Below are positions 1 to 64,000 of a stretch of DNA of 64,000 nt, piece by piece. Under the pieces are notes generated by a model. That model searched no databases and was not told the DNA's origin. It worked only from the letters and a program-made list of their open reading frames with translations. The translations under genes were made by a program, and so were the position numbers. The stretch is from Pelagimonas varians (GTDB taxonomy: Bacteria; Pseudomonadota; Alphaproteobacteria; Rhodobacterales; Rhodobacteraceae), in the NCBI RefSeq assembly GCF_003208435.1, contig NZ_QKMF01000016.1, positions 1 through 64,000 on the forward strand, written 5' to 3'. Position 1 is the first letter of the stretch; the number at the start of each line of letters is the position of its first letter.

Positions 1-666
1 CCCACCTGCCGCCTTCACCCCTTCCAGCGGGCGCATGTCGATGTTTTCGTTCACCTCAGAGTAAAGTTTCCCCAAAGCACCGGTTGCATGCAACCCAATC
101 GCCAGAACGCCGGCCATGGGCCCTACGGAAAAACAAAAGACGAAGATAAGCGCCCAGACCAGTTCAGGCACTGTACGGGCAATTTCAAGATAGCGGCGCG
201 TGATCCAAAGCACCGATTTGTTAGGCGCTAAATTGCGGGACGCAGGAAATGACAGAACGAACCCGCCAATCACACCTAGTACCGTGGCCATAAAGGCGAT
301 CAGGATCGTCTCGAAAAGTAGTTCCAGCCAGATCTTCCAGCGCCAGAACCAGTTGCCAAGGTCCGCGCCAAGGGTATCCCAACGCACAATGGGGATCGTT
401 TGCTCGATGAATTCGCCCAGTCGCGGGATGCCTGCAGAGATGATCCAGCGCCATTCGCGCGATCCGTCCTGCATCGTCACCTGCGTGACCTTGAAAAAAT
501 CGCCAATCCAGCTTGTCAGTGCGAAGACGATCAAAAATAAAACGGTGCCGATTGCCCAGCCAATGCGCATGCGGCGGCGGCGGTTTTCAAAATCAACCTC
601 GAATTGCGAGATCGGCGACGCGGCGATGGCGATATCTAATGGGTCTGGATCAGCGGTGGCGGTCAT
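1..666 (-). CDS. phnE: Phosphonate ABC transporter permease PhnE (partial, C-terminus outside window)
   Basis: Inner-membrane permease of the PhnCDE phosphonate importer. The ATG lies at 666-664 and the frame stays open to base 1, giving 222 codons without a stop. A hydrophilic N-terminus is followed by a membrane segment (IGWAIGTVLFLIVFALTSW) and further hydrophobic stretches. The last visible residues, EGVKAAGG, match the EAA loop by which ABC permeases dock onto their ATPase. It follows phnD with a gap of about 110 bp, so phnC-phnD-phnE probably form one transcription unit. The remaining membrane segments and any second permease gene lie outside the window. The family call is confident because of the ordered phn neighbours and the EAA motif. 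Confidence 0.93.
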   Translation of the reverse strand, partial: MTATADPDPLDIAIAASPISQFEVDFENRRRRMRIGWAIGTVLFLIVFALTSWIGDFFKVTQVTMQDGSREWRWIISAGIPRLGEFIEQTIPIVRWDTLGADLGNWFWRWKIWLELLFETILIAFMATVLGVIGGFVLSFPASRNLAPNKSVLWITRRYLEIARTVPELVWALIFVFCFSVGPMAGVLAIGLHATGALGKLYSEVNENIDMRPLEGVKAAGG

Positions 667-776
667 GTCCGTCCCTCGGCTCTATGCTTGGGGGTACCTA
701 TGACACAGCCCGTGCCATGGGTATTGGATGAGATAGGCGTCGAGTGGGGCCTTTGCCCCACCCTGCTTTTTCTGGA

Positions 777-1697
777 TCAGGAACCGGAACGGCGCTCTTG
801 CTTGATCCATTCGCGCATCTCAACAATCCACTCATAACGCTCTGCGTTGACACGCATAAAACCTGTATCGGGATTAGGGTCTTCGGCGGTCCACGAAGAA
901 TAGAGTTTATAGCCCTCGGGGTCTGCCGTAGGGAAGGCTTCGATCGCAGCGGTAACATCTTCGATCAGGGCTTCTGGAAGGTTGCCGCGGAACGTCCAGG
1001 GACCAGATGTAATCTCGGGGCTTTCCCAGATTTTGCAGACCAGACCGGCATCGATCATTCCTTTGTCTTCCATACGCTGGAAGACACCGTCCGCATCATT
1101 GTTCTGATAGGTTGCGGCTGTATCAAACGTCCCATTCACGACACCTGTCACACCTGCTTCGTGGCTGCCAGAAAACGTGACGGTGCCAAAATGCTCTTCC
1201 GGCTTGAAACCTTCAAGATTGACCATATTGAAATAGGGCACGGCGTAGCCCGATGTGCTGTCAGGGTCGGCAAAGGCATGAACCTTGCCCGCTGCATCCT
1301 CGAGGTTTTCAATACCGCTATCGCAGCGCGTCACAACGATAGAATAATAGCCTGTGCTGCCGTCCATTTTTTCAGATGTTAGCGTTGGTACGACGCCTCC
1401 ATTCGTGGCGGTATAGGCCGCCGCATAGGACGAAGAGCCGAGCCGCGCGATTTCAATCTGGTCAGCGGCAAGTGCCTGGATCACACCATCGTAGTTGCCT
1501 GCTGTGAAGATCTCGACTTCGACACCAAGCGTCTCGGCCAGATAAGCGCGCAATGGGTCATTGCGCATAATACGGTCCTGCTCGTTCTCGCCGGACAGGA
1601 TGCCGAATTTCAGAACTTGATAGTCATCCTGCCAACCCTCGGCGAGGGCAGAAGACGCGACCAGCAAGGCCAGAGCAGTTGTGGTAAAGAGTTTCAT
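777..1697 (-). CDS. phnD: Periplasmic phosphonate-binding protein PhnD
   Basis: Periplasmic binding protein that delivers phosphonates to the PhnC/PhnE importer. I take the ATG at 1697, giving 306 aa, because it begins a clean Sec signal peptide (MKLFTTTALALLVASSALA, then EGW) and has a GGAG ribosome site just upstream; an in-frame start at 1739 would overlap phnC and spoil the signal peptide. The mature part has the PhnD/SsuA-like features FGILSGENEQDR near the N-terminus and an ARLGSSSYAAAY segment in the ligand-binding region. It lies 38 bp after phnC. The substrate range (methylphosphonate, 2-aminoethylphosphonate or others) cannot be read from the sequence. Confidence 0.94.
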   Translation of the reverse strand: MKLFTTTALALLVASSALAEGWQDDYQVLKFGILSGENEQDRIMRNDPLRAYLAETLGVEVEIFTAGNYDGVIQALAADQIEIARLGSSSYAAAYTATNGGVVPTLTSEKMDGSTGYYSIVVTRCDSGIENLEDAAGKVHAFADPDSTSGYAVPYFNMVNLEGFKPEEHFGTVTFSGSHEAGVTGVVNGTFDTAATYQNNDADGVFQRMEDKGMIDAGLVCKIWESPEITSGPWTFRGNLPEALIEDVTAAIEAFPTADPEGYKLYSSWTAEDPNPDTGFMRVNAERYEWIVEMREWIKQERRSGS

Positions 1698-1735
1698 GGA
1701 GGTCTCCATTGGTTGAGTTGTTAAATGAATATTGC

Positions 1736-2539
1736 TCAAGCCGCGACGACAGCGCGCGCTTGGGTGGAGGTGACAGCCTCGTTGAATTCAGCGAGGCCTT
1801 TGAGCCCGTAAATTTCGCGCACAACATCGTCGGTCAGTTGTCGCGCGCTTCCATCAAAGAAGACGCGGCCGTCACGCATCGCGACAATGCGGTCACAATA
1901 AGCGCGAGCGGTATCGAGTGTATGGAGATTGACCATAACGGTTAGCCCGTCTTCGGTGTTGATCTGCTTCAACCCGTCCATCACAAGCGTGGCGTTGGCC
2001 GGATCAAGCGATGCGATAGGTTCATCCGCCAGCATAATTTTCGGCTGTTGCACCAAAGCCTTTGCAATGGCTACGCGCTGCTGCTGGCCACCCGAGAGCG
2101 TCCCCGAACGTTGCAAAGCCTGCGGGACCAGACCAAGCCGGTCGAGAGCTTGAATAGCCATCGCGCGCTCTTCATCGGTAAACCGCATCGCCATAGAGGA
2201 TAGAAAGCCGTGTTCGGCCAAGCGCCCGATCAGCACATTTGTCAGAACATCCAATCTGTCCACCAGATTGAATTGCTGAAAGATCATCGCACAATCGCGC
2301 CGCCAAGCACGCAAAGCCTTGCCCTTCAGGGACGTCACTTCGGACCCCTGAAATGAAATCGACCCCGCAGTGGGGTCGACCAAACGATTGATCAATCGCA
2401 ACAACGTGGACTTACCGGCGCCTGACCTTCCGATCACGCCAACAAACTGCCCCGGCTCAATTGACAGTGTCACATTATCAACCGCCGTGGTGTCTCCAAA
2501 TGTCCGCGTTACACCAGACAGGATCAGATTCTCAGTCAT
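1736..2539 (-). CDS. phnC: Phosphonate ABC transporter ATPase PhnC
   Basis: Cytoplasmic ATPase that powers the phosphonate importer. The 267 aa protein has Walker [10 protein letters not shown], an ABC signature LSGGQQQR and Walker [11 protein letters not shown], at the spacing and total length usual for PhnC. The ATG at 2539 has a strong AGGGGG ribosome site five bases upstream. It is the first gene of the phnCDE unit. A near-palindrome 29-44 bp upstream is shared with the phnF promoter, which suggests control by PhnF separately from the upstream phnG-M block. A gap of 79 bp separates it from the end of phnM. Confidence 0.95.
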
Positions 2540-2567
2540 ATAGGCCCCCTAAAAAACGGATGATTCT

Positions 2568-2583
2568 ATTCATCCGAATGAAT
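2568..2583. promoter_or_regulatory. Probable PhnF operator upstream of phnC
   Basis: The 16 bases ATTCATCCGAATGAAT form a near-palindrome (7 of 8 positions pair). The first 14 bases recur exactly at 9001-9014 in front of phnF. A partial third half-site (CGGATGATT) lies a few bases closer to phnC at 2558-2566. A shared inverted repeat at the two transcription-unit heads of a locus with its own GntR-family regulator is the expected picture of that regulator's operator. No binding data support this. Confidence 0.7.
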
Positions 2584-2618
2584 ATAAGGACAGCCTATCG
2601 ACGCTTTATGGCAATTAG

Positions 2619-3812
2619 TTAAACGTTCTGTAAATTCTCTTTGACAATTTCGACGGGCCCCTTTGATGGCAGATCAAGGGTGCCGTTGGCGTAGATTTTT
2701 TTCCCCTGGCGCAGCGTCAAAGCCACGTGGCCATCGGGATCAATGAGTACCAAATCCGCACGTTTTCCGACCGTGATGTCTCCCCGATCTGTTAAACCAA
2801 GCGCCTTTGCAGGGTTGGCCGTCGCGAGCCTTGCGGCACCCGCCAAACCGTTCGGATCTTGTTCTGCCAACGCCATAATGGCCGGTAGAATCGACGCAGG
2901 GTGATAGTCCGCCGCCAGAATCGACAGCAACCCCGCCGCATGCGCATCACGCGCAGACAAGTTGCCAGAATAGCTTTGGCCGCGCATTGCGTTCGGAGCA
3001 CCCATAGCAATCATCAGACCGCGCGCGGCTGCCGCCTCGGCAGCCTCAATTGTCACAGGAAATTCGCTGATCACGGCGCCGATATCCGCCATCAGATTTG
3101 CTTTCGCGACCGTATCGTCGTCGTGGCTTGCCATTGCAACGCCATGGCTCTGGCACAGGCGCGAAACGCGTTCGAGGTTATCGAGAACCTGATCCGCCGG
3201 AACAGAGGCGGCGATCCTTTCTTCGATCTGCACGCGCGCCTCCTCCATAGACACACCTTGACCATGGCTTCGGTAGGCGATGAGCTTTTCAAGGTCACGG
3301 TACTGGCCCTGCCCTGGCGTGTGGTCCATCACCGACACAAGATCGACAGCGCCAGAGCTGAGCAGCCCGTCGAGCGCCGCAATGGCATCAGTATAGGTCA
3401 CATCGAACCGGGCATGAATCCGATGATCAACGCGCAGCCTTTCGATATTGTCTTTGAGCGCGCGAATGATCTGAGACGTATGCTCAAAAGAGCGTCGTTC
3501 GTTGTCTTTGGCTGTACGCGAAAAGGACACACCCGCATAGGCTGTTGTTACACCAGATGCCGCGAGGCGAGCATCCAAGTGCCCGATTGCAACCTCCATT
3601 GGGAAATCGACACGCGGGCGGGGCTCCAGCTCTAACTCGATCATATCACCGTGCATGTCGATGAACCCAGGGAATAACCGATGTCTAGGTGTGCGCACAC
3701 TGTCCTTAACCGGCCGCTCTGAAATCTCGGCGATCAGGCCATCTTGAACGCGCACCGCGCCGTTCTGGATAAGTCGGTCTGGCAGGACGATGGAAATATC
3801 AGACAACCACAT
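2619..3812 (-). CDS. phnM: C-P lyase pathway hydrolase PhnM (ribose 1-methylphosphonate 5-triphosphate diphosphatase)
   Basis: Amidohydrolase-family enzyme that removes pyrophosphate from alpha-D-ribose 1-phosphonate 5-triphosphate before C-P cleavage (known role of the family). I take the ATG at 3812 (397 aa) because GAGGAG sits seven bases upstream; a GTG two codons earlier is too close to that site. Metal-site motifs visible are PGFIDMHGDMIE near residue 55 and SHDDDTVAKA in the central part. The last residues of phnL overlap its start by 14 bp, so translation is probably coupled. It ends the phnF-M block; no phnN follows, as phnC begins after a 79-bp gap. Confidence 0.95.
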   Translation of the reverse strand: MWLSDISIVLPDRLIQNGAVRVQDGLIAEISERPVKDSVRTPRHRLFPGFIDMHGDMIELELEPRPRVDFPMEVAIGHLDARLAASGVTTAYAGVSFSRTAKDNERRSFEHTSQIIRALKDNIERLRVDHRIHARFDVTYTDAIAALDGLLSSGAVDLVSVMDHTPGQGQYRDLEKLIAYRSHGQGVSMEEARVQIEERIAASVPADQVLDNLERVSRLCQSHGVAMASHDDDTVAKANLMADIGAVISEFPVTIEAAEAAAARGLMIAMGAPNAMRGQSYSGNLSARDAHAAGLLSILAADYHPASILPAIMALAEQDPNGLAGAARLATANPAKALGLTDRGDITVGKRADLVLIDPDGHVALTLRQGKKIYANGTLDLPSKGPVEIVKENLQNV

Positions 3813-4518
3813 CTTCACGCTCCTCTTGGGATTGGGTCTCTGGGGTCAAATCAATCTCTCGGTTGATCAACTGGGCCACGTCGCCCGGGTGGTGAAACAC
3901 ACCAATCATCGCGGTACCCTTGGCCTTCAACTCCGCCAGACGATCGATCAGCGCCGCGCGGGCAGAGGCATCTAGCGAGGCGGTCGGTTCATCCAGCAAC
4001 AAAAGCCGCTGCGGCAGGATCAGCGCCCTTGCAAGGTTCACCTTCTGCTGCTCGCCACCGGAGAAAGTCGTGGGATAGGCCGCCCAAAGCGCACGTTTAA
4101 CACCGAAGGCATCAAGCCAGTGCCGCGCTTCTTCCAACGCCTCGCCCGCCGCAACGCCAGACAGGCGCAAAGGTTCGGCCACCAAAGCCTCAGCGCTAAC
4201 GCGCGGTCGCGCGGTCAGGAATTGGGTGACAAAACCGACTTCGGTCTTGCGAAGAAAGCTGACATCTACATCTGCCGCTCGCGCCAGATCGATCACACCA
4301 TGAGACGAGTGAAACAGAATTTCGCCACTGCCGGGCAAGTATGATCGGTAGAGCGTGCGCAGCAGCGTTGATTTGCCAGCCCCGTTGCGCCCTTTCAACA
4401 GAAGGAACTCGCCTGCATGAAGCTGGAACGAGATGCCGGCGAAGGCAGCCATCTTTGTGCCCAAATGGTGCATGGTGAACCCTTTGTCGAGGTCGCGAAT
4501 ATCCAGAACAAGTGTCAT
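3799..4518 (-). CDS. phnL: C-P lyase accessory ABC protein PhnL
   Basis: ATP-binding cassette protein of the C-P lyase complex, soluble and not a transporter part. The 239 aa protein shows Walker A GRNGAGKST, signature FSGGEQQK and Walker B LLLLDEPTAS, with an H-loop region ending FHHPGD. The last four bases of phnK overlap its start (ATGA), and it overlaps phnM downstream. Known PhnL works with PhnK and PhnGHIJ in the multi-subunit assembly that makes and cleaves the ribose phosphonate. Length and order match the family. Confidence 0.94.
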   Translation of the reverse strand: MTLVLDIRDLDKGFTMHHLGTKMAAFAGISFQLHAGEFLLLKGRNGAGKSTLLRTLYRSYLPGSGEILFHSSHGVIDLARAADVDVSFLRKTEVGFVTQFLTARPRVSAEALVAEPLRLSGVAAGEALEEARHWLDAFGVKRALWAAYPTTFSGGEQQKVNLARALILPQRLLLLDEPTASLDASARAALIDRLAELKAKGTAMIGVFHHPGDVAQLINREIDLTPETQSQEEREDVVV

Positions 4519-5315
4519 AGTTTTGCATGTACCAATTGTTGCGTATAACTGTGTTGTGGGTCCTGAAAGACCTGATCGACCAGCCCCTGTTCGACCACTT
4601 GACCATGGCGCATCACCATAACCCGATCAGACAGCGTCTGGATGACACCAAGGTCATGACTGACGATAACCATGGTAATCTGTCGCTCTTGCTGGAGCCG
4701 TTTAAGTGTGTCGAGGACCAAGGCCTGCACGCTCACATCAAGGCCTGTCGTCGGCTCGTCCAGCAGCAAAAGCGCAGGTTCCAGCGCGATAGCTTTGGCC
4801 AATTGCACGCGCTGTTGCATGCCCCCCGACAGCTCGCTCGGCGGGGCGTCCATGCGTTCCAGCGGAAATTCCGACGCATCCAGCGCATCGCGGGCTTTGT
4901 CGCGCAGCACATCAAAACTGCGCTCGCCCGCGACAAGCAAGCGTTCCGCCACGTTGCCCGAAGACGAGTGGTTCATCAGCAGACCAAGATGCGGGTTCTG
5001 ATAGACGATCCCGATCTGCGTGGCGCAGAGCATCCGGCGCGCGTAGCGGTCCAGATCAAAAAGGTTCCCCTGAACATCCGGCAAGTCGAGCGAATAGCTG
5101 CCCGCGTCCGGAACCTCCTCAAGATTGAGGCAGCGCAAGAACGTTGACTTGCCTGAGCCACTTTCACCAACGATGCCAAGCACCTCACCGGGATAGACTA
5201 CCGCCGACACGTCACGAAGTGCACGCACGTCGCCGTAGGATTTGCACACATTGCGCGCCGTCAAAAGTGGCTTTGTGTCGACAAATTGGGGGGCATTCAA
5301 TGTCACCACCGTCAT
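4515..5315 (-). CDS. phnK: C-P lyase accessory ABC protein PhnK
   Basis: ATP-binding cassette protein that docks on the PhnGHIJ core through PhnJ (known for the family). The 266 aa protein has Walker A GESGSGKST, signature LSGGMQQR and Walker B LLLLDEPTTG, and resembles oligopeptide-transporter ATPases, as PhnK does. The ATG overlaps the phnJ stop (ATGA) and the end overlaps phnL, so this is part of a tightly coupled operon. It is slightly longer at the N-terminus than E. coli PhnK. Confidence 0.94.
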   Translation of the reverse strand: MTVVTLNAPQFVDTKPLLTARNVCKSYGDVRALRDVSAVVYPGEVLGIVGESGSGKSTFLRCLNLEEVPDAGSYSLDLPDVQGNLFDLDRYARRMLCATQIGIVYQNPHLGLLMNHSSSGNVAERLLVAGERSFDVLRDKARDALDASEFPLERMDAPPSELSGGMQQRVQLAKAIALEPALLLLDEPTTGLDVSVQALVLDTLKRLQQERQITMVIVSHDLGVIQTLSDRVMVMRHGQVVEQGLVDQVFQDPQHSYTQQLVHAKL

Positions 5316-6223
5316 ACCATCTCTCCGCTTTTGTACCAGGTTTCACCGACTTGTGCAGCCTCGCCATCGCGGCAGCGGATGGTTTTGACACCCAATTCGC
5401 TATCAGATACCTCATAGGTAGACGTCCCGTCACCCTGCGGGATCTCATTCATAAAGAACCCGCGCGCACCAGACCGTGAACAGGTCAGTGCTGCGTGCTC
5501 CTCAACGCGGTAAGGGACATCGTCAAACACAAGCGGTTCAACCCGCGTATAGGGGGGCACCGCGTGCAGGCGTTTTTCACGTCCAGCAGACAAGATCGTC
5601 AGGTGCGCAGCCATATCCATCTTGGGCACGTCCCAGCGCGGTATAGGTGACGGTGTCATGACAAAGCGACCATTGACGAGGCTAGGATAGCTGGCCCCCT
5701 GCATGACGCGGCCCGACCGCACGATTTGTTCGTACAGCTGCAACCACATACGCCCGTAATCTGCGTCTGCATGCATTTGCCGCGCAATAGACATGTTAGG
5801 TTGCACCGGGCGAAGTGGTTCGGGATTGGGCACCTGCAGCACAAGGATTTGATCCTCGCGCAGTTTTTCCTCAGGAATGCGGTGACGCGATTGGATCAGG
5901 TCAGCCTCAAGCGTATTCATTGTCGTTGGCGCACCTGACACCCGCGCCAGAAACTTGCGTATCGAGGCGGCATTGACGCTGTCATCTGCGCCCTGATCGA
6001 TCACTTTCACCTGCATCCCAGGATTGATCAGCGTGCAGGAGACCTGCAATCCCCCGGTGCCCCAACCGCGCGCCATCGGCACTTCGCGGCTAGCGTAGGG
6101 TATCTGGCACCCGGGCACGGCAATAGCCTTGAGCATCTTGCGCCGGATTTCACGCTTGGCCGAAGCGTCAAGGAAACCGTAAGACATCGGCTCCCACGTC
6201 TTGGTAAGGGATTTGAGGCTCAT
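5312..6223 (-). CDS. phnJ: C-P lyase catalytic subunit PhnJ, with an atypical C-terminal cysteine pattern
   Basis: Radical-SAM-type subunit that cleaves the carbon-phosphorus bond. The ATG at 6223 overlaps the phnI stop (ATGA) and gives 303 aa; an open frame continues upstream but only inside phnI. Typical PhnJ blocks are present: YGFLDASAKREIRR, RGWGTGGLQVS, KVIDQGADDSVNAASIRKF, PSPIPRWDVPKMDM and GREKRLHAVPPYTRVE. The C-terminus is odd. Where E. coli PhnJ has CAIC followed by FVCSDTDYC, this protein has CSRS (C248) and YEVSDSELG, so three of the four conserved cysteines are replaced by Ser, Val and Gly. Other cysteines are at 39, 63 and 284. I re-translated this stretch from the bases and found no frameshift. 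Confidence 0.94.
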   Translation of the reverse strand: MSLKSLTKTWEPMSYGFLDASAKREIRRKMLKAIAVPGCQIPYASREVPMARGWGTGGLQVSCTLINPGMQVKVIDQGADDSVNAASIRKFLARVSGAPTTMNTLEADLIQSRHRIPEEKLREDQILVLQVPNPEPLRPVQPNMSIARQMHADADYGRMWLQLYEQIVRSGRVMQGASYPSLVNGRFVMTPSPIPRWDVPKMDMAAHLTILSAGREKRLHAVPPYTRVEPLVFDDVPYRVEEHAALTCSRSGARGFFMNEIPQGDGTSTYEVSDSELGVKTIRCRDGEAAQVGETWYKSGEMV

Positions 6224-7296
6224 TCTGCGGGCTCCATCTGTGGCTTGACGTCGGTTTTTGAAACTGCGCGTTTGGCCTTGGCATCGCGCATCGCGTCTAG
6301 GCTGGATTGAAACGTCACGTAATGCGGCAACTTGAAGTGAATGCAAAAGCCGGAACTTTCCACGCCTTCGGTATGGTACAGAAAGAATTCCTCTTCGGTG
6401 GGCGATCCCTTGGGGGCGCCGTGGGCATTCAAATCCAGCGTCGCAGCGGCGATCACCTTGACCTCGTTCCATCCCAGCGTTGCGGCAAACCCTAGCCCCA
6501 GTTCTGTATCCTTCTTGGACACGACCTCGGCTTGGCTGACCTTGACCCGACCTGCGCTGAAGACCGTCCCGCACGGATGGCGCACACGGATGTCCGCCTC
6601 TGCCAAACGCAGTTCATTCACCGTCGGATGCGCCTGCCCGTAGCCGCGTTGCGCGGCATAGCCAAGCGCCAGAACGCCGCCTGTTTCAGCGCGGGCAAGG
6701 CTTTGCAGCGTATGGGCGCGTTTGGCGGGGAACAAAAGCGGCTCGCGGGTGACGTCGGGAATATCATTGCCAATGGCGGTGTCGGTCGTTGGCGCAGTCA
6801 GCAGGTTGTTTTCTGCCTGCCATGCCGCCACAGAAGGCTGCTGCGCCGGTGAAGGCGTCGACGCGGGATCCACCGGAACCGGCTGGAACGTGGCCCCTGT
6901 CAAAACGTCGGTGGCAAGGATGCGGTGCGCGTAATCAAGCGTCGGCCCCAAGACCTGCCCGCCAGGAATATCTTTGAACGCTGCCGAGATACGACGATGC
7001 GTGAACAGACTTTCTTGTGTAACGGGCTCCGCCACTGTCAGACGCGGCTGGGTCGTACGCCACGCCCGCAACAGCAGCACCGCCTCATAAAGCTCTCCGC
7101 CAGTTTGGGCCAGCGCAAGGGCGGCAAGATCCTCGTCATACAGCGAGGATTCGCCCATGACACGGTCCACAAGATAGGGCATCGCCGTGCGGATTTCGGT
7201 CACTCGGTTTGGCGTGATCTCGCCCATTTCCGCGCGAAACAACCGTTCGGATTGCTCGATCGCGCGTTCACCGCCGCGGGTTGCAACATATGCCAT
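6220..7296 (-). CDS. phnI: C-P lyase core subunit PhnI
   Basis: Subunit of the PhnGHIJ core, with the nucleosidase-like activity needed to couple phosphonate to ribose triphosphate (established for E. coli PhnI with PhnG, H and L). The ATG at 7296 has GGAGG seven bases upstream and gives 358 aa, starting MAYVATRGGERAI, the usual PhnI N-terminus; a longer in-frame start would run into phnH. It overlaps the phnH stop as TAATG and the phnJ start as ATGA. Family motifs include EGVESSGFCIHFKLPHYVTF near the C-terminus. Confidence 0.95.
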   Translation of the reverse strand: MAYVATRGGERAIEQSERLFRAEMGEITPNRVTEIRTAMPYLVDRVMGESSLYDEDLAALALAQTGGELYEAVLLLRAWRTTQPRLTVAEPVTQESLFTHRRISAAFKDIPGGQVLGPTLDYAHRILATDVLTGATFQPVPVDPASTPSPAQQPSVAAWQAENNLLTAPTTDTAIGNDIPDVTREPLLFPAKRAHTLQSLARAETGGVLALGYAAQRGYGQAHPTVNELRLAEADIRVRHPCGTVFSAGRVKVSQAEVVSKKDTELGLGFAATLGWNEVKVIAAATLDLNAHGAPKGSPTEEEFFLYHTEGVESSGFCIHFKLPHYVTFQSSLDAMRDAKAKRAVSKTDVKPQMEPAE

Positions 7297-7832
7297 TACA
7301 GCACCTCCACATGACAAGATCGCGGCAAACCCAGCACCTGCGCACCGTCGATCAAAAACACTTCAAACCCCATGGGGTAGCGCATCAGGCGCGCCCGATT
7401 TTGCCAAAACCCATCAGGAAGCCCCGCGACCTGCACATCGACAGGTCCGTTGCAGCCCGGACCAGAGAGACGCAGATGCACGCCCTGCCCCAGCACCGCA
7501 TTGCAAACCAGCGTCGCCCCTATTTCGGGGTAAAGATCAGAGCCGAGGTTGATTTGCTCAAGCGTGTCCGCATCGGGCAGGCTGTCGAAAAAGAGATGGT
7601 CGGCATGGTCTGACGCCACAAGCGCCGCTCCGGTCCGTGCAACACTCGAAGCCAGTGCGGGGTCGGCACAGTGGGCCTTGCATTCCCGATCCAGCAACGC
7701 CTCGATCACACCAGCCTGACCTGTTTCAGGCATGTGTCGGATCAGACCTGGCCGCGACAGCGCCCACATTAGCGCGTCATAGGTAGCGTTTGTGCGGGTC
7801 TCGAAATCCGACGGGACGGGATGGGTTGTCAT
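7296..7832 (-). CDS. phnH: C-P lyase core subunit PhnH
   Basis: Dimerising subunit of the PhnGHIJ core. The ATG at 7832 overlaps the phnG stop (TAATG) and gives 178 aa, a typical length; an in-frame start at 7934 lies inside phnG and is rejected. Recognisable stretches are FETRTNATYDALMWALSRPG at the N-terminus and RYPMGFEVFLIDG near the C-terminus. A GGAGA ribosome site precedes the start. Confidence 0.94.
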   Translation of the reverse strand: MTTHPVPSDFETRTNATYDALMWALSRPGLIRHMPETGQAGVIEALLDRECKAHCADPALASSVARTGAALVASDHADHLFFDSLPDADTLEQINLGSDLYPEIGATLVCNAVLGQGVHLRLSGPGCNGPVDVQVAGLPDGFWQNRARLMRYPMGFEVFLIDGAQVLGLPRSCHVEVL

Positions 7833-8275
7833 TAGAAGGTCTCCATGTTCACGCGGGTGGCTTCGACGCGACACAAAGTGTCGTGATCTGCAGTGGCCTG
7901 CGCGTCCGCCTCTGCCGCAAGAAAGGCCAGACACTCGGCTGTCGAAACCCCAAGCGCCACAGCGACATCAATCACGGCCATCGCCATGACTGCCTCCAGA
8001 TCGCGACCTCGGCGCATGCCGTATCCGTCTTGAGTGCCTGCCGTTATGCGGGCCTCGCTCATTAAGATTTCACCCAGATGGAAATGCGTCCCTTGGGCTG
8101 TGTCACGCATGGGCAACATCACGAGACCCGTGCGATTTTCCAAAACCTCGATCTGAGGCAGATCGGCGATCAGCGGCTCGGCAAAGGCCTTTAGCCGCTC
8201 TGCATCGGCCCTCGCCAGTGTCGACAGGACCGCGTCATGGCCCCATTCTGGCAGCACGTCCTGCGCAATCGTCAT
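7832..8275 (-). CDS. phnG: C-P lyase core subunit PhnG
   Basis: Small core subunit of C-P lyase, 147 aa. Family blocks visible are LRDTAQGTHFHLGEIL-like sequence (here MRDTAQGTHFHLGEILMSEA) and RGRDLEAVMAMAVIDVA. The start overlaps the phnF stop (ATGA), so the regulator and the first structural gene share an mRNA. The end overlaps phnH. Confidence 0.94.
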   Translation of the reverse strand: MTIAQDVLPEWGHDAVLSTLARADAERLKAFAEPLIADLPQIEVLENRTGLVMLPMRDTAQGTHFHLGEILMSEARITAGTQDGYGMRRGRDLEAVMAMAVIDVAVALGVSTAECLAFLAAEADAQATADHDTLCRVEATRVNMETF

Positions 8276-8994
8276 ATGTTGTTCTCCGTGTTAGAAATAT
8301 CGAAAGTGACGCGCGCTGCGGACCAAATCACCTCGGTGTATGCGATAGGTCTACCACTCATGTCGGCATCAATGGACTGGACAACGATCACCGGCATATC
8401 CGGATGCTGTGATAACAGCTGCGCTTCATCCGCGCGGCCCGGGCGCGCGTGCATCTGTGTGCTAGCGCGTTTATAATCCGGCACGCCATAAGACGCATAG
8501 ACCGCGCTCACCGAGCCCATAGCCTCTCGCCGTTCCGGGAAGTCCGCGAAGCGATTCGCGTCATGAAACAGGGTTCCGAAAGACACTGGCACGCCATCCG
8601 CAAAAGACCGTCTTCGCGTTGCGATGACCGGTGCGCCGAGACTGATGGCCAATGCGCCTGCAATCCTGTTCGACGCTTGCAGATGCTCAGCAGACAGCAT
8701 TTCGCTTGCCACATCGACCCCCTGCGCGTTCATGTTGCTCCGCATCCGAGTCCGGGCGCCGATCGCATAAGTCAGTCTTGGGCGAGATTGCACAAAGGTC
8801 CCACGCCCTTGCTCGACGCTCAGCAGTCCTTCTTTGCCCAACTCGGTCACTGCACGCCGGACGGAATGGCGCCCTGCTCCGTAACGCTGGGCCAATACCG
8901 GTTCAGTTGGTAGTCTTGATCCGGGTTCCAGCATGCCGCTTTCGATATCCTGTTTAATGGTTGCGCTAATGTCGCGCCAACGGTTTTTGATCAT
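8272..8994 (-). CDS. phnF: GntR/HutC-family regulator PhnF
   Basis: Probable transcriptional repressor of the phn locus. The N-terminus holds a winged helix-turn-helix (RLPTEPVLAQRYGAGRHSVR, then an RGTFV wing) and the C-terminus a UTRA-type ligand-binding domain, as in HutC-subfamily regulators. I take the ATG at 8994 (240 aa, MIKNRWRDI); an ATG at 9006 would lie within the operator palindrome. Neither start has a clear ribosome site. The near-palindrome at 9001-9016 touches the start, so autoregulation is likely. It heads the phnF-M operon. Confidence 0.92.
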   Translation of the reverse strand: MIKNRWRDISATIKQDIESGMLEPGSRLPTEPVLAQRYGAGRHSVRRAVTELGKEGLLSVEQGRGTFVQSRPRLTYAIGARTRMRSNMNAQGVDVASEMLSAEHLQASNRIAGALAISLGAPVIATRRRSFADGVPVSFGTLFHDANRFADFPERREAMGSVSAVYASYGVPDYKRASTQMHARPGRADEAQLLSQHPDMPVIVVQSIDADMSGRPIAYTEVIWSAARVTFDISNTENNI

Positions 8995-9000
8995 GGTTAA

Positions 9001-9016
9001 ATTCATCCGAATGATT
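9001..9016. promoter_or_regulatory. Probable PhnF operator at the phnF start
   Basis: ATTCATCCGAATGATT, sharing its first 14 bases with the element at 2568-2583 upstream of phnC. It sits 7-22 bases upstream of the preferred phnF start, a position suited to repression of phnF-M. Confidence 0.68.
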
Positions 9017-9274
9017 TTATGATTACATTGGGAATGTTACATCTATATGTCAGCTGCAAGGGAATTTTGCATTTGCTGGCGGGTGCAAACGAACGACTGA
9101 CTATGGGCTGGTCTATTGATCGTGCGGGGCTCAATTGTCCCATTGCAGCCATCGTGCATTATGTGATTCCTGATTTGTCTCTTCAGAAATCGTAGGCGAA
9201 TAATTTTCACGTAGCGGTCGAATGCAACATTTATCACGTGGAGAAACTTGTGAGATCATGGCTCTTTTCACTCC
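9017..9274. other. Intergenic region between phnF and the transfer region
   Basis: This divergent gap carries promoters for phnF (leftward) and the helix-turn-helix gene (rightward). I could not single out convincing -35/-10 boxes and saw no coding sequence with gene-like features. Confidence 0.4.
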
Positions 9275-9553
9275 ATGAAGATACTCTGCCGAATTGCCCA
9301 CAATATCAAAGATATACGCCACTATCACGGACTGAGCCAAGAGGGTTTGGCTGCGAACGCTGGAGTGAGCCGTGCCCATATGGGCAGACTAGAGAACGGC
9401 GCGAATGCTGCGACGCTCAACACGATTGCGTCCATCTCGTGTGCGCTGGACGTTGACCCCTTAATTCTATTTCTACCGCGTTGGATCCCGCAGGAGGGGT
9501 TGATCTCCTTTGTGGCGACTAAAGGAGGCTACATTGACCTCACTCGAAGCTGA
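9275..9553 (+). CDS. Small XRE-family helix-turn-helix protein
   Basis: A 92 aa DNA-binding protein. Residues about 8-62 form a Cro/CI-type helix-turn-helix: LSQEGLAANAGVSRAHMGRL is the characteristic turn and recognition helix, followed by LNTIASISCALDVDP. The C-terminal tail is short and shows no effector domain. It lies at the head of the secretion cluster, 1.25 kb before virB1, and overlaps the next small gene, so it may regulate transfer genes. No clear ribosome site precedes the ATG, so the start is uncertain. Confidence 0.8.
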   Translation: MKILCRIAHNIKDIRHYHGLSQEGLAANAGVSRAHMGRLENGANAATLNTIASISCALDVDPLILFLPRWIPQEGLISFVATKGGYIDLTRS

Positions 9554-9722
9554 TCTTTTTGAAGCCACACCGATTTACCGACTGGACTGCAAGACAAGCG
9601 GTGTAATTGTTGGCATTGAGTATCGTTGGAATACTGGGATGGTCGGGGTTCTCTGGCGGGACGGTACTCATGAAAATGCTGTTCGAGTGCCGATCACCAG
9701 CCACAACCAAGAACCCGGCTAA
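9534..9722 (+). CDS. Small protein of unknown function, TTG start
   Basis: I start this 62 aa protein at the TTG at 9534 because AAAGGAGG lies five bases upstream, the best ribosome site nearby. It overlaps the end of the helix-turn-helix gene in another frame, suggesting coupled translation. The sequence contains CKTSGVIVGIEYRWNTGMVG and VLWRDGTHENAVRV, which reads like a small beta-rich domain. No family is recognised. Confidence 0.6.
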   Translation: MTSLEADLFEATPIYRLDCKTSGVIVGIEYRWNTGMVGVLWRDGTHENAVRVPITSHNQEPG

Positions 9723-9725
9723 CCC

Positions 9726-10010
9726 TTATTCACCCATATTCTCATTCATGAAAGCCCCATATTGATGGCTTACCTCACGCGCTTCCTCAAATGTCCGCGC
9801 CCGCTCTGCATCCAGACACCGAAAATACACCTGCACGTCGCGAATATAGTCCTCGAAATCCTGTTGGATCAGATCAGCATATTCGACAGCCGCAACAGGG
9901 TCGCTCGGTACAAAAGGCCGCTCTGGCGCGAGACAGTTGGCACTGCTGGCTGAACTCCCAAGCACAGCACTCAATAGTATAACCTGCGGGACCAAATGCA
10001 GTAGCTTCAT
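9726..10010 (-). CDS. Small exported protein of unknown function
   Basis: A 94 aa protein with an N-terminal signal sequence (MKLLHLVPQVILLSAVLGSS) followed by a Cys. The mature part has a second Cys and is acidic and helical (EYADLIQQDFEDYIRD). I use the ATG at 10010 because it begins the signal peptide; an in-frame start at 10043 adds a charged extension. It points against the virB genes. It could be a periplasmic accessory of the secretion system, but that is only context. Confidence 0.6.
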   Translation of the reverse strand: MKLLHLVPQVILLSAVLGSSASSANCLAPERPFVPSDPVAAVEYADLIQQDFEDYIRDVQVYFRCLDAERARTFEEAREVSHQYGAFMNENMGE

Positions 10011-10199
10011 CTTTTGCCAAGAATCCTTTATACGACGCGGCATGGCAAAGCCCTCGGACCGATCAGGCCGACGGAAAATACCACATCAGAATCGCAATAA
10101 TATATCTTGCGTTTCATTAATATACTTTCGTATGTTCGTGATGTCCATGGTGGGCAGTGCGATCCTACGTCTCGAGAATAGCGAAGTGTGATCGCAGTT

Positions 10200-10553
10200 A
10201 TGAACTGGGAAGTAGAAGCACCGAATGTGGTCACTGAGGCTAGATTCCGCGAGCTCGTGGACAACGGCTATAGCGCCGAAATCTTGTGCCAGGACTCTGC
10301 GCACAAAAAAGGTCCGAGCTATTACGGCGTCTGGATTATGCGTGCCGTTTCTGACGACGGTGTGGAAAAGCTATTGGTCACGGCTCGGACCCGCACAACT
10401 CACAACGATATCAAAATCCGCGAATTCAAAACCATCACGGGTGTTGTGTCTTTCCTTGTTGGTATCGGCTTCTCGCATGCCGATGTCCCGCTCGAAGAAG
10501 GGCAGCGGACCACGCATAAGCTCAATGCACCCGTTAAAGGCGGCAGCGACTAG
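10200..10553 (+). CDS. Conserved-looking protein of unknown function upstream of virB1
   Basis: A 117 aa soluble protein with no signal peptide or membrane segment; it ends with TAG. The frame overlaps the virB1 start by 29 bp, which argues for co-translation with the secretion operon. Features: a mixed alpha/beta sequence with [14 protein letters not shown] and a hydrophobic [12 protein letters not shown] stretch. An in-frame ATG four codons earlier (10188) is also possible. I do not recognise the family. Confidence 0.6.
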
Positions 10554-11217
10554 CCTTCTCTTCATTTGGCTGCTTGCACCACCTGCTTCAGCCCAAATGG
10601 TTCTGGTCATGGAGAGCGACGGCTCGCTGACTGCGACGCAATCCCAAAACAGCTTTGCTCGGAACTACAATGACGGCGTCGGCCAAGGCTCATCAACCGA
10701 TGCGCTCGCGATATTTGACGCACCTGATGCTGCCGCCGCAACAGAAGAAATCCGCATCGCCGCCATTGCGCCGCGTGCTCCCCTGCCCCGTGCGGACGTT
10801 CTTTCGGCGATTGAGGCCACAGCGCTACGCTATGGCAGCCATTCCGGTTTGCGCCGCGCGGGACTTTCGGTTTCTGACTGGATCACCCTCTTCCGCGCCA
10901 ACATCGAAATCGAAAGCGCCTATCGTCAGAGCGCGGTTTCCAGTGCGGGCGCCATTGGCCTCGGACAGCTGATGCCCGCAACGGCGCGGGACCTTGGCGT
11001 TGATCCGCGCGATCCCCTGCAAAACCTCGATGGATCTGCCCGCTATCTTGCATTGATGCTTGAGCTCTTTGGCGATCCACGGCTCGCCTTGGCAGCCTAC
11101 AACGCCGGCCCCGACGCTGTGCGCCGATATGGCGGCATCCCCCCTTACCGAGAAACTCAAAATCATGTGGCCCGCGTCATGGCGGTAGTCGCTCGACTGG
11201 AAGGAACAAACCCATGA
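10525..11217 (+). CDS. virB1: Type IV secretion lytic transglycosylase VirB1
   Basis: Periplasmic murein transglycosylase that opens the cell wall for assembly of the secretion channel. The 230 aa protein starts at the ATG at 10525 with a signal peptide ([18 protein letters not shown]). The SLT domain has the catalytic Glu in [14 protein letters not shown], followed by [13 protein letters not shown] and [18 protein letters not shown], the hallmarks of the family. The stop overlaps the virB2 start (ATGA). This is one of two transglycosylases in the cluster. Confidence 0.9.
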
Positions 11218-11507
11218 GACACTTTACATCCCTATTCGCGGCATCATTGGCGCTGTTCTTACTGATCGCAGACCCTGCACTTGCGCAAAGCATCGACCTC
11301 TCCCCAATTCAAAGTCTGCTACAGGGCATCGTAGATGCTCTGACCGGCCCACTTGGCGTCGTGATCGCCACGCTGGCCGTCTTAGGGGTGTTCCTCAGCT
11401 GGTTCTTCAACATCATCGATCTGCGCCAAGCACTCTGGGTACTCGTCGGCATCGCCGGTGTTGCGGCTGCCCCCACAATCGTCGCCGCAGTCTTTGCTGG
11501 TGGCTGA
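11214..11507 (+). CDS. virB2: Major pilin VirB2
   Basis: A 97 aa pilin precursor: signal peptide ending ADPALA, then two hydrophobic helices ([20 protein letters not shown] and [20 protein letters not shown]) separated by a short polar loop, the normal VirB2/TrbC layout. It overlaps virB1 (ATGA) and virB3. Confidence 0.88.
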
Positions 11508-11778
11508 GCGCTCACCACTCTTCCTCGGCCTTGTGCGCCCGCCGAAGCTCCTGGGCCTGCCCATCATGTATGCGATGGTCTGGCTCTTTGGCTCGGTGCT
11601 GCTGTTCGTATGGGTCCAGCACATCGTGATCCTTGGGGTTGCGATCGTGCTCTATCCCGTCCTTTGGAAAGCGGCCGATTGGGATCCCCGCTTCATCGAC
11701 GTGATGATGACAGCGCTGCAGGAAACACCACCCACCCGAAACCGGCAAGTTCATGGTGGGGACAGTTATGCCCCGTGA
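11500..11778 (+). CDS. virB3: Inner-membrane protein VirB3
   Basis: A 92 aa protein from the GTG at 11500, which overlaps the virB2 stop. The N-terminus [17 protein letters not shown] is typical of VirB3, followed by a hydrophobic region of about 40 residues (MYAMVWLFGSVLLFVWVQHI and on) forming membrane segments. VirB3 works with the VirB4 ATPase in pilus assembly. An earlier GTG at 11458 is possible but would overlap virB2 by 50 bp. Confidence 0.86.
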   Translation: MAERSPLFLGLVRPPKLLGLPIMYAMVWLFGSVLLFVWVQHIVILGVAIVLYPVLWKAADWDPRFIDVMMTALQETPPTRNRQVHGGDSYAP

Positions 11779-14143
11779 TGAAACTAACGACGAAGCCCTC
11801 GATTCCCGCACCTTGACGCCGGACTGGTACGCGCGCGAGACGCGCCTCGCGCATATGCTGCCCTATGTCAGTTTGGTCGATGACCAAACGGTGCGCACGC
11901 GTGTGAACGAATTATTCCAATGCATCCGGTTGGATGGGGTCAACAGTTACACAACCGATGATGCCTACCTCGACAAGGTCACGTCCCTCTTTGCCCGTAT
12001 CGTTGCGCAGCTCGGTCCAGAGTTCAGCCACTATGTACACAAGGTATCGAAGGCGATTGCGCCGGAGCTTGAACCCGTGCGCATCGAGAGTTTTGCAGAC
12101 GAAGTGGATCGCCAGTGGCGCGAGAAGCTGGCAACCAGCGGGCTGCGCGACAAAACACTGACTCTCACGGTCATGCACCGTCCGCCGTCCAAGAGTTTTC
12201 TTCCGTTTCTCAATCGCAGCGCACCTGAGCGCTTCAAAGAAGAAACGCAAAAACGCCTTCGCCGGCTGAATGAGGCCGTGAATGTCTTTGCCTCGGGGCT
12301 GGCCGATCTCAAACCGCGCGTGCTGTCGGCGAAGTCTGGCGAGCTGGTTGGGTTCCTCGGGGCGCTCAATACCGGTCAGGAACTGCCGCTCTTTCCGGCG
12401 AGCACCTACGGTTTCCTGTCGTTCAACGTGGCCAACACCCGCGTGACGTTTTTAGAGGATCACTTTGAGCTTTCAGAAGGCGTCGTAGGCCACCGCTTTG
12501 GCAAAAGTTTCACCATTGGCGAATATTCTGAGGCCACGTCTTGCACGATGTTCGACATGCTCAATCTGCCAGTCGACATGATCGTCACCCATTCGTTCAC
12601 GCCAATCAATTCCAACCTCATGGCCGGACGGATCAAGCGCCAGAAACGGCAGATGCAGGCGTCACAGGATGCTGCTCTCTCGCTCATGGAAGCCCTCGAT
12701 ATCGCCGCCGATGATCTTGAAGCCAAACGTCAGAGTTTTGGTGAACACCACATGGTCGTGACCATTTTCTGCGACACGCTTGATGAGCTGCAGACGCTGA
12801 GCGCCGAGATCGTCAATGCCGCAGCAGCCGAAGGTGTGAAGATGATCGGCGAGCGCATAGCTGCCAAGGCCCACTACCTAAGCCAACATCCCGGCAACCA
12901 ACCCAAGCGCGTACGCGCTAGTGCCATCACCAACCGCAACTTTGCGGATTTTGCAGCGTTCCACCGCACACAACTCGGCAAAGAGGCAAGTGACGTGTCT
13001 TGGGGCAAGGTGATCACCATGCTGCCGACGCCGGAGCAAAGCGCTTATCGGTTCTCATATCACGAGCAGGGAAGTCCTGATAAAGAGCCGACCAGCGGCC
13101 ATACCCTGATCATGGGACGGCCCGGATCGGGCAAATCCGTCCTTTCCGCATTCCTCATGACCCAAGCCCGTCGAGCAGGCGCGCGGATCTTCGTCTTTGA
13201 TTACCGCCTTGGTATGGAGATGGCGGTCCGCGCTAATGGGGGCAGCTATGCTGCGTTGAAGGCTGGACAAGCCACCGGCCTCAACCCGCTTTGGACCGAG
13301 GTGGACGATCGCGGCACGGCTTGGCTGTCGGACTGGCTGGCCACCCTGCTCTACCGCGCGGACAAGCCGCTGACGCCTGTCCAAGCGAACCGCATCCAAG
13401 AGGTCGTGCGCCAGAACGCAAACGCTACGGATCCAGCTTTGCGTAATTGGAAAGACTTTGCCTCGCTCTTCGTCTCCACCGATGATGGCGGTGACTTGCA
13501 CCAGCGATTGCTCGAGTGGACCGAAGATGGGCGCTATGGCTGGATATTTGGCCAGTCCTTGGAAGACACGTTTTCTCTCGAAGGCGATGTGGTTGGGTTT
13601 GATCTTACCGGCATTCTGGATTCCGAGTCTGAGAAGGAACGCATGGCCGTCCTCAGCTATCTGTTCCGCCGCGTTGAGCGTGAGATCGAAGATCGCCGCC
13701 CAACAATTATCGTCATCGATGAAGCCTGGAAAGCGCTCGATAACGCCTATTTCGCGGAACGCCTGTCCAATTGGCTGGTGACAGCCCGCAAACAAAACAC
13801 CGTCGCGGTGATGATGACGCAATACGCCAGCCAATTGGAGCGCACGCGCACCGGCAAGACCATTGTTGAGGCGGTGCCGACGCAAATCCTTTTGCCTAAC
13901 ATCCGCGCTCATGCATCCGACTACGCGATGCTGAACCTCTTCGAGAAGGAGCTCGACGTATTGCTAAACACGGGCAGCAATTCGCGGCTTGCGCTTATCC
14001 GCGACGATCAAGGCTCGATCGTTGTTGATGCCGATCTCAGCGCACTCGGCCACAACCTCACTATTCTCGGTGGCATGGAGAAGGGAGAAGCGCTTGTAGG
14101 TGCAGATTACCGCAACCGACCTGATTTCTGGAGACTTTCATGA
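11768..14143 (+). CDS. virB4: Type IV secretion ATPase VirB4
   Basis: Largest ATPase of the secretion machine, needed for pilus biogenesis. The 791 aa protein has Walker A GRPGSGKS near residue 450 and Walker B TIIVIDEAWKAL near residue 645, with the CagE/VirB4 N-terminal half before them. The ATG at 11768 is preferred because GTGGGGA precedes it and it overlaps the virB3 end by 11 bp; a second ATG lies five codons upstream. The stop overlaps the next gene (ATGA). Length is normal for the family. Confidence 0.94.
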   Translation: MPRDETNDEALDSRTLTPDWYARETRLAHMLPYVSLVDDQTVRTRVNELFQCIRLDGVNSYTTDDAYLDKVTSLFARIVAQLGPEFSHYVHKVSKAIAPELEPVRIESFADEVDRQWREKLATSGLRDKTLTLTVMHRPPSKSFLPFLNRSAPERFKEETQKRLRRLNEAVNVFASGLADLKPRVLSAKSGELVGFLGALNTGQELPLFPASTYGFLSFNVANTRVTFLEDHFELSEGVVGHRFGKSFTIGEYSEATSCTMFDMLNLPVDMIVTHSFTPINSNLMAGRIKRQKRQMQASQDAALSLMEALDIAADDLEAKRQSFGEHHMVVTIFCDTLDELQTLSAEIVNAAAAEGVKMIGERIAAKAHYLSQHPGNQPKRVRASAITNRNFADFAAFHRTQLGKEASDVSWGKVITMLPTPEQSAYRFSYHEQGSPDKEPTSGHTLIMGRPGSGKSVLSAFLMTQARRAGARIFVFDYRLGMEMAVRANGGSYAALKAGQATGLNPLWTEVDDRGTAWLSDWLATLLYRADKPLTPVQANRIQEVVRQNANATDPALRNWKDFASLFVSTDDGGDLHQRLLEWTEDGRYGWIFGQSLEDTFSLEGDVVGFDLTGILDSESEKERMAVLSYLFRRVEREIEDRRPTIIVIDEAWKALDNAYFAERLSNWLVTARKQNTVAVMMTQYASQLERTRTGKTIVEAVPTQILLPNIRAHASDYAMLNLFEKELDVLLNTGSNSRLALIRDDQGSIVVDADLSALGHNLTILGGMEKGEALVGADYRNRPDFWRLS

Positions 14144-14307
14144 CACGTACTCTCGTAGCTTTGGCCGTTCTCGGCTTCCTCGCCTCCTGCGCACAATATC
14201 AAGAACCCCAAGCCAATTGCTTCACGTTCCTTGCGGCAGTTGCACCGGTTGATCCCAATTGCAACTTCACGCCTCTTGGCACTTTGGAGGGTGACATTGC
14301 TGTCTAA
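14140..14307 (+). CDS. Small lipoprotein, possible VirB7-like entry protein
   Basis: A 55 aa protein whose ATG overlaps the virB4 stop (ATGA). The N-terminus MTRTLVALAVLGFLASC is a lipobox signal with the modified Cys at residue 17; two further Cys follow (ANC and PNC). Its last codons overlap the next gene. Size, lipobox and position inside the virB operon suggest a VirB7-like outer-membrane lipoprotein, although VirB7 usually sits next to virB8 or virB9. The role is inferred from context only. Confidence 0.72.
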   Translation: MTRTLVALAVLGFLASCAQYQEPQANCFTFLAAVAPVDPNCNFTPLGTLEGDIAV

Positions 14308-15451
14308 GCTCGCTCATATCCTCTGCGTGTCTTTGCTGCCCGGTCTCGCCTTCGCTCAAGGTGTGCCAACGGTCGATAACGGTCTGACCGCACGCGACAT
14401 CGTAGAAACCGGTGATCGTGAAGTCGATCTTGCGACCCAAGCCGACAAGCTATCCGTGCGCGAACTCATTGCCGAGATCGAGCGCGAACAATTGGAAACG
14501 CTGGCGCGCATTCTCGATGCCCAATCAAGCTTTGGAGGCCAAGGTCTGCCCGCAATGGTGTCCGGTTTGGAATCTGGCAGTGGTGATGCTGCCCGGTCGG
14601 TGGAGGCCGTCTACGGCTCAGGCGAGGTTGATCCCAATCCCGCAGGGACGCAGATGTTTGGCGATGCTGCCCAGAATATCGAACACCTCATTATCCGCGT
14701 TGCGCAAGAGACCAGCGGCTTTGCAGGCGTAGCGCGCGCCGGGTTATCACCAGTCCAATGGCGCGCCCTATTGCAAGCTCTGATCTGGCAGGAAAGCCGT
14801 TTTACGATTGGTGCGCGCTCTCCCGTTGGCGCGTTTGGCCTGACCCAAATCATGCCGGGCACCGCCAGCGATCTTGGCATCAATCCTGCCTACTATGACA
14901 GTCCCTATTTGCAGGTACATGGCGGCGCGCGGTACTTGGCCACGCAACTCAACACCTTTGACGGCAACATCATCAACGCGCTTGCCGCCTACAATGCAGG
15001 GCCGGGTCGCGTGTTCGAATACAGCGGCGTGCCCCCGTTCCGCGAAACCCAGCACTACGTCACTGTCATCCCCGAACGCTACAATCTCTATCTCAGCCGC
15101 ATCGGCGGTATCGAAGCCCTGGGCACGATCGATCCAGCGCTACTGGCCAATGCCAATCTCTCGATCACGGGGCACGACGCTGCTTTCTACGGAAACAATT
15201 CCCCTGCTGCGATCCGGCAAGCCGCCCTTCGTATTCGCAATATTGTCGAGCGGATTTCCGAGACAGAGGATGTGCAAGAAAGCGTCGCGCTCAACACCTA
15301 CGCGCGCGCGGAACTCGTGCGTTTGGTCGCAGCCCGCGTTCGATTGCAGGCTGCAAGAACGCGCGTCTTGAGTGCGGAAGAACTGGCCCAAGCTTCTGCG
15401 CGTATGGCCGAAAGCGACTTTATGGACTTCACAATCGAGGAGATAGACTGA
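14297..15451 (+). CDS. Lytic transglycosylase flanked by VirB5-like ends
   Basis: A 384 aa exported protein. I start it at the TTG at 14297, which has GGAGG six bases upstream and begins a signal peptide (MLSKLAHILCVSLLPGLAFA). The middle (about residues 150-270) is an SLT domain: [48 protein letters not shown]. The flanks resemble the next gene, VirB5: both mature proteins begin QGVP.VD, both have a LNT...AEL segment before the C-terminus, and both end with FMDFT plus about five to seven residues. It therefore looks like a VirB5-type protein with an inserted transglycosylase domain. Its stop overlaps the virB5 start. Confidence 0.85.
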   Translation: MLSKLAHILCVSLLPGLAFAQGVPTVDNGLTARDIVETGDREVDLATQADKLSVRELIAEIEREQLETLARILDAQSSFGGQGLPAMVSGLESGSGDAARSVEAVYGSGEVDPNPAGTQMFGDAAQNIEHLIIRVAQETSGFAGVARAGLSPVQWRALLQALIWQESRFTIGARSPVGAFGLTQIMPGTASDLGINPAYYDSPYLQVHGGARYLATQLNTFDGNIINALAAYNAGPGRVFEYSGVPPFRETQHYVTVIPERYNLYLSRIGGIEALGTIDPALLANANLSITGHDAAFYGNNSPAAIRQAALRIRNIVERISETEDVQESVALNTYARAELVRLVAARVRLQAARTRVLSAEELAQASARMAESDFMDFTIEEID

Positions 15452-16266
15452 TGCATCGATCCAAATGGTTCTTGAGGACTGCTTTGGTTGGTACGCTTGC
15501 TATGGGACTCCATGCGGCTTCTCCTCCCTCAGCAATCGCCCAAGGTGTCCCCGTCGTCGACACCCAGAACATCGCCCAGAACATCCAGCAGCTCCGGCAG
15601 ATGATCGAAGACGAGATCCTGCAAAACGAGCAGCTGGTGCAGTTGCGCGAACAGCTCGCCACACTCACGGATCAACTTGCGGAACTGCAACGCACCTACG
15701 AGGCGCTGACCCGTCTTGCCGAACTGCCAGAAATAATCCGCACGCAGATGGAGGATGAGCTCAACGGCCTTTTGGACCAAGAGTTCGGCGATATCATCGC
15801 GACCATCGAGGCCATCAAGAACGGGGACTTTTCTGGACTGTCCGGGTCGGGCGCAGGCGAGATCGAGACCCAGATGGACCGCGTTCTGGCTGACCTTGGT
15901 TTTGACGAAGATACGCTTTCGGAAATGGCTAGCAGCGGGAACGCGAGCGCCAACCGGATTGCGACCCAAGCCACAACTGGCGCGCTGGTCTCGGCAGCAG
16001 CGCAAAACAGCTACGGCGATGCAGGCCAATCACTTGAGCGCGTCGATCGACTGGTCGGTCTTATTGGCGACATGGATGAGTTGAAGGAAAGCGTGGATCT
16101 CAACACGCGCGTGACGGCAGAACTTGCGATTGCGCTTGTTGCCATGTGGCAGCTTGAAGCCATTCAAACCGTCGGTGATGGCACCGGTGGTGTGATCGAT
16201 GCCGCAACCATCGCCGAAGAGCAGCGGTTCATGGATTTCACCTTGCCTAATCTCAGTGCTGATTAA
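15451..16266 (+). CDS. virB5: Minor pilin / pilus-tip protein VirB5
   Basis: A 271 aa exported protein with a signal peptide ending SAIA, followed by a long coiled-coil region (IQQLRQMIEDEILQNEQLVQ and on) as in VirB5/TrbJ proteins. The C-terminal helix carries ESVDLNTRVTAELAIALVAM and the ending RFMDFTLPNLSAD. It directly follows, by a one-base overlap, a transglycosylase with similar ends. Known VirB5 sits at the pilus tip and is an adhesin or assembly factor. The gap after it holds nested inverted repeats. Confidence 0.87.
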   Translation: MHRSKWFLRTALVGTLAMGLHAASPPSAIAQGVPVVDTQNIAQNIQQLRQMIEDEILQNEQLVQLREQLATLTDQLAELQRTYEALTRLAELPEIIRTQMEDELNGLLDQEFGDIIATIEAIKNGDFSGLSGSGAGEIETQMDRVLADLGFDEDTLSEMASSGNASANRIATQATTGALVSAAAQNSYGDAGQSLERVDRLVGLIGDMDELKESVDLNTRVTAELAIALVAMWQLEAIQTVGDGTGGVIDAATIAEEQRFMDFTLPNLSAD

Positions 16267-16269
16267 GGT

Positions 16270-16360
16270 GTTTCGAAATTGACCCACAAAATCAAATATC
16301 GGTTTTCGCGTTTGAGCGAAGCGAGAGGCAGCGAAGAACCGATTCAGCTTCTTTCGAAAC
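16270..16360. repeat. Nested inverted repeats between virB5 and virB8
   Basis: An outer perfect 9-bp pair, GTTTCGAAA (16270-16278) and TTTCGAAAC (16352-16360), encloses an inner pair, ATCGGTTTTCGC (16298-16309) and GCGAAGAACCGAT (16331-16343), with one bulged base. This fills the only sizeable gap in the operon. It could fold as a large RNA stem that processes or attenuates the mRNA, or be remains of a mobile repeat. No T-tract follows the stem, so it is not a plain terminator. Confidence 0.65.
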
Positions 16361-16381
16361 GCCGAGACCGGGGTGTGATGC

Positions 16382-17035
16382 GTGGCGAGTGAACAAGAGA
16401 TTATTGAAGAAGAACTGGTCTACGGCGCGCTGCGTCGAGAACGGCTCTGGCAACGTCTTGGCTTGATTGGCCTCATCTTTGGCATTCTTGGGTGTCTGAG
16501 TGCTGCCGCAGTCGCAATCCTCGATGTCGATCCGCCACCTGTAGTGGTGCCTTATGATCCATCGACTGGCTTTGCCTTGCCGGAGGCTTCTGTTGGGGCA
16601 ACGACCGTCACAGAAAACCAAGCTATTATCGAGGCGGAAGTCTTCCGCTATATCAGTGACCGCGAGGTCTATAACCAACTCGACAATGATGTGCGGGTCC
16701 GCAGCGTTTTGCGGCGATCCGACGGCGCGGCCGAAGCGTCACTCCGCCAAATCTGGAATAGTGCCAATGCGGACTACCCGCCTACGCTTTATGGCACGAG
16801 CGGCCGCTTGGATGTCGAAGTCCTGAGTATCAATCGGATCGGCATCAACCGCGCCACGGTTCGCCTGCGCAAGCGCCTGAATTCTATCAATGGCGTTCAA
16901 ACCGGGCTCTTCACCGCCACTCTACTCTTTGAGTTCCGCCCTGAGGCCAGCCGCTCCATTGATCAGGTTTGGTCCAACCCCTTTGGCTTCACCGTGTTGG
17001 AATATTCCATCCGCTCCGACAGATTGGAGAACTGA
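16382..17035 (+). CDS. virB8: Inner-membrane core protein VirB8
   Basis: A 217 aa bitopic protein: a short cytoplasmic N-terminus, one membrane helix (LGLIGLIFGILGCLSAAAVA, about residues 26-45) and a periplasmic NTF2-like domain with YISDREVYNQLDNDVRVR. The GTG at 16382 is the start; a nearby ATG at 16378 is out of frame. The ending WSNPFGFTVLEYSI is typical. VirB8 bridges the inner-membrane complex and the VirB9/VirB10 core. Confidence 0.9.
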   Translation: MASEQEIIEEELVYGALRRERLWQRLGLIGLIFGILGCLSAAAVAILDVDPPPVVVPYDPSTGFALPEASVGATTVTENQAIIEAEVFRYISDREVYNQLDNDVRVRSVLRRSDGAAEASLRQIWNSANADYPPTLYGTSGRLDVEVLSINRIGINRATVRLRKRLNSINGVQTGLFTATLLFEFRPEASRSIDQVWSNPFGFTVLEYSIRSDRLEN

Positions 17036-17036
17036 C

Positions 17037-17732
17037 TTGCATCGAATAATTCATATCGCACTCTTATTGACGATACTGCCTGCTTTGGCATTTGCAGAGG
17101 CTATTCCGCAACGTGGGCCCAATGACAGCCGGGTGCGCGTTGCCACTTACCAAGAGGCTCAAGTCTATCGCCTTAGCGTCTCCCTCACCCACGTGACAAC
17201 GGTGGAGTTCGGTGAAGGCGAGAGCATCCGTTCCATCATCGCAGGCGACACCGAGGGTTTTGAGATCGACGGCGTTCCTGGCGGGCAGGCCTTTGCGATC
17301 AAACCCGTCGCGCGCGCGGTTCATACCAATGTCACGGTCTATACCAATCGCCGTAGCTACTATTTCAACGTCCAAGAGACACAAAGCCCCACCTTCTATG
17401 TCGTGCAGTTCCGCTATCCTGATGATGAAGCGAGGCCAACTCGCGCAATTGCCCAACAAGCCCCCAACTATAACTATGGGGCCAGCACGCAAGCCGAGTT
17501 CACCCCGACGCGCGTTTGGGATGACGGGACATTCACGTATTTCGCATTTGCACGAAATGCGCCTGTGCCAGCCATCTTCCGATACTCCAGCGGCCGCGAG
17601 CGTACGGTAAACACGCAGGCCATTGAGGACGGTGTGATCCGCGTCTCAGGCGTGAACACGCAGTGGGTGTTGCGGCTCGGTGATGAAGTGGTTTGCATTC
17701 AGGCGACCCCTCCAGCTGGGGCGTCATCATGA
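17037..17732 (+). CDS. virB9: Core-complex protein VirB9
   Basis: A 231 aa exported protein. I start it at the TTG at 17037 because TTGGAGA lies seven bases upstream and the frame then opens with a signal peptide (IALLLTILPALAFA). The mature protein has RVRVATYQEAQVYRL and, near the C-terminus, PTRVWDDGTFTYFAF, a strong VirB9/CagX signature. Together with VirB10 it forms the outer-membrane core. The end overlaps virB10 by ATGA. Confidence 0.9.
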   Translation: MHRIIHIALLLTILPALAFAEAIPQRGPNDSRVRVATYQEAQVYRLSVSLTHVTTVEFGEGESIRSIIAGDTEGFEIDGVPGGQAFAIKPVARAVHTNVTVYTNRRSYYFNVQETQSPTFYVVQFRYPDDEARPTRAIAQQAPNYNYGASTQAEFTPTRVWDDGTFTYFAFARNAPVPAIFRYSSGRERTVNTQAIEDGVIRVSGVNTQWVLRLGDEVVCIQATPPAGASS

Positions 17733-19123
17733 GTGATACAGGGGACGCAGAGCTCGAGAAACGCCTTGCCGCATTAGAAAAGGGCGGAAATCGCGGGAGT
17801 TCACCTAAAGCTAGACGGTCGCCCCTACTGGCCTTCATCGTCGTCGCACTCGTTGGTGCAGGTGGCGCCGTTCTCTACATGATCTCCGGACCAGATGAAG
17901 AAACGGCTCTGCCAACTGCAACGCCTGATGTGTTTCAAAATGAGGGTGACGGCTTTGGTGCGATCGAAGCCATACCTCCGCCCCCTGCCCCGGAAACCCA
18001 AATTGTCGTAGCCCCGGCTGCGCCAAATGAGCCCAACGCAGAACTCCTCGCGCAACTGGCTGCTCTTCAGGCCCAGATCGAGGAATTGCGCAACGCGCCG
18101 GAACCCGTCGTCGAAGAAGATACGGCGGCTGCGGACGCCATTGATGGGCTAACAGCTCAGATCGCGGCCTTGCAAACTGCATCGCAGGCAGCCCAACAGC
18201 TGTTTCAGGACGAACTGGCGGCACGTGATCGCGAGTTGGAACAAATCCGTATGGACTTGGAGTTGGCCCAACTTGAAGCCAATCGGCCAATGCCTGCGCC
18301 GGTTCCTATCGGACCGTCCGAGGAAGACCTCCTTGCGCGAGAGGCAGAACGGTTGCGCCGCGAGGAGGAAGCACGCCGCATGGCTGATCTTGAACGCCGG
18401 GCCGCAGAGGAGCGTGCGTTTCAGGAGCGCCGGGTTACCTCCCCTACAATTGCATTTGGCGGAACATCAGGGGCGAATGAAACCCCGCTTGCAGAGCGCA
18501 CATTCGGCGAAGTGACGGATTTTGTCCTGAACGGCGCGTTGCCGACCTCCGTCACCCAAGCCGAAGTCATCGCCAACCCTTCCAACACCATCATTCAAGG
18601 CACGATGATACAGGCTGTCATGGAAACCGCACTCGACAGCTCCCTGCCCGGTCAAACCCGTGCCGTTGTCTCCGAAGATGTGTTCAGCTTTGACGGATCG
18701 CGCCTTCTTATCCCACGCGGGTCGCGGCTGATCGGGCGCTATCGCTCGGGGCTAGATATTGCACAGCAGCGCGTCACCATCGCTTGGGACCGGATTATCC
18801 TACCTGACAATCAAACCATTCAGATCAGTTCCTTTGGTGGTGACGAACTTGGCCGTTCCGGCGTCACTGGTTTTGTAGATACTCGCTTTGCGGAACGCTT
18901 TGGCTCTGCAGCTCTGATTTCGCTCATCTCGGCGGCCCCGAGTGCGGCGGCAGCCTCTGTAGAAGACGAAGCCACAGCAGGTGTTCTTGAGGATGTTGGC
19001 GATGATCTGGCCGATGCAACCGACAGCGTGATCAGCGACTATCTTTCCATCGGCCCCGTTATCTACGTCGACCAAGGTGCCCGCGTCACCGTCATGGTTG
19101 ACCGAGATTTGGAGATCTTTTGA
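17729..19123 (+). CDS. virB10: Energy-sensing core protein VirB10
   Basis: A 464 aa protein with a short cytoplasmic N-terminus, one membrane helix (LLAFIVVALVGAGGAVLYMI, about residues 31-50), a long proline- and charge-rich linker with coiled-coil (residues about 100-250) and a C-terminal beta-barrel domain. LIPRGSRLIGRYRSGLD and ERFGSAALIS are typical VirB10/TrbI motifs. The ATG at 17729 overlaps the virB9 stop; an in-frame start at 17693 is inside virB9 and rejected. Confidence 0.92.
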   Translation: MSDTGDAELEKRLAALEKGGNRGSSPKARRSPLLAFIVVALVGAGGAVLYMISGPDEETALPTATPDVFQNEGDGFGAIEAIPPPPAPETQIVVAPAAPNEPNAELLAQLAALQAQIEELRNAPEPVVEEDTAAADAIDGLTAQIAALQTASQAAQQLFQDELAARDRELEQIRMDLELAQLEANRPMPAPVPIGPSEEDLLAREAERLRREEEARRMADLERRAAEERAFQERRVTSPTIAFGGTSGANETPLAERTFGEVTDFVLNGALPTSVTQAEVIANPSNTIIQGTMIQAVMETALDSSLPGQTRAVVSEDVFSFDGSRLLIPRGSRLIGRYRSGLDIAQQRVTIAWDRIILPDNQTIQISSFGGDELGRSGVTGFVDTRFAERFGSAALISLISAAPSAAAASVEDEATAGVLEDVGDDLADATDSVISDYLSIGPVIYVDQGARVTVMVDRDLEIF

Positions 19124-19127
19124 TCCT

Positions 19128-20114
19128 ATGTCGCTCAGCTATCTTCAAACCTCGCTTGATAAGCTCGACGCCGCGTCCCGCGACGATGTCATCGAGATTT
19201 GTATCAATCCGGACGGCACCTGCTGGGGTGAATTCCAAGGCGATCACTTCATGCGTTTGCTGGATCAGCGGCTGTCAGAGACTGCCGTTAAAGATCTGGG
19301 CAATCAGATTGCCTCCAGCGCAAACACCACCATGAGCAAGGACAGGCCCATTGTGTCGGTCTCGATTGCCTACAAAAACCGCCCGATCCGCGCGCAGGTC
19401 ATCACGCCACCTGCTGTCATGTCGGCCATGTCGATCAGCATGCGGTTCTTCTCAAGCCTTTCCCTCGAAAAAATTGAGCTGTCGTTTCTGTTCGGCAAAG
19501 AGCGCAAGCTCGAAGAGGTGCGGCAGGAGAAAACCCAAGAATTGCGCGCAGTCGTGGCATCCGGCGTGATCGACGATGCGCTGGCCTTTTGCGTTGAGAA
19601 TAGACTCAACATGATCGTCTCGGGTGGTACGTCGACAGGCAAAACCGTGGCAGCCCGCAAAATCTTATCTCATGTCGGCGCGCAAGAGCGGATCATCACG
19701 ATCGAGGAGGCTGCCGAGCTTATGCCCGCGCAACCAAACGTGGTGACGCTGATCGCCAACCGCGATGCTGAATACCAAACCGCCGACGTGCTTCTCACCG
19801 CGACGCTGCGCATGCGGCCAGACCGGATCATTCTTGGCGAGGTACGCGGTAAAGAGGCCATGACCTTCTTGGAAGCCATCAACACGGGTCACGGCGGATC
19901 AATGACCACGCTCCATGCCGAAACCCCGCAACTGGCGGTGCAGAGATTAGCGATCGCCGCCCTCAAAACAGAAATCCCGATGACCTATGCGGACATGGTT
20001 CGATACATCGAGAATTCCATCGACGTGATTATCCAAACCGGGCGTCACAACGGCGCGCGCGGCATCACCGAATTCTACCTCCCCGGCATGGAACAGATTG
20101 GAGCATCAGCGTGA
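19128..20114 (+). CDS. virB11: Secretion ATPase VirB11
   Basis: Hexameric traffic ATPase, 328 aa from the ATG at 19128 just after virB10. It has Walker A SGGTSTGKT, the Asp-box region RIITIEEAAELM, Walker B MRPDRIILGEVRG and a His-box GHGGSMTTLHAE, in the usual order. VirB11 switches the apparatus between pilus assembly and substrate transfer. Its end overlaps the following small gene. Confidence 0.94.
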   Translation: MSLSYLQTSLDKLDAASRDDVIEICINPDGTCWGEFQGDHFMRLLDQRLSETAVKDLGNQIASSANTTMSKDRPIVSVSIAYKNRPIRAQVITPPAVMSAMSISMRFFSSLSLEKIELSFLFGKERKLEEVRQEKTQELRAVVASGVIDDALAFCVENRLNMIVSGGTSTGKTVAARKILSHVGAQERIITIEEAAELMPAQPNVVTLIANRDAEYQTADVLLTATLRMRPDRIILGEVRGKEAMTFLEAINTGHGGSMTTLHAETPQLAVQRLAIAALKTEIPMTYADMVRYIENSIDVIIQTGRHNGARGITEFYLPGMEQIGASA

Positions 20115-20314
20115 AAACCTATGAATATGAAATTCTGTCGTTCTCGATGGATCGCAAAAACAGCCTGATCGAGATGCAAGCCGCGTTGAATGCGAAGGGC
20201 CAGGTCGGGTGGGAGGTGGTCTCAATCAGCTCGTCCGAATTTGCCAATATCGGGCACACGGCATTCCTGAAACGTGAAACCTCCGAAAGCACAGATGTTG
20301 GAGGCAAAGGGTGA
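20111..20314 (+). CDS. Small DUF4177-like protein
   Basis: A 67 aa protein from a GTG that overlaps the virB11 stop by four bases. The sequence has the pattern of DUF4177 proteins: a first strand YEYEILSF, then LNAKGQVGWEVVSISS and HTAFLKRE. Its role in the secretion operon is not known. Confidence 0.7.
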   Translation: MKTYEYEILSFSMDRKNSLIEMQAALNAKGQVGWEVVSISSSEFANIGHTAFLKRETSESTDVGGKG

Positions 20315-20724
20315 TGAATCGTGTTGTCCGTCTCACTTGGCTCACGATCGTTTTCGGACTGATCGCACCGCCTGTGGTAGCCGAACGCAATCTGATCCCC
20401 AGCCTCGAGAGCAGTCCGGATGTTTGTCCGGAACGCCCAAAAGAGCCCGATTGGATGGAAAACATCGCGCTGCGAGACGCCTACCAGCGTGTCTTGGTCC
20501 AAGACATCTATCGGGCACAGAACATGGAGCGGGTCGTTGAGACGGGATCCTGCGACTGCGCCACGCGCTTCCCGACCTGGGACACAGCCGAAGGCACCTT
20601 CCGAGAAAACCACGCCGATGCGGACCGTTCAGAAATGCTGCAAGCCTCAGACACCTACAACCGCCGCGCAAATAAACTTCGACCACAAGCCCAATCGATC
20701 TGCGAAGCCGCAGGCAATTGGTAG
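20314..20724 (+). CDS. Exported cysteine-containing protein of the virB operon
   Basis: A 136 aa protein with a signal peptide (LTWLTIVFGLIAPPVVA) and four Cys in the mature part, including a SCDC motif. I use the ATG at 20314, one base overlapping the previous stop; an adjacent GTG at 20311 is equally near the GGAGG ribosome site. It stops with TAG 12 bp before virB6, so it belongs to the operon. It may be a periplasmic accessory such as a VirB6 partner, but no family is recognised. Confidence 0.72.
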   Translation: MNRVVRLTWLTIVFGLIAPPVVAERNLIPSLESSPDVCPERPKEPDWMENIALRDAYQRVLVQDIYRAQNMERVVETGSCDCATRFPTWDTAEGTFRENHADADRSEMLQASDTYNRRANKLRPQAQSICEAAGNW

Positions 20725-20736
20725 GGAACTCCTGAA

Positions 20737-21813
20737 ATGAGCGTTGTCACCTACTTCGTTGAAACTTCCCAAGGCTATCTCGACACCGCCGCCGAGACAC
20801 AGTTCGGATCTGTTGCCGCGACAGTGGGTACGCTTCTCGTTTTTGGAACAACAGTCGTCGTGATCTTCGTCTTCCTGAATATGATTTATCAGTACAAAGC
20901 GATGGACGGACGAACTGCGTTCTGGTTGGCGGTTAAGATCGGGCTCATCGGGATATTTGCAACCAACTGGGTGCAGTTCAACGCACTATCATCCGCGATC
21001 CTCGCAGGGATCGACAGTATTGCAGGCGCGCTTGTCGCATCTGTGGGCGGCGGCGTTCCTGGCCCGTCCGGCACCTTCGCGGAGGAATTTGACCGGCTGA
21101 TTGCGGAACTGGGCGAGTATCTCAACGCTGCAGGGTCAGAACTTAATTGGATGGCAGGCGCGATGCTCGATATTGTTGGCGTGCTCATGCTGTCAATTCT
21201 GGGCGGCTTGGCGGCGTTTATCTTAGTCGCGTCGCGTCTGATGATCGCCCTGCTCATTGGCATCGCGCCGGTGATGATTTTTCTGACGCTGTTTGATGTG
21301 ACGAAGGACTACTTTGCGCGTTGGTTGTCGGCACTGATTTCCTTCGCGATCTATCCGATTGTTGTGGCTGGTGTGTTCGCGACCATCACTGGCGTGTCTT
21401 CTGCGCTGATCGGAGAGCTTGGCGATCCTGAGGGGGCGACCAACATTGGGGCCCTGATCCCGTTCTTTATGATGGTGTTGATGGCCAAGGGGTTCATCGT
21501 CGCAACGCCGTTCATTGTACGGGCGATTTCCGGAAACATCATGATGCCAGCCTTGACTGGTGGATTGGGCGGAAGTTACAGCTTTGCTCGCGCGGCGATG
21601 GGCAATCAGCAAGCCTACAATCGGTATCTGGTTGGGGGTGCCAGTGGGGCTGAATACGCCGCACTCAGAGCGCGGCAGATGTTTGGTGCGCAGCAAATGC
21701 CGCAAAGGCCGGGGATGGCCAATGTGACACCCACAGGGGGCAATCCATCGACGGGGACTGGATCGCAAATGCTGGCTCAGTTGGCGAGGCTTGGCAGATT
21801 GGGGAGAAGATGA
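20737..21813 (+). CDS. virB6: Polytopic inner-membrane protein VirB6
   Basis: A 358 aa TrbL/VirB6 protein with several membrane segments: VAATVGTLLVFGTTVVVIFV, GLIGIFATNWVQF, ILGGLAAFILVASRLMIALL and IALLIGIAPVMIFLTLFDV-type sequence, plus ISFAIYPIVVAGVFATITG and ALIPFFMMVLMAKGFIVATP. The C-terminal 60 residues are polar and methionine/glycine rich. VirB6 contributes to the inner-membrane channel. Its placement after virB11 rather than after virB5 is a rearrangement relative to the Agrobacterium order. Confidence 0.9.
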   Translation: MSVVTYFVETSQGYLDTAAETQFGSVAATVGTLLVFGTTVVVIFVFLNMIYQYKAMDGRTAFWLAVKIGLIGIFATNWVQFNALSSAILAGIDSIAGALVASVGGGVPGPSGTFAEEFDRLIAELGEYLNAAGSELNWMAGAMLDIVGVLMLSILGGLAAFILVASRLMIALLIGIAPVMIFLTLFDVTKDYFARWLSALISFAIYPIVVAGVFATITGVSSALIGELGDPEGATNIGALIPFFMMVLMAKGFIVATPFIVRAISGNIMMPALTGGLGGSYSFARAAMGNQQAYNRYLVGGASGAEYAALRARQMFGAQQMPQRPGMANVTPTGGNPSTGTGSQMLAQLARLGRLGRR

Positions 21814-21980
21814 GCATGTCCGACCCAGACGCAGAAATTGCAATCAAGGAGCAGGCCGACCTATGGGCCATGTCGCATGGGTTTTCTGATGCGGACGAAA
21901 TGAAACGGTGGGGCGAGCAAATGGAACGTGAGCGCCTTGCAAAATTTGATTCAAAAGAGGTGACCGAGAATGAACAATAA
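21810..21980 (+). CDS. Small acidic protein after virB6
   Basis: A 56 aa ORF whose ATG overlaps the virB6 stop (ATGA). It is charged and helical (AIKEQADLWAMSHGFSDADE). The overlap and the next ATG overlapping its own end suggest it is translated as the tail of the virB operon. No family is recognised. Confidence 0.6.
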   Translation: MSMSDPDAEIAIKEQADLWAMSHGFSDADEMKRWGEQMERERLAKFDSKEVTENEQ

Positions 21981-22160
21981 TAGAGTGGCAGATCGCCTTG
22001 GTGGCTTTATCATCGGCTTCCAACAGTGGCATTGCCCATATGGATTGCGGGTTGGTCGCAGTGGCTGGGCGTAATTACGACGGCCCTGTTTTTGGTTTTA
22101 GCCGTGTCTTACGTTTGCGGCGTTACGCCGAAATGGTTTCAACGTGGCAATGCGAAGTAA
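21970..22160 (+). pseudogene. Small membrane-protein gene, apparently frameshifted
   Basis: From the ATG at 21970 the frame reads MNNNRVADRLGGFIIGFQQW and stops at 22074 after 34 aa. In another frame, from about 22026 to the TAA at 22160, the same DNA reads IWIAGWSQWLGVITTALFLV and ends VTPKWFQRGNAK, which looks like a membrane helix with a basic tail. Joining them near 22020-22030 gives a plausible 60-odd aa membrane protein, the last gene of the virB operon. The second part could instead start independently at a GTG (22026), but it has no ribosome site. Confidence 0.5.
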
Positions 22161-22477
22161 GCGCAGCCAGACAACACCTTCCGATGACGCGTTTAACTCA
22201 ATGTGTTGCTTACATGGGGTTCATTTTTAACACGTTGACCTTTTCATGTCATATGAACAGGTAATCTTTGACTGATTGGCAAGCAGCTGCCGCACCTTTC
22301 AACAAATCGCGCGATGGGGTCTGCTACGGAAGGCGGCAGGACCATACATTAGTGAAACCAGCCGTTCGTGCATGATGCAGCGAAAGAGGAAAACGAGCCC
22401 AGAGTCACCAATGCTGCACAACGCATGAATGGCCGCTATTCACAATTGCGCTTATGCTGGATGAAGCGGTGAGACTA
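22161..22477. other. Intergenic region between the virB operon and the catabolic cassette
   Basis: No gene-like frame or clear terminator is seen. The stretch is less GC-rich than the flanks and separates two convergent units, so it is a likely junction of independently acquired segments. Confidence 0.4.
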
Positions 22478-23302
22478 CTACAGGAGAGCCATCACACGGC
22501 CTGGCCCACCCGTTCCACCGGCAAAGCGCGGTGCGCCCGCGATCAGCGTTGCGCCCAAAGCGGGCAGTGCCTCTAATCCCCTGAGGCATTCAACACCCCA
22601 GCGGCCTGAGGGCAGCCAGGCATAGTGGACCGGGGAGTCCGTCGAAGGCCCGTGGTCGAGCGAGAGTGTATCGACGCCGATCCCGTTGACTTGTCGTTCT
22701 CGCATCAGGAAATCTGCAGTTTCGACATGGAAGCCGGGGAAGTGCAGAACGCCATCGCCGTCCGCCCCTCGAAAGTCATCGGCTGAAACCTTATCGGCCC
22801 AACCGGACAGCATGGCAACGCAGGCCCCTACGGGGATTTCACCATGTTCAGCTTCGAACGCAGCGATGTCATCGGGGGTCAGACGGTAGTCAGCATCCTC
22901 TGAGGCAGCTTGCCGCACATCGATGATCGCCAGCGGGCAGACCAAATTCTCCACCGCGATTTCATCGACGGTCGCACCATCTTCTGAGAAGTGGATCGGC
23001 GCGTCAAAGTGCGTCCCGACATGTTCGGGATATGTGAGCGTTTTCAGGTTCACCCGGTTTTCGTCCCAAGTAAACGTATCCTCCGCCGTAAAGGCTGGGG
23101 TTCCGAAGTAGGTCGGAAAATCGGGCGTCAGTCGGTGTGTGAGGTCCACGACGCGTCCAAAGCTGATCTGTTCTCCGGTCTGGGCCATTGCCGTTCGCGG
23201 TTTGAGGGCGATCCCGCTGGCCATTGCAGCGGCTCCTCCTGCCATCATCGCGCGGCGGCTGACGGATGCCGCCACACCATTGGTAATACATACATTGCAC
23301 AT
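22478..23302 (-). CDS. Cyclase-family metal-dependent hydrolase with Tat-type signal
   Basis: A 274 aa protein of the cyclase / kynurenine-formamidase superfamily. Hallmarks are VDLTHRLTPDFPTYFG, the metal motif EHVGTHFDAPIHF and the C-terminal IGVDTLSLDHG. The N-terminus holds SRRAMMAGGAAAMASGIAL, a twin-arginine-type leader preceded by about 15 residues with CNVC, so export is likely. It is the last gene of the kinase-pdxA-barrel/cupin unit, 36 bp after its neighbour. Its substrate is unknown; a ring-opening or amide hydrolysis step on the cassette's substrate is inference. Confidence 0.82.
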   Translation of the reverse strand: MCNVCITNGVAASVSRRAMMAGGAAAMASGIALKPRTAMAQTGEQISFGRVVDLTHRLTPDFPTYFGTPAFTAEDTFTWDENRVNLKTLTYPEHVGTHFDAPIHFSEDGATVDEIAVENLVCPLAIIDVRQAASEDADYRLTPDDIAAFEAEHGEIPVGACVAMLSGWADKVSADDFRGADGDGVLHFPGFHVETADFLMRERQVNGIGVDTLSLDHGPSTDSPVHYAWLPSGRWGVECLRGLEALPALGATLIAGAPRFAGGTGGPGRVMALL

Positions 23303-23338
23303 GATTTTTCTCCCTGTTTTGTGCTTTCGTTCAGTTGT

Positions 23339-24397
23339 TCAGACGGTCGCCAGCTCTTCCACTCGCCGGTCATCGACAGCGGTGCCGGTGTTCACGGTCG
23401 TAGCTGGTTCCAGCAGGATGACCTCGCAGATTTCAGTGAGCGCGACAGGACAATGCTCGACCCCATGCGGGACGACGATGAACTCGCCAGCTTCGACCAC
23501 CTCTTCGCGGTCTCGGAAGCGCATGAGCAAGCGCCCCTTGTGAACGAGGAACAGCTCGTCTTCATGCTCGTGGAAATGCCACGTGAAAGACCCGGCGAAC
23601 TTCGCCAGCTTGATCTGCATGTCGTTCACCTGACCGGCGACACGCGGCGACCAGGTCTCGGAGAACGCGTCAAACGCCGCGTCGAGGCCCTTTTTGCCGA
23701 AAGGTGACAGGTGCCCGTTAAGATCGGCCACGTCCCGCAGAATGGCCGTAAGCTGAGCTTCGACCCCCTTTTCATCAGTAGGATACTCCTCGTTCAGCGC
23801 AGCTGTTCCAATGGTGAACCCTGCGGCCCCAGCGCCGTGGACGACAGCAATACGGGTCTCGTCGGCGATGGAGCCTGCTACGATAACGGGCTTGCCCGCA
23901 GCCTTGCAAACAGCTTCCATGAGTTTTGGCACATCCTGATCTGGCGAGCGGTAGGCAAGGAGATCGAGACCATGCACGCCATCTCGGGAGGCAAGATCGG
24001 CTGCACTTGCCGCGATCTCCTCAATGGTGCCCTCCAGCACGCTCGGATGCCCGGTGATCTTTCCGGGAAACGGGTAGTATTTCAGCCCACTGCCCGCGAG
24101 AACCGGAACAACATCATCAACGCGCGTGCCGCCGAGCAGAATATCGACGCCGATCTCGACTGCCGCTTGGGCCGATGCAACTTCACTGTCCCGGTCGAGA
24201 GAGACCACTTCGAGGTAGGACGTAGCCCCCTTGGCCTGAATTGCCGCGTTCAGGGCTTTCAGGTCTTCGACGGGTAAGCCGACATCCTTGAAGCCGATGT
24301 GACGTACACCCAAAGACAACGCCGTTTCCAGATGCGTCATGGCATCGGTGACAGTCTTGTCATTGCGTGTGAGCATGAAAATGAAACGCAGACCCAT
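23339..24397 (-). CDS. TIM-barrel / cupin fusion protein
   Basis: A 352 aa protein starting at the ATG at 24397, which overlaps the pdxA stop (TGATG). Residues about 1-235 read as a TIM-barrel phosphate-binding enzyme: MGLRFIFMLTRNDKTVTDA, GVRHIGFKDVG, GVDILLGGTRVDD, GKPVIVAGSIAD and AAGFTIGTAAL. Residues about 250-352 are a cupin of the mannose-6-phosphate-isomerase-like type, with the metal ligands in WHFHEHEDELFLVHKGRL and VVPHGVEHCP. Family cupins of this type usually begin near FSETWSPRVAGQVND, so two once separate genes seem to be joined. The open frame continues upstream inside pdxA but that part is not used. Its reaction is not known. Confidence 0.78.
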   Translation of the reverse strand: MGLRFIFMLTRNDKTVTDAMTHLETALSLGVRHIGFKDVGLPVEDLKALNAAIQAKGATSYLEVVSLDRDSEVASAQAAVEIGVDILLGGTRVDDVVPVLAGSGLKYYPFPGKITGHPSVLEGTIEEIAASAADLASRDGVHGLDLLAYRSPDQDVPKLMEAVCKAAGKPVIVAGSIADETRIAVVHGAGAAGFTIGTAALNEEYPTDEKGVEAQLTAILRDVADLNGHLSPFGKKGLDAAFDAFSETWSPRVAGQVNDMQIKLAKFAGSFTWHFHEHEDELFLVHKGRLLMRFRDREEVVEAGEFIVVPHGVEHCPVALTEICEVILLEPATTVNTGTAVDDRRVEELATV

Positions 24398-25398
24398 CAG
24401 GCGGCCTCCTCTGTTTTGTTGCGTGTTGCGGCAAGTTTGCGCGCATAGTCGATAGCGACGGACAGGCTGGTCGCATCTGCGATGTTCTGACCCGCAATGT
24501 CGAAGGCGGTGCCGTGGTCGGGCGACGTGCGCACGAACGGCAGGCCGAGGGTGATGTTCACACCTTTTTCGACGCCAAGATACTTCACCGGGATTAGACC
24601 CTGATCGTGATACTGCGCGACTACCACGTCGAAGCGGCCTTTGCGGGCCTGCATGTAAACGGTATCCCCCGGCCAAGGTCCGGATGCGTCGATACCTTCC
24701 GCGCGGGCCGCTTTGATCGCGGGCGTAATGATCTCGATTTCTTCTCTGCCAAAGAGTCCGCCCTCGCCAGCATGGGGGTTCAGACCAGCGACCGCGACGC
24801 GCGGGTTTTCGATGCCGAGCGCGCGGCACCCTTCATGCGCCAGCCGCATGGCCGACATCTGGGCGGCGTAGTCGCCCCGGTCGATGGCGTCGCGTAACGA
24901 ACAGTGGATCGTGACCAGAACAGTTCGAACTTCGTCATTGGCGAGCATCATCGCTACGCGCTCCGCGCCGCCGAACTCGGCCAACATCTCGGTATGACCC
25001 GGGTACGGAAGACCGGCAGCCGCCAATGCCTCTTTATTGATGGGAGCCGTGATCAGTCCCGAAGCCTTTCCCGCCTTCGCCAGTTCGATCCCCTTGCGGA
25101 TAGCGGCGAACGCGGCGCGTCCACTTTCGGCACTCACTTCGCCAAGCGGGAAAGGGCCATCACCATCTGTCTCCAATACCTCAACAAGATCAGGCGCACC
25201 GGATGCGTCTTCAATCTTGCTTAGGACGGATACTGTTTTTCCGGGTGCAGATTGTTCAGCGGCTGCGCGGATCACATCGGCACGGCCAAGAACGACGCAG
25301 TGACCTGCGTTCTTCTCCGACAGCGCTTTGACGACGATTTCCGGGCCGATGCCTGATGGATCACCCATCGAGATCACGAGAGGGGGCGTGCTGTTCAC
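24397..25398 (-). CDS. PdxA-family dehydrogenase (probable four-carbon sugar-acid 4-phosphate dehydrogenase)
   Basis: A 333 aa NAD-dependent dehydrogenase. The PdxA pattern is clear: VISMGDPSGIGPEIVVKAL, GLITAPINKEAL, GHTEMLAEFGG, AGLNPHAGEGGLFG, VVAQYHDQGLIPVKYLG and LPFVRTSPDHGTAFDIAG. True PdxA works in pyridoxal phosphate synthesis, but paralogues (PdxA2) next to a DUF1537 kinase oxidise 4-phospho-threonate or erythronate-type acids. Here the kinase gene overlaps by four bases (ATGA), which favours the catabolic role. The end overlaps the barrel/cupin gene. Confidence 0.88.
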   Translation of the reverse strand: MNSTPPLVISMGDPSGIGPEIVVKALSEKNAGHCVVLGRADVIRAAAEQSAPGKTVSVLSKIEDASGAPDLVEVLETDGDGPFPLGEVSAESGRAAFAAIRKGIELAKAGKASGLITAPINKEALAAAGLPYPGHTEMLAEFGGAERVAMMLANDEVRTVLVTIHCSLRDAIDRGDYAAQMSAMRLAHEGCRALGIENPRVAVAGLNPHAGEGGLFGREEIEIITPAIKAARAEGIDASGPWPGDTVYMQARKGRFDVVVAQYHDQGLIPVKYLGVEKGVNITLGLPFVRTSPDHGTAFDIAGQNIADATSLSVAIDYARKLAATRNKTEEAA

Positions 25399-26447
25399 AG
25401 AGTGAATTCCTTTGTCTGTTTCGATAGCCGTTGAACGGCTCGTTTGAGGGTTGCGTCATCACCAAAGCCGCCCGCTTTCATGCCGAGCAGAACAACCCGC
25501 CCGCCAATCTCGGCCGATCCGACGGGGAAGCCAGGTTCAATCTCGCCAAGAAGGTTGAACGTGCAGGTTCCGGTGCGATCCAGAATGGCTTCCATCGTGT
25601 CGCCACCAGTCGCGATCACCGCGCCGAACCCGCCGGTCGCGAGCTGTTCGGCTGCATCGTCGACCAGCCGCTCAAGGACTACCTTCGGATCAGTGTGGCG
25701 ACCCGAGGGTGCAACAAGAAGCTTGGCTGCGTTGCTTTCAATAGCGGCAGCTTGTCGGTGGCTGACTTGGTTCGCACTGCCCACCACGACGAGGACAGCT
25801 CCTTTAACTGCAAGCGACTGTCTACTGACAGATCTTCCCGTGCGGAACCTTTCGGCGAGAGCGCGTGCCAAACCCGGAGAGCCGACCCAGAGCACATCTT
25901 CAGGGCGCTCTATCTCTGCCACTTGTCGTTCGAGATCGCCCTGCATTTCTGCGTCGAGAATGACCGCATCTGTCGCCTCATCGGGTAGAAGCTCTTGCAA
26001 CTTTGAAACTCGCGCAGGATGGACCGGGTCTTTTCCGTAAGCTGAAAGGTGAACCGGGACGCCGTCCACAAGCTAAATGCCATCCACAGTCGTTCTTCCT
26101 GCAGTGGGAAACGCGGGCGCAAAAACAACCCTGCGACGTTGCGATCCCCGAAGTGCCGCTGCAATTTCTTCGTGGACATGGCCCCGAAGCGTGGAGTCGA
26201 CAGTCTTGAGCATGACAGGTGTACTGCGCGTGTCGCGGGCATAGTTTTCCACGCGCACAGATGCGTCTGTCGCCGAAGCCGAACGCGACGCCAGATCGAT
26301 AGCGCAGACATCTACCTCTCCTGAAGGCAAATGCTGTCGTCCGATATGCGCCGTAAGCCCATGTGAAACGAACGGACCGGCCCCATCAGCAGCGCTGGTC
26401 AGATCATCCGCGAGAATCGCAACCTTGAAATGTGGAACCTGTGACAT
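25395..26447 (-). pseudogene. Four-carbon acid sugar kinase (DUF1537/OtnK family) interrupted by an in-frame TAG
   Basis: Two halves of one kinase lie in the same frame. From the ATG at 26447, 124 codons give VAILADDLTSAADGAGPF, then KTVDSTLRGHVHEEI and FAPAFPTAGRTTVDGI, then TAG at 26075-26073. Two codons later the frame resumes with VDGVPVHLSAYGKDPVHPAR and runs to the stop at 25395, including VVVGSANQVSHRQ and VIATGGDTMEAIL. Together they cover a DUF1537 kinase of about 350 aa. The family normally reads straight through at this point, so CAG (Gln) to TAG is the simplest explanation. Either the kinase is inactive, the stop is suppressed, or the two parts are made separately (the second from a GTG at 26069). 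Confidence 0.85.
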
Positions 26448-26505
26448 GGCTTTACGATGATCTCTGGGCAGAATTATAACAAGCGATGGTTACGCACGTA
26501 TAATC

Positions 26506-26520
26506 GTGATATCAGATCAC
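26506..26520. promoter_or_regulatory. Candidate LysR binding site
   Basis: GTGATATCAGATCAC is a 5-bp inverted repeat with a 5-bp centre in the gap between the kinase gene and the divergent regulator. It fits the general shape of a LysR box and lies three bases before the regulator's preferred start. Confidence 0.5.
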
Positions 26521-26522
26521 TA

Positions 26523-27398
26523 ATGAAACGATCCGACCTTCCCAATCTCGACGATCTGCGTGCCTTCGAAGAAACCGCCCGATTAGGGTCCGTACGCGCG
26601 GCGGCTGACGCTCTTGCGCTGACACATGCGGCCATCAGCAGGCGCAATTCCCGACTGGCTGACTATGTAGGCGCGCCTTTGTTTGAACGCGAAGGACGGG
26701 GGTTACGCCTGACTGCAGCGGGTGAACGGTTGCGGGATGCCTGCAGGCGCAGCTTTGATGATATTTCCCGGACTATCGCGTCCATCAAAGAGGCCGCCGC
26801 TACAACAGATGACGTAGTCCTTCTGTCCTGTGAACGATCCGTTGCAATGCGATGGCTAATCCCGAGGCTGAGCAAATTTGAGGAGGCAAATCCGTCTCTT
26901 ACCGTTCACCTCTCTGTCGGCGGTGGCCCAATTGAGGCGACGCACCGCCGCAATGCCCTCGCGCTACGCCGTCTTGATTTTCCGATACCGGATAACTGGT
27001 CAGTCGGACCTCTGTGGGCTGAGCGTGTTGGACCGGTCATGGTCCCTACACTAGAAGACGGCTTCAAGAACGGAGATTACGTGGCCCTTGGCACACGGAC
27101 GCGGCCCGACGCTTGGTCGAAATGGCTTGCCGAAAATCCTGCCGTGCCACGACCGAGTGAAACCCGAATGCTCGACCACCACTTTCTCATGGTGGAGGCC
27201 GCATGCGGTGGTCTTGGGGTCGGGATAGCACCGCGTGTAATGGCCATAGACGATGTGGATCGTGGACGCCTTGTTGCTCCAAATGACTTTGTTTCAGACG
27301 GCACCCGATACGGTCTGCTTTGGGCTGAAAAAGACGAATTGAGTGCGAGCACCCGCCTGTTTCATAAGTGGTTGTCTAAGATGTCAGTCGACTTATGA
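26523..27398 (+). CDS. LysR-family regulator (GcvA-like) of the divergent cassette
   Basis: A 291 aa LysR-type regulator. The helix-turn-helix is LRAFEETARLGSVRAAADAL, followed by ISRRNSRLADYVGAPLFERE, and the C-terminal effector domain follows from about residue 95. I take the ATG at 26523; an in-frame ATG at 26457 would add 22 residues that do not resemble the family N-terminus. Being divergent from the kinase-pdxA operon, it is the likely regulator of that operon. Confidence 0.88.
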   Translation: MKRSDLPNLDDLRAFEETARLGSVRAAADALALTHAAISRRNSRLADYVGAPLFEREGRGLRLTAAGERLRDACRRSFDDISRTIASIKEAAATTDDVVLLSCERSVAMRWLIPRLSKFEEANPSLTVHLSVGGGPIEATHRRNALALRRLDFPIPDNWSVGPLWAERVGPVMVPTLEDGFKNGDYVALGTRTRPDAWSKWLAENPAVPRPSETRMLDHHFLMVEAACGGLGVGIAPRVMAIDDVDRGRLVAPNDFVSDGTRYGLLWAEKDELSASTRLFHKWLSKMSVDL

Positions 27399-27574
27399 AC
27401 GCGACGACACGACAATCGACGATCTAGATGAACCTTTGGAAACCTTAAGCAGCCATTCGATTAAAATATCTGAATGTCGGCTTCGTCCGCTCTTTTGTCC
27501 TTCAAATCTGGTTCGGCGAACGACTGGTTCAGTGACCTACGCGCGTTCAATGGTTGCGTTACGCCTTACCCATC

Positions 27575-29566
27575 TCAGCCAGACACCCCCTCCCCCTGCT
27601 TCAACCGGCTTTCCAGCCCATCCAAATCATCCACCACTGTATCGAGTCGATCTCTATCGCCACCATCGATTTCCTCAATTTGCATCTCAACATGGTCGGC
27701 AAAGCTCATTTCCATTTGCCGCTGCTCCTCTTCAACAACGGCTTGAACAGCCTTCGAACTTTTCTTGGTGGGCGGCACAGATTTACCTGAACCGATCTCG
27801 TTTGGACCATCCAGACGCTCATCATGCACCTGGGGCTCCGCATTCGTTCCAGCTTGGCTCGGACCCCGCTCTGTACCGCCAAAATCTGGCCCGTGCGCCT
27901 TACCGTCACCTTTTCCCAGCTCTGGAAACGGCAATTCCCCCCTCTGCGCGCCATGGATCGCTGCAAACAGCCGATCATCGAAATACTGGATCCGTTTCGC
28001 TCGCACTGGCATCTGCGCATCCACGACCATGATAATTTCATCGAGCGGTAATCGGCGCGCTTCATCCTCAGGCAATAGAGATGTTTCTTCCGTCCGCGTG
28101 GATTGGCTGCGCCCTTCGAACGGATTCTTGCCAATCGACCGCGACCGCGTGATGACCGTCTTTGTTGTCTTGCCCACGGCCTTGCTGAGCTCCTCGATGG
28201 TCTTTTCATCTGAGGGTGTGAGGTAGAGCTTTACGCCTGCGTTGCCCTGCAACGCGCGGCGGGTGTTCTCTCCATAGATTTCATCAAGGGCGGGGATGGT
28301 TTGGGTCACCACCGCCAAGTGCCCGCGATAGGTGCGCAGGGTTTCGATGCTCTCGACCACAATGGGCATTTTGCCAAGGCGGTTGAACTCATCGAGCATG
28401 ATCATCACGGGCCAAGGCTCATCTTTGCCGGGTTCCTTCTCTTGCATTGCCGAGAGAAGGTCTGAGAAAAACAACCGGATCAGTGGCGCGAGTGGCTTCA
28501 CCATGAGGGGCTGGACTACGAGATAGACCGTGAAGGGCTTCTTGCGGATCGTCCGAAAATCGAAGTCGGAAACCTGCGTCGCCTCGTCAATCGCGGGGTT
28601 CTGCCATTGATCCAGACCTGAGGTCATCAGAAGCGAGACATAGGAGGTCAGCGTGTCGTTGTTGGTGGACGCCAGTCGCGTAAAGATCAACTTCGCGGCT
28701 TTGTTGTCGATCTCGTGGCCCCGCGCCAAATATTCTTTCTGTTTGTTGCCCCCCGAGGCCGCGATCCGGTAGATCTCGCCCAAATTGGGCTTCTTACGCT
28801 GGAAGGCCAGCAAGCCTGCGGCCACAAACAAATCAATGCCGCCCTTCAGAAGGCCTTGAACGCGATCATTGTCGCTTTGCAGGAACAAGGTCGCCAGCAG
28901 CTGCAATTCCATTTGCTGACGCGCGGGGTCTTCCAGCTCATAGATGCGTAGCAGCGGATTGTAGCGATGCGTCCGCTTGCCCTCCCAGTCCGTGGGCGCA
29001 AAGCGGTAGACCTTGTCGCCTTGCGCAGCGCGGTGGCGGGCCGTCGCCTCAAAACACTCGCCCTTTACATCCAGTGTGACGGCAGACCCCTGCCATGTGA
29101 GCAGGTTCGGGATCACAAAGCCGCTGGTTTTACCGCGCCCCGTTGGTGCCACGATCAGCGCATGGGGGAAAACCTTCGAGGTGATATAGCGGGCCCGCGA
29201 CTTTGGACTGCCCAGTTTGCCCAGAATAAACCCGGTGCCGGGCTTGCCAAAGAACCCGTTAGCCTTCATCTCGCCGCGCTTTTGCCAATGGGTCTGACCA
29301 AAGCGTGTGAGGGCGGACCCGGACAGGGCAAGGCTCAACATCAGCCCGGCGACGGCAGCACCGCCGATGATCACATTTATCAGTTGGAAATCATCAGGCC
29401 GTCTATCTCTGATCCAAAGGTAATTCTGCGCGATATATCCAAAGTCGATATCGGCGCTAAACCCAAGGGCTTTGAAGGTCAGCACAGCCGAGGCAATGGT
29501 GTAACCCATCGCACCCGCCACCAAGGTGACCAGAACGACCCCGATAGCAATCCAAGCCTTGCCCAT
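27575..29566 (-). CDS. virD4: Type IV coupling protein VirD4/TraG
   Basis: ATPase that brings the relaxase-DNA complex to the secretion channel. The protein is 663 aa from the ATG at 29566 (a TTG four codons earlier overlaps the relaxase stop). Two N-terminal membrane segments (IAIGVVLVTLVAGAMGYTIA and IIGGAAVAGLMLSLALSG) are followed by Walker A VAPTGRGKTSG, VTLDVKGECFEATA and Walker B VMIMLDEFNRLG, plus VVTQTIPALDEIYG. The C-terminal 100 residues are hydrophilic and low in complexity, typical of coupling proteins. It follows the relaxase gene directly. Confidence 0.93.
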   Translation of the reverse strand: MGKAWIAIGVVLVTLVAGAMGYTIASAVLTFKALGFSADIDFGYIAQNYLWIRDRRPDDFQLINVIIGGAAVAGLMLSLALSGSALTRFGQTHWQKRGEMKANGFFGKPGTGFILGKLGSPKSRARYITSKVFPHALIVAPTGRGKTSGFVIPNLLTWQGSAVTLDVKGECFEATARHRAAQGDKVYRFAPTDWEGKRTHRYNPLLRIYELEDPARQQMELQLLATLFLQSDNDRVQGLLKGGIDLFVAAGLLAFQRKKPNLGEIYRIAASGGNKQKEYLARGHEIDNKAAKLIFTRLASTNNDTLTSYVSLLMTSGLDQWQNPAIDEATQVSDFDFRTIRKKPFTVYLVVQPLMVKPLAPLIRLFFSDLLSAMQEKEPGKDEPWPVMIMLDEFNRLGKMPIVVESIETLRTYRGHLAVVTQTIPALDEIYGENTRRALQGNAGVKLYLTPSDEKTIEELSKAVGKTTKTVITRSRSIGKNPFEGRSQSTRTEETSLLPEDEARRLPLDEIIMVVDAQMPVRAKRIQYFDDRLFAAIHGAQRGELPFPELGKGDGKAHGPDFGGTERGPSQAGTNAEPQVHDERLDGPNEIGSGKSVPPTKKSSKAVQAVVEEEQRQMEMSFADHVEMQIEEIDGGDRDRLDTVVDDLDGLESRLKQGEGVSG

Positions 29567-29574
29567 GGATCCAC

Positions 29575-31818
29575 TCAATGGACCTGGCCCCGCTCTGTCT
29601 CGCCGTCCACGTCTGCCGCGCGGTGTCCCTCGACTTCAACGTCTGCCAACTCGTCGACAATCTGGCGCAGCGCATCCGAGTTTGCGGTTGCCGCATCCGA
29701 TTGCAAATAGACCTTTGCGGCATAGAGACGGTCGAGGCGATCTTCGATGACATTCTCCAAAGCGGCACTGTCGCCATCTTTCAGACGATCCAGCTGCGCC
29801 GCGTCCAAAATCTGTGCCACCTCGGCGCGGAAGGCCGCGCGCTCGGTTTCGGTCTCAAAGGGCGACGACAATTCCCCTGCTCGTTCATGGGCGAGAACAC
29901 GGGACAGTTCAGGCGTTTCAATGGTAGTTGTCTCGCGCAACGTAAGATTTTCCTCCCGTTCCGCGCCGCGCGCTTCATAGACGCGCTCGTAGGTGTCGCC
30001 GAGACCCTCCACCAGCTGCTCGGGCATATCGGGATATCGCGTCTGTAGATCGCGCGCGACGGACACGGAGATTGGTGTGCTGCTGTGTGCGCCCAAACGC
30101 GCCGCTTCGACCTCACTGATAACCCGGACTGCAGCGGCCTGATCTACGATCACCGCCCTGCCGTCCTCGCTCATGCGGATCACATCGGTAGGGCGTGCAA
30201 TCAGCTCTGGATGGTCGCGCAGATAGTCCCGCTGTTCGTCTTCCAAACGCTCTACGGCACGGCTTTCGATCACAGCTTCGTCCCGATCTTCAGTCCCGGC
30301 TTCAATCGGTGTCTCGATACGAACGGCATTGGCAGCGGTTTCGATCTGGGTTTCCGTGACATGCGCCTGCACCTCGCGGGCGTCTTCAATGACCCCGTCA
30401 CGGCGCAGCACGCGCTCCCGTTCCAGCATGGTCCCCAGCTGCACATGTACATCATTGAGGATATCCCGCGCCTGTTCCAAATCCGCGCGGCGCTCGAGGT
30501 TCAGATCCTTCGCCTCGGCCACCTTGGACAGATCATCCGCAATCCATTGATGCTCCAGAGCTGCGTTCTGCGCCCCTGTCTCCATCCGGGCCACAACCTG
30601 CGCTGTGCTGATCCCCGTGCCGCGCAGGGCCGCATCAATGCGGGCGCGCACCCGTGGCTCAGACAGACGCTCCAGCTGGCTTTGCTGAATATTGGCCTCA
30701 GAATAGACCCCGCCTTCTGACGGGACCTCCGAAAGGGAATTGGACCGTAATCCAAGCGGCTGCATATGCTGCACCCGCGCTTGGATGGTGTTGAGGGACT
30801 TCTCCAGCGCGGGCCGCTCCGCATCCGGCTTTGCCGCGATCAGGTCGGTGATGTTTGCGACCTTTTCCGCGTAACGGCTGCGCAGATCTTCGAACGATTC
30901 ATCTTCGGCCATGTAAATGCCTCCTGCGGTTTCAACGTGACCACCCTTCGCCAGAACCTCGCCCGCACGGAACAGAACCTCAGCAATGTCTTCGCGGTTC
31001 TCGGAGGACGCCTCGGCGGCCAGCGAGTGGAACATGATTTTGGTGTTTGCGATTTCGGCAAGCGTGCGGGTCAGGTCTTTACCCACCCGTTCGCGCTCCA
31101 ATGGCGTCCTGCCCTCTTCCTTGGCAGCATAGACCTCCCGCGTGCGGGGAGGGTAATGCACCTCGCCGCGATCTACCCGCCGTGTTGCCTCCAACCGTAC
31201 GCCGTAGGTCTCGGCCTCTTCGACCATGGCCAACCGGAAGTCGTCATAGTTGAACCGATGATTGCGCGCGAGATAGAAGAACTCGCCCTCTTGCGAGCGG
31301 CGGTTCAACACGAGATGCGCATGCGGGTGGTCCCGGTCTTCATGCACCGCAATGATATAATCAAAGTGGCCTTCATCGTTCTGGAAGAACCGCTCGGCCA
31401 CATCCGTCGCGATGTCGCGCACGTCTTCTCCGCGCGTGCCGATCGGGAAGGACATCAGCAGATGTGTGGTCTGCCCAAGCTTGGGTTTGAACCCCGCGTC
31501 CCACCGCTTGGCAAAGCGCTCGGTCAGGTCTTTGATCTCGCCGCGATCAAGCTTGGTTTTGCCATCCAGGAACCCGCTGCTGTCGACGATGTGGGTGGAC
31601 TTCGTCGTGAGGTACTCGAGCTGGTTGGACAGCTGTGATTTGTTCTGCGTCCCCCCGCCCCGGATCGCCTTGAACACAGCAGCACGGTGCCCCGCCGCGG
31701 CGCGCACCATCTGCTTTTGCTTGGAGACATGCAGACCCTGCATCGAGCCTCGGATCCGGCTCCACCCGTCCCGAAACACTTCACCGGTAACGACGTCTAC
31801 CGCATCATTCAGCCGCAT
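29575..31818 (-). CDS. Conjugative relaxase (VirD2-like, HUH family)
   Basis: A 747 aa protein whose N-terminal third is a relaxase domain. The three-histidine metal motif is HEDRDHPHAHLVLN near residue 160. A Tyr-containing segment in the first 70 residues (SNQLEYLTTKS) may be the nicking tyrosine. I use the ATG at 31818, with GAGGGAG seven bases upstream. The C-terminal 500 residues are mostly charged helices of unknown function. The MobC-like gene overlaps its start and virD4 follows, a standard transfer-initiation unit. The exact MOB class is not decided. Confidence 0.87.
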   Translation of the reverse strand: MRLNDAVDVVTGEVFRDGWSRIRGSMQGLHVSKQKQMVRAAAGHRAAVFKAIRGGGTQNKSQLSNQLEYLTTKSTHIVDSSGFLDGKTKLDRGEIKDLTERFAKRWDAGFKPKLGQTTHLLMSFPIGTRGEDVRDIATDVAERFFQNDEGHFDYIIAVHEDRDHPHAHLVLNRRSQEGEFFYLARNHRFNYDDFRLAMVEEAETYGVRLEATRRVDRGEVHYPPRTREVYAAKEEGRTPLERERVGKDLTRTLAEIANTKIMFHSLAAEASSENREDIAEVLFRAGEVLAKGGHVETAGGIYMAEDESFEDLRSRYAEKVANITDLIAAKPDAERPALEKSLNTIQARVQHMQPLGLRSNSLSEVPSEGGVYSEANIQQSQLERLSEPRVRARIDAALRGTGISTAQVVARMETGAQNAALEHQWIADDLSKVAEAKDLNLERRADLEQARDILNDVHVQLGTMLERERVLRRDGVIEDAREVQAHVTETQIETAANAVRIETPIEAGTEDRDEAVIESRAVERLEDEQRDYLRDHPELIARPTDVIRMSEDGRAVIVDQAAAVRVISEVEAARLGAHSSTPISVSVARDLQTRYPDMPEQLVEGLGDTYERVYEARGAEREENLTLRETTTIETPELSRVLAHERAGELSSPFETETERAAFRAEVAQILDAAQLDRLKDGDSAALENVIEDRLDRLYAAKVYLQSDAATANSDALRQIVDELADVEVEGHRAADVDGETERGQVH

Positions 31819-32386
31819 GGGCAAACTCCCTCAAAGCGGCTGTCGCTTCCAGCTGCATCACATCGCGACGGCGGCGCACCAGCAGGTCAATCTCGTCTGC
31901 ACTGTCGAGGATGAAGCGCGCCAACCCGCGCAATTGCGTAAGGCGCAATTCCGAGAACTCGGGGCCCGTTCCCTGCCCCGCCCGATTGGCCTTTTGCATC
32001 TGCTTGGCAATCTGGGCGACACCGTTTCCAACGTCATTCAAAGAAGCGCGATAGCGCGCCATCTCTGCCGCCAATGATGTGTCCGCCACAAAGGTGCCAC
32101 CTGCCGCTTGCATCAAGCGGCGTAGCCCTTCCGAGCGCGTCTCGATCCCTACTGACGCAATCACCGCATCGAACGCTGCCATCTCCTCAGGAGTTACTTT
32201 CACACTTACTGCCAAGACCGGGACCGCCGTGTCGCGCTGGCGCTCTGCGTCACTCTTCACCGTGTATTGCACCGCCCGCGGCGTCACCCCGAACCGCTCC
32301 GCAAGCACGGACGTAGACACGCCGTCCGCGGCTTCACGCACAATCTCCATGCGTTGCGCATCCGTGAGACGTTTTGAGCGAGACAT
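31805..32386 (-). CDS. MobC-like relaxosome accessory protein with N-terminal helix-turn-helix
   Basis: A 193 aa protein. The first 50 residues form a helix-turn-helix of the kind seen in transposase or resolvase-like proteins (MEIVREAADGVSTSVLAERF, GVTPRAVQYTVK). The rest resembles plasmid mobilisation relaxosome proteins, with SEGLRRLMQAAGGTF and SLNDVGNGVAQIAKQMQKAN. It overlaps the relaxase start by 14 bp and faces the candidate oriT. It likely binds oriT and recruits the relaxase. Confidence 0.82.
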   Translation of the reverse strand: MSRSKRLTDAQRMEIVREAADGVSTSVLAERFGVTPRAVQYTVKSDAERQRDTAVPVLAVSVKVTPEEMAAFDAVIASVGIETRSEGLRRLMQAAGGTFVADTSLAAEMARYRASLNDVGNGVAQIAKQMQKANRAGQGTGPEFSELRLTQLRGLARFILDSADEIDLLVRRRRDVMQLEATAALREFAHAAE

Positions 32387-32420
32387 GCGAAGAAAGACCC
32401 CCTATTTCCTGCCACCTTCA

Positions 32421-32503
32421 TACAAGGCTGCACCCAACATACGAAACTATACTAATCTGTCAATAATATACTTACGGTGAATTGGAGCGCAGGCAGCCTT
32501 GTA
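32421..32503. other. Candidate origin of transfer (oriT)
   Basis: An 11-bp perfect inverted repeat, TACAAGGCTGC (32421-32431) and GCAGCCTTGTA (32493-32503), surrounds an AT-rich stretch of about 60 bp (AACTATACTAATCTGTCAAT and AATATACTTACGG). It lies just upstream of the mobC-relaxase unit, where oriT is normally found. No nick-site consensus could be assigned with certainty. Confidence 0.5.
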
Positions 32504-32959
32504 TTCCGTTTAACGCCGAGCACCGCAGGTGCGAGGCCGCGCCCGAGAGGGTGCCAACCAACACCAGCCGCAGGCTCCAGCATCGGCCGATCTCAACAGG
32601 GCCCGCGCCTGAGGTCTGTCTGAACATGCAATGTTCGGACAGAAACGAAGGGGCGGGACACACCTCAACCGACGGGGCTGACAGACAGGGTCAAGGGAGG
32701 CCAGAATTGGCCTGCCAATTCTCTGCCGCAAAAACCGTGAAGGCTCTTGCCGAAAGGTTTTTGGGGATGGCCCCCTTGAGGCTGGCTGGCGGCTCTGTCA
32801 CAGCCATCTTTCAACACCAATAAGAACCAACAGGACTGCCCTGCAGTCCTGTCATTGGCAACCGTGACCGCGGCCTATGGCCGGGGTCTTGTTCGAGTGC
32901 GCAGCAATCTCTGGAACAGAGATCGGGCCGCCTGACGGCGGCCCATCCTCGGCGAGGAT
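32504..32959. other. Non-coding stretch after the candidate oriT
   Basis: No credible gene. A 113-codon frame at 32482-32823 lacks a ribosome site and has a composition unlike its neighbours. The stretch may hold more of oriT or promoters for leading-region genes. Confidence 0.4.
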
Positions 32960-33166
32960 TTACTCTTGAGGTTCCTTTGAGCTTGGTGAGAACATCACCA
33001 GCTCCTGGACGCCGACGGGGAAGTCGAGCTTAAGGCTGAAGAACTCCGAGCCATCCCCGTTGCGGGTGTTGCGGAACATGGCCCCGACGCGTTGGAAACG
33101 GGTGCGTTCTTGGCCTTCGCCATCGGTGTATTTGACGGGAACTGTTGCGACGTAGTGGTTGGTCAT
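32960..33166 (-). CDS. Small plasmid-associated protein of unknown function
   Basis: A 68 aa soluble protein starting MTNHYVATVPVKYTDGEGQE, followed by FQRVGAMFRNTRNGDG and FFSLKLDFPVGVQELVMF. The pattern of a small beta-rich protein resembles half of a DUF736-type domain, which also occurs elsewhere on this plasmid, but the match is weak. A ribosome-site-like AGGAGAG precedes it. Confidence 0.7.
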   Translation of the reverse strand: MTNHYVATVPVKYTDGEGQERTRFQRVGAMFRNTRNGDGSEFFSLKLDFPVGVQELVMFSPSSKEPQE

Positions 33167-33327
33167 TTGGGTCTCTCCTTTTTGCGATGAGGATCAAAAG
33201 GCATGGGGGCATCAGGACCGGTCGCAAGCGCAAATGCGGAGGGTCCGCGCCAAAGGCGTGGAAGCCGTATTTGTGCTTGCCGGAGCACAGCGTAGGGAAC
33301 GGCTGGGCCGACCCCGTGCGATCCACA

Positions 33328-33525
33328 TCAATGAGCAAAAAGAAGAGACCCAAATGTGTGCCCCACATCGCAGTCGCCACGGTTCTCGTTGATCTCGATA
33401 TAGGTGAAGGTCGGGTTCGCTCTGAGGCGACGTGTTGGGATTTGGTCCGTCACGCTCAACGAAAAGCAGGGAGGGTTTTCAGCTCGGGCGAAGATCAGTT
33501 TGCCGGTGTTGAGCTGGCTGCGACG
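33328..33525 (-). pseudogene. Open stretch in frame with, and directly after, the nuclease stop
   Basis: After the TAA of the nuclease gene the same frame stays open for 65 codons: SQLNTGKLIFARAENPPC, then VTDQIPTRRLRANPTFTYIE and GDCDVGHTFGSLLFAH. It reads like protein but has no good start or ribosome site. It may be a gene remnant, a gene with an unusual start (TTG or GTG), or chance. Confidence 0.35.
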
Positions 33526-34602
33526 TTATCGGCACCAAGCTTGAGGACGTGGAGGACAGCTTGTCCGGCCGCACCGGTATGGCACGGCCAATCCCTCACC
33601 AATCAGTGTGCGCCCCACATCCTGGCCGTCGACGACCAGCGAGCCACAAAGCCGACCAAAATTACATTGATCTGTACCTTCGGTTCCGGGTCGACACGAA
33701 CATGCCACGCGTTCAAATTCTATCGATGCCGCATTCCGCACCAGTTGGCTCAAACGCGCCGTTGCGCGCTCCCCGACCTGACGCTCTGCAGCGCAGGAAG
33801 GCCGCCACGTCTCTGGGGCATTGAAACCGACAAGGCGTACGTTAGGAGTAATCCCACGCACGTTTATTGTATCACCATCAATGATCCTGACATCGCTGGC
33901 ACGAAGGCCCCGATCCTGTGTTGTGGGTTGCGCCGTGGTCGGCCTATTGAGAGACAGGAAGCTAGAGGACATCCAGCCGGTTCCCAAGTCAGACCTAATT
34001 TGCGCCCATTGTCCTTGGTCACGAAGCAGTTGCACACGCGTGCCTTCAACCAGAACGCCCATGACCCGATCAGACGTGGACGGCCCGTCCCGCTGATTGA
34101 CCCGAGTGCCTGTCACATAGACGTAAGCGGCACTTGCCGTTTGCGGTGCGGACGTCGCTGGCGATCCGTAAGACGTGGATTGCGATGATGTAGAATCGAA
34201 GAAGGATCCAATCAACGCAACGAACGCCACCGCAATAACGAGCGGCACCATGATTTGTCGCTGAGCCCTACGGACCGCCCGCCGCGGTGCAGTGATTGCA
34301 CGGGTTACAGACATCGGTCGGGATCTTGGTGGGTAAGATTTGGTGCTGTGCTTCGGTGCCGGACGCGAAGTAACATCGTTGGCCTGCGCTGAAGTCCGCG
34401 ATGAGGGATCACGTTCCAACTTCAGGACTTTATGTAGGCTGCCATATTGAGCCTTACTCAGACGCGTGTTGGTTCCGTACTGCTGAAACCGCGCGGCCAT
34501 GTTCGTGAGAAACGACACCTCCCAATCGTTCGCCTGCCCAGACTGCAAACGCGCATCAATGCGCGATTGAATCTCTTTGGTGCGGTCTGGAGAAAAGGGC
34601 AT
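33526..34602 (-). CDS. Membrane-anchored SH3 / staphylococcal-nuclease-like protein
   Basis: A 358 aa protein from the ATG at 34602. The N-terminal 110 residues are hydrophilic; a membrane helix (IMVPLVIAVAFVALIGSFF) follows near residue 120; then a bacterial SH3 domain (YVTGTRVNQRDGPSTSDRVM, WMSSSFLSL) and a C-terminal SNase domain (VRIIDGDTINVRG, VRLVGFNAPETWRP, ERATARLSQLV, GRTLIGEGLAVPYRCG). The SNase core Asp and Arg residues are in these motifs. The topology puts the nuclease in the periplasm, where it could act on incoming or outgoing DNA. Confidence 0.82.
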   Translation of the reverse strand: MPFSPDRTKEIQSRIDARLQSGQANDWEVSFLTNMAARFQQYGTNTRLSKAQYGSLHKVLKLERDPSSRTSAQANDVTSRPAPKHSTKSYPPRSRPMSVTRAITAPRRAVRRAQRQIMVPLVIAVAFVALIGSFFDSTSSQSTSYGSPATSAPQTASAAYVYVTGTRVNQRDGPSTSDRVMGVLVEGTRVQLLRDQGQWAQIRSDLGTGWMSSSFLSLNRPTTAQPTTQDRGLRASDVRIIDGDTINVRGITPNVRLVGFNAPETWRPSCAAERQVGERATARLSQLVRNAASIEFERVACSCRPGTEGTDQCNFGRLCGSLVVDGQDVGRTLIGEGLAVPYRCGRTSCPPRPQAWCR

Positions 34603-34836
34603 CGACTGAAAAACCTGCGCGCATGATATGCTGTCCAACAAAAGTCATTTGTGGCGCGGACACAATAGTCAGGGATTTCATTGAGATAAGGTCAAGCTAA
34701 TCGGAAAACGGGAAAATCGGACATCCACCGTCATGACTTAAATGAACCTTTACTGCAGATCAGCACCGCGCATCTGAATGTCTACCCACGATCTTGAGAA
34801 CGAAGAAAGGGCCACCCGAAGGTGACCCTCTCTAAG

Positions 34837-35766
34837 TTATGCCTCGTCTGGTATCTTCGCTGGATCCGCGACCCGCATCACCGTCAGTCCTTTCGCTTCG
34901 GCTTTCTGCCCGAGGTTTAGCGCGACCCCGTTGCCGCCAAAGAGGACAACTCCCGTCGCGGCGAACTTATCGTCCAGCATCTCGTCGTTGCACTTGAAGG
35001 GTGCCGCTCGTCCATGTGCGGACCAACGCGGATCGAAGCGCGCTTGGTTGATGCCCCGCGCGCGTGCCCACCGAGCCGCGATCATTTCCGCCCCATGCTT
35101 GCCGCCTTTGTGGCAGATGAAGATATCCTGATTGCGATTTTGCTTGATGCGATCCCGCACCTTGTCGAGGGTCCGGAATATGACGTCGATGTCGATCCAG
35201 TCGGTTGACCCCGACACGATGAGCGGTACGCCTTCGACTTTTGACTTGGCGGCGGTCTCACGATCATGCTGCTCCAGAAGCTGCTTGGCTTCAAAGACGG
35301 CACCTGTCTCTTGCGCCCGAACGCTGGCGCGCGATCCCGCTGCCGGGATGAATGCATTGCCTGTCTCGACCTCGTAGCACTCTGCAGCGGCCTCCCCCAT
35401 CGTCTCGATGGCGTCCACGATCTCGCGCAACTGCACGAAGCGCGCCTGTGCCTCTTCCAGAGCCGTCTCTGCGATCTCTGATCCATCGTGGCATTTTGCC
35501 AGTGCGCCGATCTTATCCGCTGTGCGATCAACTTCCTTACCGAGGGCAACCTTGCGGCGCTGCAGGATTGTTGCCAGCCCGTGGGCGAGAGGCTCTATCT
35601 CTCCCTCAAGTCCGGTGTTGCGTAGCTGCCCGAGCAGGGTCTCAAAGGTTTCGCGAATGATGTTGTCTTTCAGGATATCGTCCTGCGGGATTGGCAGGTG
35701 TGCATCTTTCTCCGTCAGGCCGAAGAGTTCGATTGTCTCATATGTTGTCGCTTGATCGTAGGCCAT
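34837..35766 (-). CDS. DUF2493-domain protein
   Basis: A 309 aa protein from the ATG at 35766. The C-terminal part (about residues 180-300) has a Rossmann-like nucleotide-binding DUF2493 pattern: VSGSTDWIDIDVIFRTLDKV, IFICHKGGKHGAEMIAARWA, and FAATGVVLFGGNGVALNLGQ. The N-terminal part is helical. DUF2493 proteins belong to the SLOG superfamily and are common on alphaproteobacterial plasmids; whether it binds a nucleotide second messenger is not known. Confidence 0.8.
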   Translation of the reverse strand: MAYDQATTYETIELFGLTEKDAHLPIPQDDILKDNIIRETFETLLGQLRNTGLEGEIEPLAHGLATILQRRKVALGKEVDRTADKIGALAKCHDGSEIAETALEEAQARFVQLREIVDAIETMGEAAAECYEVETGNAFIPAAGSRASVRAQETGAVFEAKQLLEQHDRETAAKSKVEGVPLIVSGSTDWIDIDVIFRTLDKVRDRIKQNRNQDIFICHKGGKHGAEMIAARWARARGINQARFDPRWSAHGRAAPFKCNDEMLDDKFAATGVVLFGGNGVALNLGQKAEAKGLTVMRVADPAKIPDEA

Positions 35767-36772
35767 GTGTTCATCTCCAGATGTTTGAGTTTGATGACCA
35801 CCACGTGAGTGTGGGGGCATGGCCGATTTCTGGTTCACCGAATCTGTCCGGGTCAGGGACGGCGCAGCCGCCAGCTTGCTGGGCGCAAAAGTTTTCCAAG
35901 CGCCGTGCTCACAACACGCACAACCTTACGCGCGCGATTGACCTCTCCACTCGCGCCACCTTCGCCGAAAAGTTTTGCGATCCTTGAAGCGGGCTGATTT
36001 GGGGGCCATCCGGAGGATATGCTTCCATACTCATGTGTGTGTGTTTTGACGCCAGGTTTGCCCGACACGAGCAGGCAAGCGGTGGGGCCGGACACGCAGG
36101 CGGACGCAGCGACGGGATCGTTTTGCCTTGGCAAAACAGACCAGAGCGAAGACCGCAGGCGTGGCCGAGCGCCGCCGTGCTCGCGAGACGGGCAAACCGG
36201 GACCCATGAGCCGACACCGCGGTAAGGCCGCATGGCCGCATGCGCGACGGACCGCAGGGCCGTTCTCACCTGTGACACGCGCAGCCGAGCAGGGGAGGCC
36301 GTCAGGTATTTCGTCAGAGGCTCAATTGGTTGGCAAACACGGCAGAGGGAACTTGTTGCCTTTCGCTGCAAGCGCGAGAACATCTTTTGGAAAACACGAA
36401 AGCGAACCTTAGCGCCAGCAGTTGCAGAATATGTGCATATAGGGGCTTACGCGCCTTTAGCATGGCTTATCCTTTCGGTGGGTAACTGCAGGATTTCCAG
36501 AGGGCTGGTATGATGCTCCAATTTAGAAGTGAACCCAAAAGTTCTTTTTCTACCATATCTTGAATGATGCCTTTTTTATCATAAATATATGAGATCAGGG
36601 GCGGTGCAAACGCACCACATAAAAGACCCGCCTACGTTGTAGGAGCCAAACCCTCGAATAAAACTGGGGCCGCTGACTTCCAAACCATATGCTCCGGTAT
36701 GTGGCGGGGGTCATGTGGCTGCGGCTTACACAAGATCTCAAACCTTCAAAGCCGCATCTCAAAGGAAACGAG
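35767..36772. other. One-kilobase gap before the Argonaute island
   Basis: No gene is supported. The first half (to about 36420) is very GC-rich. From about 36530 it becomes AT-rich, with small hairpins such as GGTGCAAACGCACC and CTACGTTGTAG, before the winged-helix gene. This shift marks the left edge of an acquired segment. Confidence 0.45.
36120..36137. repeat. Eight-base palindrome in the gap
   Basis: GTTTTGCC-TT-GGCAAAAC, perfect arms with a 2-bp centre. It has the shape of an operator or a short integration target; no nearby gene start explains it. Confidence 0.4.
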
Positions 36773-37093
36773 ATGTCAAAAATTGATCATGTTGCGCGGG
36801 CAAGGGCTGCCTGGAAACCCCTCTATAAGCTTGCTCGAAAAGGTGGGTGGATCTCATATGGAGATCTAACCAAACCTCTCGGACTTCACCACCGATCTGC
36901 ACGCTGGTTTTTGGGGGTCATTCAAGAGGAGTGTCGACGTCAAAACTTACCACCGCTGCAGGCCATCGTCGTCAATAAGCAGACGGGTGCCCCCGGTGCG
37001 GGTTATGTCGCAACCGGTAGACAGGGTAAGACTTACCGCAAAGCTGTTCAGCGGGTTCACAAATACAGATGGCCGAAAAAGGCTCCCTTTTAA
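36773..37093 (+). CDS. Winged-helix-like small protein before the Argonaute module
   Basis: A 106 aa basic protein from the ATG at 36773 with AAGGA upstream. WISYGDLTKPLGLHHRSARW followed by LPPLQAIVVNKQTGAPGAGY resembles the DNA-binding winged-helix part of alkyltransferase-like proteins (ATL/MGMT) without the PCHR active site. It lies 73 bp upstream of the nuclease-TIR gene in the same direction and could be a regulator or sensor for the module. An in-frame start at 36689 is less likely because it lacks a ribosome site. Confidence 0.65.
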   Translation: MSKIDHVARARAAWKPLYKLARKGGWISYGDLTKPLGLHHRSARWFLGVIQEECRRQNLPPLQAIVVNKQTGAPGAGYVATGRQGKTYRKAVQRVHKYRWPKKAPF

Positions 37094-37166
37094 TACCATG
37101 TTTTGTATTGCTACCCAAAAAAAACACAACTTGTAGGAATAGGAACATGTTGGCACTATCAGACTC

Positions 37167-38162
37167 ATGTCTTTTAGTTTCCCTTCATTGTCCCCCTCTC
37201 AATTTGAAGCTATCTCGGCCGATCTGATCGGCCGAGATATCAGCGTGCGATTTGAGCAGTTTGGTGCCGGGCCCGATGGCGGCATGGATGGCCGACACGC
37301 AAAAGGGCCAGATCTGACGATTTTGCAAGCGAAGAACTACGAGGGCTCAGGCTTCTCGCAATTGACGCGCGTGCTCCGAAAGGAACGGGCGACCATCGAT
37401 AAGCTCGTCCCAAACCGCTACATTCTGTCCACATCTGTATCAATGACTCCGACCAAAAAGACGCAGCTGATGGAGATCATCGGACCGTCCTTGTTGGAGC
37501 CAGGCGATATCTACGGAAAAGAAGATATCGAAGCCCTTCTTCGCAATCATCCCGATGTGTTAGAAGCTCATCCTGAGTTGTGGCAAGCCAGCGCCACCGT
37601 GCTCGAGACGGTCTTGAACAGAACACTGGATAAACGCAGTAAAAGGGCGCAACCACCCACAATTCTGTCATCTCTCCTGCCCCGTGCCGGCTCGGATCCG
37701 GGCTCGACAAAAGAAGCAGCTCGAGACGTTCTTTTCATTCTTGGGACCCGGCCTGCAGATGATCAGTTTATTCTTTGGTTAGGTCCGAAACTGGAGGCGC
37801 TTGGATATCGAGTTTTCTCGGAGCTCATGACGCTCGAGCCCGGCGACCGGTGGCGGAAAGAGGTATACCGCGCACTTGAGCATCGGGCAGTAAAAGTCCT
37901 CGTGCCCACCAGCCCCGCGACGCGACAGGACGATGGCCTGATGGATGTGATCGACAAAGCTGGTGAGGTCGCCAAGGTGCTTGAGGACCCGAGGTTCGTC
38001 ATCCCTCTGCGAATGGAAGAAGGAAGCAGGATTGAAGGATTGAGGGACGCCGTCCCAGTCGATTTCTCGCGCGGCTGGGGCCGAGGGTTGGAACGGCTTG
38101 TTAGCGCGCTCCATCGCCAAAAGATTCCTTGTAAGATCGAGGATATCGTCGTTGCCTCGTAG
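37167..38162 (+). CDS. PD-(D/E)XK (Mrr-like) nuclease plus TIR domain, first part of an Mrr-TIR-APAZ protein
   Basis: A 331 aa protein. Residues about 1-130 look like an Mrr-type restriction-endonuclease fold: E14 in SQFEAISADL, D41 in GPDGGMDGR and Q54-A-K56 in ILQAKNY. Residues about 185-320 resemble a TIR domain: VLFILGTRPADDQFILWLG, LEALGYRVFSELMTLEPGDRW and KVLVPTSPATRQDD, ending VDFSRGWGRGLERLVSALHR. The usual SxWCxxE catalytic stretch is not obvious. The gene ends in TAG at 38160-38162, and the same frame continues without another stop into the APAZ gene. It is therefore probably the front part of one protein. In SPARTA systems TIR-APAZ degrades NAD(P) when the Argonaute detects foreign nucleic acid. 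Confidence 0.78.
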   Translation: MSFSFPSLSPSQFEAISADLIGRDISVRFEQFGAGPDGGMDGRHAKGPDLTILQAKNYEGSGFSQLTRVLRKERATIDKLVPNRYILSTSVSMTPTKKTQLMEIIGPSLLEPGDIYGKEDIEALLRNHPDVLEAHPELWQASATVLETVLNRTLDKRSKRAQPPTILSSLLPRAGSDPGSTKEAARDVLFILGTRPADDQFILWLGPKLEALGYRVFSELMTLEPGDRWRKEVYRALEHRAVKVLVPTSPATRQDDGLMDVIDKAGEVAKVLEDPRFVIPLRMEEGSRIEGLRDAVPVDFSRGWGRGLERLVSALHRQKIPCKIEDIVVAS

Positions 38163-38198
38163 TGGGATGAGTTCCGCACACAGCGAGCCATCCCCCTC

Positions 38199-39086
38199 GT
38201 GCGGGAACCAGAGCAGCTTACTTCAAACTGGCTTTCGATCGTTGAGATGCCGGATGAGATTCACTACTACGATGCGGAAGGATCTCTCCGCGATGATGCG
38301 CTTAAGCGCCGTATTTCCCGCCTGTCTTATCCCGCCGTGCAACATGGCAGGAGCTTGATCGCCTTCGCAGACCCGAAGGATATTGAGGACAGCTTCGAGG
38401 GTGTCGCTAGTTTGCGGCTACGGGCGTCTGTTTCGGTAACAAATTTCGTCGAGGAAGGTTTTCCGGACGTAGATCTACGAGCACGTGATGCGTCGAATAT
38501 GATGACCCACCTGATCCGGGATTCTTGGGAGCGCCTTTGCCGGGACAGAGGAATGATCTCTTACGCATATTCTGGGGCGGAAGGGTTTCATATTTCCTCA
38601 GAACAGGCTGCCAACGGCCACAGGGTGCCATGGGGGAGGCAGGGTGGAGGACGACGGTCATCTATGCTGCGTAATGTCGCGCGCAAACATGTCTGGAAAT
38701 ACGGTGTCACCGCGCTTCCGAGGCTTTGGCCATTCTGGCATGTCCGATTGAAAGCCCGCGTGCTCTTCGCAGAGGAAAATGGCACGCCTGAGGGTAAGAG
38801 TGTCGACGATCCGAAAAAGATGCACCGCCTCCGCCGATCCGGTTGTAAAGGCTGGCGCAACAAGCAGTGGCATGGTCGTTTGCTGGCCTTCCTGGAAATT
38901 ATGTCGATGGATTCTGCTTACATTCGTGTCCCGCTTGCACCCGGTCAAAATATGCTTCTCTCCTCCGAACCGGTGCTTTTCACGTCACCAGTCAGCACCA
39001 GCATGCCGGACGTGTTGGACGCGGATGGGGAGGAGGCTGACGAGAGCACGCTTGGGCGCCCCGAAGTAGAGGAGGAAGAAGCATGA
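38199..39086 (+). CDS. APAZ-domain protein, partner of the short Argonaute
   Basis: A 295 aa protein if started at the GTG at 38199; no ribosome site precedes it. The frame is the same as that of the TIR gene and is open from directly after its TAG ([16 protein letters not shown]). Sequence features match [44 protein letters not shown] and [24 protein letters not shown] takes the place of PAZ and N domains and holds the Argonaute. The gene overlaps the Argonaute start by four bases (ATGA). If the TAG replaced a Gln codon, the full protein would be about 640 aa. Confidence 0.8.
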
Positions 39087-40638
39087 GGTTTCGTGAACCC
39101 GGCATCGCCGTTGAGCATCTTAATGAGCCCGAGCTTGAATTCAGGTTTGGACAACGGAGCCATCACCCGAAGGACGGCCTGTTTCTTTATGGACCTCATG
39201 CGGCTGGACGGAAAATTTCGGAGGTCCGAATTGGTGTCGTGGCCACGCAGAGCGGCATCAAACATTTCCGAGGTTGGAGTAAAAGGCTTCTACAGGGAAT
39301 TTCTGTGCCACCTCCCGGCCCGACGGAGAAAAAGGACAGGCTGCACTTGGCTGATTTCGCGGGTCTGGAGGAGACTTTCGGCATCACGTTCGACCCTGAC
39401 GGGTGCAGCGAGCTCATAGTTGATCTGAAGGATATCGACCGGGCGACTAAGATTGAAAATAAGCACGAGGCTGTCGATACTGTTGCTCGCATCTACACCG
39501 ACCGGGTCAGGCGATATCTTCGCAACGAAGAGCGCGCGATCGATGTGTGGATCTTTGTCGTTCCGGAGATTGTCTATGATCGCTGTCGTCCTGAATCGAA
39601 GCGGACAGGCATCGAACTTACGTCAGGACGTGCGTCGAAGAAGCAAAAAGCACGTGCCAGCATGCCCCTGTTCGAAACTCTGGCTGACTTCGATACGAGT
39701 TCAGAAGATATCTTCGACGATGTTCCTGATTTCCGTCGACGGATAAAGGCCGAATTTCTGGCTATCGTACCCACGCAGGTTCTACGGGAAACAACCTTGG
39801 ACCCAGACGCTTTTCTAAACAGTGCAGGTTATCCAACTCGGAAGACACAGGACGCGGCGACGGTAGCTTGGAACCTAGCGACGGGGCTCTACTACAAATC
39901 CCAACCGAAACCACCTTGGCGGTTGTCTGACATACGACCGGGGGTTTGCTACATTGGGATGGTTTATAAAAACCTTCCAAACAATCGCGACAACCATGTC
40001 TGCTGCGCCGCACAGATGTTTCTCAACGAAGGCGACGGGGTCGTATTCCGTGGTGCGAACGGGCCGTGGAAAACCGATGAATACGAATATCACTTAGCCC
40101 TGCGGCTGCCGAAGATCTCCTTGCGACCGTCATCGATACTTACACTGAAATGCATGGTTCCCCACCAAAGGAACTTTTTATCCATGGCCAGGCATCGTTT
40201 AATGATGTGGAATGGAAAGCCTTTTGCCGTGCAGCGCCTCCGGGAACGAGCGTCGTTGGAGTCCGGATTAAATCGACCGGTGGGGATGCGAAGCTTTTCC
40301 GTAACGGAGACTACCCGGTCATCCGGGGAACGGCGCTGCTCTTAGATGATCGAAACGCATATCTTTGGACAAGCGGATACGTCCCTCAACTGGATACATA
40401 CATCGGACCGGAAACACCCAACCCCCTTTTCATCACAGTGCTACGGTCAAAATATTCTCGTCCTGATATTCAGTCCGTCCTAACTGACATTATGGGGCTG
40501 ACGAAGATCAACTATAACTCATGCAATTTCAACGATGGCCTGCCGGTGACCGTCCGGTTCGCTAAGATGGTAGGGGATATTCTGGTGATGGGATCAGCGA
40601 AGGAGGGCGGGCCGCAGCCTTTCAAATATTACCTGTGA
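39083..40638 (+). pseudogene. Short prokaryotic Argonaute (MID-PIWI) with a one-base frameshift
   Basis: The first frame runs from the ATG at 39083 and should leave the reading at about 40095, after [11 protein letters not shown] second frame then continues with [61 protein letters not shown] and [20 protein letters not shown] to the TGA at 40638. One missing base near 40093-40096 restores a protein of about 518 aa, normal for short pAgos, which have MID and an inactive PIWI domain only. The first frame runs on for another 83 nonsense codons to 40345. It is either inactivated, an assembly error or a rare programmed shift. Confidence 0.85.
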
Positions 40639-40789
40639 AACATCCAGATAAAAAATAGATTTCAGAGCACGTTTTCAACCGCCCGCATGCCGCTGCGTCC
40701 AGTCGAAGCTGAATGGCGGCGGGTAGCCGGAACAATCCGACCTTTCTGTCCCAAGACCAGTCATTCAACGTAGAAGTGATTGGTCTGCA

Positions 40790-40818
40790 GGGCTAAAAGG
40801 GCAAATTAGCGATAGCCC
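40790..40818 (+). terminator. Possible terminator after the Argonaute gene
   Basis: GGGCTA (40790-40795) and TAGCCC (40813-40818) form a 6-bp stem followed by a T-rich stretch. The loop is long (17 bases), so the call is weak. It may serve both the Argonaute gene and the convergent small gene. Confidence 0.4.
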
Positions 40819-40822
40819 TCTT

Positions 40823-40963
40823 TCATTTCTTTTTTGGGGGCTTGCTAGATTTGCTAGGTTTCAGGGAAGGTGTATTCCCTGGCGTGGTTTTGTTATCACG
40901 ACGGCGCTGATCTGGTTTCCCTGTTGATTTTGCTATCGGCTTTGGTCCTGGTTTAAGTGCCAT
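40823..40963 (-). CDS. Very small Lys/Pro-rich protein
   Basis: A 46 aa ORF with an AAAGGAAA ribosome site about eight bases before the ATG at 40963. The sequence MALKPGPKPIAKSTGK ending SKSSKPPKKK is strongly basic and probably unfolded, like small nucleic-acid-binding or ribosome-associated proteins. It is too short to be sure; support comes only from the ribosome site and the composition. Confidence 0.4.
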   Translation of the reverse strand: MALKPGPKPIAKSTGKPDQRRRDNKTTPGNTPSLKPSKSSKPPKKK

Positions 40964-41434
40964 GAATACTTTCCTTTTTTCGGTTTAAAATTAAGCCTGC
41001 GCGTTCTTTCTGACTGGGTGATACGGCACAGCGACACTGTGTAAAAGTCCACACGAGTTCTGGCTGAAGTCAAGGCCAAATGGATATTCATACACTTCCA
41101 ACACCCCACGAAAATCGGAAGGCGGAGCCAGAAGCTCTTTGCCTCTCTGCACCTATGAACGGCAGTGCGGGCGATCCGGTTTTTACGTCTGGACGAAGAT
41201 TCTGATCGCCTGCTATCAGCCTGGATTGGCGTCAGCTTCGGGCCGATCGCAGCAAGCTGAATTTTCTGCTCAAGCTAAATGCTGCGGGACGGCATTTGGG
41301 AAAGAGGACTCTTTCGAGACTTTTGCTGCACAAGCCGTCTATTTCCGGCTTGGGCCGCACCTAAATATCCCACCCAACAGCGGTGCCAGAGTGTCAGTGC
41401 CTGATAAGATCGGACAAAACACGGCGCCGCTTGC
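40964..41434. other. Gap without recognised gene
   Basis: A 99-codon frame on the plus strand (41139-41438) has no ribosome site and is not considered a gene. No repeat or regulatory signal stands out. Confidence 0.35.
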
Positions 41435-41599
41435 CTAGACAATATAGCCTCGCCGCAATGGAACGCGCTCACGCTCCGGACGCTTCAATGCTTCCGCATA
41501 CTTTCTGGCATTGCCGTCGATCCCATCATGCCAAAGCTTCGATACAAATTCGCGGGCATCCTGCACCGTCATATCTTTGAGTATGGGAGAGAGGGCCAT
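41435..41599 (-). CDS. Small protein in frame with, and just after, the TAG of the preceding gene
   Basis: A 54 aa sequence, MALSPILKDMTVQDAREF then KLWHDGIDGNARKYAEALKR and ending RRGYIV, which reads as real protein. The ATG at 41599 lies 12 bases after the TAG (41614-41612) of the upstream gene and in the same frame, with only DELF between. It may be an independent small gene with reinitiation (AGGA about 10 bases upstream) or the C-terminus of a 179 aa protein cut by TAG. Confidence 0.55.
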   Translation of the reverse strand: MALSPILKDMTVQDAREFVSKLWHDGIDGNARKYAEALKRPERERVPLRRGYIV

Positions 41600-41611
41600 A
41601 AAGAGCTCGTC

Positions 41612-41974
41612 CTAGGTGAGGGATGCCGCGCGACACATCGCGTCCTGATAATACGATGGATCGTTCAGGACATATTCGCTTATTGGCATCAACGCGACAT
41701 CCTCGTCCGGAATCGCCAAGAAAATCGTATCCTGTATGGTCGTTAGAAAGTCCCGGCGGGATGTGGAGACAGGCTTGCCCGAGATCTTCGCATCGGCGTA
41801 AGCCTCTTTCGTTTTACGCAACCGAGACGCCGCGTACGAAAATGCCAGATCGCGTTTTTGGTCCGGAAGCGTGAACTTGGTACATGTCTCGATACGGGTG
41901 ATCAGCGCGGTGATTTCGGCTTCGAGGTCAAAGTTCTCGAACCAAACTCGGTCCATTTTCGGTTTTCTAGCCAT
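41612..41974 (-). CDS. Protein of unknown function ending in TAG with an in-frame continuation
   Basis: A 120 aa charged helical protein from the ATG at 41974, with GAGGGCGG upstream. Features: WFENFDLEAEITALITRIE, LAFSYAASRLRKTKEAYADA and IPDEDVALMPISEYVLNDPS. The last residues before the TAG are CRAASLT and the frame continues DELFMALSPILKDM. No family recognised. An open frame extends upstream to 42118 without a plausible start. Confidence 0.65.
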   Translation of the reverse strand: MARKPKMDRVWFENFDLEAEITALITRIETCTKFTLPDQKRDLAFSYAASRLRKTKEAYADAKISGKPVSTSRRDFLTTIQDTIFLAIPDEDVALMPISEYVLNDPSYYQDAMCRAASLT

Positions 41975-42181
41975 CCGCCCTCTCAAGAACCACGCTACAA
42001 TAGTATATCCTTGTAGCATAATTAGGTGATTCGACAAGGCCGCACATGTCAAGCGATGGTGTTGCGGGTGCCAATCAAAGCACCGGGTTAGGCACGGGTA
42101 TCTTTCAAGCACACTCACACAAAAAAGGGGAACCGCGTTGCCGCGGCTCCCCTGCCCTGTCTGTCGATGGTCACGATCTGA

Positions 42182-42910
42182 TCAGGCAACCAGCGCCAAT
42201 CCACCGCTGGCGTCCGGCTGCTCATCCCCGCTCTGCACCAACGGAATGATCGAGAACGTCTGCCCGCCCCGCTGTTCTTCGTTCTGCACGGCATTGACCC
42301 GCAAATCACCGTCAGGCGTGTTGATCAGCAACGACAGATAATCGTTGCCGGTCCGGGTGCTTTTCGCCATCCAAGCAGAACCGACGCGGATCGCTTTGCC
42401 CTTTGGCGAACTGACCTCGATCCGGTAGTCGGGATGGGTTTCCTCGGTCTTGTAGTCGTTCTCGATCAGCATGAAATCCAGATCGAACATCATATTGGCG
42501 ATGTAGCCGGCAAATGCGTTGTCAGCATCCATCGCCGTCAGTTCGCCCGAGATTGAGCCGGATTTCATCGTGCCGTTTGAGACCAACGGGATGATCTCGA
42601 AGTCTTCACTCTTGGCTTTGCGGGCTTCCTGCGTTTGCACCGCATTAACGCGGAACGGGCCAAGTCCAACATCGATCTGCATCGAAATGTAAGGATTACC
42701 ACTGGTATTTCCGGTTTCATTCCAAGCCGTGCCGATACGCACCTTGCGACCGGATTTATTGACGGCGGTAACGTCGAAGTCCGGGCTGCGCTCGGACATC
42801 TTCGGGCGCGTCTCCAGCTGGATTGCGATGTCGAACTTGGTGCTGTGGATTGTGCCGGTGAAGACAGTTGCTGCGGTGTCGACGTTTTTGGTAAGGGTTC
42901 CTGCGAACAT
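42182..42910 (-). CDS. Tandem DUF736 protein
   Basis: A 242 aa protein from the ATG at 42910 (MFAGTLTKNVDTAA). Two copies of a DUF736-type unit are visible: FDIAIQLETRPKMSERSPDF with VRIGTAWNETGNTSGNPYIS and RVNAVQTQE, then DFMLIENDYKTEETHPDYRI with IRVGSAWMAKSTRTGNDYLS and RVNAVQNEE. DUF736 proteins are typical of alphaproteobacterial plasmids and transfer islands; their function is unknown. It heads a long minus-strand accessory block only in position, as the gaps to neighbours exceed 200 bp. Confidence 0.85.
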   Translation of the reverse strand: MFAGTLTKNVDTAATVFTGTIHSTKFDIAIQLETRPKMSERSPDFDVTAVNKSGRKVRIGTAWNETGNTSGNPYISMQIDVGLGPFRVNAVQTQEARKAKSEDFEIIPLVSNGTMKSGSISGELTAMDADNAFAGYIANMMFDLDFMLIENDYKTEETHPDYRIEVSSPKGKAIRVGSAWMAKSTRTGNDYLSLLINTPDGDLRVNAVQNEEQRGGQTFSIIPLVQSGDEQPDASGGLALVA

Positions 42911-43123
42911 GGGTCTTATCCTTCTTGGGTTATCGGGACCTGACATCTTGCCAGACCATCCGAGATTGCTTTGTTGACCCCTCATGGGATCACAGAACAG
43001 AAAGCCTGCTTTCAACTTTCTCCCTCGGTCTCCAAACCCGCTGTGCCACATTGTGAAAAGCTAGCATCGCCAAACGCGCTCCCCCGTTCTTGAGATCATC
43101 TCATCTGGCGCATCCAGCCTCGA

Positions 43124-43336
43124 TCACTGGTTATTGTTTGCACCCGCAACGTAAAATTCCGCCTCATCCCCGTTCAAACGGGTTCCCGACTGATCCGTCA
43201 GCCCAATGGTGCCGCCACCATGGCGATAGGTGATCAGGTATTGGCCGAGGGCGTCTTTGTGCACGATGTAGCCCGTGTTCGCCCAGTGGACGGTCTGACC
43301 CGCATCCACTGCGGCTTTGATAGCTTCAATGTTCAT
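43124..43336 (-). CDS. Small plasmid protein of unknown function
   Basis: A 70 aa protein starting MNIEAIKAAVDAGQTVHWAN, followed by TGYIVHKDALGQYLITYRHG and ending GAEFY-type acidic residues and NNNQ. Such small proteins accompany DUF736 genes on related plasmids. The ORF can be extended upstream to 43642 but only inside the neighbouring gene. Confidence 0.7.
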   Translation of the reverse strand: MNIEAIKAAVDAGQTVHWANTGYIVHKDALGQYLITYRHGGGTIGLTDQSGTRLNGDEAEFYVAGANNNQ

Positions 43337-43445
43337 GTCGGTCTGCGGTATGTTTTTTGTTCGGGCAAGAAGCCAAAGCACCGCGCGTTGGCGCAGGCTT
43401 CGGCGTACGAGGTTTGCAAGGCATGCAGAGCACTTGCCCCGCTGA

Positions 43446-46400
43446 TCAGGCCGCGTTTCGCGTGCTGCCGCCGTTTTCACCAGTGATGCGGGCCAGAATG
43501 GCAATCGTATCCATACCCTCACCGTGCGGCACGAACACCCGCAGCTGGAAGGCGATGATTTCGGTAAAACATCCAAGGGCCTTGAGACCCTCAATCGTAC
43601 CCCTATTCGCTCCACCAATCTCCAAGCGCACATCACCCGCAACGCGGCGGCGCGTGAGCGTCAGGCCGCGGCCCAGATCGACCGGTGCTGTCGTGCCAAG
43701 GGCCGCCGTCAGCATCTCACCCGGTGTTTCGGGCGTTCCTGTCATGAACCGCGCCCGAAGCGCTGCGGCCCCCTCCTCGCTGAGCGTGCGGCCTATCATG
43801 CTGGCACGGCCTTCGGGCGTGACGCGATAGATACGCTCGTTGCTTGTCGGGATGGTTTTCCAGATCGGCAGCAACAGACCCGTGAGCAAGTAGAGCTTTG
43901 TCGTGGTGGTCGTGGGGAGATCGTCAGCCTCCTCGTCCCAAAGCCGGATGAACTCCGATTGCTCGACAGCCTCCCAAGCAGAGGTTTTGAGCTTGCCCTC
44001 TTCAAGATAGGATTTACCAGTTGGGCGCACGACCTTGCGCATCAGGGTGACCATGTCTTCGTCATACATCTGCATAGGACGTTTTGAGATGAGCCCAACC
44101 CGCCCCGATGCGCGATTGACCATAGGGATTTTGTCGAAGTTGTTACCGAGTGCACCATCGGCGCGCGCAATGTGAACAGGATCCGTCACCTCCAATCCGA
44201 TGATACGAGTGACTGCACCCGATTGCGGGCAGGTCCATAGATCCTCCGCCGAGACCTGCCTTATCGTCTCGCCTCTCAGCGTTTCAACGCCAAGATCAAG
44301 CGTACCTGCGTCCCGCGCACGTTCTGTTTGGTCCGCGATGCGCCGCATGAACTCTGCAAAGAGCGCATTCTGCATATGGATCGGCAAGGCCAGCACCCGA
44401 TTGAGGAACCGCTGGATGGGCGGCAGTTCTTCCAGCAGCACGCCATCCTTGTCGATCAGGCGCAATGCCGTCCAATCGGTGAAGACCTCATAGCCCATCG
44501 CCTCCGCACGCCCTGCGGCAAGATCGGCGTAGTATCCGCGCAGTGCGGACCGCGCGATGGGGCTTTCGAGATTGTCTTCCTCGCGAAACATGCCTTGCGA
44601 GCCTGTCTCGCGTTGGCCTTTGGTGAGCGCGCCAAGCTGATCGAGACGTTTGCTGATTGTCGATGTGAAGCGTTTTTCACCATGAACGTCCGAGGTGCAG
44701 ACCCGGAAAAACGGTGCACTGACCTGAGCGGAGCGATGCGTCCGCCCAAGTCCCTGAATGGCTGCATCCGCGCGCCAGCCGGGCTCCAGCAAGTAATGGC
44801 GACGCCGCTTCTGGTTTTTGGCCGTTTGTGCCGCATGATAGGATCGCCCTGTGCCACCCGCATCTGAGAAGATCAGGATGTTTTTCTCCCCATCCATAAA
44901 CGCCTGCGTCTCGGACGAATTGCTGCTCGCAGCGCGCTTTTCGATGAAGAGCGCGCCGTCGCTGGATTTGAGCGGGCGAATAGATCGCCCTGTGACTTCA
45001 GCGACTGCCTCATCCCCGAACGCCCAGAGGATTTGATCCAGTGCCGCGGGGATCGGGGCCAGCGCCATCAGGTCCATCATCGCCTCGTCCCGCAATGCTA
45101 AGGCTTCACGGGAGACGACCAAGGCCCCTGTTTCATCCCGCAGTGGCTCTGCGACGACATTGCCGTCAATTTCCACAAGCTTCTGGGTGTGGATAGGAAA
45201 GGCCTGTTCGAGATAGCCAAGCACGTAGTCGCGCGGCGTCAGCGCGCCTTCGACCAGCTCGTCATCGGGGTCCATCACCTCCAAGCGTCGTTTCAACAGG
45301 CTCTCACCGGTCGAGACCACTTGGACGACGCAGGCAAAGCCATCGGATAGGTCCTGCTGAATGGCGCTGACAATTGATGGGGCTTTCATGCCCATCAGCA
45401 GATGATTGAAGAAGCGTTGCTTTGTGCTCTCAAACCGCGACTTGGCGGATGCTTTTGCAGCAGACGCATTTGTTTCTCCCGATGCATCATTGACGCCTGT
45501 CGCGGTCAGCGCGGCTTCGAGATTGTGGTGTATCGTGCGGAACGCGCCCGCATAGGCATCGTAGATCTCCGTTTGGGCGGGCGTCAGTGCATGTTCCAGC
45601 ACATCATATTCGACCCCGTCAAAGCTCAGCGCCCGCGCCGTGTAGAACCCGAGTGTTTTGAGATCGCGGGCCACCACCTCCATGGCGGCCACACCACCCG
45701 CTTCCATCGCTGAGACAAAGCTCTCGCGGCTGGGGAAGGGATATTCTGTGCCCTGGCCCCAAAGCCCGAGCCGGGAGGCATAGGCGAGGTTGTGGACTGA
45801 CGTGGCCCCGGTCGCCGAAACATAGAAGACGCGAGCGCGCGGAGTGGCCAATTGCAAACGCAGCCCCGCAAGACCCTGCTGGGACGGTTTAGCCCCCCTG
45901 CCCTGCTCCGATCCAGCCGCATTCTGCATCGCGTGGGCCTCATCGAAAGCGAGCACGCCATCGAAGTCGTCACCCATCCACGCGAGAAGCTGGTTCAGGC
46001 GCGTGGTGCCGCATTTGCCCGCGGACCGCAGCGTAGCATATGTCACGAACAAGATGCCGTCGCCCATGGTGACAGGTTGGTCGGGCTTCCATTTCGAGAG
46101 CGGCTGGATATCTGCGGGTGAACCGCCGAGATCGGTCCAGTCTCGCACGGCGTCCTCAATCAGCGTTGCGGATTTTGAGACCCAAACGGCTTTGCGACGT
46201 CCCGAGAGCCAATTGACCAGGATAAGGCCTGCGCACTCGCGTCCTTTGCCGCAGCCGGTGCCGTCCCCGAGGAAATACCCCAAGCGGTAGGCACGTGCCT
46301 CCGCATCTTCATCACTGCGCAGCATCTTGGTCTGGTCGTCATCTATGGTGAACTTGCCGGGCAAATCCCTCGCATGGGCATCGTTGGCCATGATGATGGT

Positions 46401-47711
46401 TTCCAGCTGGGCCTCAGAGAGATGACCCTCTGCAATCAAGCGGTTTGGCAGGCGCAGTCCCTCGGCGGCCTGCAAGGACGGCAAAGGTGGTGCGACCGAG
46501 GCCATCGCAATGCTTTCAACCAGCGGCGTCGGGTGTTCCTGTGCACCCGCAATGTCGATCCGCTGCGGGCGATAGCGGGCATAGATCTCGGAGATGGGGG
46601 TGTTTTCGCGCGGGATCTCGAGCGTGGTGAACGACAGCGGTGTCGCTGCGTGTTTGGGAGTTTTGGCGGCAGATGCCTTTGATGCGGCAGGCTTGCGTGC
46701 CTTGTGGGACGCGGGTGGCATCAGAGGGCGCCCGACATTCAATGAGCGTGCCGCCGTCACAGGCGCTGCAATCGGACGCGCCTTGGCGATCCGGTCCACG
46801 ATACTGACTGCTGCATCGAGATCATCGACGGAGGTTCGGATCATCTCGACGTCATCACTGGTCTTGTCAAAGACCATCACCTGGGTTTCCACGCTGGTGC
46901 CGAGCTTGCGATAGACATGGCCTGGGATGGTTAGAGCAAGCCGCGGTGTGAGAAGGCACATTGCCCGCGCCCAATGTGCTGCGTCGCGCTCGGGGGTGAA
47001 GCCCATCGGCATGATCGCAACAAGACGCCCTCCGGGTGCCAATCGTTTGGCGGCCCCAATGAGATGTTTGGCAGCAATGTGCTTATCGCGGGAGCGATCG
47101 ACCGAGGAGGCAAACGGCGGGTTCATCACGACAACGCTAGGGGCTGTTGTTGATGTCAGCAGATCATCGATATGTTCCGCGTCATGACCCGTCGCCTGCG
47201 CGTCGAACACCACATCGAGCAGCCGCTGGCGAAACGGATCAACTTCGTTGAGCATGACCTTAGCCCCTGCTCGCTTCGCAAAGCCCGCCAATGAGCCGGT
47301 TCCCGCAGAGGGTTCCAGCACGGTCTCGCCTTTGCGGATCGCCGCCGCGCGCACGGCGAGGGCTGCGTAAGGAAGAGGGGTCGAAAACTGTTGCAGGCGG
47401 ATCTGTTGCTCGGACCGGCGGGTTTCGGTCAGAAGCCGCATCGCGAGGTTCTTGGCAGCGCCAAGGGGGTCTGACCCGCGTACGTCCGAGTAAAGTGTCT
47501 GAACCGCAGCGGCCTGCATCATGTCGTAGGCTATACGCCAGTTCCATTCACCGCTGGCATCGCTGCCGCCGAAGGTGTCGCGCATGATCTTTGAAAGAGA
47601 GGAACTGCGCAGCGGACCGCGCGCGATCTCGGCGGTGATCAGCGACAGGGCTAATTTAAGCTGAGCGTTAGATGGGGATTGATCGGAGTGCTTCTGGTTG
47701 GGATGGGCCAT
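43446..47711 (-). CDS. Large strawberry-notch-type methyltransferase-helicase
   Basis: A 1421 aa protein from the ATG at 47711. The N-terminal 350 residues hold an adenine-methyltransferase-like domain with VLEPSAGTGSLAGFAKRAGA and VVVMNPPFASSVDRSR (the NPPF motif). After a linker, a SNF2/DEAD-like helicase follows with Walker A GDGTGCGKGRECAGLI, FDEAHAM and later motifs (FSDAGGTGRSYHAAQTAKNQ, QGLGRTHRSAQV). This matches the Sno family of plasmids and phages, thought to modify or protect DNA. It is the largest gene here. Confidence 0.87.
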   Translation of the reverse strand: MAHPNQKHSDQSPSNAQLKLALSLITAEIARGPLRSSSLSKIMRDTFGGSDASGEWNWRIAYDMMQAAAVQTLYSDVRGSDPLGAAKNLAMRLLTETRRSEQQIRLQQFSTPLPYAALAVRAAAIRKGETVLEPSAGTGSLAGFAKRAGAKVMLNEVDPFRQRLLDVVFDAQATGHDAEHIDDLLTSTTAPSVVVMNPPFASSVDRSRDKHIAAKHLIGAAKRLAPGGRLVAIMPMGFTPERDAAHWARAMCLLTPRLALTIPGHVYRKLGTSVETQVMVFDKTSDDVEMIRTSVDDLDAAVSIVDRIAKARPIAAPVTAARSLNVGRPLMPPASHKARKPAASKASAAKTPKHAATPLSFTTLEIPRENTPISEIYARYRPQRIDIAGAQEHPTPLVESIAMASVAPPLPSLQAAEGLRLPNRLIAEGHLSEAQLETIIMANDAHARDLPGKFTIDDDQTKMLRSDEDAEARAYRLGYFLGDGTGCGKGRECAGLILVNWLSGRRKAVWVSKSATLIEDAVRDWTDLGGSPADIQPLSKWKPDQPVTMGDGILFVTYATLRSAGKCGTTRLNQLLAWMGDDFDGVLAFDEAHAMQNAAGSEQGRGAKPSQQGLAGLRLQLATPRARVFYVSATGATSVHNLAYASRLGLWGQGTEYPFPSRESFVSAMEAGGVAAMEVVARDLKTLGFYTARALSFDGVEYDVLEHALTPAQTEIYDAYAGAFRTIHHNLEAALTATGVNDASGETNASAAKASAKSRFESTKQRFFNHLLMGMKAPSIVSAIQQDLSDGFACVVQVVSTGESLLKRRLEVMDPDDELVEGALTPRDYVLGYLEQAFPIHTQKLVEIDGNVVAEPLRDETGALVVSREALALRDEAMMDLMALAPIPAALDQILWAFGDEAVAEVTGRSIRPLKSSDGALFIEKRAASSNSSETQAFMDGEKNILIFSDAGGTGRSYHAAQTAKNQKRRRHYLLEPGWRADAAIQGLGRTHRSAQVSAPFFRVCTSDVHGEKRFTSTISKRLDQLGALTKGQRETGSQGMFREEDNLESPIARSALRGYYADLAAGRAEAMGYEVFTDWTALRLIDKDGVLLEELPPIQRFLNRVLALPIHMQNALFAEFMRRIADQTERARDAGTLDLGVETLRGETIRQVSAEDLWTCPQSGAVTRIIGLEVTDPVHIARADGALGNNFDKIPMVNRASGRVGLISKRPMQMYDEDMVTLMRKVVRPTGKSYLEEGKLKTSAWEAVEQSEFIRLWDEEADDLPTTTTTKLYLLTGLLLPIWKTIPTSNERIYRVTPEGRASMIGRTLSEEGAAALRARFMTGTPETPGEMLTAALGTTAPVDLGRGLTLTRRRVAGDVRLEIGGANRGTIEGLKALGCFTEIIAFQLRVFVPHGEGMDTIAILARITGENGGSTRNAA

Positions 47712-47830
47712 AATTTCTGTCCTTTGTGATCCGGTTTGAGGTTCACAGGACAAAAAGCCCCCTCTACGCTTTGCAGCGCGGAGGAGACCCCTAAGGCTAG
47801 AATACCGCGGAGAACGCGATGTGGGCGCTC

Positions 47831-48487
47831 CTACGGCACCTGCTGGGCAAAAAACTCCGCCAACACCGCACTGCCCTTAGCCATTTCGCGACTGATGAGG
47901 GTCGATCCCACCAGTGACGCCATTGAAAGCCGCACAAGGCTGCCGGTTTCCTCAATGCGGTAGCAGCGCCGTTTTTGACTCCCACGCCTGTAATGGGTTG
48001 CTGTGACGATCTGGCAGGTGCTGCCATCGCTGAGCGTCACAGGGGAGGCGAGTTTGATCTTGTCGCCCTCTGCGTAGTCAGGGATCGCTGCCCAGTCCCG
48101 ACACCGCTGCCGCCAAGCATGGGCGTAGCTGTCGGGGTCTTTCAACTCGGACAGCAGATTGAGAAGGCTCAGCGGCGCGCGGGATTCGCAAGGACCAGCG
48201 CTTTCCTCCATATCTTTGTAGCCCCAGCACCCGTCGTCGTACCGGGTCAGAAATACTGCACCAAAGGTGAACGACCCGTCCTTATCGGTCATATAGGTCC
48301 TATCCTCCAATGGTGCGGCATCATGGCTCTCGACCTTTGCGGCCGCATACCACGTCGAGCCAACCTTGCTGGCTTTGACCAATGTCGTGCGGCGCGCATC
48401 TGTCTCGAAGGTGCAGAGACGGGTGATCTCTGCCTTCTCGTCGGCGTAGGTCTGAACCCGCCGGTCGGTGTAAAACAGCCAACCCAT
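47831..48487 (-). CDS. Conserved plasmid protein of unknown function
   Basis: A 218 aa protein starting MGWLFYTDRRVQTYADEKAE. It overlaps the upstream gene by TAATG. The sequence has an ITRLCTFETDARRTTLVKAS stretch and a GCWGYKDMEESAGP segment. It is found near Sno-like genes on related plasmids as far as I recall, but no function is known. Confidence 0.72.
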   Translation of the reverse strand: MGWLFYTDRRVQTYADEKAEITRLCTFETDARRTTLVKASKVGSTWYAAAKVESHDAAPLEDRTYMTDKDGSFTFGAVFLTRYDDGCWGYKDMEESAGPCESRAPLSLLNLLSELKDPDSYAHAWRQRCRDWAAIPDYAEGDKIKLASPVTLSDGSTCQIVTATHYRRGSQKRRCYRIEETGSLVRLSMASLVGSTLISREMAKGSAVLAEFFAQQVP

Positions 48488-49080
48488 TATGCTGCCCTCC
48501 GGTCTTCGAGCTCCATGAGTGCATCGAGCGGCACGCGATACGGCTGCATGGCATCGAAGTCTTCGCAGTTGCCGCAGTTCTGAACGATGGCAAAGGTGTC
48601 GCAGGCGTCCTTTAGGATCACACGGAATGTGCCACCCAAGCCTGACGGAACCTCATAGGTTCCGTCAATCAGGAAGTCTGAGGCGCAACGGACGAAGACG
48701 CGGACGGAATGTCCATCGGTTGCTAGTCGGATGGCCCCCTGCCCGCGATCAATAAGTGTCTGCACATCGTCCAAAATATCTGTGTAGAACTGCCCGGTCA
48801 GATCGCGGAACGCCATTTGACGTTGTGCCATCCAATCGCTGTCCCGAAACGGATTGATACCGTTCGCAAAGGCAAAGCTGGGATCGTACTGCTCGGTGGT
48901 GACAATACGGGTGGTAGAGCCGTCAATACCGTTGGAGCGCAGATGCACGCCGTTGCCAACGATGAGGATCAGGGCGGGTTTGTCGACTGGCCCGTTCCAA
49001 TTCGGCAGGAAGGTTGAACAGGAGCGCGCATGCGTGATTTGCGCCGCAACTGCTGTTGCGGAGAACTTGAGAATAGCCAT
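48487..49080 (-). CDS. Conserved plasmid protein of unknown function
   Basis: A 197 aa protein starting MAILKFSATAVAAQITHARS. It carries DLTGQFYTDILDDVQTLID and a Cys pair QNCGNCEDFDA that could bind metal. It lies between the ParB-like and the 218 aa genes and overlaps the latter (TAATG). Possible DUF3085-like relation, not certain. Confidence 0.7.
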   Translation of the reverse strand: MAILKFSATAVAAQITHARSCSTFLPNWNGPVDKPALILIVGNGVHLRSNGIDGSTTRIVTTEQYDPSFAFANGINPFRDSDWMAQRQMAFRDLTGQFYTDILDDVQTLIDRGQGAIRLATDGHSVRVFVRCASDFLIDGTYEVPSGLGGTFRVILKDACDTFAIVQNCGNCEDFDAMQPYRVPLDALMELEDRRAA

Positions 49081-49161
49081 GGGGATGTCTTTCTTAGTGT
49101 TGCAAGGGAATGTCGGGTCTGACCCGCGCCTAGTGTTTCCAAGCGCGGGTCATTGAGGCGA

Positions 49162-51144
49162 TCAGGCGGCTTTTGCTTGAACGGGCTCGGTTTGAGCGGC
49201 GTCTTCCGCCGCGTCGACATCCAAGCTGACGCCACCGGTCGTTTGCATCATTGGCGGGCACCAGGCCGCAACCGCCCGCTGCTGCCCCTCTGTGAGGGTC
49301 GCAAAGGGCTCGGCGAAGAGCTTGTCACAAAAAGCGACGATCTCCTTCTTGCTCATGGAGGCCAGTGTCACGGCCTCCTGAGCAAGGCCGAGCTCTTCAC
49401 CAAGGATTTTGAGCAGCCACGCCTTCTTGAACCGGTTGAACAGCGCCGCGTTCGGCGTCCAATGCGCGCGAATGTCAGGCATGACCTCGATCTCGAAGTC
49501 GTGCATCAGGCTGTCGCTCTTAACGCTGCGGGCAAAGCAGGATTGCGTCGTGCTGGCCGTGGCATAGGCAACCAGTTTGGCCTTCTCGCCCGCCTCAAGG
49601 GCACGGAACGCCGCAAACTGATCAGCTGGAGACTTCGCTTCATCCGCCCAGGACAGATCGAGCGCGTCATGCGCCTCGGCCACCTGTTCCAGCGATGTGC
49701 TATCGATCTCGTCCATCTTGGCGTGGCTGCGGTATTCTTTGCGGGCCTCGACCTTGACGGCGTGGGTTGCGCTCATTCCGCCAAGCACGTCCGTGACCAG
49801 CTTGAACAATGTCAGATCAAGTGTAGCTTCCGGATGCAGCGTCATCGCCGCTCCGAGGGCCATTGCCCGTTCGGTCTTGAGGTCTTGGGTCAGGGAGGCG
49901 GGATAGACGATTGCGTCTGCGCCCTGCCCTTCTGCGTCACCAGACGTGCCGCCGGCGCTGGTTGTCTGCGCTGTCGCCTGAGGCTTGTCCTCTGGCCGCA
50001 CCAGACCGACATGCAGGGTAATCTTGCCGTTCGACCAGGATGCGATGACGCCACCCTGCGCAAGATCGTCTGCACTGTAGGCCTCCTGCAGATCCCGCGC
50101 CTCTTCTTCGAGCGCATCCACACGGTCGTAGAGGACGTTGTAGGCATCGGTCTCAAGGGTCTCGTCCTCCATCTCAAGTTGGAGTTTCTCCAGCTCCTCC
50201 GTGATCTCATCCACGCGCTTTTGACCTGCAGCATCAGGCTCGACCGGGCCGGGATAGACGCGGCCATATTCCGCCATCGTTGCATAATCGTAGCGCACCA
50301 ATGCCTCGGCCCAAGCAAACCCCATTTGGGCCCGTGCCTCTTTGGCCGCGGCCGTGAGTTTTTCGACCATGATCGTCTCGACCAAGGCGATGTCTTCCAG
50401 CACAGAGTGCTCTTCGAGGAGATCAGCAGCGATGGGACCACCCCGCGCCTCATAGTCCTCGCGCACGAAGGCCCCGATATCGTCGCTCACCTGCACACCG
50501 CGGGTTTTGAGCGCCTGACGCACCGGGTAGGCCTGCACGTAGCTGTCATCGCTCGTCAGCGCCTCGTACACCTCAAGCTGCACGGCCTGACTTGGATGGT
50601 CCGCAAAGGCCTTCATCGTATCGAGGGTGATCGTCTTGGCGCGCGCGGCTGCGCGGATATCGGGATGGATCAAACCGTAGCGCAAGCGACCCTTCACGGC
50701 CGCGACTGTGGTGCCGAACGTCTTGGCAATCGTCTCAGGTGACTGCCCATCGACTTCCATCATACGCGCAAACGCCTCGAACTCGTCGATAGCGTTCATC
50801 GGGGCTTGGGTGATGTTCTCGGCCAGCGACAGGGCCGTGGTCACATCACAGTTGTCCGGCACCAACCGGCATTCGATCTTGGTTTTGTTGGTGAAGCCCT
50901 TGGCAGCCTTGTCAGCGACCAGTTCGTTCAAGGCGGCGCGACGTCGACCACCTGCCAAGACACCGAATTTACCATCGATCTTTTGCACCAGCAGCGGTTG
51001 GATGATGCCGAGAACGCCAATGCTGGCCGTGAGGTGAGCGATAGCCTCTGTCTCGTAAGTTTCAGGTGAATTGCTGCGCACATTGGCAGGATGCGATGTG
51101 AGATCGCCAATAGCGACGGAGATAGATTTGAGTGCATGTGTCAT
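49162..51144 (-). CDS. ParB/Srx-domain protein (large, plasmid accessory type)
   Basis: A 660 aa protein from the ATG at 51144. The first 200 residues form a ParB N-terminal domain: ISVAIGDLTSHPANVR, LTASIGVLGIIQPLLVQ, FGVLAGGRRRAALNEL, ALSLAENITQAPMNAIDEFE, followed by a helix-turn-helix (ETIAKTFGTTVAAVKGRLR). The rest is long, acidic and helical with no known domain. It is distinct from the repB gene of the replicon and not next to a ParA, so it probably acts in accessory DNA functions rather than partition. Similar proteins accompany Sno-type genes. Confidence 0.85.
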   Translation of the reverse strand: MTHALKSISVAIGDLTSHPANVRSNSPETYETEAIAHLTASIGVLGIIQPLLVQKIDGKFGVLAGGRRRAALNELVADKAAKGFTNKTKIECRLVPDNCDVTTALSLAENITQAPMNAIDEFEAFARMMEVDGQSPETIAKTFGTTVAAVKGRLRYGLIHPDIRAAARAKTITLDTMKAFADHPSQAVQLEVYEALTSDDSYVQAYPVRQALKTRGVQVSDDIGAFVREDYEARGGPIAADLLEEHSVLEDIALVETIMVEKLTAAAKEARAQMGFAWAEALVRYDYATMAEYGRVYPGPVEPDAAGQKRVDEITEELEKLQLEMEDETLETDAYNVLYDRVDALEEEARDLQEAYSADDLAQGGVIASWSNGKITLHVGLVRPEDKPQATAQTTSAGGTSGDAEGQGADAIVYPASLTQDLKTERAMALGAAMTLHPEATLDLTLFKLVTDVLGGMSATHAVKVEARKEYRSHAKMDEIDSTSLEQVAEAHDALDLSWADEAKSPADQFAAFRALEAGEKAKLVAYATASTTQSCFARSVKSDSLMHDFEIEVMPDIRAHWTPNAALFNRFKKAWLLKILGEELGLAQEAVTLASMSKKEIVAFCDKLFAEPFATLTEGQQRAVAAWCPPMMQTTGGVSLDVDAAEDAAQTEPVQAKAA

Positions 51145-51292
51145 GTGATGTCCTTTTGAGATGTTGCGCCGCTCCAACGTGTGGAACGGCCTGACCAATC
51201 CCCGGATTTGAGGATCACACGGGAAAAAGGCCTGCTTTCCCTTTGAAGAGAGGAAGCAGGCCTCGAATGTTCAGAACGTCGGATCCCCTGCC

Positions 51293-51682
51293 CTACCAGT
51301 CGGATGCCATCATAATGGTGAGCACGCGCATGGTGGTTGCAGGGTTGTCAGAGGCCTCAGCACCGTAGCGGAAATCGCCATCCGCCTCATAAAGATCGAT
51401 TTTCCAAAAGACCTTTTGCCCCCTGATATCCACGGCTCCGAAGTCGTGGCACCCGTCTGGATCATTCTCTGGCTCAAAGACATCGAACTCACCCACAGCT
51501 TGCACGGCCTCAAGGGCTAAGCCATCTTCTGCCATGGCCAGAGAACTTGTGAGGTGCATTCGACCCTGAATGGGCTGCGAAGGGGTTTCACCAAGGCAGG
51601 CGAGTTTGCGGAAGGCATCATTCTGCGCCGCGATTGCTGCGATGTCGGGGCCTTCGGTTTGAGGGCGTGCGGAAGTGGTCAT
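51293..51682 (-). CDS. DUF3768 protein
   Basis: A 129 aa protein with the DUF3768 pattern: IAAQNDAFRKLACLGETPSQ, then FDVFEPENDPDGCHDFGAVD and VFWKIDLYEADGDFRYGAEA and a C-terminal TTMRVLTIMMASDW. DUF3768 is restricted to plasmid or prophage regions of alphaproteobacteria; function unknown. It ends in TAG. Confidence 0.82.
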   Translation of the reverse strand: MTTSARPQTEGPDIAAIAAQNDAFRKLACLGETPSQPIQGRMHLTSSLAMAEDGLALEAVQAVGEFDVFEPENDPDGCHDFGAVDIRGQKVFWKIDLYEADGDFRYGAEASDNPATTMRVLTIMMASDW

Positions 51683-51772
51683 GGGTCTGTCCTTTCAAGG
51701 AAATTGAAAACACAAAACCCAAAGCTTGCTTTCACTCTTTGAGTGCCGCCGCCTGCGACAGCACCAGACCTC

Positions 51773-52705
51773 TCAAGCTGCCTGATCCTTGGCCCCTGCC
51801 CTGCCCGCATCTGAGCGTGCGATCAGGTAATCGCAGGCCTTCTGGGCATCGGCCGCATGTTTGAAGATTGCCGTCTTGTCCGAGCGCAGCACACGTAACC
51901 AGTGATACAAATACGACGCGTTCAGCTCTAGCGTATGCGCTGTGAACCCGAGCTCCTGCCCTAAAAAGCAGGATGTCAGTTCTGCGACGATCTCTTCGCG
52001 GGAATAGGCTGTGTTGCCAAATCGGCTGAGACCGTAATCGCGGTTTAACCGATGCGGTGCCTTGGTGGCATGCGCAAGCTCGTGCGCCCAAACCCCGTAA
52101 AAGTTAAGGGGGTCCTTGAAGCGCTCAATGCTTGGCATGAATACCTTGTCGACGGGCGGATTGTAGCGTGCCTCGGTCCCCCCAAAGACCGTCGTAATAT
52201 CGATGGCATCAAAGAACGCCTGCATATGCGGGATTGGCGCGGATGGCATATGATCGGGGACTGGGCAAGCATCCGGGTGGAATGCATCCGGCAGGCCCTC
52301 GATTTGATCTGCATTGAACACACGATATGACTTCTGGAACCGAAACACGCGGGCTTCTTCGGCATTGCCATCGTTGGCATCCTGCTCATCATCGGACTGC
52401 GTTCGACTCTGGCCATAATAAACAACAACGGACGAGCGTTCGCCCTTCCGGATCTTAGCTCCAAGTGAGTTCGCCTGTGGCACGGTCATCCAGAACGGAG
52501 AGGTATAACCGGCCATCACCGTGCGCATGGTGAGCAGGAAGTTGTTCACGCCCTGATAGGGCTCAGAGTTGTGGCGCAACGGACGCGCGCTGCCGCCAGC
52601 GGTCCACGGTTTGCGCCATGGGAGAACACCGCGTTCAATGATACGGATGAGTTCATTGGTGATAGCTTCTGATGCGTCGAATTTGGACGTGCGGGAACGG
52701 GCCAT
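51773..52705 (-). CDS. ArdC-type antirestriction / zinc metallopeptidase-like protein
   Basis: A 310 aa protein with the ArdC ssDNA-binding N-terminus (SEAITNELIRIIERGVLPWR, KPWTAGGSARPLRHN, YQGVNNFLLTM) and a C-terminal zincin-like metallopeptidase domain with the HELAH motif in GVWAHELAHATKAPHRL. Family members protect incoming plasmid DNA from restriction during conjugation, which fits the transfer genes here. Confidence 0.87.
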   Translation of the reverse strand: MARSRTSKFDASEAITNELIRIIERGVLPWRKPWTAGGSARPLRHNSEPYQGVNNFLLTMRTVMAGYTSPFWMTVPQANSLGAKIRKGERSSVVVYYGQSRTQSDDEQDANDGNAEEARVFRFQKSYRVFNADQIEGLPDAFHPDACPVPDHMPSAPIPHMQAFFDAIDITTVFGGTEARYNPPVDKVFMPSIERFKDPLNFYGVWAHELAHATKAPHRLNRDYGLSRFGNTAYSREEIVAELTSCFLGQELGFTAHTLELNASYLYHWLRVLRSDKTAIFKHAADAQKACDYLIARSDAGRAGAKDQAA

Positions 52706-52746
52706 GGCTGGCCTCCTTTCGGTTGAAGTTGATTAGGAAGGTTGGG

Positions 52747-53217
52747 TTAGGTTGCGCGACCTGCGCGCGGATCGTTGACGATACGAGCGCCGAGGCGTTC
52801 GGCAGCGTCGATATATGTCAGGAGTGGTACTCGGCTTGAGGCCGTCCAAGGTTCCGAATTGATCTGGCCGTCCATTGTGACCTTGGGCAGGTTTGCGAAA
52901 GCAATGATGTCCCGGACGGGGCGGCAGTCGATCAGCGGCGTTCCAAGCCGGACAGCCAAGCTGGCGAGCGGGAAGCGTTCAACGGGAGCATAGAGCGAGA
53001 CTGTTGTCAGCCCGAGGTGAAGAATGGTCCCTCCCCCACCGCAGCTGACATAAGCGTTGGGGTTGTTGATCGCAGTCCGAAGGTAGCCAAGGTCACGTAG
53101 GATCGTTTGGCGTTCCAGCCGATGCGCCGCATCAAGGTCACCAGTTCTTCTAAGCTCTCGATGTCGCCACCACGAGCGCGCCTCGGCGCGCAGCACGCGT
53201 AAGACTTCTGTTTGCAT
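52747..53217 (-). CDS. Protein of unknown function
   Basis: A 156 aa protein. The N-terminus is basic and helical (LRAEARSWWRHRELRRTGD), the rest mixed, including YVSCGGGGTILHLGLTTVSL. No signal or membrane segment. It lies 41 bp upstream of the ArdC gene and may share its transcript. No family recognised. Confidence 0.65.
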   Translation of the reverse strand: MQTEVLRVLRAEARSWWRHRELRRTGDLDAAHRLERQTILRDLGYLRTAINNPNAYVSCGGGGTILHLGLTTVSLYAPVERFPLASLAVRLGTPLIDCRPVRDIIAFANLPKVTMDGQINSEPWTASSRVPLLTYIDAAERLGARIVNDPRAGRAT

Positions 53218-53689
53218 GGGAGGTTCCTTGTCAGGACAGACAGGCCGGAAACCGACCCGGACCCGTCAGGAACACACACAAGGGTTCCTTCAGACAGTCC
53301 CAAAACAAGAAGGAAACTTCTGTAATGGGGCGGGTCATTGTCAAGGGTTTCAGGAAAGCCAAAAATTCCGGCGGGAATCTCTTTCTTCACCGGGTTTAAG
53401 ACACAAGAACAAAAGCCAGCTTTTTCTTTTTTACTACAACCGCACTTCAGGACAGAGGACTCCCCCTTCTCGGGCTTCGTTCTTCCGTCCGTGGTCAGCA
53501 TCAATGCTGCCACTCTATGCCTGGTTCAAATCTGGTCCTGGGTGCCCATCTTTCACGCGCATTCAACAGCTGTTGATAGCCTGTTTCCTTACGGCATCTC
53601 CAGGAACCTCGTCCCGAAAAGGACCTCTATGTACCTGTCGTTAGTTGTAGTTCATGCCTCCATTATGAAAGTTCCTTGAACCGTTTTGC
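53218..53689. other. Non-coding side of the IS110 element and flank
   Basis: No gene is seen in these 470 bp. In part it must be the downstream end of the IS110-type element; I could not define the element end because IS110 members lack clear inverted repeats and no direct repeat is visible. The sequence includes a pyrimidine-rich tract (CAGCTTTTTCTTTTTTACTA). Confidence 0.4.
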
Positions 53690-54721
53690 TTAGGCCGCCG
53701 GGCCCGAGCTCTGTGTGAAGCGAAACGGCGAACCGTCCACCCACATGCGGTGTAAAATGACCCCAATTCGTCGGGCGAGCGCAACCAGTGCTCGTTTCTT
53801 TCCGCGTCTGTGCGCCACTCTGAGTGCCCAGGCCTGCAACCAGTTTGGTGCTCCGCGATGCATCAAGATCATCGCGGCCTGATAAAACGCGGATCGCAAT
53901 CCTCGATCACCCGCTCGTGTAATCTGCCCAACGATGTCCATTTCTCCAGATTGAGTGCGCCTTGGCGTCAGCCCCACCCAGGGACCAATATCTTTCGATC
54001 GCGCAAAGCGGGTCGGATCGTCGATAGCGGATCTCACAGTGAGAGCAACAATTGGGCCGACACCTGGCATCGTCATCATCAGACGACAGACATCGTCGAG
54101 TTTTGCCAAGCCGGCGATCGTTGTATCCAGACTCGCCAGCTCCGCCCGCAACTGCTCCCGGGCACGTAGAAGCGACAATGCCGAAGCGGACAGGATGTCG
54201 TTTTGGGCTACCAGCTCCTTCACCCTGGCTTCGTACCTGATCCGGGTCACGTGTCCGAGCTTCAAGCCAAAGTTCCTGAGAACTCCTCTCATCGAGAGTT
54301 CAATGTTGATGATCGCCTGTAGAACGGATTTTCGCGCGGTCAGCAAAGCACGAATCTCCTGCGAGGACACAGATTTACGGTGCACCGGCCGGTACCAACC
54401 CATTTGCAACAATCGAGCAATTCCCTGGGCATCGCGCCTGTCGGTCTTGATAGGCATGGCTTTCAAGGCGGCCTTCACCAACCGCGTTTCCATCAAGACC
54501 ACGTCAAATCCGGCCTCTTCGATGCCCTTGCTCAGCCATTGGGACAGTGGTCCGGCTTCGAGCCCGATCGCGTCGACCGCGTACGGTAAGGACGCCATCG
54601 CACGCACCAGCGCCTCAGGCTCGCTGGCTGCGTCCAACTCCTCAACAATCTTGCCCTGCGGCCCCAGCACACAAATCGCCGTGCTTGCCAGAGAAACATC
54701 CAGTCCGATAAATACATTCAT
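53690..54721 (-). mobile_element. IS110-family transposase
   Basis: A 343 aa DEDD recombinase. The N-terminal RuvC-like domain has FIGLDVSLAST (Asp), DAIGLEAGPLSQWL (Glu) and MPIKTDRRDAQGIARLL (two Asp). The C-terminal part has the Tnp domain with MTMPGVGPIVALTVRSAI and FARSKDIGPWVGLTPRRTQ, holding the reactive Ser region. Length is usual and the frame intact, so the element may be active. IS110 recombinases are guided by a bridge RNA from a non-coding end of the element. It lies between repC and the accessory block. Confidence 0.9.
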
Positions 54722-54919
54722 GTCGTTGCCTTTCTATTCTTAGGAATTGAGGCGCATGGAAACATATGACCTCGTAGACGCGCTGCAGGCGCATCAAGGG
54801 CAACGGCACTCCAAATCAAGCTGACAGACAAGCGAAACGAATTTGATTCGCGATAAGCCCCATTACGGCATCTTTCACTTTCGCACAGCACTACCACCCA
54901 AATCAGTGTCTAACCGGCC
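54722..54919. other. Non-coding upstream end of the IS110 element (possible bridge-RNA region)
   Basis: About 200 bp between the transposase start and the repC stop. In the IS110 subgroup the bridge RNA is encoded upstream of the transposase, so this is where it would lie. A small stem CGAAT-TTG-ATTCG (about 54838-54850) and the near-palindrome GCGCTGCAGGCGC are visible. Target-binding and donor-binding loops were not resolved. Confidence 0.45.
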
Positions 54920-55981
54920 CTACAGACTCTTTCTTTTTCTCATGGGCTGAAGCAATGTGTCCCAGGCCAAAGTCCCATTGGTAAGTCCTTGTAGGAGATG
55001 GAATGCATAGCCACGAGGTTTCTTGATGCTTTCTATGCGCTCTAATAAGTAACCTAGGGTCATAAACGTTTTTGCTGGACCAAGTTTTTTAATATCGAAC
55101 CAAAGGTTACCTAAGTCGAGATGGTTTGCGATATCGCTCATTCGACGTTCACAATCTATCTGGCTACGTGCTGTTCTCAGTTCAGCGCAGAGTCTAGGGT
55201 AGGCGCGTTCCATCTCGTCTGGACTAACTTCAATCCTAAATGAATCTTCTTCTTTAACTGACTGATTCAAATGAGGTTCTTTGTGCCCCTCATTTTTTGG
55301 GGCTGTGTCCCTCAAATTGTCTGTCTGTTCAGGAGCAACTTCTTCAATGCGAGAGGTAATATTCGTCAACAAGGCCGTTAGAGCTTCTTCGGGCGAACGC
55401 CTGCGCAGGAGGTTTCGAGCAGTGTTGAAGAAGGCTTCAAGATCTGGGCGGACCGGGAGATACCTCTTGAGGCTTGCGAGCGCGATTGCACACTTGTCTC
55501 GTAAGATCGATAGGCTAGCAGCGCGTTCTTTATGCGTTTGATTTATTTGAACAAATTCAGAATATCGCGCTGCTAGCGGCATCAAAGAAAGTCCTGTGGC
55601 GAGCACTATACGGCCATTTGTGTCCCGTCGAGCCCATCTTTTGCCGTTGGCGCTGGAGCGGCGCGACAGGAGGCCAAGAGAGACGAGTTTGGTGATGTGC
55701 CGTTCTACGGTTTGAACACTAACATGGGTCCGCTTTGCCAAGGCAACGTTTGATGCAAAGCAGATATGCCCGTCATCTTGTGCGGCAGAAATATGATCGC
55801 CCTTGATGAAGGAGATCATGGCACGCAGGAGGGAAATCGATGTCCCCTTGAGCCCCAAGGGCTCTCGGATGTCTTCTATGACCTGCAAAAGTGACCACTT
55901 TGACGGGGCAATATCTCGCTGCCCCGCCAAATATACTGGCGAGTGGGCTCCATTTGGAGCCAGTCCTGTCATTGTTTTCAT
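54920..55981 (-). CDS. repC: Replication initiator RepC
   Basis: A 353 aa initiator from the ATG at 55981 (a TTG at 55999 is possible). The N-terminus has WSLLQVIEDIREPLGLKG and a winged-helix DNA-binding region with HICFASNVALAKRTHVSVQT and KLVSLGLLSRRSSANGKRWA. The C-terminal domain begins near residue 250 after an acidic, variable linker. RepC starts replication at an origin inside its own gene in known repABC plasmids. It follows repB with a gap that carries the antisense RNA. Confidence 0.93.
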   Translation of the reverse strand: MKTMTGLAPNGAHSPVYLAGQRDIAPSKWSLLQVIEDIREPLGLKGTSISLLRAMISFIKGDHISAAQDDGHICFASNVALAKRTHVSVQTVERHITKLVSLGLLSRRSSANGKRWARRDTNGRIVLATGLSLMPLAARYSEFVQINQTHKERAASLSILRDKCAIALASLKRYLPVRPDLEAFFNTARNLLRRRSPEEALTALLTNITSRIEEVAPEQTDNLRDTAPKNEGHKEPHLNQSVKEEDSFRIEVSPDEMERAYPRLCAELRTARSQIDCERRMSDIANHLDLGNLWFDIKKLGPAKTFMTLGYLLERIESIKKPRGYAFHLLQGLTNGTLAWDTLLQPMRKRKSL

Positions 55982-56029
55982 GATTTTGTCGGCAAACAAA
56001 AAATTCCCATGCGCTCGGAAGCGTTTTTT

Positions 56030-56124
56030 CTTGTTCGATGATTCGGGGACTGCTACCGTTTAGGTGTCTAGTCTAACGGCGCTTACGCGCTGCAGCCCTC
56101 GAAGCTCCGGCTTCGGGGGTTTTC
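56030..56124 (+). ncRNA. Probable repABC antisense RNA (ctRNA)
   Basis: On the plus strand, opposite to the rep genes, a strong terminator ends at 56124: stem CCCTCGAAGC (56096-56105), loop TCCG, stem GCTTCGGGGG (56110-56119) with one G-U pair, then TTTTC. It sits in the repB-repC gap exactly where the incompatibility ctRNA of repABC plasmids is found. The 5-prime end is a guess; a weak -35 TTGTTC at 56031 is present but its -10 is poor. Confidence 0.65.
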
Positions 56125-57119
56125 TATTCGCCGTCCTCCTTTCTGCTTTGGCCTCGGGTGTCATCCTGCGAGTTTACAGCTGTAAACTCCTTATAGGATT
56201 TGGTGATGATGTCTTCGAGATGGCGGTCGAGCCATGCCCCGAAGGCGGCATCCTTGCCAGTCTTTTTAACGGCAAGGGTGACGGAAGAATTGCTAGATTT
56301 GATCGTAACGCCTGGTGCGGGCGTGACCGCCCTGCCCTCTTTTGGGCGTGCACCGCGTCGGGCGATCTCTGCCAAGAGCCGCTCCAGGCGATCATCTGAT
56401 GAGAGATCAGGATCCAGTTTCGAGAGAATCGAAAATGCGGCGCTTGCGGTAACCTTCTTCGCGATGAAGGCGTCTGCAAGCGCCGTCCACTTCGGACGGC
56501 CTGACTTTTGGGCAGCGCCGATGGCGTCGCCGACATCGTCTGGAACATTCTCGGTGACTTTGGTGAGATGGGACAATCCGGGCGCTGACAAGCTCAAGAC
56601 TTGCCGCACCGTCTTTGTGTTGTGTCCCGCAACCTGAATAACGGCTGCGAAGCGCGCTTTTTCATAAAACGACAGATTGCGGCGTGCAGCATTCTCGAGG
56701 CCTTTGGCAAGTAAGGCTGAAGCGTCATCAAGGTCTTCGACATTGGCGCGAACCTTCAGTCCCAACTCACGACAAGCCTTGAGGCGGCGGCGGCCATAAA
56801 TGACCTCGTATCGTCCGTCGCTACTCGAGCGGCGCACAAGGATGGGCACCTGTTGGCCTCCCTCTTCGATGCTGGTCTTGAGGGCTTCGAACCCGTCCCC
56901 CCCTTCATCCGAGTTTACAGCTGTAAACCCGTCAAGACGGTCTTTCGGACCCCATTCATCAATCAGCTTTGGATCAATCTCGCGGATGGCGGATAGAGAG
57001 CCTTGGAGAGCACCAAGTGCCGGAGCGCTGGTATTTGGTTTGCGCTCAGAGGTGCGTGGACCGGAATCTGCAATCGTCTTGGCGATGCCGGAGAGACCTT
57101 GAAGGGATTTACGGGCCAT
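56124..57119 (-). CDS. repB: Plasmid partition protein RepB (ParB family)
   Basis: A 331 aa centromere-binding protein. ParB features are RREIDPKLIDEWGPKDR-type N-terminus (IREIDPKLIDEWGPKDRLDG), GQQVPILVRRSSSDGRYEVI, YGRRRLKACRELGLKVRANV and a helix-turn-helix further on. The ATG overlaps the repA stop (TAATG). Two copies of the plasmid palindrome lie within the gene and are translated as FTAVN at residues about 64-68 and 311-315. It ends with TAG. Confidence 0.93.
   Translation of the reverse strand: MARKSLQGLSGIAKTIADSGPRTSERKPNTSAPALGALQGSLSAIREIDPKLIDEWGPKDRLDGFTAVNSDEGGDGFEALKTSIEEGGQQVPILVRRSSSDGRYEVIYGRRRLKACRELGLKVRANVEDLDDASALLAKGLENAARRNLSFYEKARFAAVIQVAGHNTKTVRQVLSLSAPGLSHLTKVTENVPDDVGDAIGAAQKSGRPKWTALADAFIAKKVTASAAFSILSKLDPDLSSDDRLERLLAEIARRGARPKEGRAVTPAPGVTIKSSNSSVTLAVKKTGKDAAFGAWLDRHLEDIITKSYKEFTAVNSQDDTRGQSRKEDGE
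56170..56189. repeat. parS-like palindrome, copy 1 (in repB 3-prime end)
   Basis: GAGTTTACAGCTGTAAACTC is a perfect 20-bp palindrome containing the common 16-bp core GTTTACAGCTGTAAAC. It lies inside the last 15 codons of repB and reads EFTAVNS there. Confidence 0.85.
56913..56928. repeat. parS-like palindrome, copy 2 (in repB 5-prime part)
   Basis: The same 16-bp core, GTTTACAGCTGTAAAC, within repB codons about 64-69, read as FTAVN. Confidence 0.85.
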
Positions 57120-58303
57120 TAGCTACGCCCCCATGATTGGTGGATCATTGCTTCAACCTCTTTGCCGATCGCATCCATTGAGTTTTTCGCGCGATCATAG
57201 GTTGCGCGGGTCATTTCTGATTTCACGACCTCGTAGATCGATTGTTTGAGCATGGTCGCGTCGCTGATCGCAGTGCTTTTGAGGGCTGTCGCGCCCATGA
57301 CGCGATCTTGAAAGAGCGCGCGCATAAAGGACGTGAGCTGTTGTGATGGGACGTCTGTCGGCTCATCGCGTGTGATCAGGAACTTAAAGTGATCGTATTG
57401 CAATTCCGCGCCTGCTTCTTCGATGACGCCCATATAAGCACCCGCCAGTTCCAAGAACTGTGCGGTTGAGGAGACGTCGAGCATGGATGGCGTGAGGGGT
57501 ACAATCAAAGAGGTCGCTGCGGCCATGCCAGAAATCGTCAGGAAGCCAAGCTGAGGCGGGCTGTCCATTAAGACGACATCATACTGGTCTTCGACTTGAG
57601 CGAGCGCACTTCTTATTCGTGTGAAAAACGGCTGATCAGGGCTCGAGTTTACTGCTGATTCCGTTTCAAACTCTGACAGGAGCAGGCGGGAAGGGGCGAG
57701 AGACAGCCCTGGAAAATAGGTTTCGACGATTGTGTCGGCAAAGGGCACGGGATCGTCGTACCTAATGGCATCATAGACAGTTAGTCCGTCAAATTCGATC
57801 TCTGGGCTGATTCCGCACATGGATGTCAGTGAGCCTTGGGGGTCTAGATCAACAGCCAAGACCTTATAGCCTTGCAGTGCGAGAAAATGGGCCAAATGGA
57901 TTGTCGTGGTACTCTTACTCGAGCCGCCCTTGAAGTTCATCAACTGCCAGACTTGTAGCTTATCTCCATCCCTCCGGCCGGGAAGATAGCGACCCTTTTT
58001 GCGGGAGGTTTGTTCGAGGATCTGGCGGGCATTCCAGATGTCGCGCGCGGTATAGTAGCGACGTCCAGCGCGGATCTCTTGAGGCTCGGGCAGGGTGCCT
58101 TCACCGTGCACTTTGCGCATGAATTGACCCGATACACCCAAGAGTTCGGCGGCCTCAGGCGCGCTGAACAGGCGTAGGGATTTCGTGTTGTCGGGCGCGA
58201 AGGCCGACAACAAATGTTCGCGGATCGCCGTGGTGAGGCGCTCTGAAATATCGGTTGCCAGCTCCGACGGTCGGTTGGTAACGATTGGTGTCACGGGAAT
58301 CAT
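57119..58303 (-). CDS. repA: Plasmid partition ATPase RepA (ParA family)
   Basis: A 394 aa ParA-type protein. An N-terminal MerR-like helix-turn-helix (FSAPEAAELLGVSGQFMRKV) is followed by a deviant Walker A, MNFKGGSSKSTT, at about residue 123-134, LAVDLDPQGSLTSMCG, and DVVLMDSPPQLGFLTI. First gene of the repABC operon; TAATG overlap with repB. A start at 58303 has no obvious ribosome site but matches the family length. Confidence 0.94.
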   Translation of the reverse strand: MIPVTPIVTNRPSELATDISERLTTAIREHLLSAFAPDNTKSLRLFSAPEAAELLGVSGQFMRKVHGEGTLPEPQEIRAGRRYYTARDIWNARQILEQTSRKKGRYLPGRRDGDKLQVWQLMNFKGGSSKSTTTIHLAHFLALQGYKVLAVDLDPQGSLTSMCGISPEIEFDGLTVYDAIRYDDPVPFADTIVETYFPGLSLAPSRLLLSEFETESAVNSSPDQPFFTRIRSALAQVEDQYDVVLMDSPPQLGFLTISGMAAATSLIVPLTPSMLDVSSTAQFLELAGAYMGVIEEAGAELQYDHFKFLITRDEPTDVPSQQLTSFMRALFQDRVMGATALKSTAISDATMLKQSIYEVVKSEMTRATYDRAKNSMDAIGKEVEAMIHQSWGRS

Positions 58304-58446
58304 GTGGTTGCCCCAAATTGCTCAATATGGCTTTTTTCGCGCCACTTGGGGGTAAAAGCTGCGATTCACAGCCTTAAGTCAATGCTTTTTTGCCTATTTA
58401 GTGTCTAATGTGCCGTCATCCGCTATATGGTGCAGCGTAGTGGATC

Positions 58447-58464
58447 AGTTTACAGCTGTAAACT
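58447..58464. repeat. parS-like palindrome, copy 3 (upstream of repA)
   Basis: AGTTTACAGCTGTAAACT, the same palindrome as in repB, about 145 bp upstream of repA. Copies near the operon start are normal partition sites and incompatibility determinants of repABC plasmids. Confidence 0.85.
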
Positions 58465-59323
58465 TTGAGCGTATTTGGCTGGTTTCTCCACTTTTCCGCG
58501 GACGAATTTATCGTTGATTTGGGTTGCTGTTGTCCCCGGCTCGCGAAGCTGGGGTAAGTAACTCGTATGATTTAGATGGTCGTATCGGAATAGGGCAGGG
58601 GGGCTGCTTCGCATGCCGGTGGTCCGCGAGAGTGAAGAGGTGATGGACCAAATTGCTCCGCTGATGTGCCAGTATCCTTGACTGAAGAGTCTGATCCAAT
58701 CTCTTGCGGTAGCGGAATCATCAGAGACCTGTTCGCGTTTGGGGTGAAACCGGCTCGGATGAGGAGCCGTTGGGTCCGGAAGCAATCGCTCGGTCCGTGT
58801 AGATGCCTTCTCACAATCGGATTGGTCGGCGCAGAAAAGCGTGATCAGTGGGGAAAGCAGATTCGGAATTGGCCTTCCAGATGCCAGAGTTGCACAGGTG
58901 CGCACGGATTTTAGATTGAGCCGAATTCTGTTGAGAGTGCTTTTCTGGTCCGGCCCGCGCTCCATTCTATTGCGGCGGGGTAGGGGGCGACTGTGGAGAT
59001 GTCGGTGGCAGTTGAGCTGATCGACCGGTGCTGCTCCCAGGCACAAGCTCGACACGGCCCTTTGTTTCCGCTTATCAAGTGGTACGCCGTAGCTGATGGT
59101 TCGTCAGTTCTGGAAAGCTGCAAGAGACCCAATTTTAATGCAATCACGGCGTTCTCTGCCTCTTTGGTTTGGGACAGTTGGCCTTGATATCTTTTGCCAA
59201 CTCATTTTTGACGAGCCTTCAGGAAGGTACGTGTACCAAAATTGAACGACCACAACATGGTCTTGGTTGTGGCTTTTGTGCGCGTGGCTACGTGTGAGGC
59301 CTCTTCGGAGTGGCGCTTTCGAC
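58465..59323. other. Non-coding stretch upstream of repA
   Basis: No gene is supported. Frames of up to about 200 codons exist on the minus strand but have no ribosome site or recognisable protein features. It may contain the repA promoter and the junction with the HipA region. Confidence 0.4.
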
Positions 59324-59424
59324 CTAACTTTCGCGCATGTCATGTGCGGGATAGTTGGAATTTCTTGACGGGTGCCATAAAAAAATCTAACTATCTCGTA
59401 TCTCAAGTGCGCGAAAGTTAGATT
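59324..59424 (+). promoter_or_regulatory. Promoter with three related operator half-sites, HipA gene
   Basis: CTAACTTTCGCGCA (59324-59337), CTAACTATCTCGTA (59387-59400) and the inverted TGCGCGAAAGTTAG (59408-59421). The first and third are perfect inverted repeats of 14 bp; the second matches the first at 11 of 14. A promoter TTGACG (59365-59370), 17 bp, TAACTA (59388-59393) overlaps the second half-site, so binding there should repress transcription. Confidence 0.65.
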
Positions 59425-59425
59425 A

Positions 59426-61261
59426 TTGCTCTATCTCATTGGCGAAAACCTCGACAAGGACCGTGCTCACTACCAAGCTGAGACAGGAAAACTTGTTCAA
59501 CTTATGCGAGGCATCTATGTCGACGCCGACGCAGACATAGATGCAATTGTTCTGCGGAATGCGGTGCGGATTGCGCATTATCTTTATCCAAAGGCGTATC
59601 TCTCGGCAGCCAGCGCCACTCTGCTCGCACCTACGCGAGATGGTCGCTTATTCATAAGCGGGAAACGAAATCAGCGTACTCGGATCAGGTCTCTGGAGAT
59701 CATCCAGAACGTAGCGCCAGATCAGCCAGCGGTCGCGACTGCCATTGTCGATGATGGGGCAGGGGAGTTCAAAGTCGCCGTCTCGTCGATGCGGCAGCGA
59801 TTTCTTGAAGCTTTTCGGCAACGCAGCGAGCACGCCAGCGCGATTGATGAAGGGATGCGGACCGAGATCGCCGCGCGTCTTATTGAAGAATACGGCAGCC
59901 CGTCTGCCGCGGCGGATGCGGTTTGGGCGCTAGCGCGCGAAAACAAATGGTATCGCGAGGGGGAGCATACAGAGCGATATTTGTTGCGTTCTGCTGTTGC
60001 GGTGGATGTTCGCAACGAAGCAGCACTGACGTTCTCGGTTGCTTGGCATGGGCAAATCGTCGGTCAGCTGGGTCATGACGGTTTTGAATGGCGATGGCAG
60101 CCGCAAGACAATTTCAACTTGCCGCTCGTGCAACAGCGGGTTCCTGGCAGGCTACCCCCCTTCATCCTCTCACTGTTGCCTGAGGGATGGCTCGAGAAGG
60201 TTCTCAAAGACAATGACGAGCGTGCGGTTCTGCGCTCGGGCAAACGATATATGTCCAACATTACGATCAGCGAAGACGCAGCCGAGCTCGCATCGCTCCC
60301 CGTAGACATGCTATCCGTGTCGTTGTCCCGATATGCCCGCGACGGTTTGTTTACCGGAAACTATGCCGGCCCCGGGCGCGGCAAGCTTGAAGCAGATTTC
60401 GAGGCAGGGCTGGCGCGCCTTTATGAGCGGGCGGACACACCGCGCCTGTCTGGCGTTCAGATCAAGGCGCCAATGTATTTGGCGCGGGATGGCCAATTGT
60501 CGCCGAGCGCGGGCTTGCCGTTCACTCACATTTTGAAACCGGCGGGAACTAGCGGATTTCAGGCGCTTCCCGTGATTGAGTATCTTGCCATGACTCTTGG
60601 CCGTGCTTCAGGGTTGGAGGCACCTGACATCGCTTTGGTAGCAATGCCGGATGACATGCCCCCTGCCTTACTGGTCGAGCGTTTCGATATTCGCACATCG
60701 CCAGAGGATGAACGCCGCTTTGCTTTGGAGGATCTGTGTTCGGTCCTCGATCTGCCCCCCGATGCGAAGTATGATGGAACAATCGAGAGGATAACGCGTG
60801 CTGTTCGACCGCTGTCGACATCTGCCGGGGAAGATCTTCTGTTGGTCATCAAGCGCGCCTTATTCGCTTGGTTGATCGGCGACGGCGATTTGCACCTGAA
60901 GAATTTAGCGCTCCTAAAGATTGCCGGTCCTGTTGCGGATCGCTTCAGCACAATCCGCCTCGCGCCGCTCTATGATGCGGTCACGACGCGGGTGTTCCCG
61001 AGTCTTGAACATGATCGCATGGCCCTGAAGCTGAACGGCAAAGATGATCGCTTGCGGCGTCGTGATTTTATGCAGGTGGCGGCGATCGCCGGCTTGGCTG
61101 CAACCGGTGTGGGCGAAGAGATTGATCATTTCTTGCAGGGCTTCGCCGAAGCCATAGACGGCGTTTCTCTGCCTGATCTTCCTGGTGTGGACCGTGATAT
61201 CGAGGAGCGGGCAGAGGCTATGATTGCCCTTTGCAGGGAGCGGGTTGCGGCATTCACCTAA
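59426..61261 (+). CDS. AbiEi-like/HipA fusion, probable toxin-antitoxin-type kinase
   Basis: A 611 aa protein, start TTG at 59426. The N-terminal 200 residues look like an AbiEi-type antitoxin domain (LVQLMRGIYVDADADIDAIV, YPKAYLSAASATLLAP). The C-terminal 380 residues are a HipA kinase: PFILSLLPEGWLEKVLKDN, SGVQIKAPMYLARDG, THILKPAGTSGFQALPVIEY, PALLVERFDIR and the catalytic GDGDLHLKNLAL plus RLAPLYDAVTT. The usual separate HipB gene is missing; the fused N-terminal domain could do its DNA-binding and neutralising work, which fits the operator sites directly upstream. A related gene layout was not found in my memory of model systems. Confidence 0.82.
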   Translation: MLYLIGENLDKDRAHYQAETGKLVQLMRGIYVDADADIDAIVLRNAVRIAHYLYPKAYLSAASATLLAPTRDGRLFISGKRNQRTRIRSLEIIQNVAPDQPAVATAIVDDGAGEFKVAVSSMRQRFLEAFRQRSEHASAIDEGMRTEIAARLIEEYGSPSAAADAVWALARENKWYREGEHTERYLLRSAVAVDVRNEAALTFSVAWHGQIVGQLGHDGFEWRWQPQDNFNLPLVQQRVPGRLPPFILSLLPEGWLEKVLKDNDERAVLRSGKRYMSNITISEDAAELASLPVDMLSVSLSRYARDGLFTGNYAGPGRGKLEADFEAGLARLYERADTPRLSGVQIKAPMYLARDGQLSPSAGLPFTHILKPAGTSGFQALPVIEYLAMTLGRASGLEAPDIALVAMPDDMPPALLVERFDIRTSPEDERRFALEDLCSVLDLPPDAKYDGTIERITRAVRPLSTSAGEDLLLVIKRALFAWLIGDGDLHLKNLALLKIAGPVADRFSTIRLAPLYDAVTTRVFPSLEHDRMALKLNGKDDRLRRRDFMQVAAIAGLAATGVGEEIDHFLQGFAEAIDGVSLPDLPGVDRDIEERAEAMIALCRERVAAFT

Positions 61262-61395
61262 GTATAGCGGCTTTGTACTTCGGTAGAGCAAGGTGAGAGC
61301 GCTGAATTTAAAAGGGAAACTGTACTTCTACCTAAGCGATAGTGATTGCATCGCAAATCACGCAATCTAGTGTGTTCCGAAAGAGGGTTTCGTTA
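61262..61395. other. Gap between the HipA and TerB genes
   Basis: 134 bp with no coding signal. A ribosome site GAGGG lies 10 bases before the TerB-gene ATG. Confidence 0.35.
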
Positions 61396-63927
61396 ATGTC
61401 ATCAATACTAAAGCTTTTTCGAGTTCTATTTTTTTACGCGCTCTATTTTTTGTTGTGCATGGTTGCCGTAGTGACCGTGTTGCAAGGCTGGCCCGTTGGC
61501 GGTCAAATGCTCTTTGCCTTCGGCTTACCTATCGTTTTGGTCTGGTGGCAAGAAAAGAGACGATCCCGAAAAGTGGAAGCCAAAGTGCTTGCAGCGGAAA
61601 ACACAAACACAAGAGTAACTCAATCCGAGCCAGTGGCCCGCGTAGGTGCCCACGAAAAACGCATCGAACGTGAGCGAGAGAGAACTCGCGAAGCGAAAGC
61701 TATTCAATCATCGTCGACAGCGCCGCCCAAACCACCAAAACAGGACTACGCGGAAATCGTGCGTGCCGGCCAGTCTGCGGCACCAGCACTTTCGGCCATT
61801 GCGAAGTGGTATGAGAACCCGCGGCCAACAGCACACAAGCCGCAAACTAATTCGCGTAAAAATGGCTGGATACCAGCGGCAGAGACCGCGAGTGTTGCTG
61901 CGCGAGATATTGGCGGAATGGTCTATGTCGGCACGCCGCCATTGCTTAATCACCATGGCTATCGCGACAAATGCAGGGCCTACATCGACCCTTCTCTCTC
62001 CGTCGCGAGGACAGGGGACGATAGGGCAGGGGAGGGCATGTCATACTGGCCTGGGTATTCTGATATTTCAGCACGAAGCAGGGCGACCTATCTTGAATGG
62101 TTGGCAAGTGGCCGTTCTGACCCATCCTATGATCCGGGTTACATGTTCTTGTATTTTTACGGGTTAGAACGGCGATTTTTTGTCGATCAATCCAATGCTG
62201 ATGCAAAGGATATCATTGCGGAAGTTCGCAGATTGATTTCCGTCTATCCCGAAAACCATTCGGTGAAGCGATACTTGGGAGAATTTCTTGATATCGCGAC
62301 ACTTGCCGAAACTGAGTTTGAGGCGCTGGAGCCGATCTTTGAACGCCAGGGTTGGGAGCTTCCTTTTTCGCTGAAGTATGCGATTGGCGCGCGTCTTGAT
62401 AAGGGAGAAAACCTGAGCGCGGACTGGGTTCTGAGCTGGTTGATGTGCCATCCAGAAAGCCATTTGCGCACGCCAGCAACGCGGTGCCGTGATGAATTCT
62501 TGGCGTTGTTCAAAATCCGATTTGAGGATCGCTTTCCCAGTGGCCTAAAGGTCAGCAAGCCGCGCAAACATCTCAAAGCCACCTATCGCGCAGCCTCAAG
62601 CGAGTTTGAAGGAACTCTCAATCCGACAGCCGATGGCAAACCCGTTCCTGATATCTCCGGATTGCGGAAGCCGGTCGAGATTGCGCAGGAAGTTGCAGAT
62701 GAAGTCATAGACGACCTTGATAAGCTGAGCCGCTATCTTGGTCGGAACCCCGAGGGCAGGGGAAGCATCGAGGCGCACGCCCTTTTGCCACTAGATCTGT
62801 GGACCCTGTTCCCGTCGACAGAAATGGAAGCGCTGAAAGAGTGGGCGAGGGGGATCATGCAGAGCGGCGGACTTATTCCGCTGGCCGACGTGATCGAAAA
62901 GCTCGAAGGACAGCGCAGTACGAAAATTGGAAAGAGACAGCTAACAGGGGCGGCAGATGCTTTGGCGCGTCTTGGATTTGGGCTCGCACCTGATCCTCGC
63001 TTTGCACTGCGTTCACCGAAAGCGGAAGAGCCTGTGGTTTTATTTGATCTTGGTGAGCAGATCGAAAAGCTGGAAGATGTTTCGGCAAGCTATCAGACCG
63101 CGTTGATGGAGTTGGCCCTTGCCTCGTTTGTTGCCCATGCTGACGGGCGTATCGCCGAAGCTGAACGCAAAGCGTTGGAGACCCAAGTTGCATCTGTTGA
63201 GGGGCTGAATGAGCAGGAAAGGCACCGGCTTCAGGCAAACATGGTTTGGTTCCTTGCCGTGCCGCCTGACATGACGCTGCTGCGCCGCAAACTCAAAGAT
63301 GTTGGTGTGGAAGACCAAACGGCGATGCGTGCGGCCTTGGTGGGTGCGGCACACGCCGATGGTGTCATCCAATCCGAAGAAGTCGCCAGCATCGAAAAGG
63401 TGTACAAGGCATTGGGCCTTGATCCATCACTCGCCTATTCCGACCTTCACGCTGGTGAGATTGCAGACGCGCCACGCACTGTTCGTGCGGCCCAGCCGGG
63501 CAATTCTGGAGAGGCCATTCCTGAACTACAAAAGGCAACGGGGCCAGTGCTGGATGCATCACGGATTGCCGCGATCAGATCAGATACGGCGCGGGTGTCT
63601 TCTGTCCTTGGGCAGATATTTGAAGCCGAGGAAGAAGCAGAAGAGGGCAGGGACTCCAAGGATGTAACTCTGTTTGCTGGGCTAGATGCAAAACATGGGG
63701 CACTGCTGCTGGATTTGGTGGGTCAAGAAAACTGGACCGAGGACGCGTTCGAACAGCTTTGTGGGAAGCATGGATTGATGCCGTCTGGTGCATTGGAGGC
63801 CATCAACGAGTGGGCCTTTGAAACTCATGATGAAGCCTTGCTGGACGAGTATGATGGTTACGACGTGTCTCCGGAAATTGCGGATACGGTAAAACAAAAA
63901 TTAGAAGGGGAGGGGCGTCATGTCTAA
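61396..63927 (+). CDS. Membrane-anchored TerB-domain protein
   Basis: An 843 aa protein from the ATG at 61396. Two membrane segments lie in the first 55 residues (VLFFYALYFLLCMVAVVTVL and LFAFGLPIVLVWW). A polar linker leads to a TerB-N-type domain (SYWPGYSDISARSRATYLEW, YDPGYMFLYFYGLERRFF), a TerB domain (LALASFVAHADGRIAEAERK, AALVGAAHADGVIQSEEVAS) and a C-terminal TerB-C-like part (LEAINEWAFETHDEALLDEY). Such proteins often lie in defence gene groups with an ATPase and a helicase; the next gene overlaps by eight bases. The exact system is not identified. Confidence 0.8.
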   Translation: MSSILKLFRVLFFYALYFLLCMVAVVTVLQGWPVGGQMLFAFGLPIVLVWWQEKRRSRKVEAKVLAAENTNTRVTQSEPVARVGAHEKRIERERERTREAKAIQSSSTAPPKPPKQDYAEIVRAGQSAAPALSAIAKWYENPRPTAHKPQTNSRKNGWIPAAETASVAARDIGGMVYVGTPPLLNHHGYRDKCRAYIDPSLSVARTGDDRAGEGMSYWPGYSDISARSRATYLEWLASGRSDPSYDPGYMFLYFYGLERRFFVDQSNADAKDIIAEVRRLISVYPENHSVKRYLGEFLDIATLAETEFEALEPIFERQGWELPFSLKYAIGARLDKGENLSADWVLSWLMCHPESHLRTPATRCRDEFLALFKIRFEDRFPSGLKVSKPRKHLKATYRAASSEFEGTLNPTADGKPVPDISGLRKPVEIAQEVADEVIDDLDKLSRYLGRNPEGRGSIEAHALLPLDLWTLFPSTEMEALKEWARGIMQSGGLIPLADVIEKLEGQRSTKIGKRQLTGAADALARLGFGLAPDPRFALRSPKAEEPVVLFDLGEQIEKLEDVSASYQTALMELALASFVAHADGRIAEAERKALETQVASVEGLNEQERHRLQANMVWFLAVPPDMTLLRRKLKDVGVEDQTAMRAALVGAAHADGVIQSEEVASIEKVYKALGLDPSLAYSDLHAGEIADAPRTVRAAQPGNSGEAIPELQKATGPVLDASRIAAIRSDTARVSSVLGQIFEAEEEAEEGRDSKDVTLFAGLDAKHGALLLDLVGQENWTEDAFEQLCGKHGLMPSGALEAINEWAFETHDEALLDEYDGYDVSPEIADTVKQKLEGEGRHV

Positions 63928-64000
63928 ATTGAAGCCACGTGAACGCGATGCAATTGTTCAAGCTTTGCGTGCGGGGGTCGTGCCAAAACTGGGCCTGCGT
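63920..64000 (+). CDS. Start of a probable BrxD-like (DUF2791) ATPase, cut by the window end
   Basis: 27 codons are visible from the ATG at 63920 with a strong GGGGAGGGG ribosome site: KPRERDAIVQALRAGVVPKL. An RxRDxIxxxLRxGVVPxxGL start is typical of the ATP-binding proteins related to BREX BrxD. It overlaps the TerB gene, so the two are co-translated. The rest is outside the window. Confidence 0.6.
   Translation, partial: MSKLKPRERDAIVQALRAGVVPKLGLR

Follow-up and report, generated by a model that had tools for sequence, protein, structure and literature searches.

The phnJ gene of the window, by which we mean the whole 64,000-nucleotide stretch of Pelagimonas varians DNA analysed here, encodes a variant C-P lyase protein from a clade that has lost three of the four cysteines of the iron-sulphur and thiyl site of Escherichia coli PhnJ and has kept the residues of the His/Zn site formed by PhnI and PhnJ. 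The best explanation, and one that we hold with equal measures of confidence and doubt, is that the variant belongs to a working C-P-lyase-like complex that would break a phosphorus bond without the iron-sulphur and thiyl site, probably at the His/Zn site and perhaps on another substrate. Given that the cluster and thiyl cysteines are missing clade-wide, the bond would be broken without the canonical cluster.

The bond-breaking mechanism of C-P lyase is an open problem, and this clade represents a natural experiment in which the cluster site has been removed and the residues of the other two sites have been kept. Many marine and soil bacteria carry a second phosphonate-breakdown operon, which may break phosphorus bonds differently. 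A literature search that covered titles, the starts of abstracts and passages, with subscription papers and preprints outside its scope, found no description of a cysteine-poor PhnJ clade. The available portions of one report distinguish two major PhnJ clades, with four cysteines in the modelled proteins, and do not describe the cysteine-poor state (PMC11978286). Portions of another suggest that some bacteria may hold multiple C-P lyase copies, perhaps plasmid-borne (PMC6852614).

The cysteine site and the retained residues

The variant PhnJ matches the Pfam PhnJ family (PF06007) over the full domain, at residues 13-277, and thus is a member of the family. It also matches the PhnJ chains of the 7z15 and 4xb6 structures over 261 residues (E=5e-82). 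When aligned with the real E. coli PhnJ (locus L176), which is our reference for residue numbering, C248, S251, V272 and G278 of the variant fall opposite E. coli C241, C244, C266 and C272. The initial annotation had compared the protein with the E. coli cysteine motifs and had proposed that CSRS and YEVSDSELG, encoded within positions 5312-5500, stand in their place; this alignment identifies the two sequences as the true counterparts and confirms that three of the four cysteines are gone. According to the sections of PMC7916636 that were available, Cys241, Cys244 and Cys266 (E. coli numbering) ligate the [4Fe-4S] cluster. The variant therefore keeps Cys241 alone among the cluster ligands and lacks the Cys272 thiyl residue, and the glycine equivalent to Gly32 is present.

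The cysteine state is all or none among the proteins compared. A total of 177 PhnJ places were found in 180 loci, and after one short piece was dropped these yielded 152 distinct sequences. The first cysteine stands alone in every variant (89/89) and in both Thermus sequences (2/2), and all four are present in each canonical PhnJ (61/61). Neither these 152 sequences nor the nine PhnJ places on a Microvirga plasmid include a protein with two or three of the four. The comparison with relatives that had been suggested as a check thus reveals that the loss is shared by the whole clade, and C244, C266 and C272 are absent from all variants examined.

Cysteines at positions 39, 63 and 284 had been put forward as possible substitutes. 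C39 is present in 87 of the 89 variants, with Tyr in the other two (L149 and L179) and in both Thermus proteins; C63 occurs in 17/86 variants, and C284 lies outside the alignment columns that hold more than two cysteines. This pattern of conservation, together with the existence of one-cysteine Thermus PhnJ proteins, leads us to reject compensation by any of the three as a general explanation. Sequencing error, chance and a pseudogene are likewise rejected, since all three site cysteines are missing in 89/89 distinct variants and the gene is under purifying selection. In variant phnJ the overall dN/dS ratio is ~0.05 and that of the site region 0.08, values that are rough because dS is near 1.4.

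Three sites have been distinguished in the E. coli enzyme. As described in the available text of two structural papers, ~30 Å separates the cluster site from the glycyl radical site, and the modelled PRcP occupies a third, the His/Zn site (PMC9947105, PMC7916636). In the former, the Zn site at which PRcP lies is made up by H328 and H333 of PhnI (with H219 in the open state) and by R107, H108, Q124 and loop 47-50 of PhnJ (PMC9947105, in part). All of these residues are kept in the variant proteins, as is the glycyl radical residue G32, and variant PhnI retains the Zn ligands H219, H328 and H333. The His/Zn/PRcP residues are identical in 89/89 variant PhnJ proteins, 87/87 variant PhnI proteins and both Thermus pairs, as in the known core complex.

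The C-terminal region carries its own signature. Across 37 aligned variants, H243, R250, M258-N259, E271, S275, K280, W296 and Y297 are invariant and new relative to canonical PhnJ. The Thermus proteins share the C-x-R-[ST]-G, N-x-I-P-Q and E-[VI]-S-D elements and the K of this motif, and H243 has no aligned counterpart in them. A structure prediction made from the 37 variants gave a mean pLDDT of 44, which is too poor to place residues, and so we make no statement on the geometry of the site.

The variant operon and the canonical cluster on the same contig

The operon occupies positions 1-9006 of the window on the minus strand in the order phnF-G-H-I-J-K-L-M-C-D-E1 (Table 1), and it therefore combines phnGHIJKLM, the genes of a core-complex operon, with a PhnCDE-type transporter. 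From phnF to phnL, adjacent genes overlap or abut with few bases between them, including the phnJ ATG, which overlaps the phnI stop codon. Relative to the E. coli PhnGHIJKL core complex (PDB 4xb6, 7z15-7z19), the variant has the same family and operon partners. It differs from the E. coli system in the new C-terminal motif and an extension of PhnJ, and in PhnG, PhnK and PhnL proteins that score below the NCBIfam equivalog cut-offs. The reading frame of phnE1 is cut at the contig end and resumes from C16:109194 onward, and phnE2 and a relative of the TIGR03308 acetyltransferase come next, at the opposite end of the contig (C16, 109,570 bases).

Table 1. Genes of the variant operon and selected residues of variant PhnJ (window coordinates)
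Feature	Position	Strand	Remarks
phnF, regulator, first gene of operon	8272..9006	-	TIGR02325 over cut-off
phnG	7832..8275	-	NCBIfam best match is the right family, below equivalog cut-off
phnH	7296..7832	-	NCBIfam equivalog over cut-off
phnI variant	6220..7296	-	Pfam PhnI, E=3.7e-106
phnJ variant, cysteine-poor clade, 303 aa	5312..6223	-	Pfam PhnJ, E=3.6e-115; PDB phmmer
phnK	4515..5315	-	best match TIGR02323, below cut-off
phnL	3799..4518	-	best match TIGR02324, below cut-off
phnM, RPnTP diphosphatase	2619..3818	-	NCBIfam over cut-off
phnC, transporter ATPase	1736..2539	-	by eye; homologues after phnM in most of 80 loci
phnD, substrate-binding protein	777..1739	-	TIGR03431, slightly under cut-off
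phnE1	1..666	-	cut at contig end
PhnJ C248	5480..5482	-	E. coli C241; sole site cysteine retained in every PhnJ examined
PhnJ S251	5471..5473	-	replaces E. coli C244 (Fe-S ligand); S 88/89, T 1/89 variants
PhnJ V272	5408..5410	-	replaces E. coli C266 (Fe-S ligand); V/I/L/A 89/89 variants
PhnJ G278	5390..5392	-	replaces E. coli C272 (thiyl radical cysteine); G 87/89, A 2/89 variants
PhnJ G38-C39	6107..6112	-	G38 is E. coli glycyl radical G32, 89/89; adjoining C39 87/89
PhnJ R113-H114	5882..5887	-	E. coli R107-H108, PRcP contacts at His/Zn site; 89/89
PhnJ Q130	5834..5836	-	E. coli Q124, contact to PRcP ribose; 89/89

This organization is conserved among relatives. The order FGHIJKLM is found in all 62 of the 80 contig loci that are at least 16 kb long, followed by C, D and E in 57/62, which agrees with the earlier statement that the rest of the operon is intact. 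When ORFs were clustered, a procedure that recovered phnJ in 68/80 loci and in which unlabelled minus-strand clusters were examined in part, the acetyltransferase was the sole common extra gene on the operon strand.

A canonical phn cluster is present on the same contig at C16:90585-98231, where a divergent phnF precedes G-H-I-J-K-L-N, a DUF1045 gene and M. Assignment of the F, G, H, K, L and M genes of this cluster relied on inspection by eye and on matches to relatives. Its PhnJ protein (C16:93,524-94,375) has four cysteines, unlike that of the variant operon, with which the cluster shares G, H, I, J, K, L, F and M. Identity between the corresponding proteins is 25% for G, 27% for H, 40% for I, 49% for J, 48% for K and 42% for L, and the whole variant complex is thus a separate lineage.

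Other features of this contig were noted in passing. Next to the phn genes, a region at L114:1366-4474 (C16:85366-88474) has Pfam matches for an MFS transporter and for a glyceraldehyde-3-phosphate dehydrogenase adjacent to a probable ArsR-type regulator (by eye), and together these genes resemble an arsenate resistance cluster of the arsJ type. At L113:15036-19111 (C16:79036-83111), inspection of the ORFs by eye revealed a further PhnC/PhnD/PhnE-like transporter set. The last 95 bases of the contig (C16:109476-109570) are identical to its first 95, and this terminal repeat points to a probable circular replicon of ~109.5 kb. Inspection by eye also revealed repABC-like genes near 54.9-58.3 kb of the window and conjugation-like genes near 10-22 kb.

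Distribution, additional PhnJ copies and PhnN linkage

The variant operon is carried by members of the Rhodobacterales and Hyphomicrobiales. A scan of genome contigs (tblastn E<=1e-3) yielded 100 relatives, of which 80 with 75-91% identity were kept; most are from Rhodobacterales, and others are from Devosia, Maritalea, Rhizobium, Nitratireductor and Paenochrobactrum. Within a same-family sample of 394 genomes, 202 have a PhnJ match and 24 carry the variant; among the matches listed, variants are 74-100% identical to the query and all others 46-53%. A similarly bimodal pattern was observed among the matches listed for the class and phylum samples, which have genomes in common and include the variant in 2/385 and 5/398 genomes, respectively. 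The nine PhnJ places noted above for Microvirga sp. VF16 are on plasmid pMVF16-1 (1.4 Mb, L179-L189), where two of the nine have the first cysteine alone and seven have all four. No relative was found in a PhnJ scan of viral contigs. A PhnJ-like stretch that is 47% identical to the query is present in a phage record (OQ572413.1, Pseudomonas phage Y12, positions 6928-7764), and this may be host DNA.

Thermus provides the sister group. The PhnJ proteins of Thermus thermophilus HB8 plasmid pVV8 (L144), a plasmid reportedly treated in a 2012 study by Ohtani that PMC5529391 cites, and of locus L147 have lost the same three cysteines, and they are 57-61% identical to the variant. Each has one cysteine in its entire chain, equivalent to C248, and Tyr where the variant has C39. 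A tree was built from 64 of the 152 sequences using columns 14-240, thus excluding the C-terminal site; it is an unrooted tree from a quick search, with SH-aLRT as its sole support measure and a long-branch warning. The variant and Thermus proteins fall on one side with SH-aLRT 93 (99 for the variant alone), and 30 proteobacterial canonical PhnJ proteins form a group with SH-aLRT 100. Four-cysteine PhnJ proteins from haloarchaea and Arthrobacter, along with the proteobacterial protein L150, lie outside both groups. A single loss of the cysteines, before the variant and Thermus lineages split, would fit these relationships best. The Thermus operon has an annotated LacI-type regulator, unlike the variant operon with its phnF, and annotations for DUF1045 and for PhnN are both absent from the cluster. 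A short TIGR03308-like protein, below the cut-off, follows phnM in L144, and close to the Thermus phn genes lies a metallophosphoesterase annotated as TIGR00282, which might replace PhnP.

Most carriers of the variant also have another PhnJ. Among the matches listed for the same-family sample, 21/24 variant genomes have a further PhnJ, compared with 178/370 non-variant genomes that have any PhnJ (Fisher p=1.9e-4, with genomes that are not independent). A second set of 46 variant genomes, drawn from the 80 loci and composed by choice mostly of named isolates, includes 43 with a full second PhnJ, one with pieces (Marivita SBSPR1, G1117) and two with none. The variant is the sole PhnJ in three genomes (G074, G1150 and G297, which is identical to G1162) and in a fourth that is 79% complete (G335), in which DUF1045 was not found and no PhnN scored over the cut-off.

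PhnN serves as a marker of the pathway, and we scored it by the TIGR02322 cut-off. A single copy exceeds it in each of the 14 genomes with both PhnJ kinds, and in the 12 of these whose canonical PhnJ place is among the matches listed, PhnN is <=4 kb away from it. Only 1/20 genomes that lack PhnJ (0/3 and 1/17) has such a protein, located at G007:C6:72084-72605. PhnN is linked to the variant operon in all three of the variant-only genomes, and DUF1045 in two of them. Among the 80 contig loci, PhnN lies within 8 kb of variant phnJ in two (L096 and L112), both from genomes that lack canonical PhnJ. The genome from which the window derives also has PhnN. Thus, each near-complete variant genome examined that has no canonical operon has a variant operon with a PhnN of its own, and such an operon sometimes occurs in other genomes too.

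A strict rule by which PhnN would lie beside the variant solely where the canonical operon is missing fails in G832. This genome has three PhnJ genes, with an intact DUF1045 gene and PhnN 3-4 kb behind variant phnJ (G832:C1:6008836-6013805). At a like place in G940, which is of the same genus and also has three PhnJ genes, the DUF1045 gene is broken and PhnN is in pieces (G940:C103:104022-108606). No PhnP match over the cut-off was obtained in any of 17 genomes, and DUF1045 is therefore the likelier phosphodiesterase; we would guess that it corresponds to rcsF. Given this assignment, PhnN and a candidate phosphodiesterase are available to the pathway.

Proposed chemistry and competing explanations

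We propose that the common ancestor of the clade lost the [4Fe-4S]/thiyl cysteine site and fixed the one-cysteine C-terminal motif. As in ordinary C-P lyase, PhnGHI and PhnM would use ATP to activate a phosphorus compound. Bond cleavage would then most likely take place at the PhnI/PhnJ His-Zn site that the variant has retained, through an ionic attack in which the ribose 2'-hydroxyl, for instance, is the attacking group. The linkage of PhnN suggests that the product, of the ribose 1,5-bisphosphate type, would be converted by PhnN to PRPP. An ionic displacement needs a better leaving group than the methyl carbanion, and so a different substrate is likely, one in which the P-X bond would be more labile than in methylphosphonate. 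The sequences themselves show the clade, its motif, the retained His/Zn residues, the operon and the linkage of PhnN, from which the ribosyl pathway, its product and a working system are inferred; the most speculative parts of this proposal are the ionic chemistry and the identity of the substrate. The all-or-none cysteine state, the tree, the dN/dS values, the operon order, the His/Zn identity, the PhnN linkage and the lack of a recurring radical-SAM-like gene beside the operon all point towards it. However, G38 and C248 never vary across the variants even though a purely ionic enzyme would have no obvious need for them, the usual presence of another PhnJ may mean that the variant depends on the canonical enzyme, and the PhnN linkage does not exactly track the absence of the canonical operon (G832 and G940). 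We put forward more tentatively, at somewhat less than even confidence, the broader view that a widespread C-P-lyase-like machine would release phosphorus at the PhnI-PhnJ His/Zn site with neither the PhnJ cluster nor the thiyl cysteine.

The constancy of G38 and C248 (89/89) makes a radical delivered in trans the strongest rival, although we judge it unlikely. According to this hypothesis, variant PhnJ is a glycyl-radical enzyme that uses G38, with C248 as the thiyl residue, and is activated by canonical PhnJ or by an unlinked activase, as in pyruvate formate-lyase. The usual co-occurrence with another PhnJ, evident in both genome sets described above, would accord with dependence on the canonical enzyme, but it may instead reflect a phosphorus-scavenging lifestyle, and the genomes compared are not independent. 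The three genomes that hold the variant alone weaken this hypothesis, since they have no canonical PhnJ that could serve as a required activase. In addition, canonical PhnJ likewise shows no change at G38, and this residue may have a structural role. The usual radical-SAM motif is CX3CX2C, and no radical-SAM-like gene recurs beside the operon; ORFs with this motif occur in 18/80 loci, where they are scattered and mostly short, and in the three variant-only stretches it is found in two short ORFs.

It is improbable, in our estimation, that the clade has instead built a different metal or cluster site for redox chemistry from C248 and residues such as the newly conserved H243, E271, D274 and S275. 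Eight of the invariant residues listed above (all except M258) could be read in this manner, and the R, N-x-I-P-Q, E-[VI]-S-D and K positions also occur in Thermus. However, H243 is unmatched there, the conserved residues may merely stabilise the fold, and the structure model is poor. We similarly consider it rather improbable that the variant complex is non-catalytic at PhnJ and serves as a scaffold, a regulator or a partner in mixed complexes with canonical PhnJ. The loss of residues described as essential and the usual presence of a second PhnJ would suit such a role, but PhnN is near the variant operon in three genomes that have no canonical PhnJ, the His/Zn site is unchanged, and each of PhnG to PhnL is duplicated and diverged to the extent seen on the P. 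varians contig (25-49% identity). That the operon is dead or decaying is very doubtful, even though three cysteines to which a necessary role is ascribed in E. coli are gone, given the low dN/dS, the number of relatives in a single scan, the intact order in all long loci and the conservation of the new motif itself. The preference for a variant active site over a dead enzyme, already voiced in the initial annotation, is therefore supported by a large conserved clade under purifying selection, by the intact operon and by the PhnN genes of the variant-only genomes.

If the ionic reading is correct, the ribosyl-activation machinery of C-P lyase would have been turned to another kind of bond cleavage, one that is non-radical. 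The htx-type system, which White and Metcalf reportedly treated in 2004, is a further comparison; it reportedly gives a single organism an additional C-P lyase operon that differs in substrate range, and its PhnJ-like protein is named HtxH. Some surveys identify phnJ by its family or KO label and read from it the use of methylphosphonate and the production of methane, as with K06163 in the available text of one study (PMC8774927). PF06007 fails to separate cysteine-poor from canonical PhnJ, and aerobic methane potential would be overstated by phnJ counts if our reading holds. In the Marivita SBSPR1 assembly, one of those examined in that study to judge from the same text, the sole full-length PhnJ found is of the cysteine-poor kind.

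The canonical cluster of Marivita SBSPR1, a metagenome assembly (L174:15241-20000 and L175; G1117:C11:87241-93245), is missing parts of phnI and of phnJ, including the four cysteines, along with phnK and the start of phnL, which represents either genuine decay or an artefact of assembly. A distance of ~3 kb separates this remnant from the variant operon, which appears to be intact.
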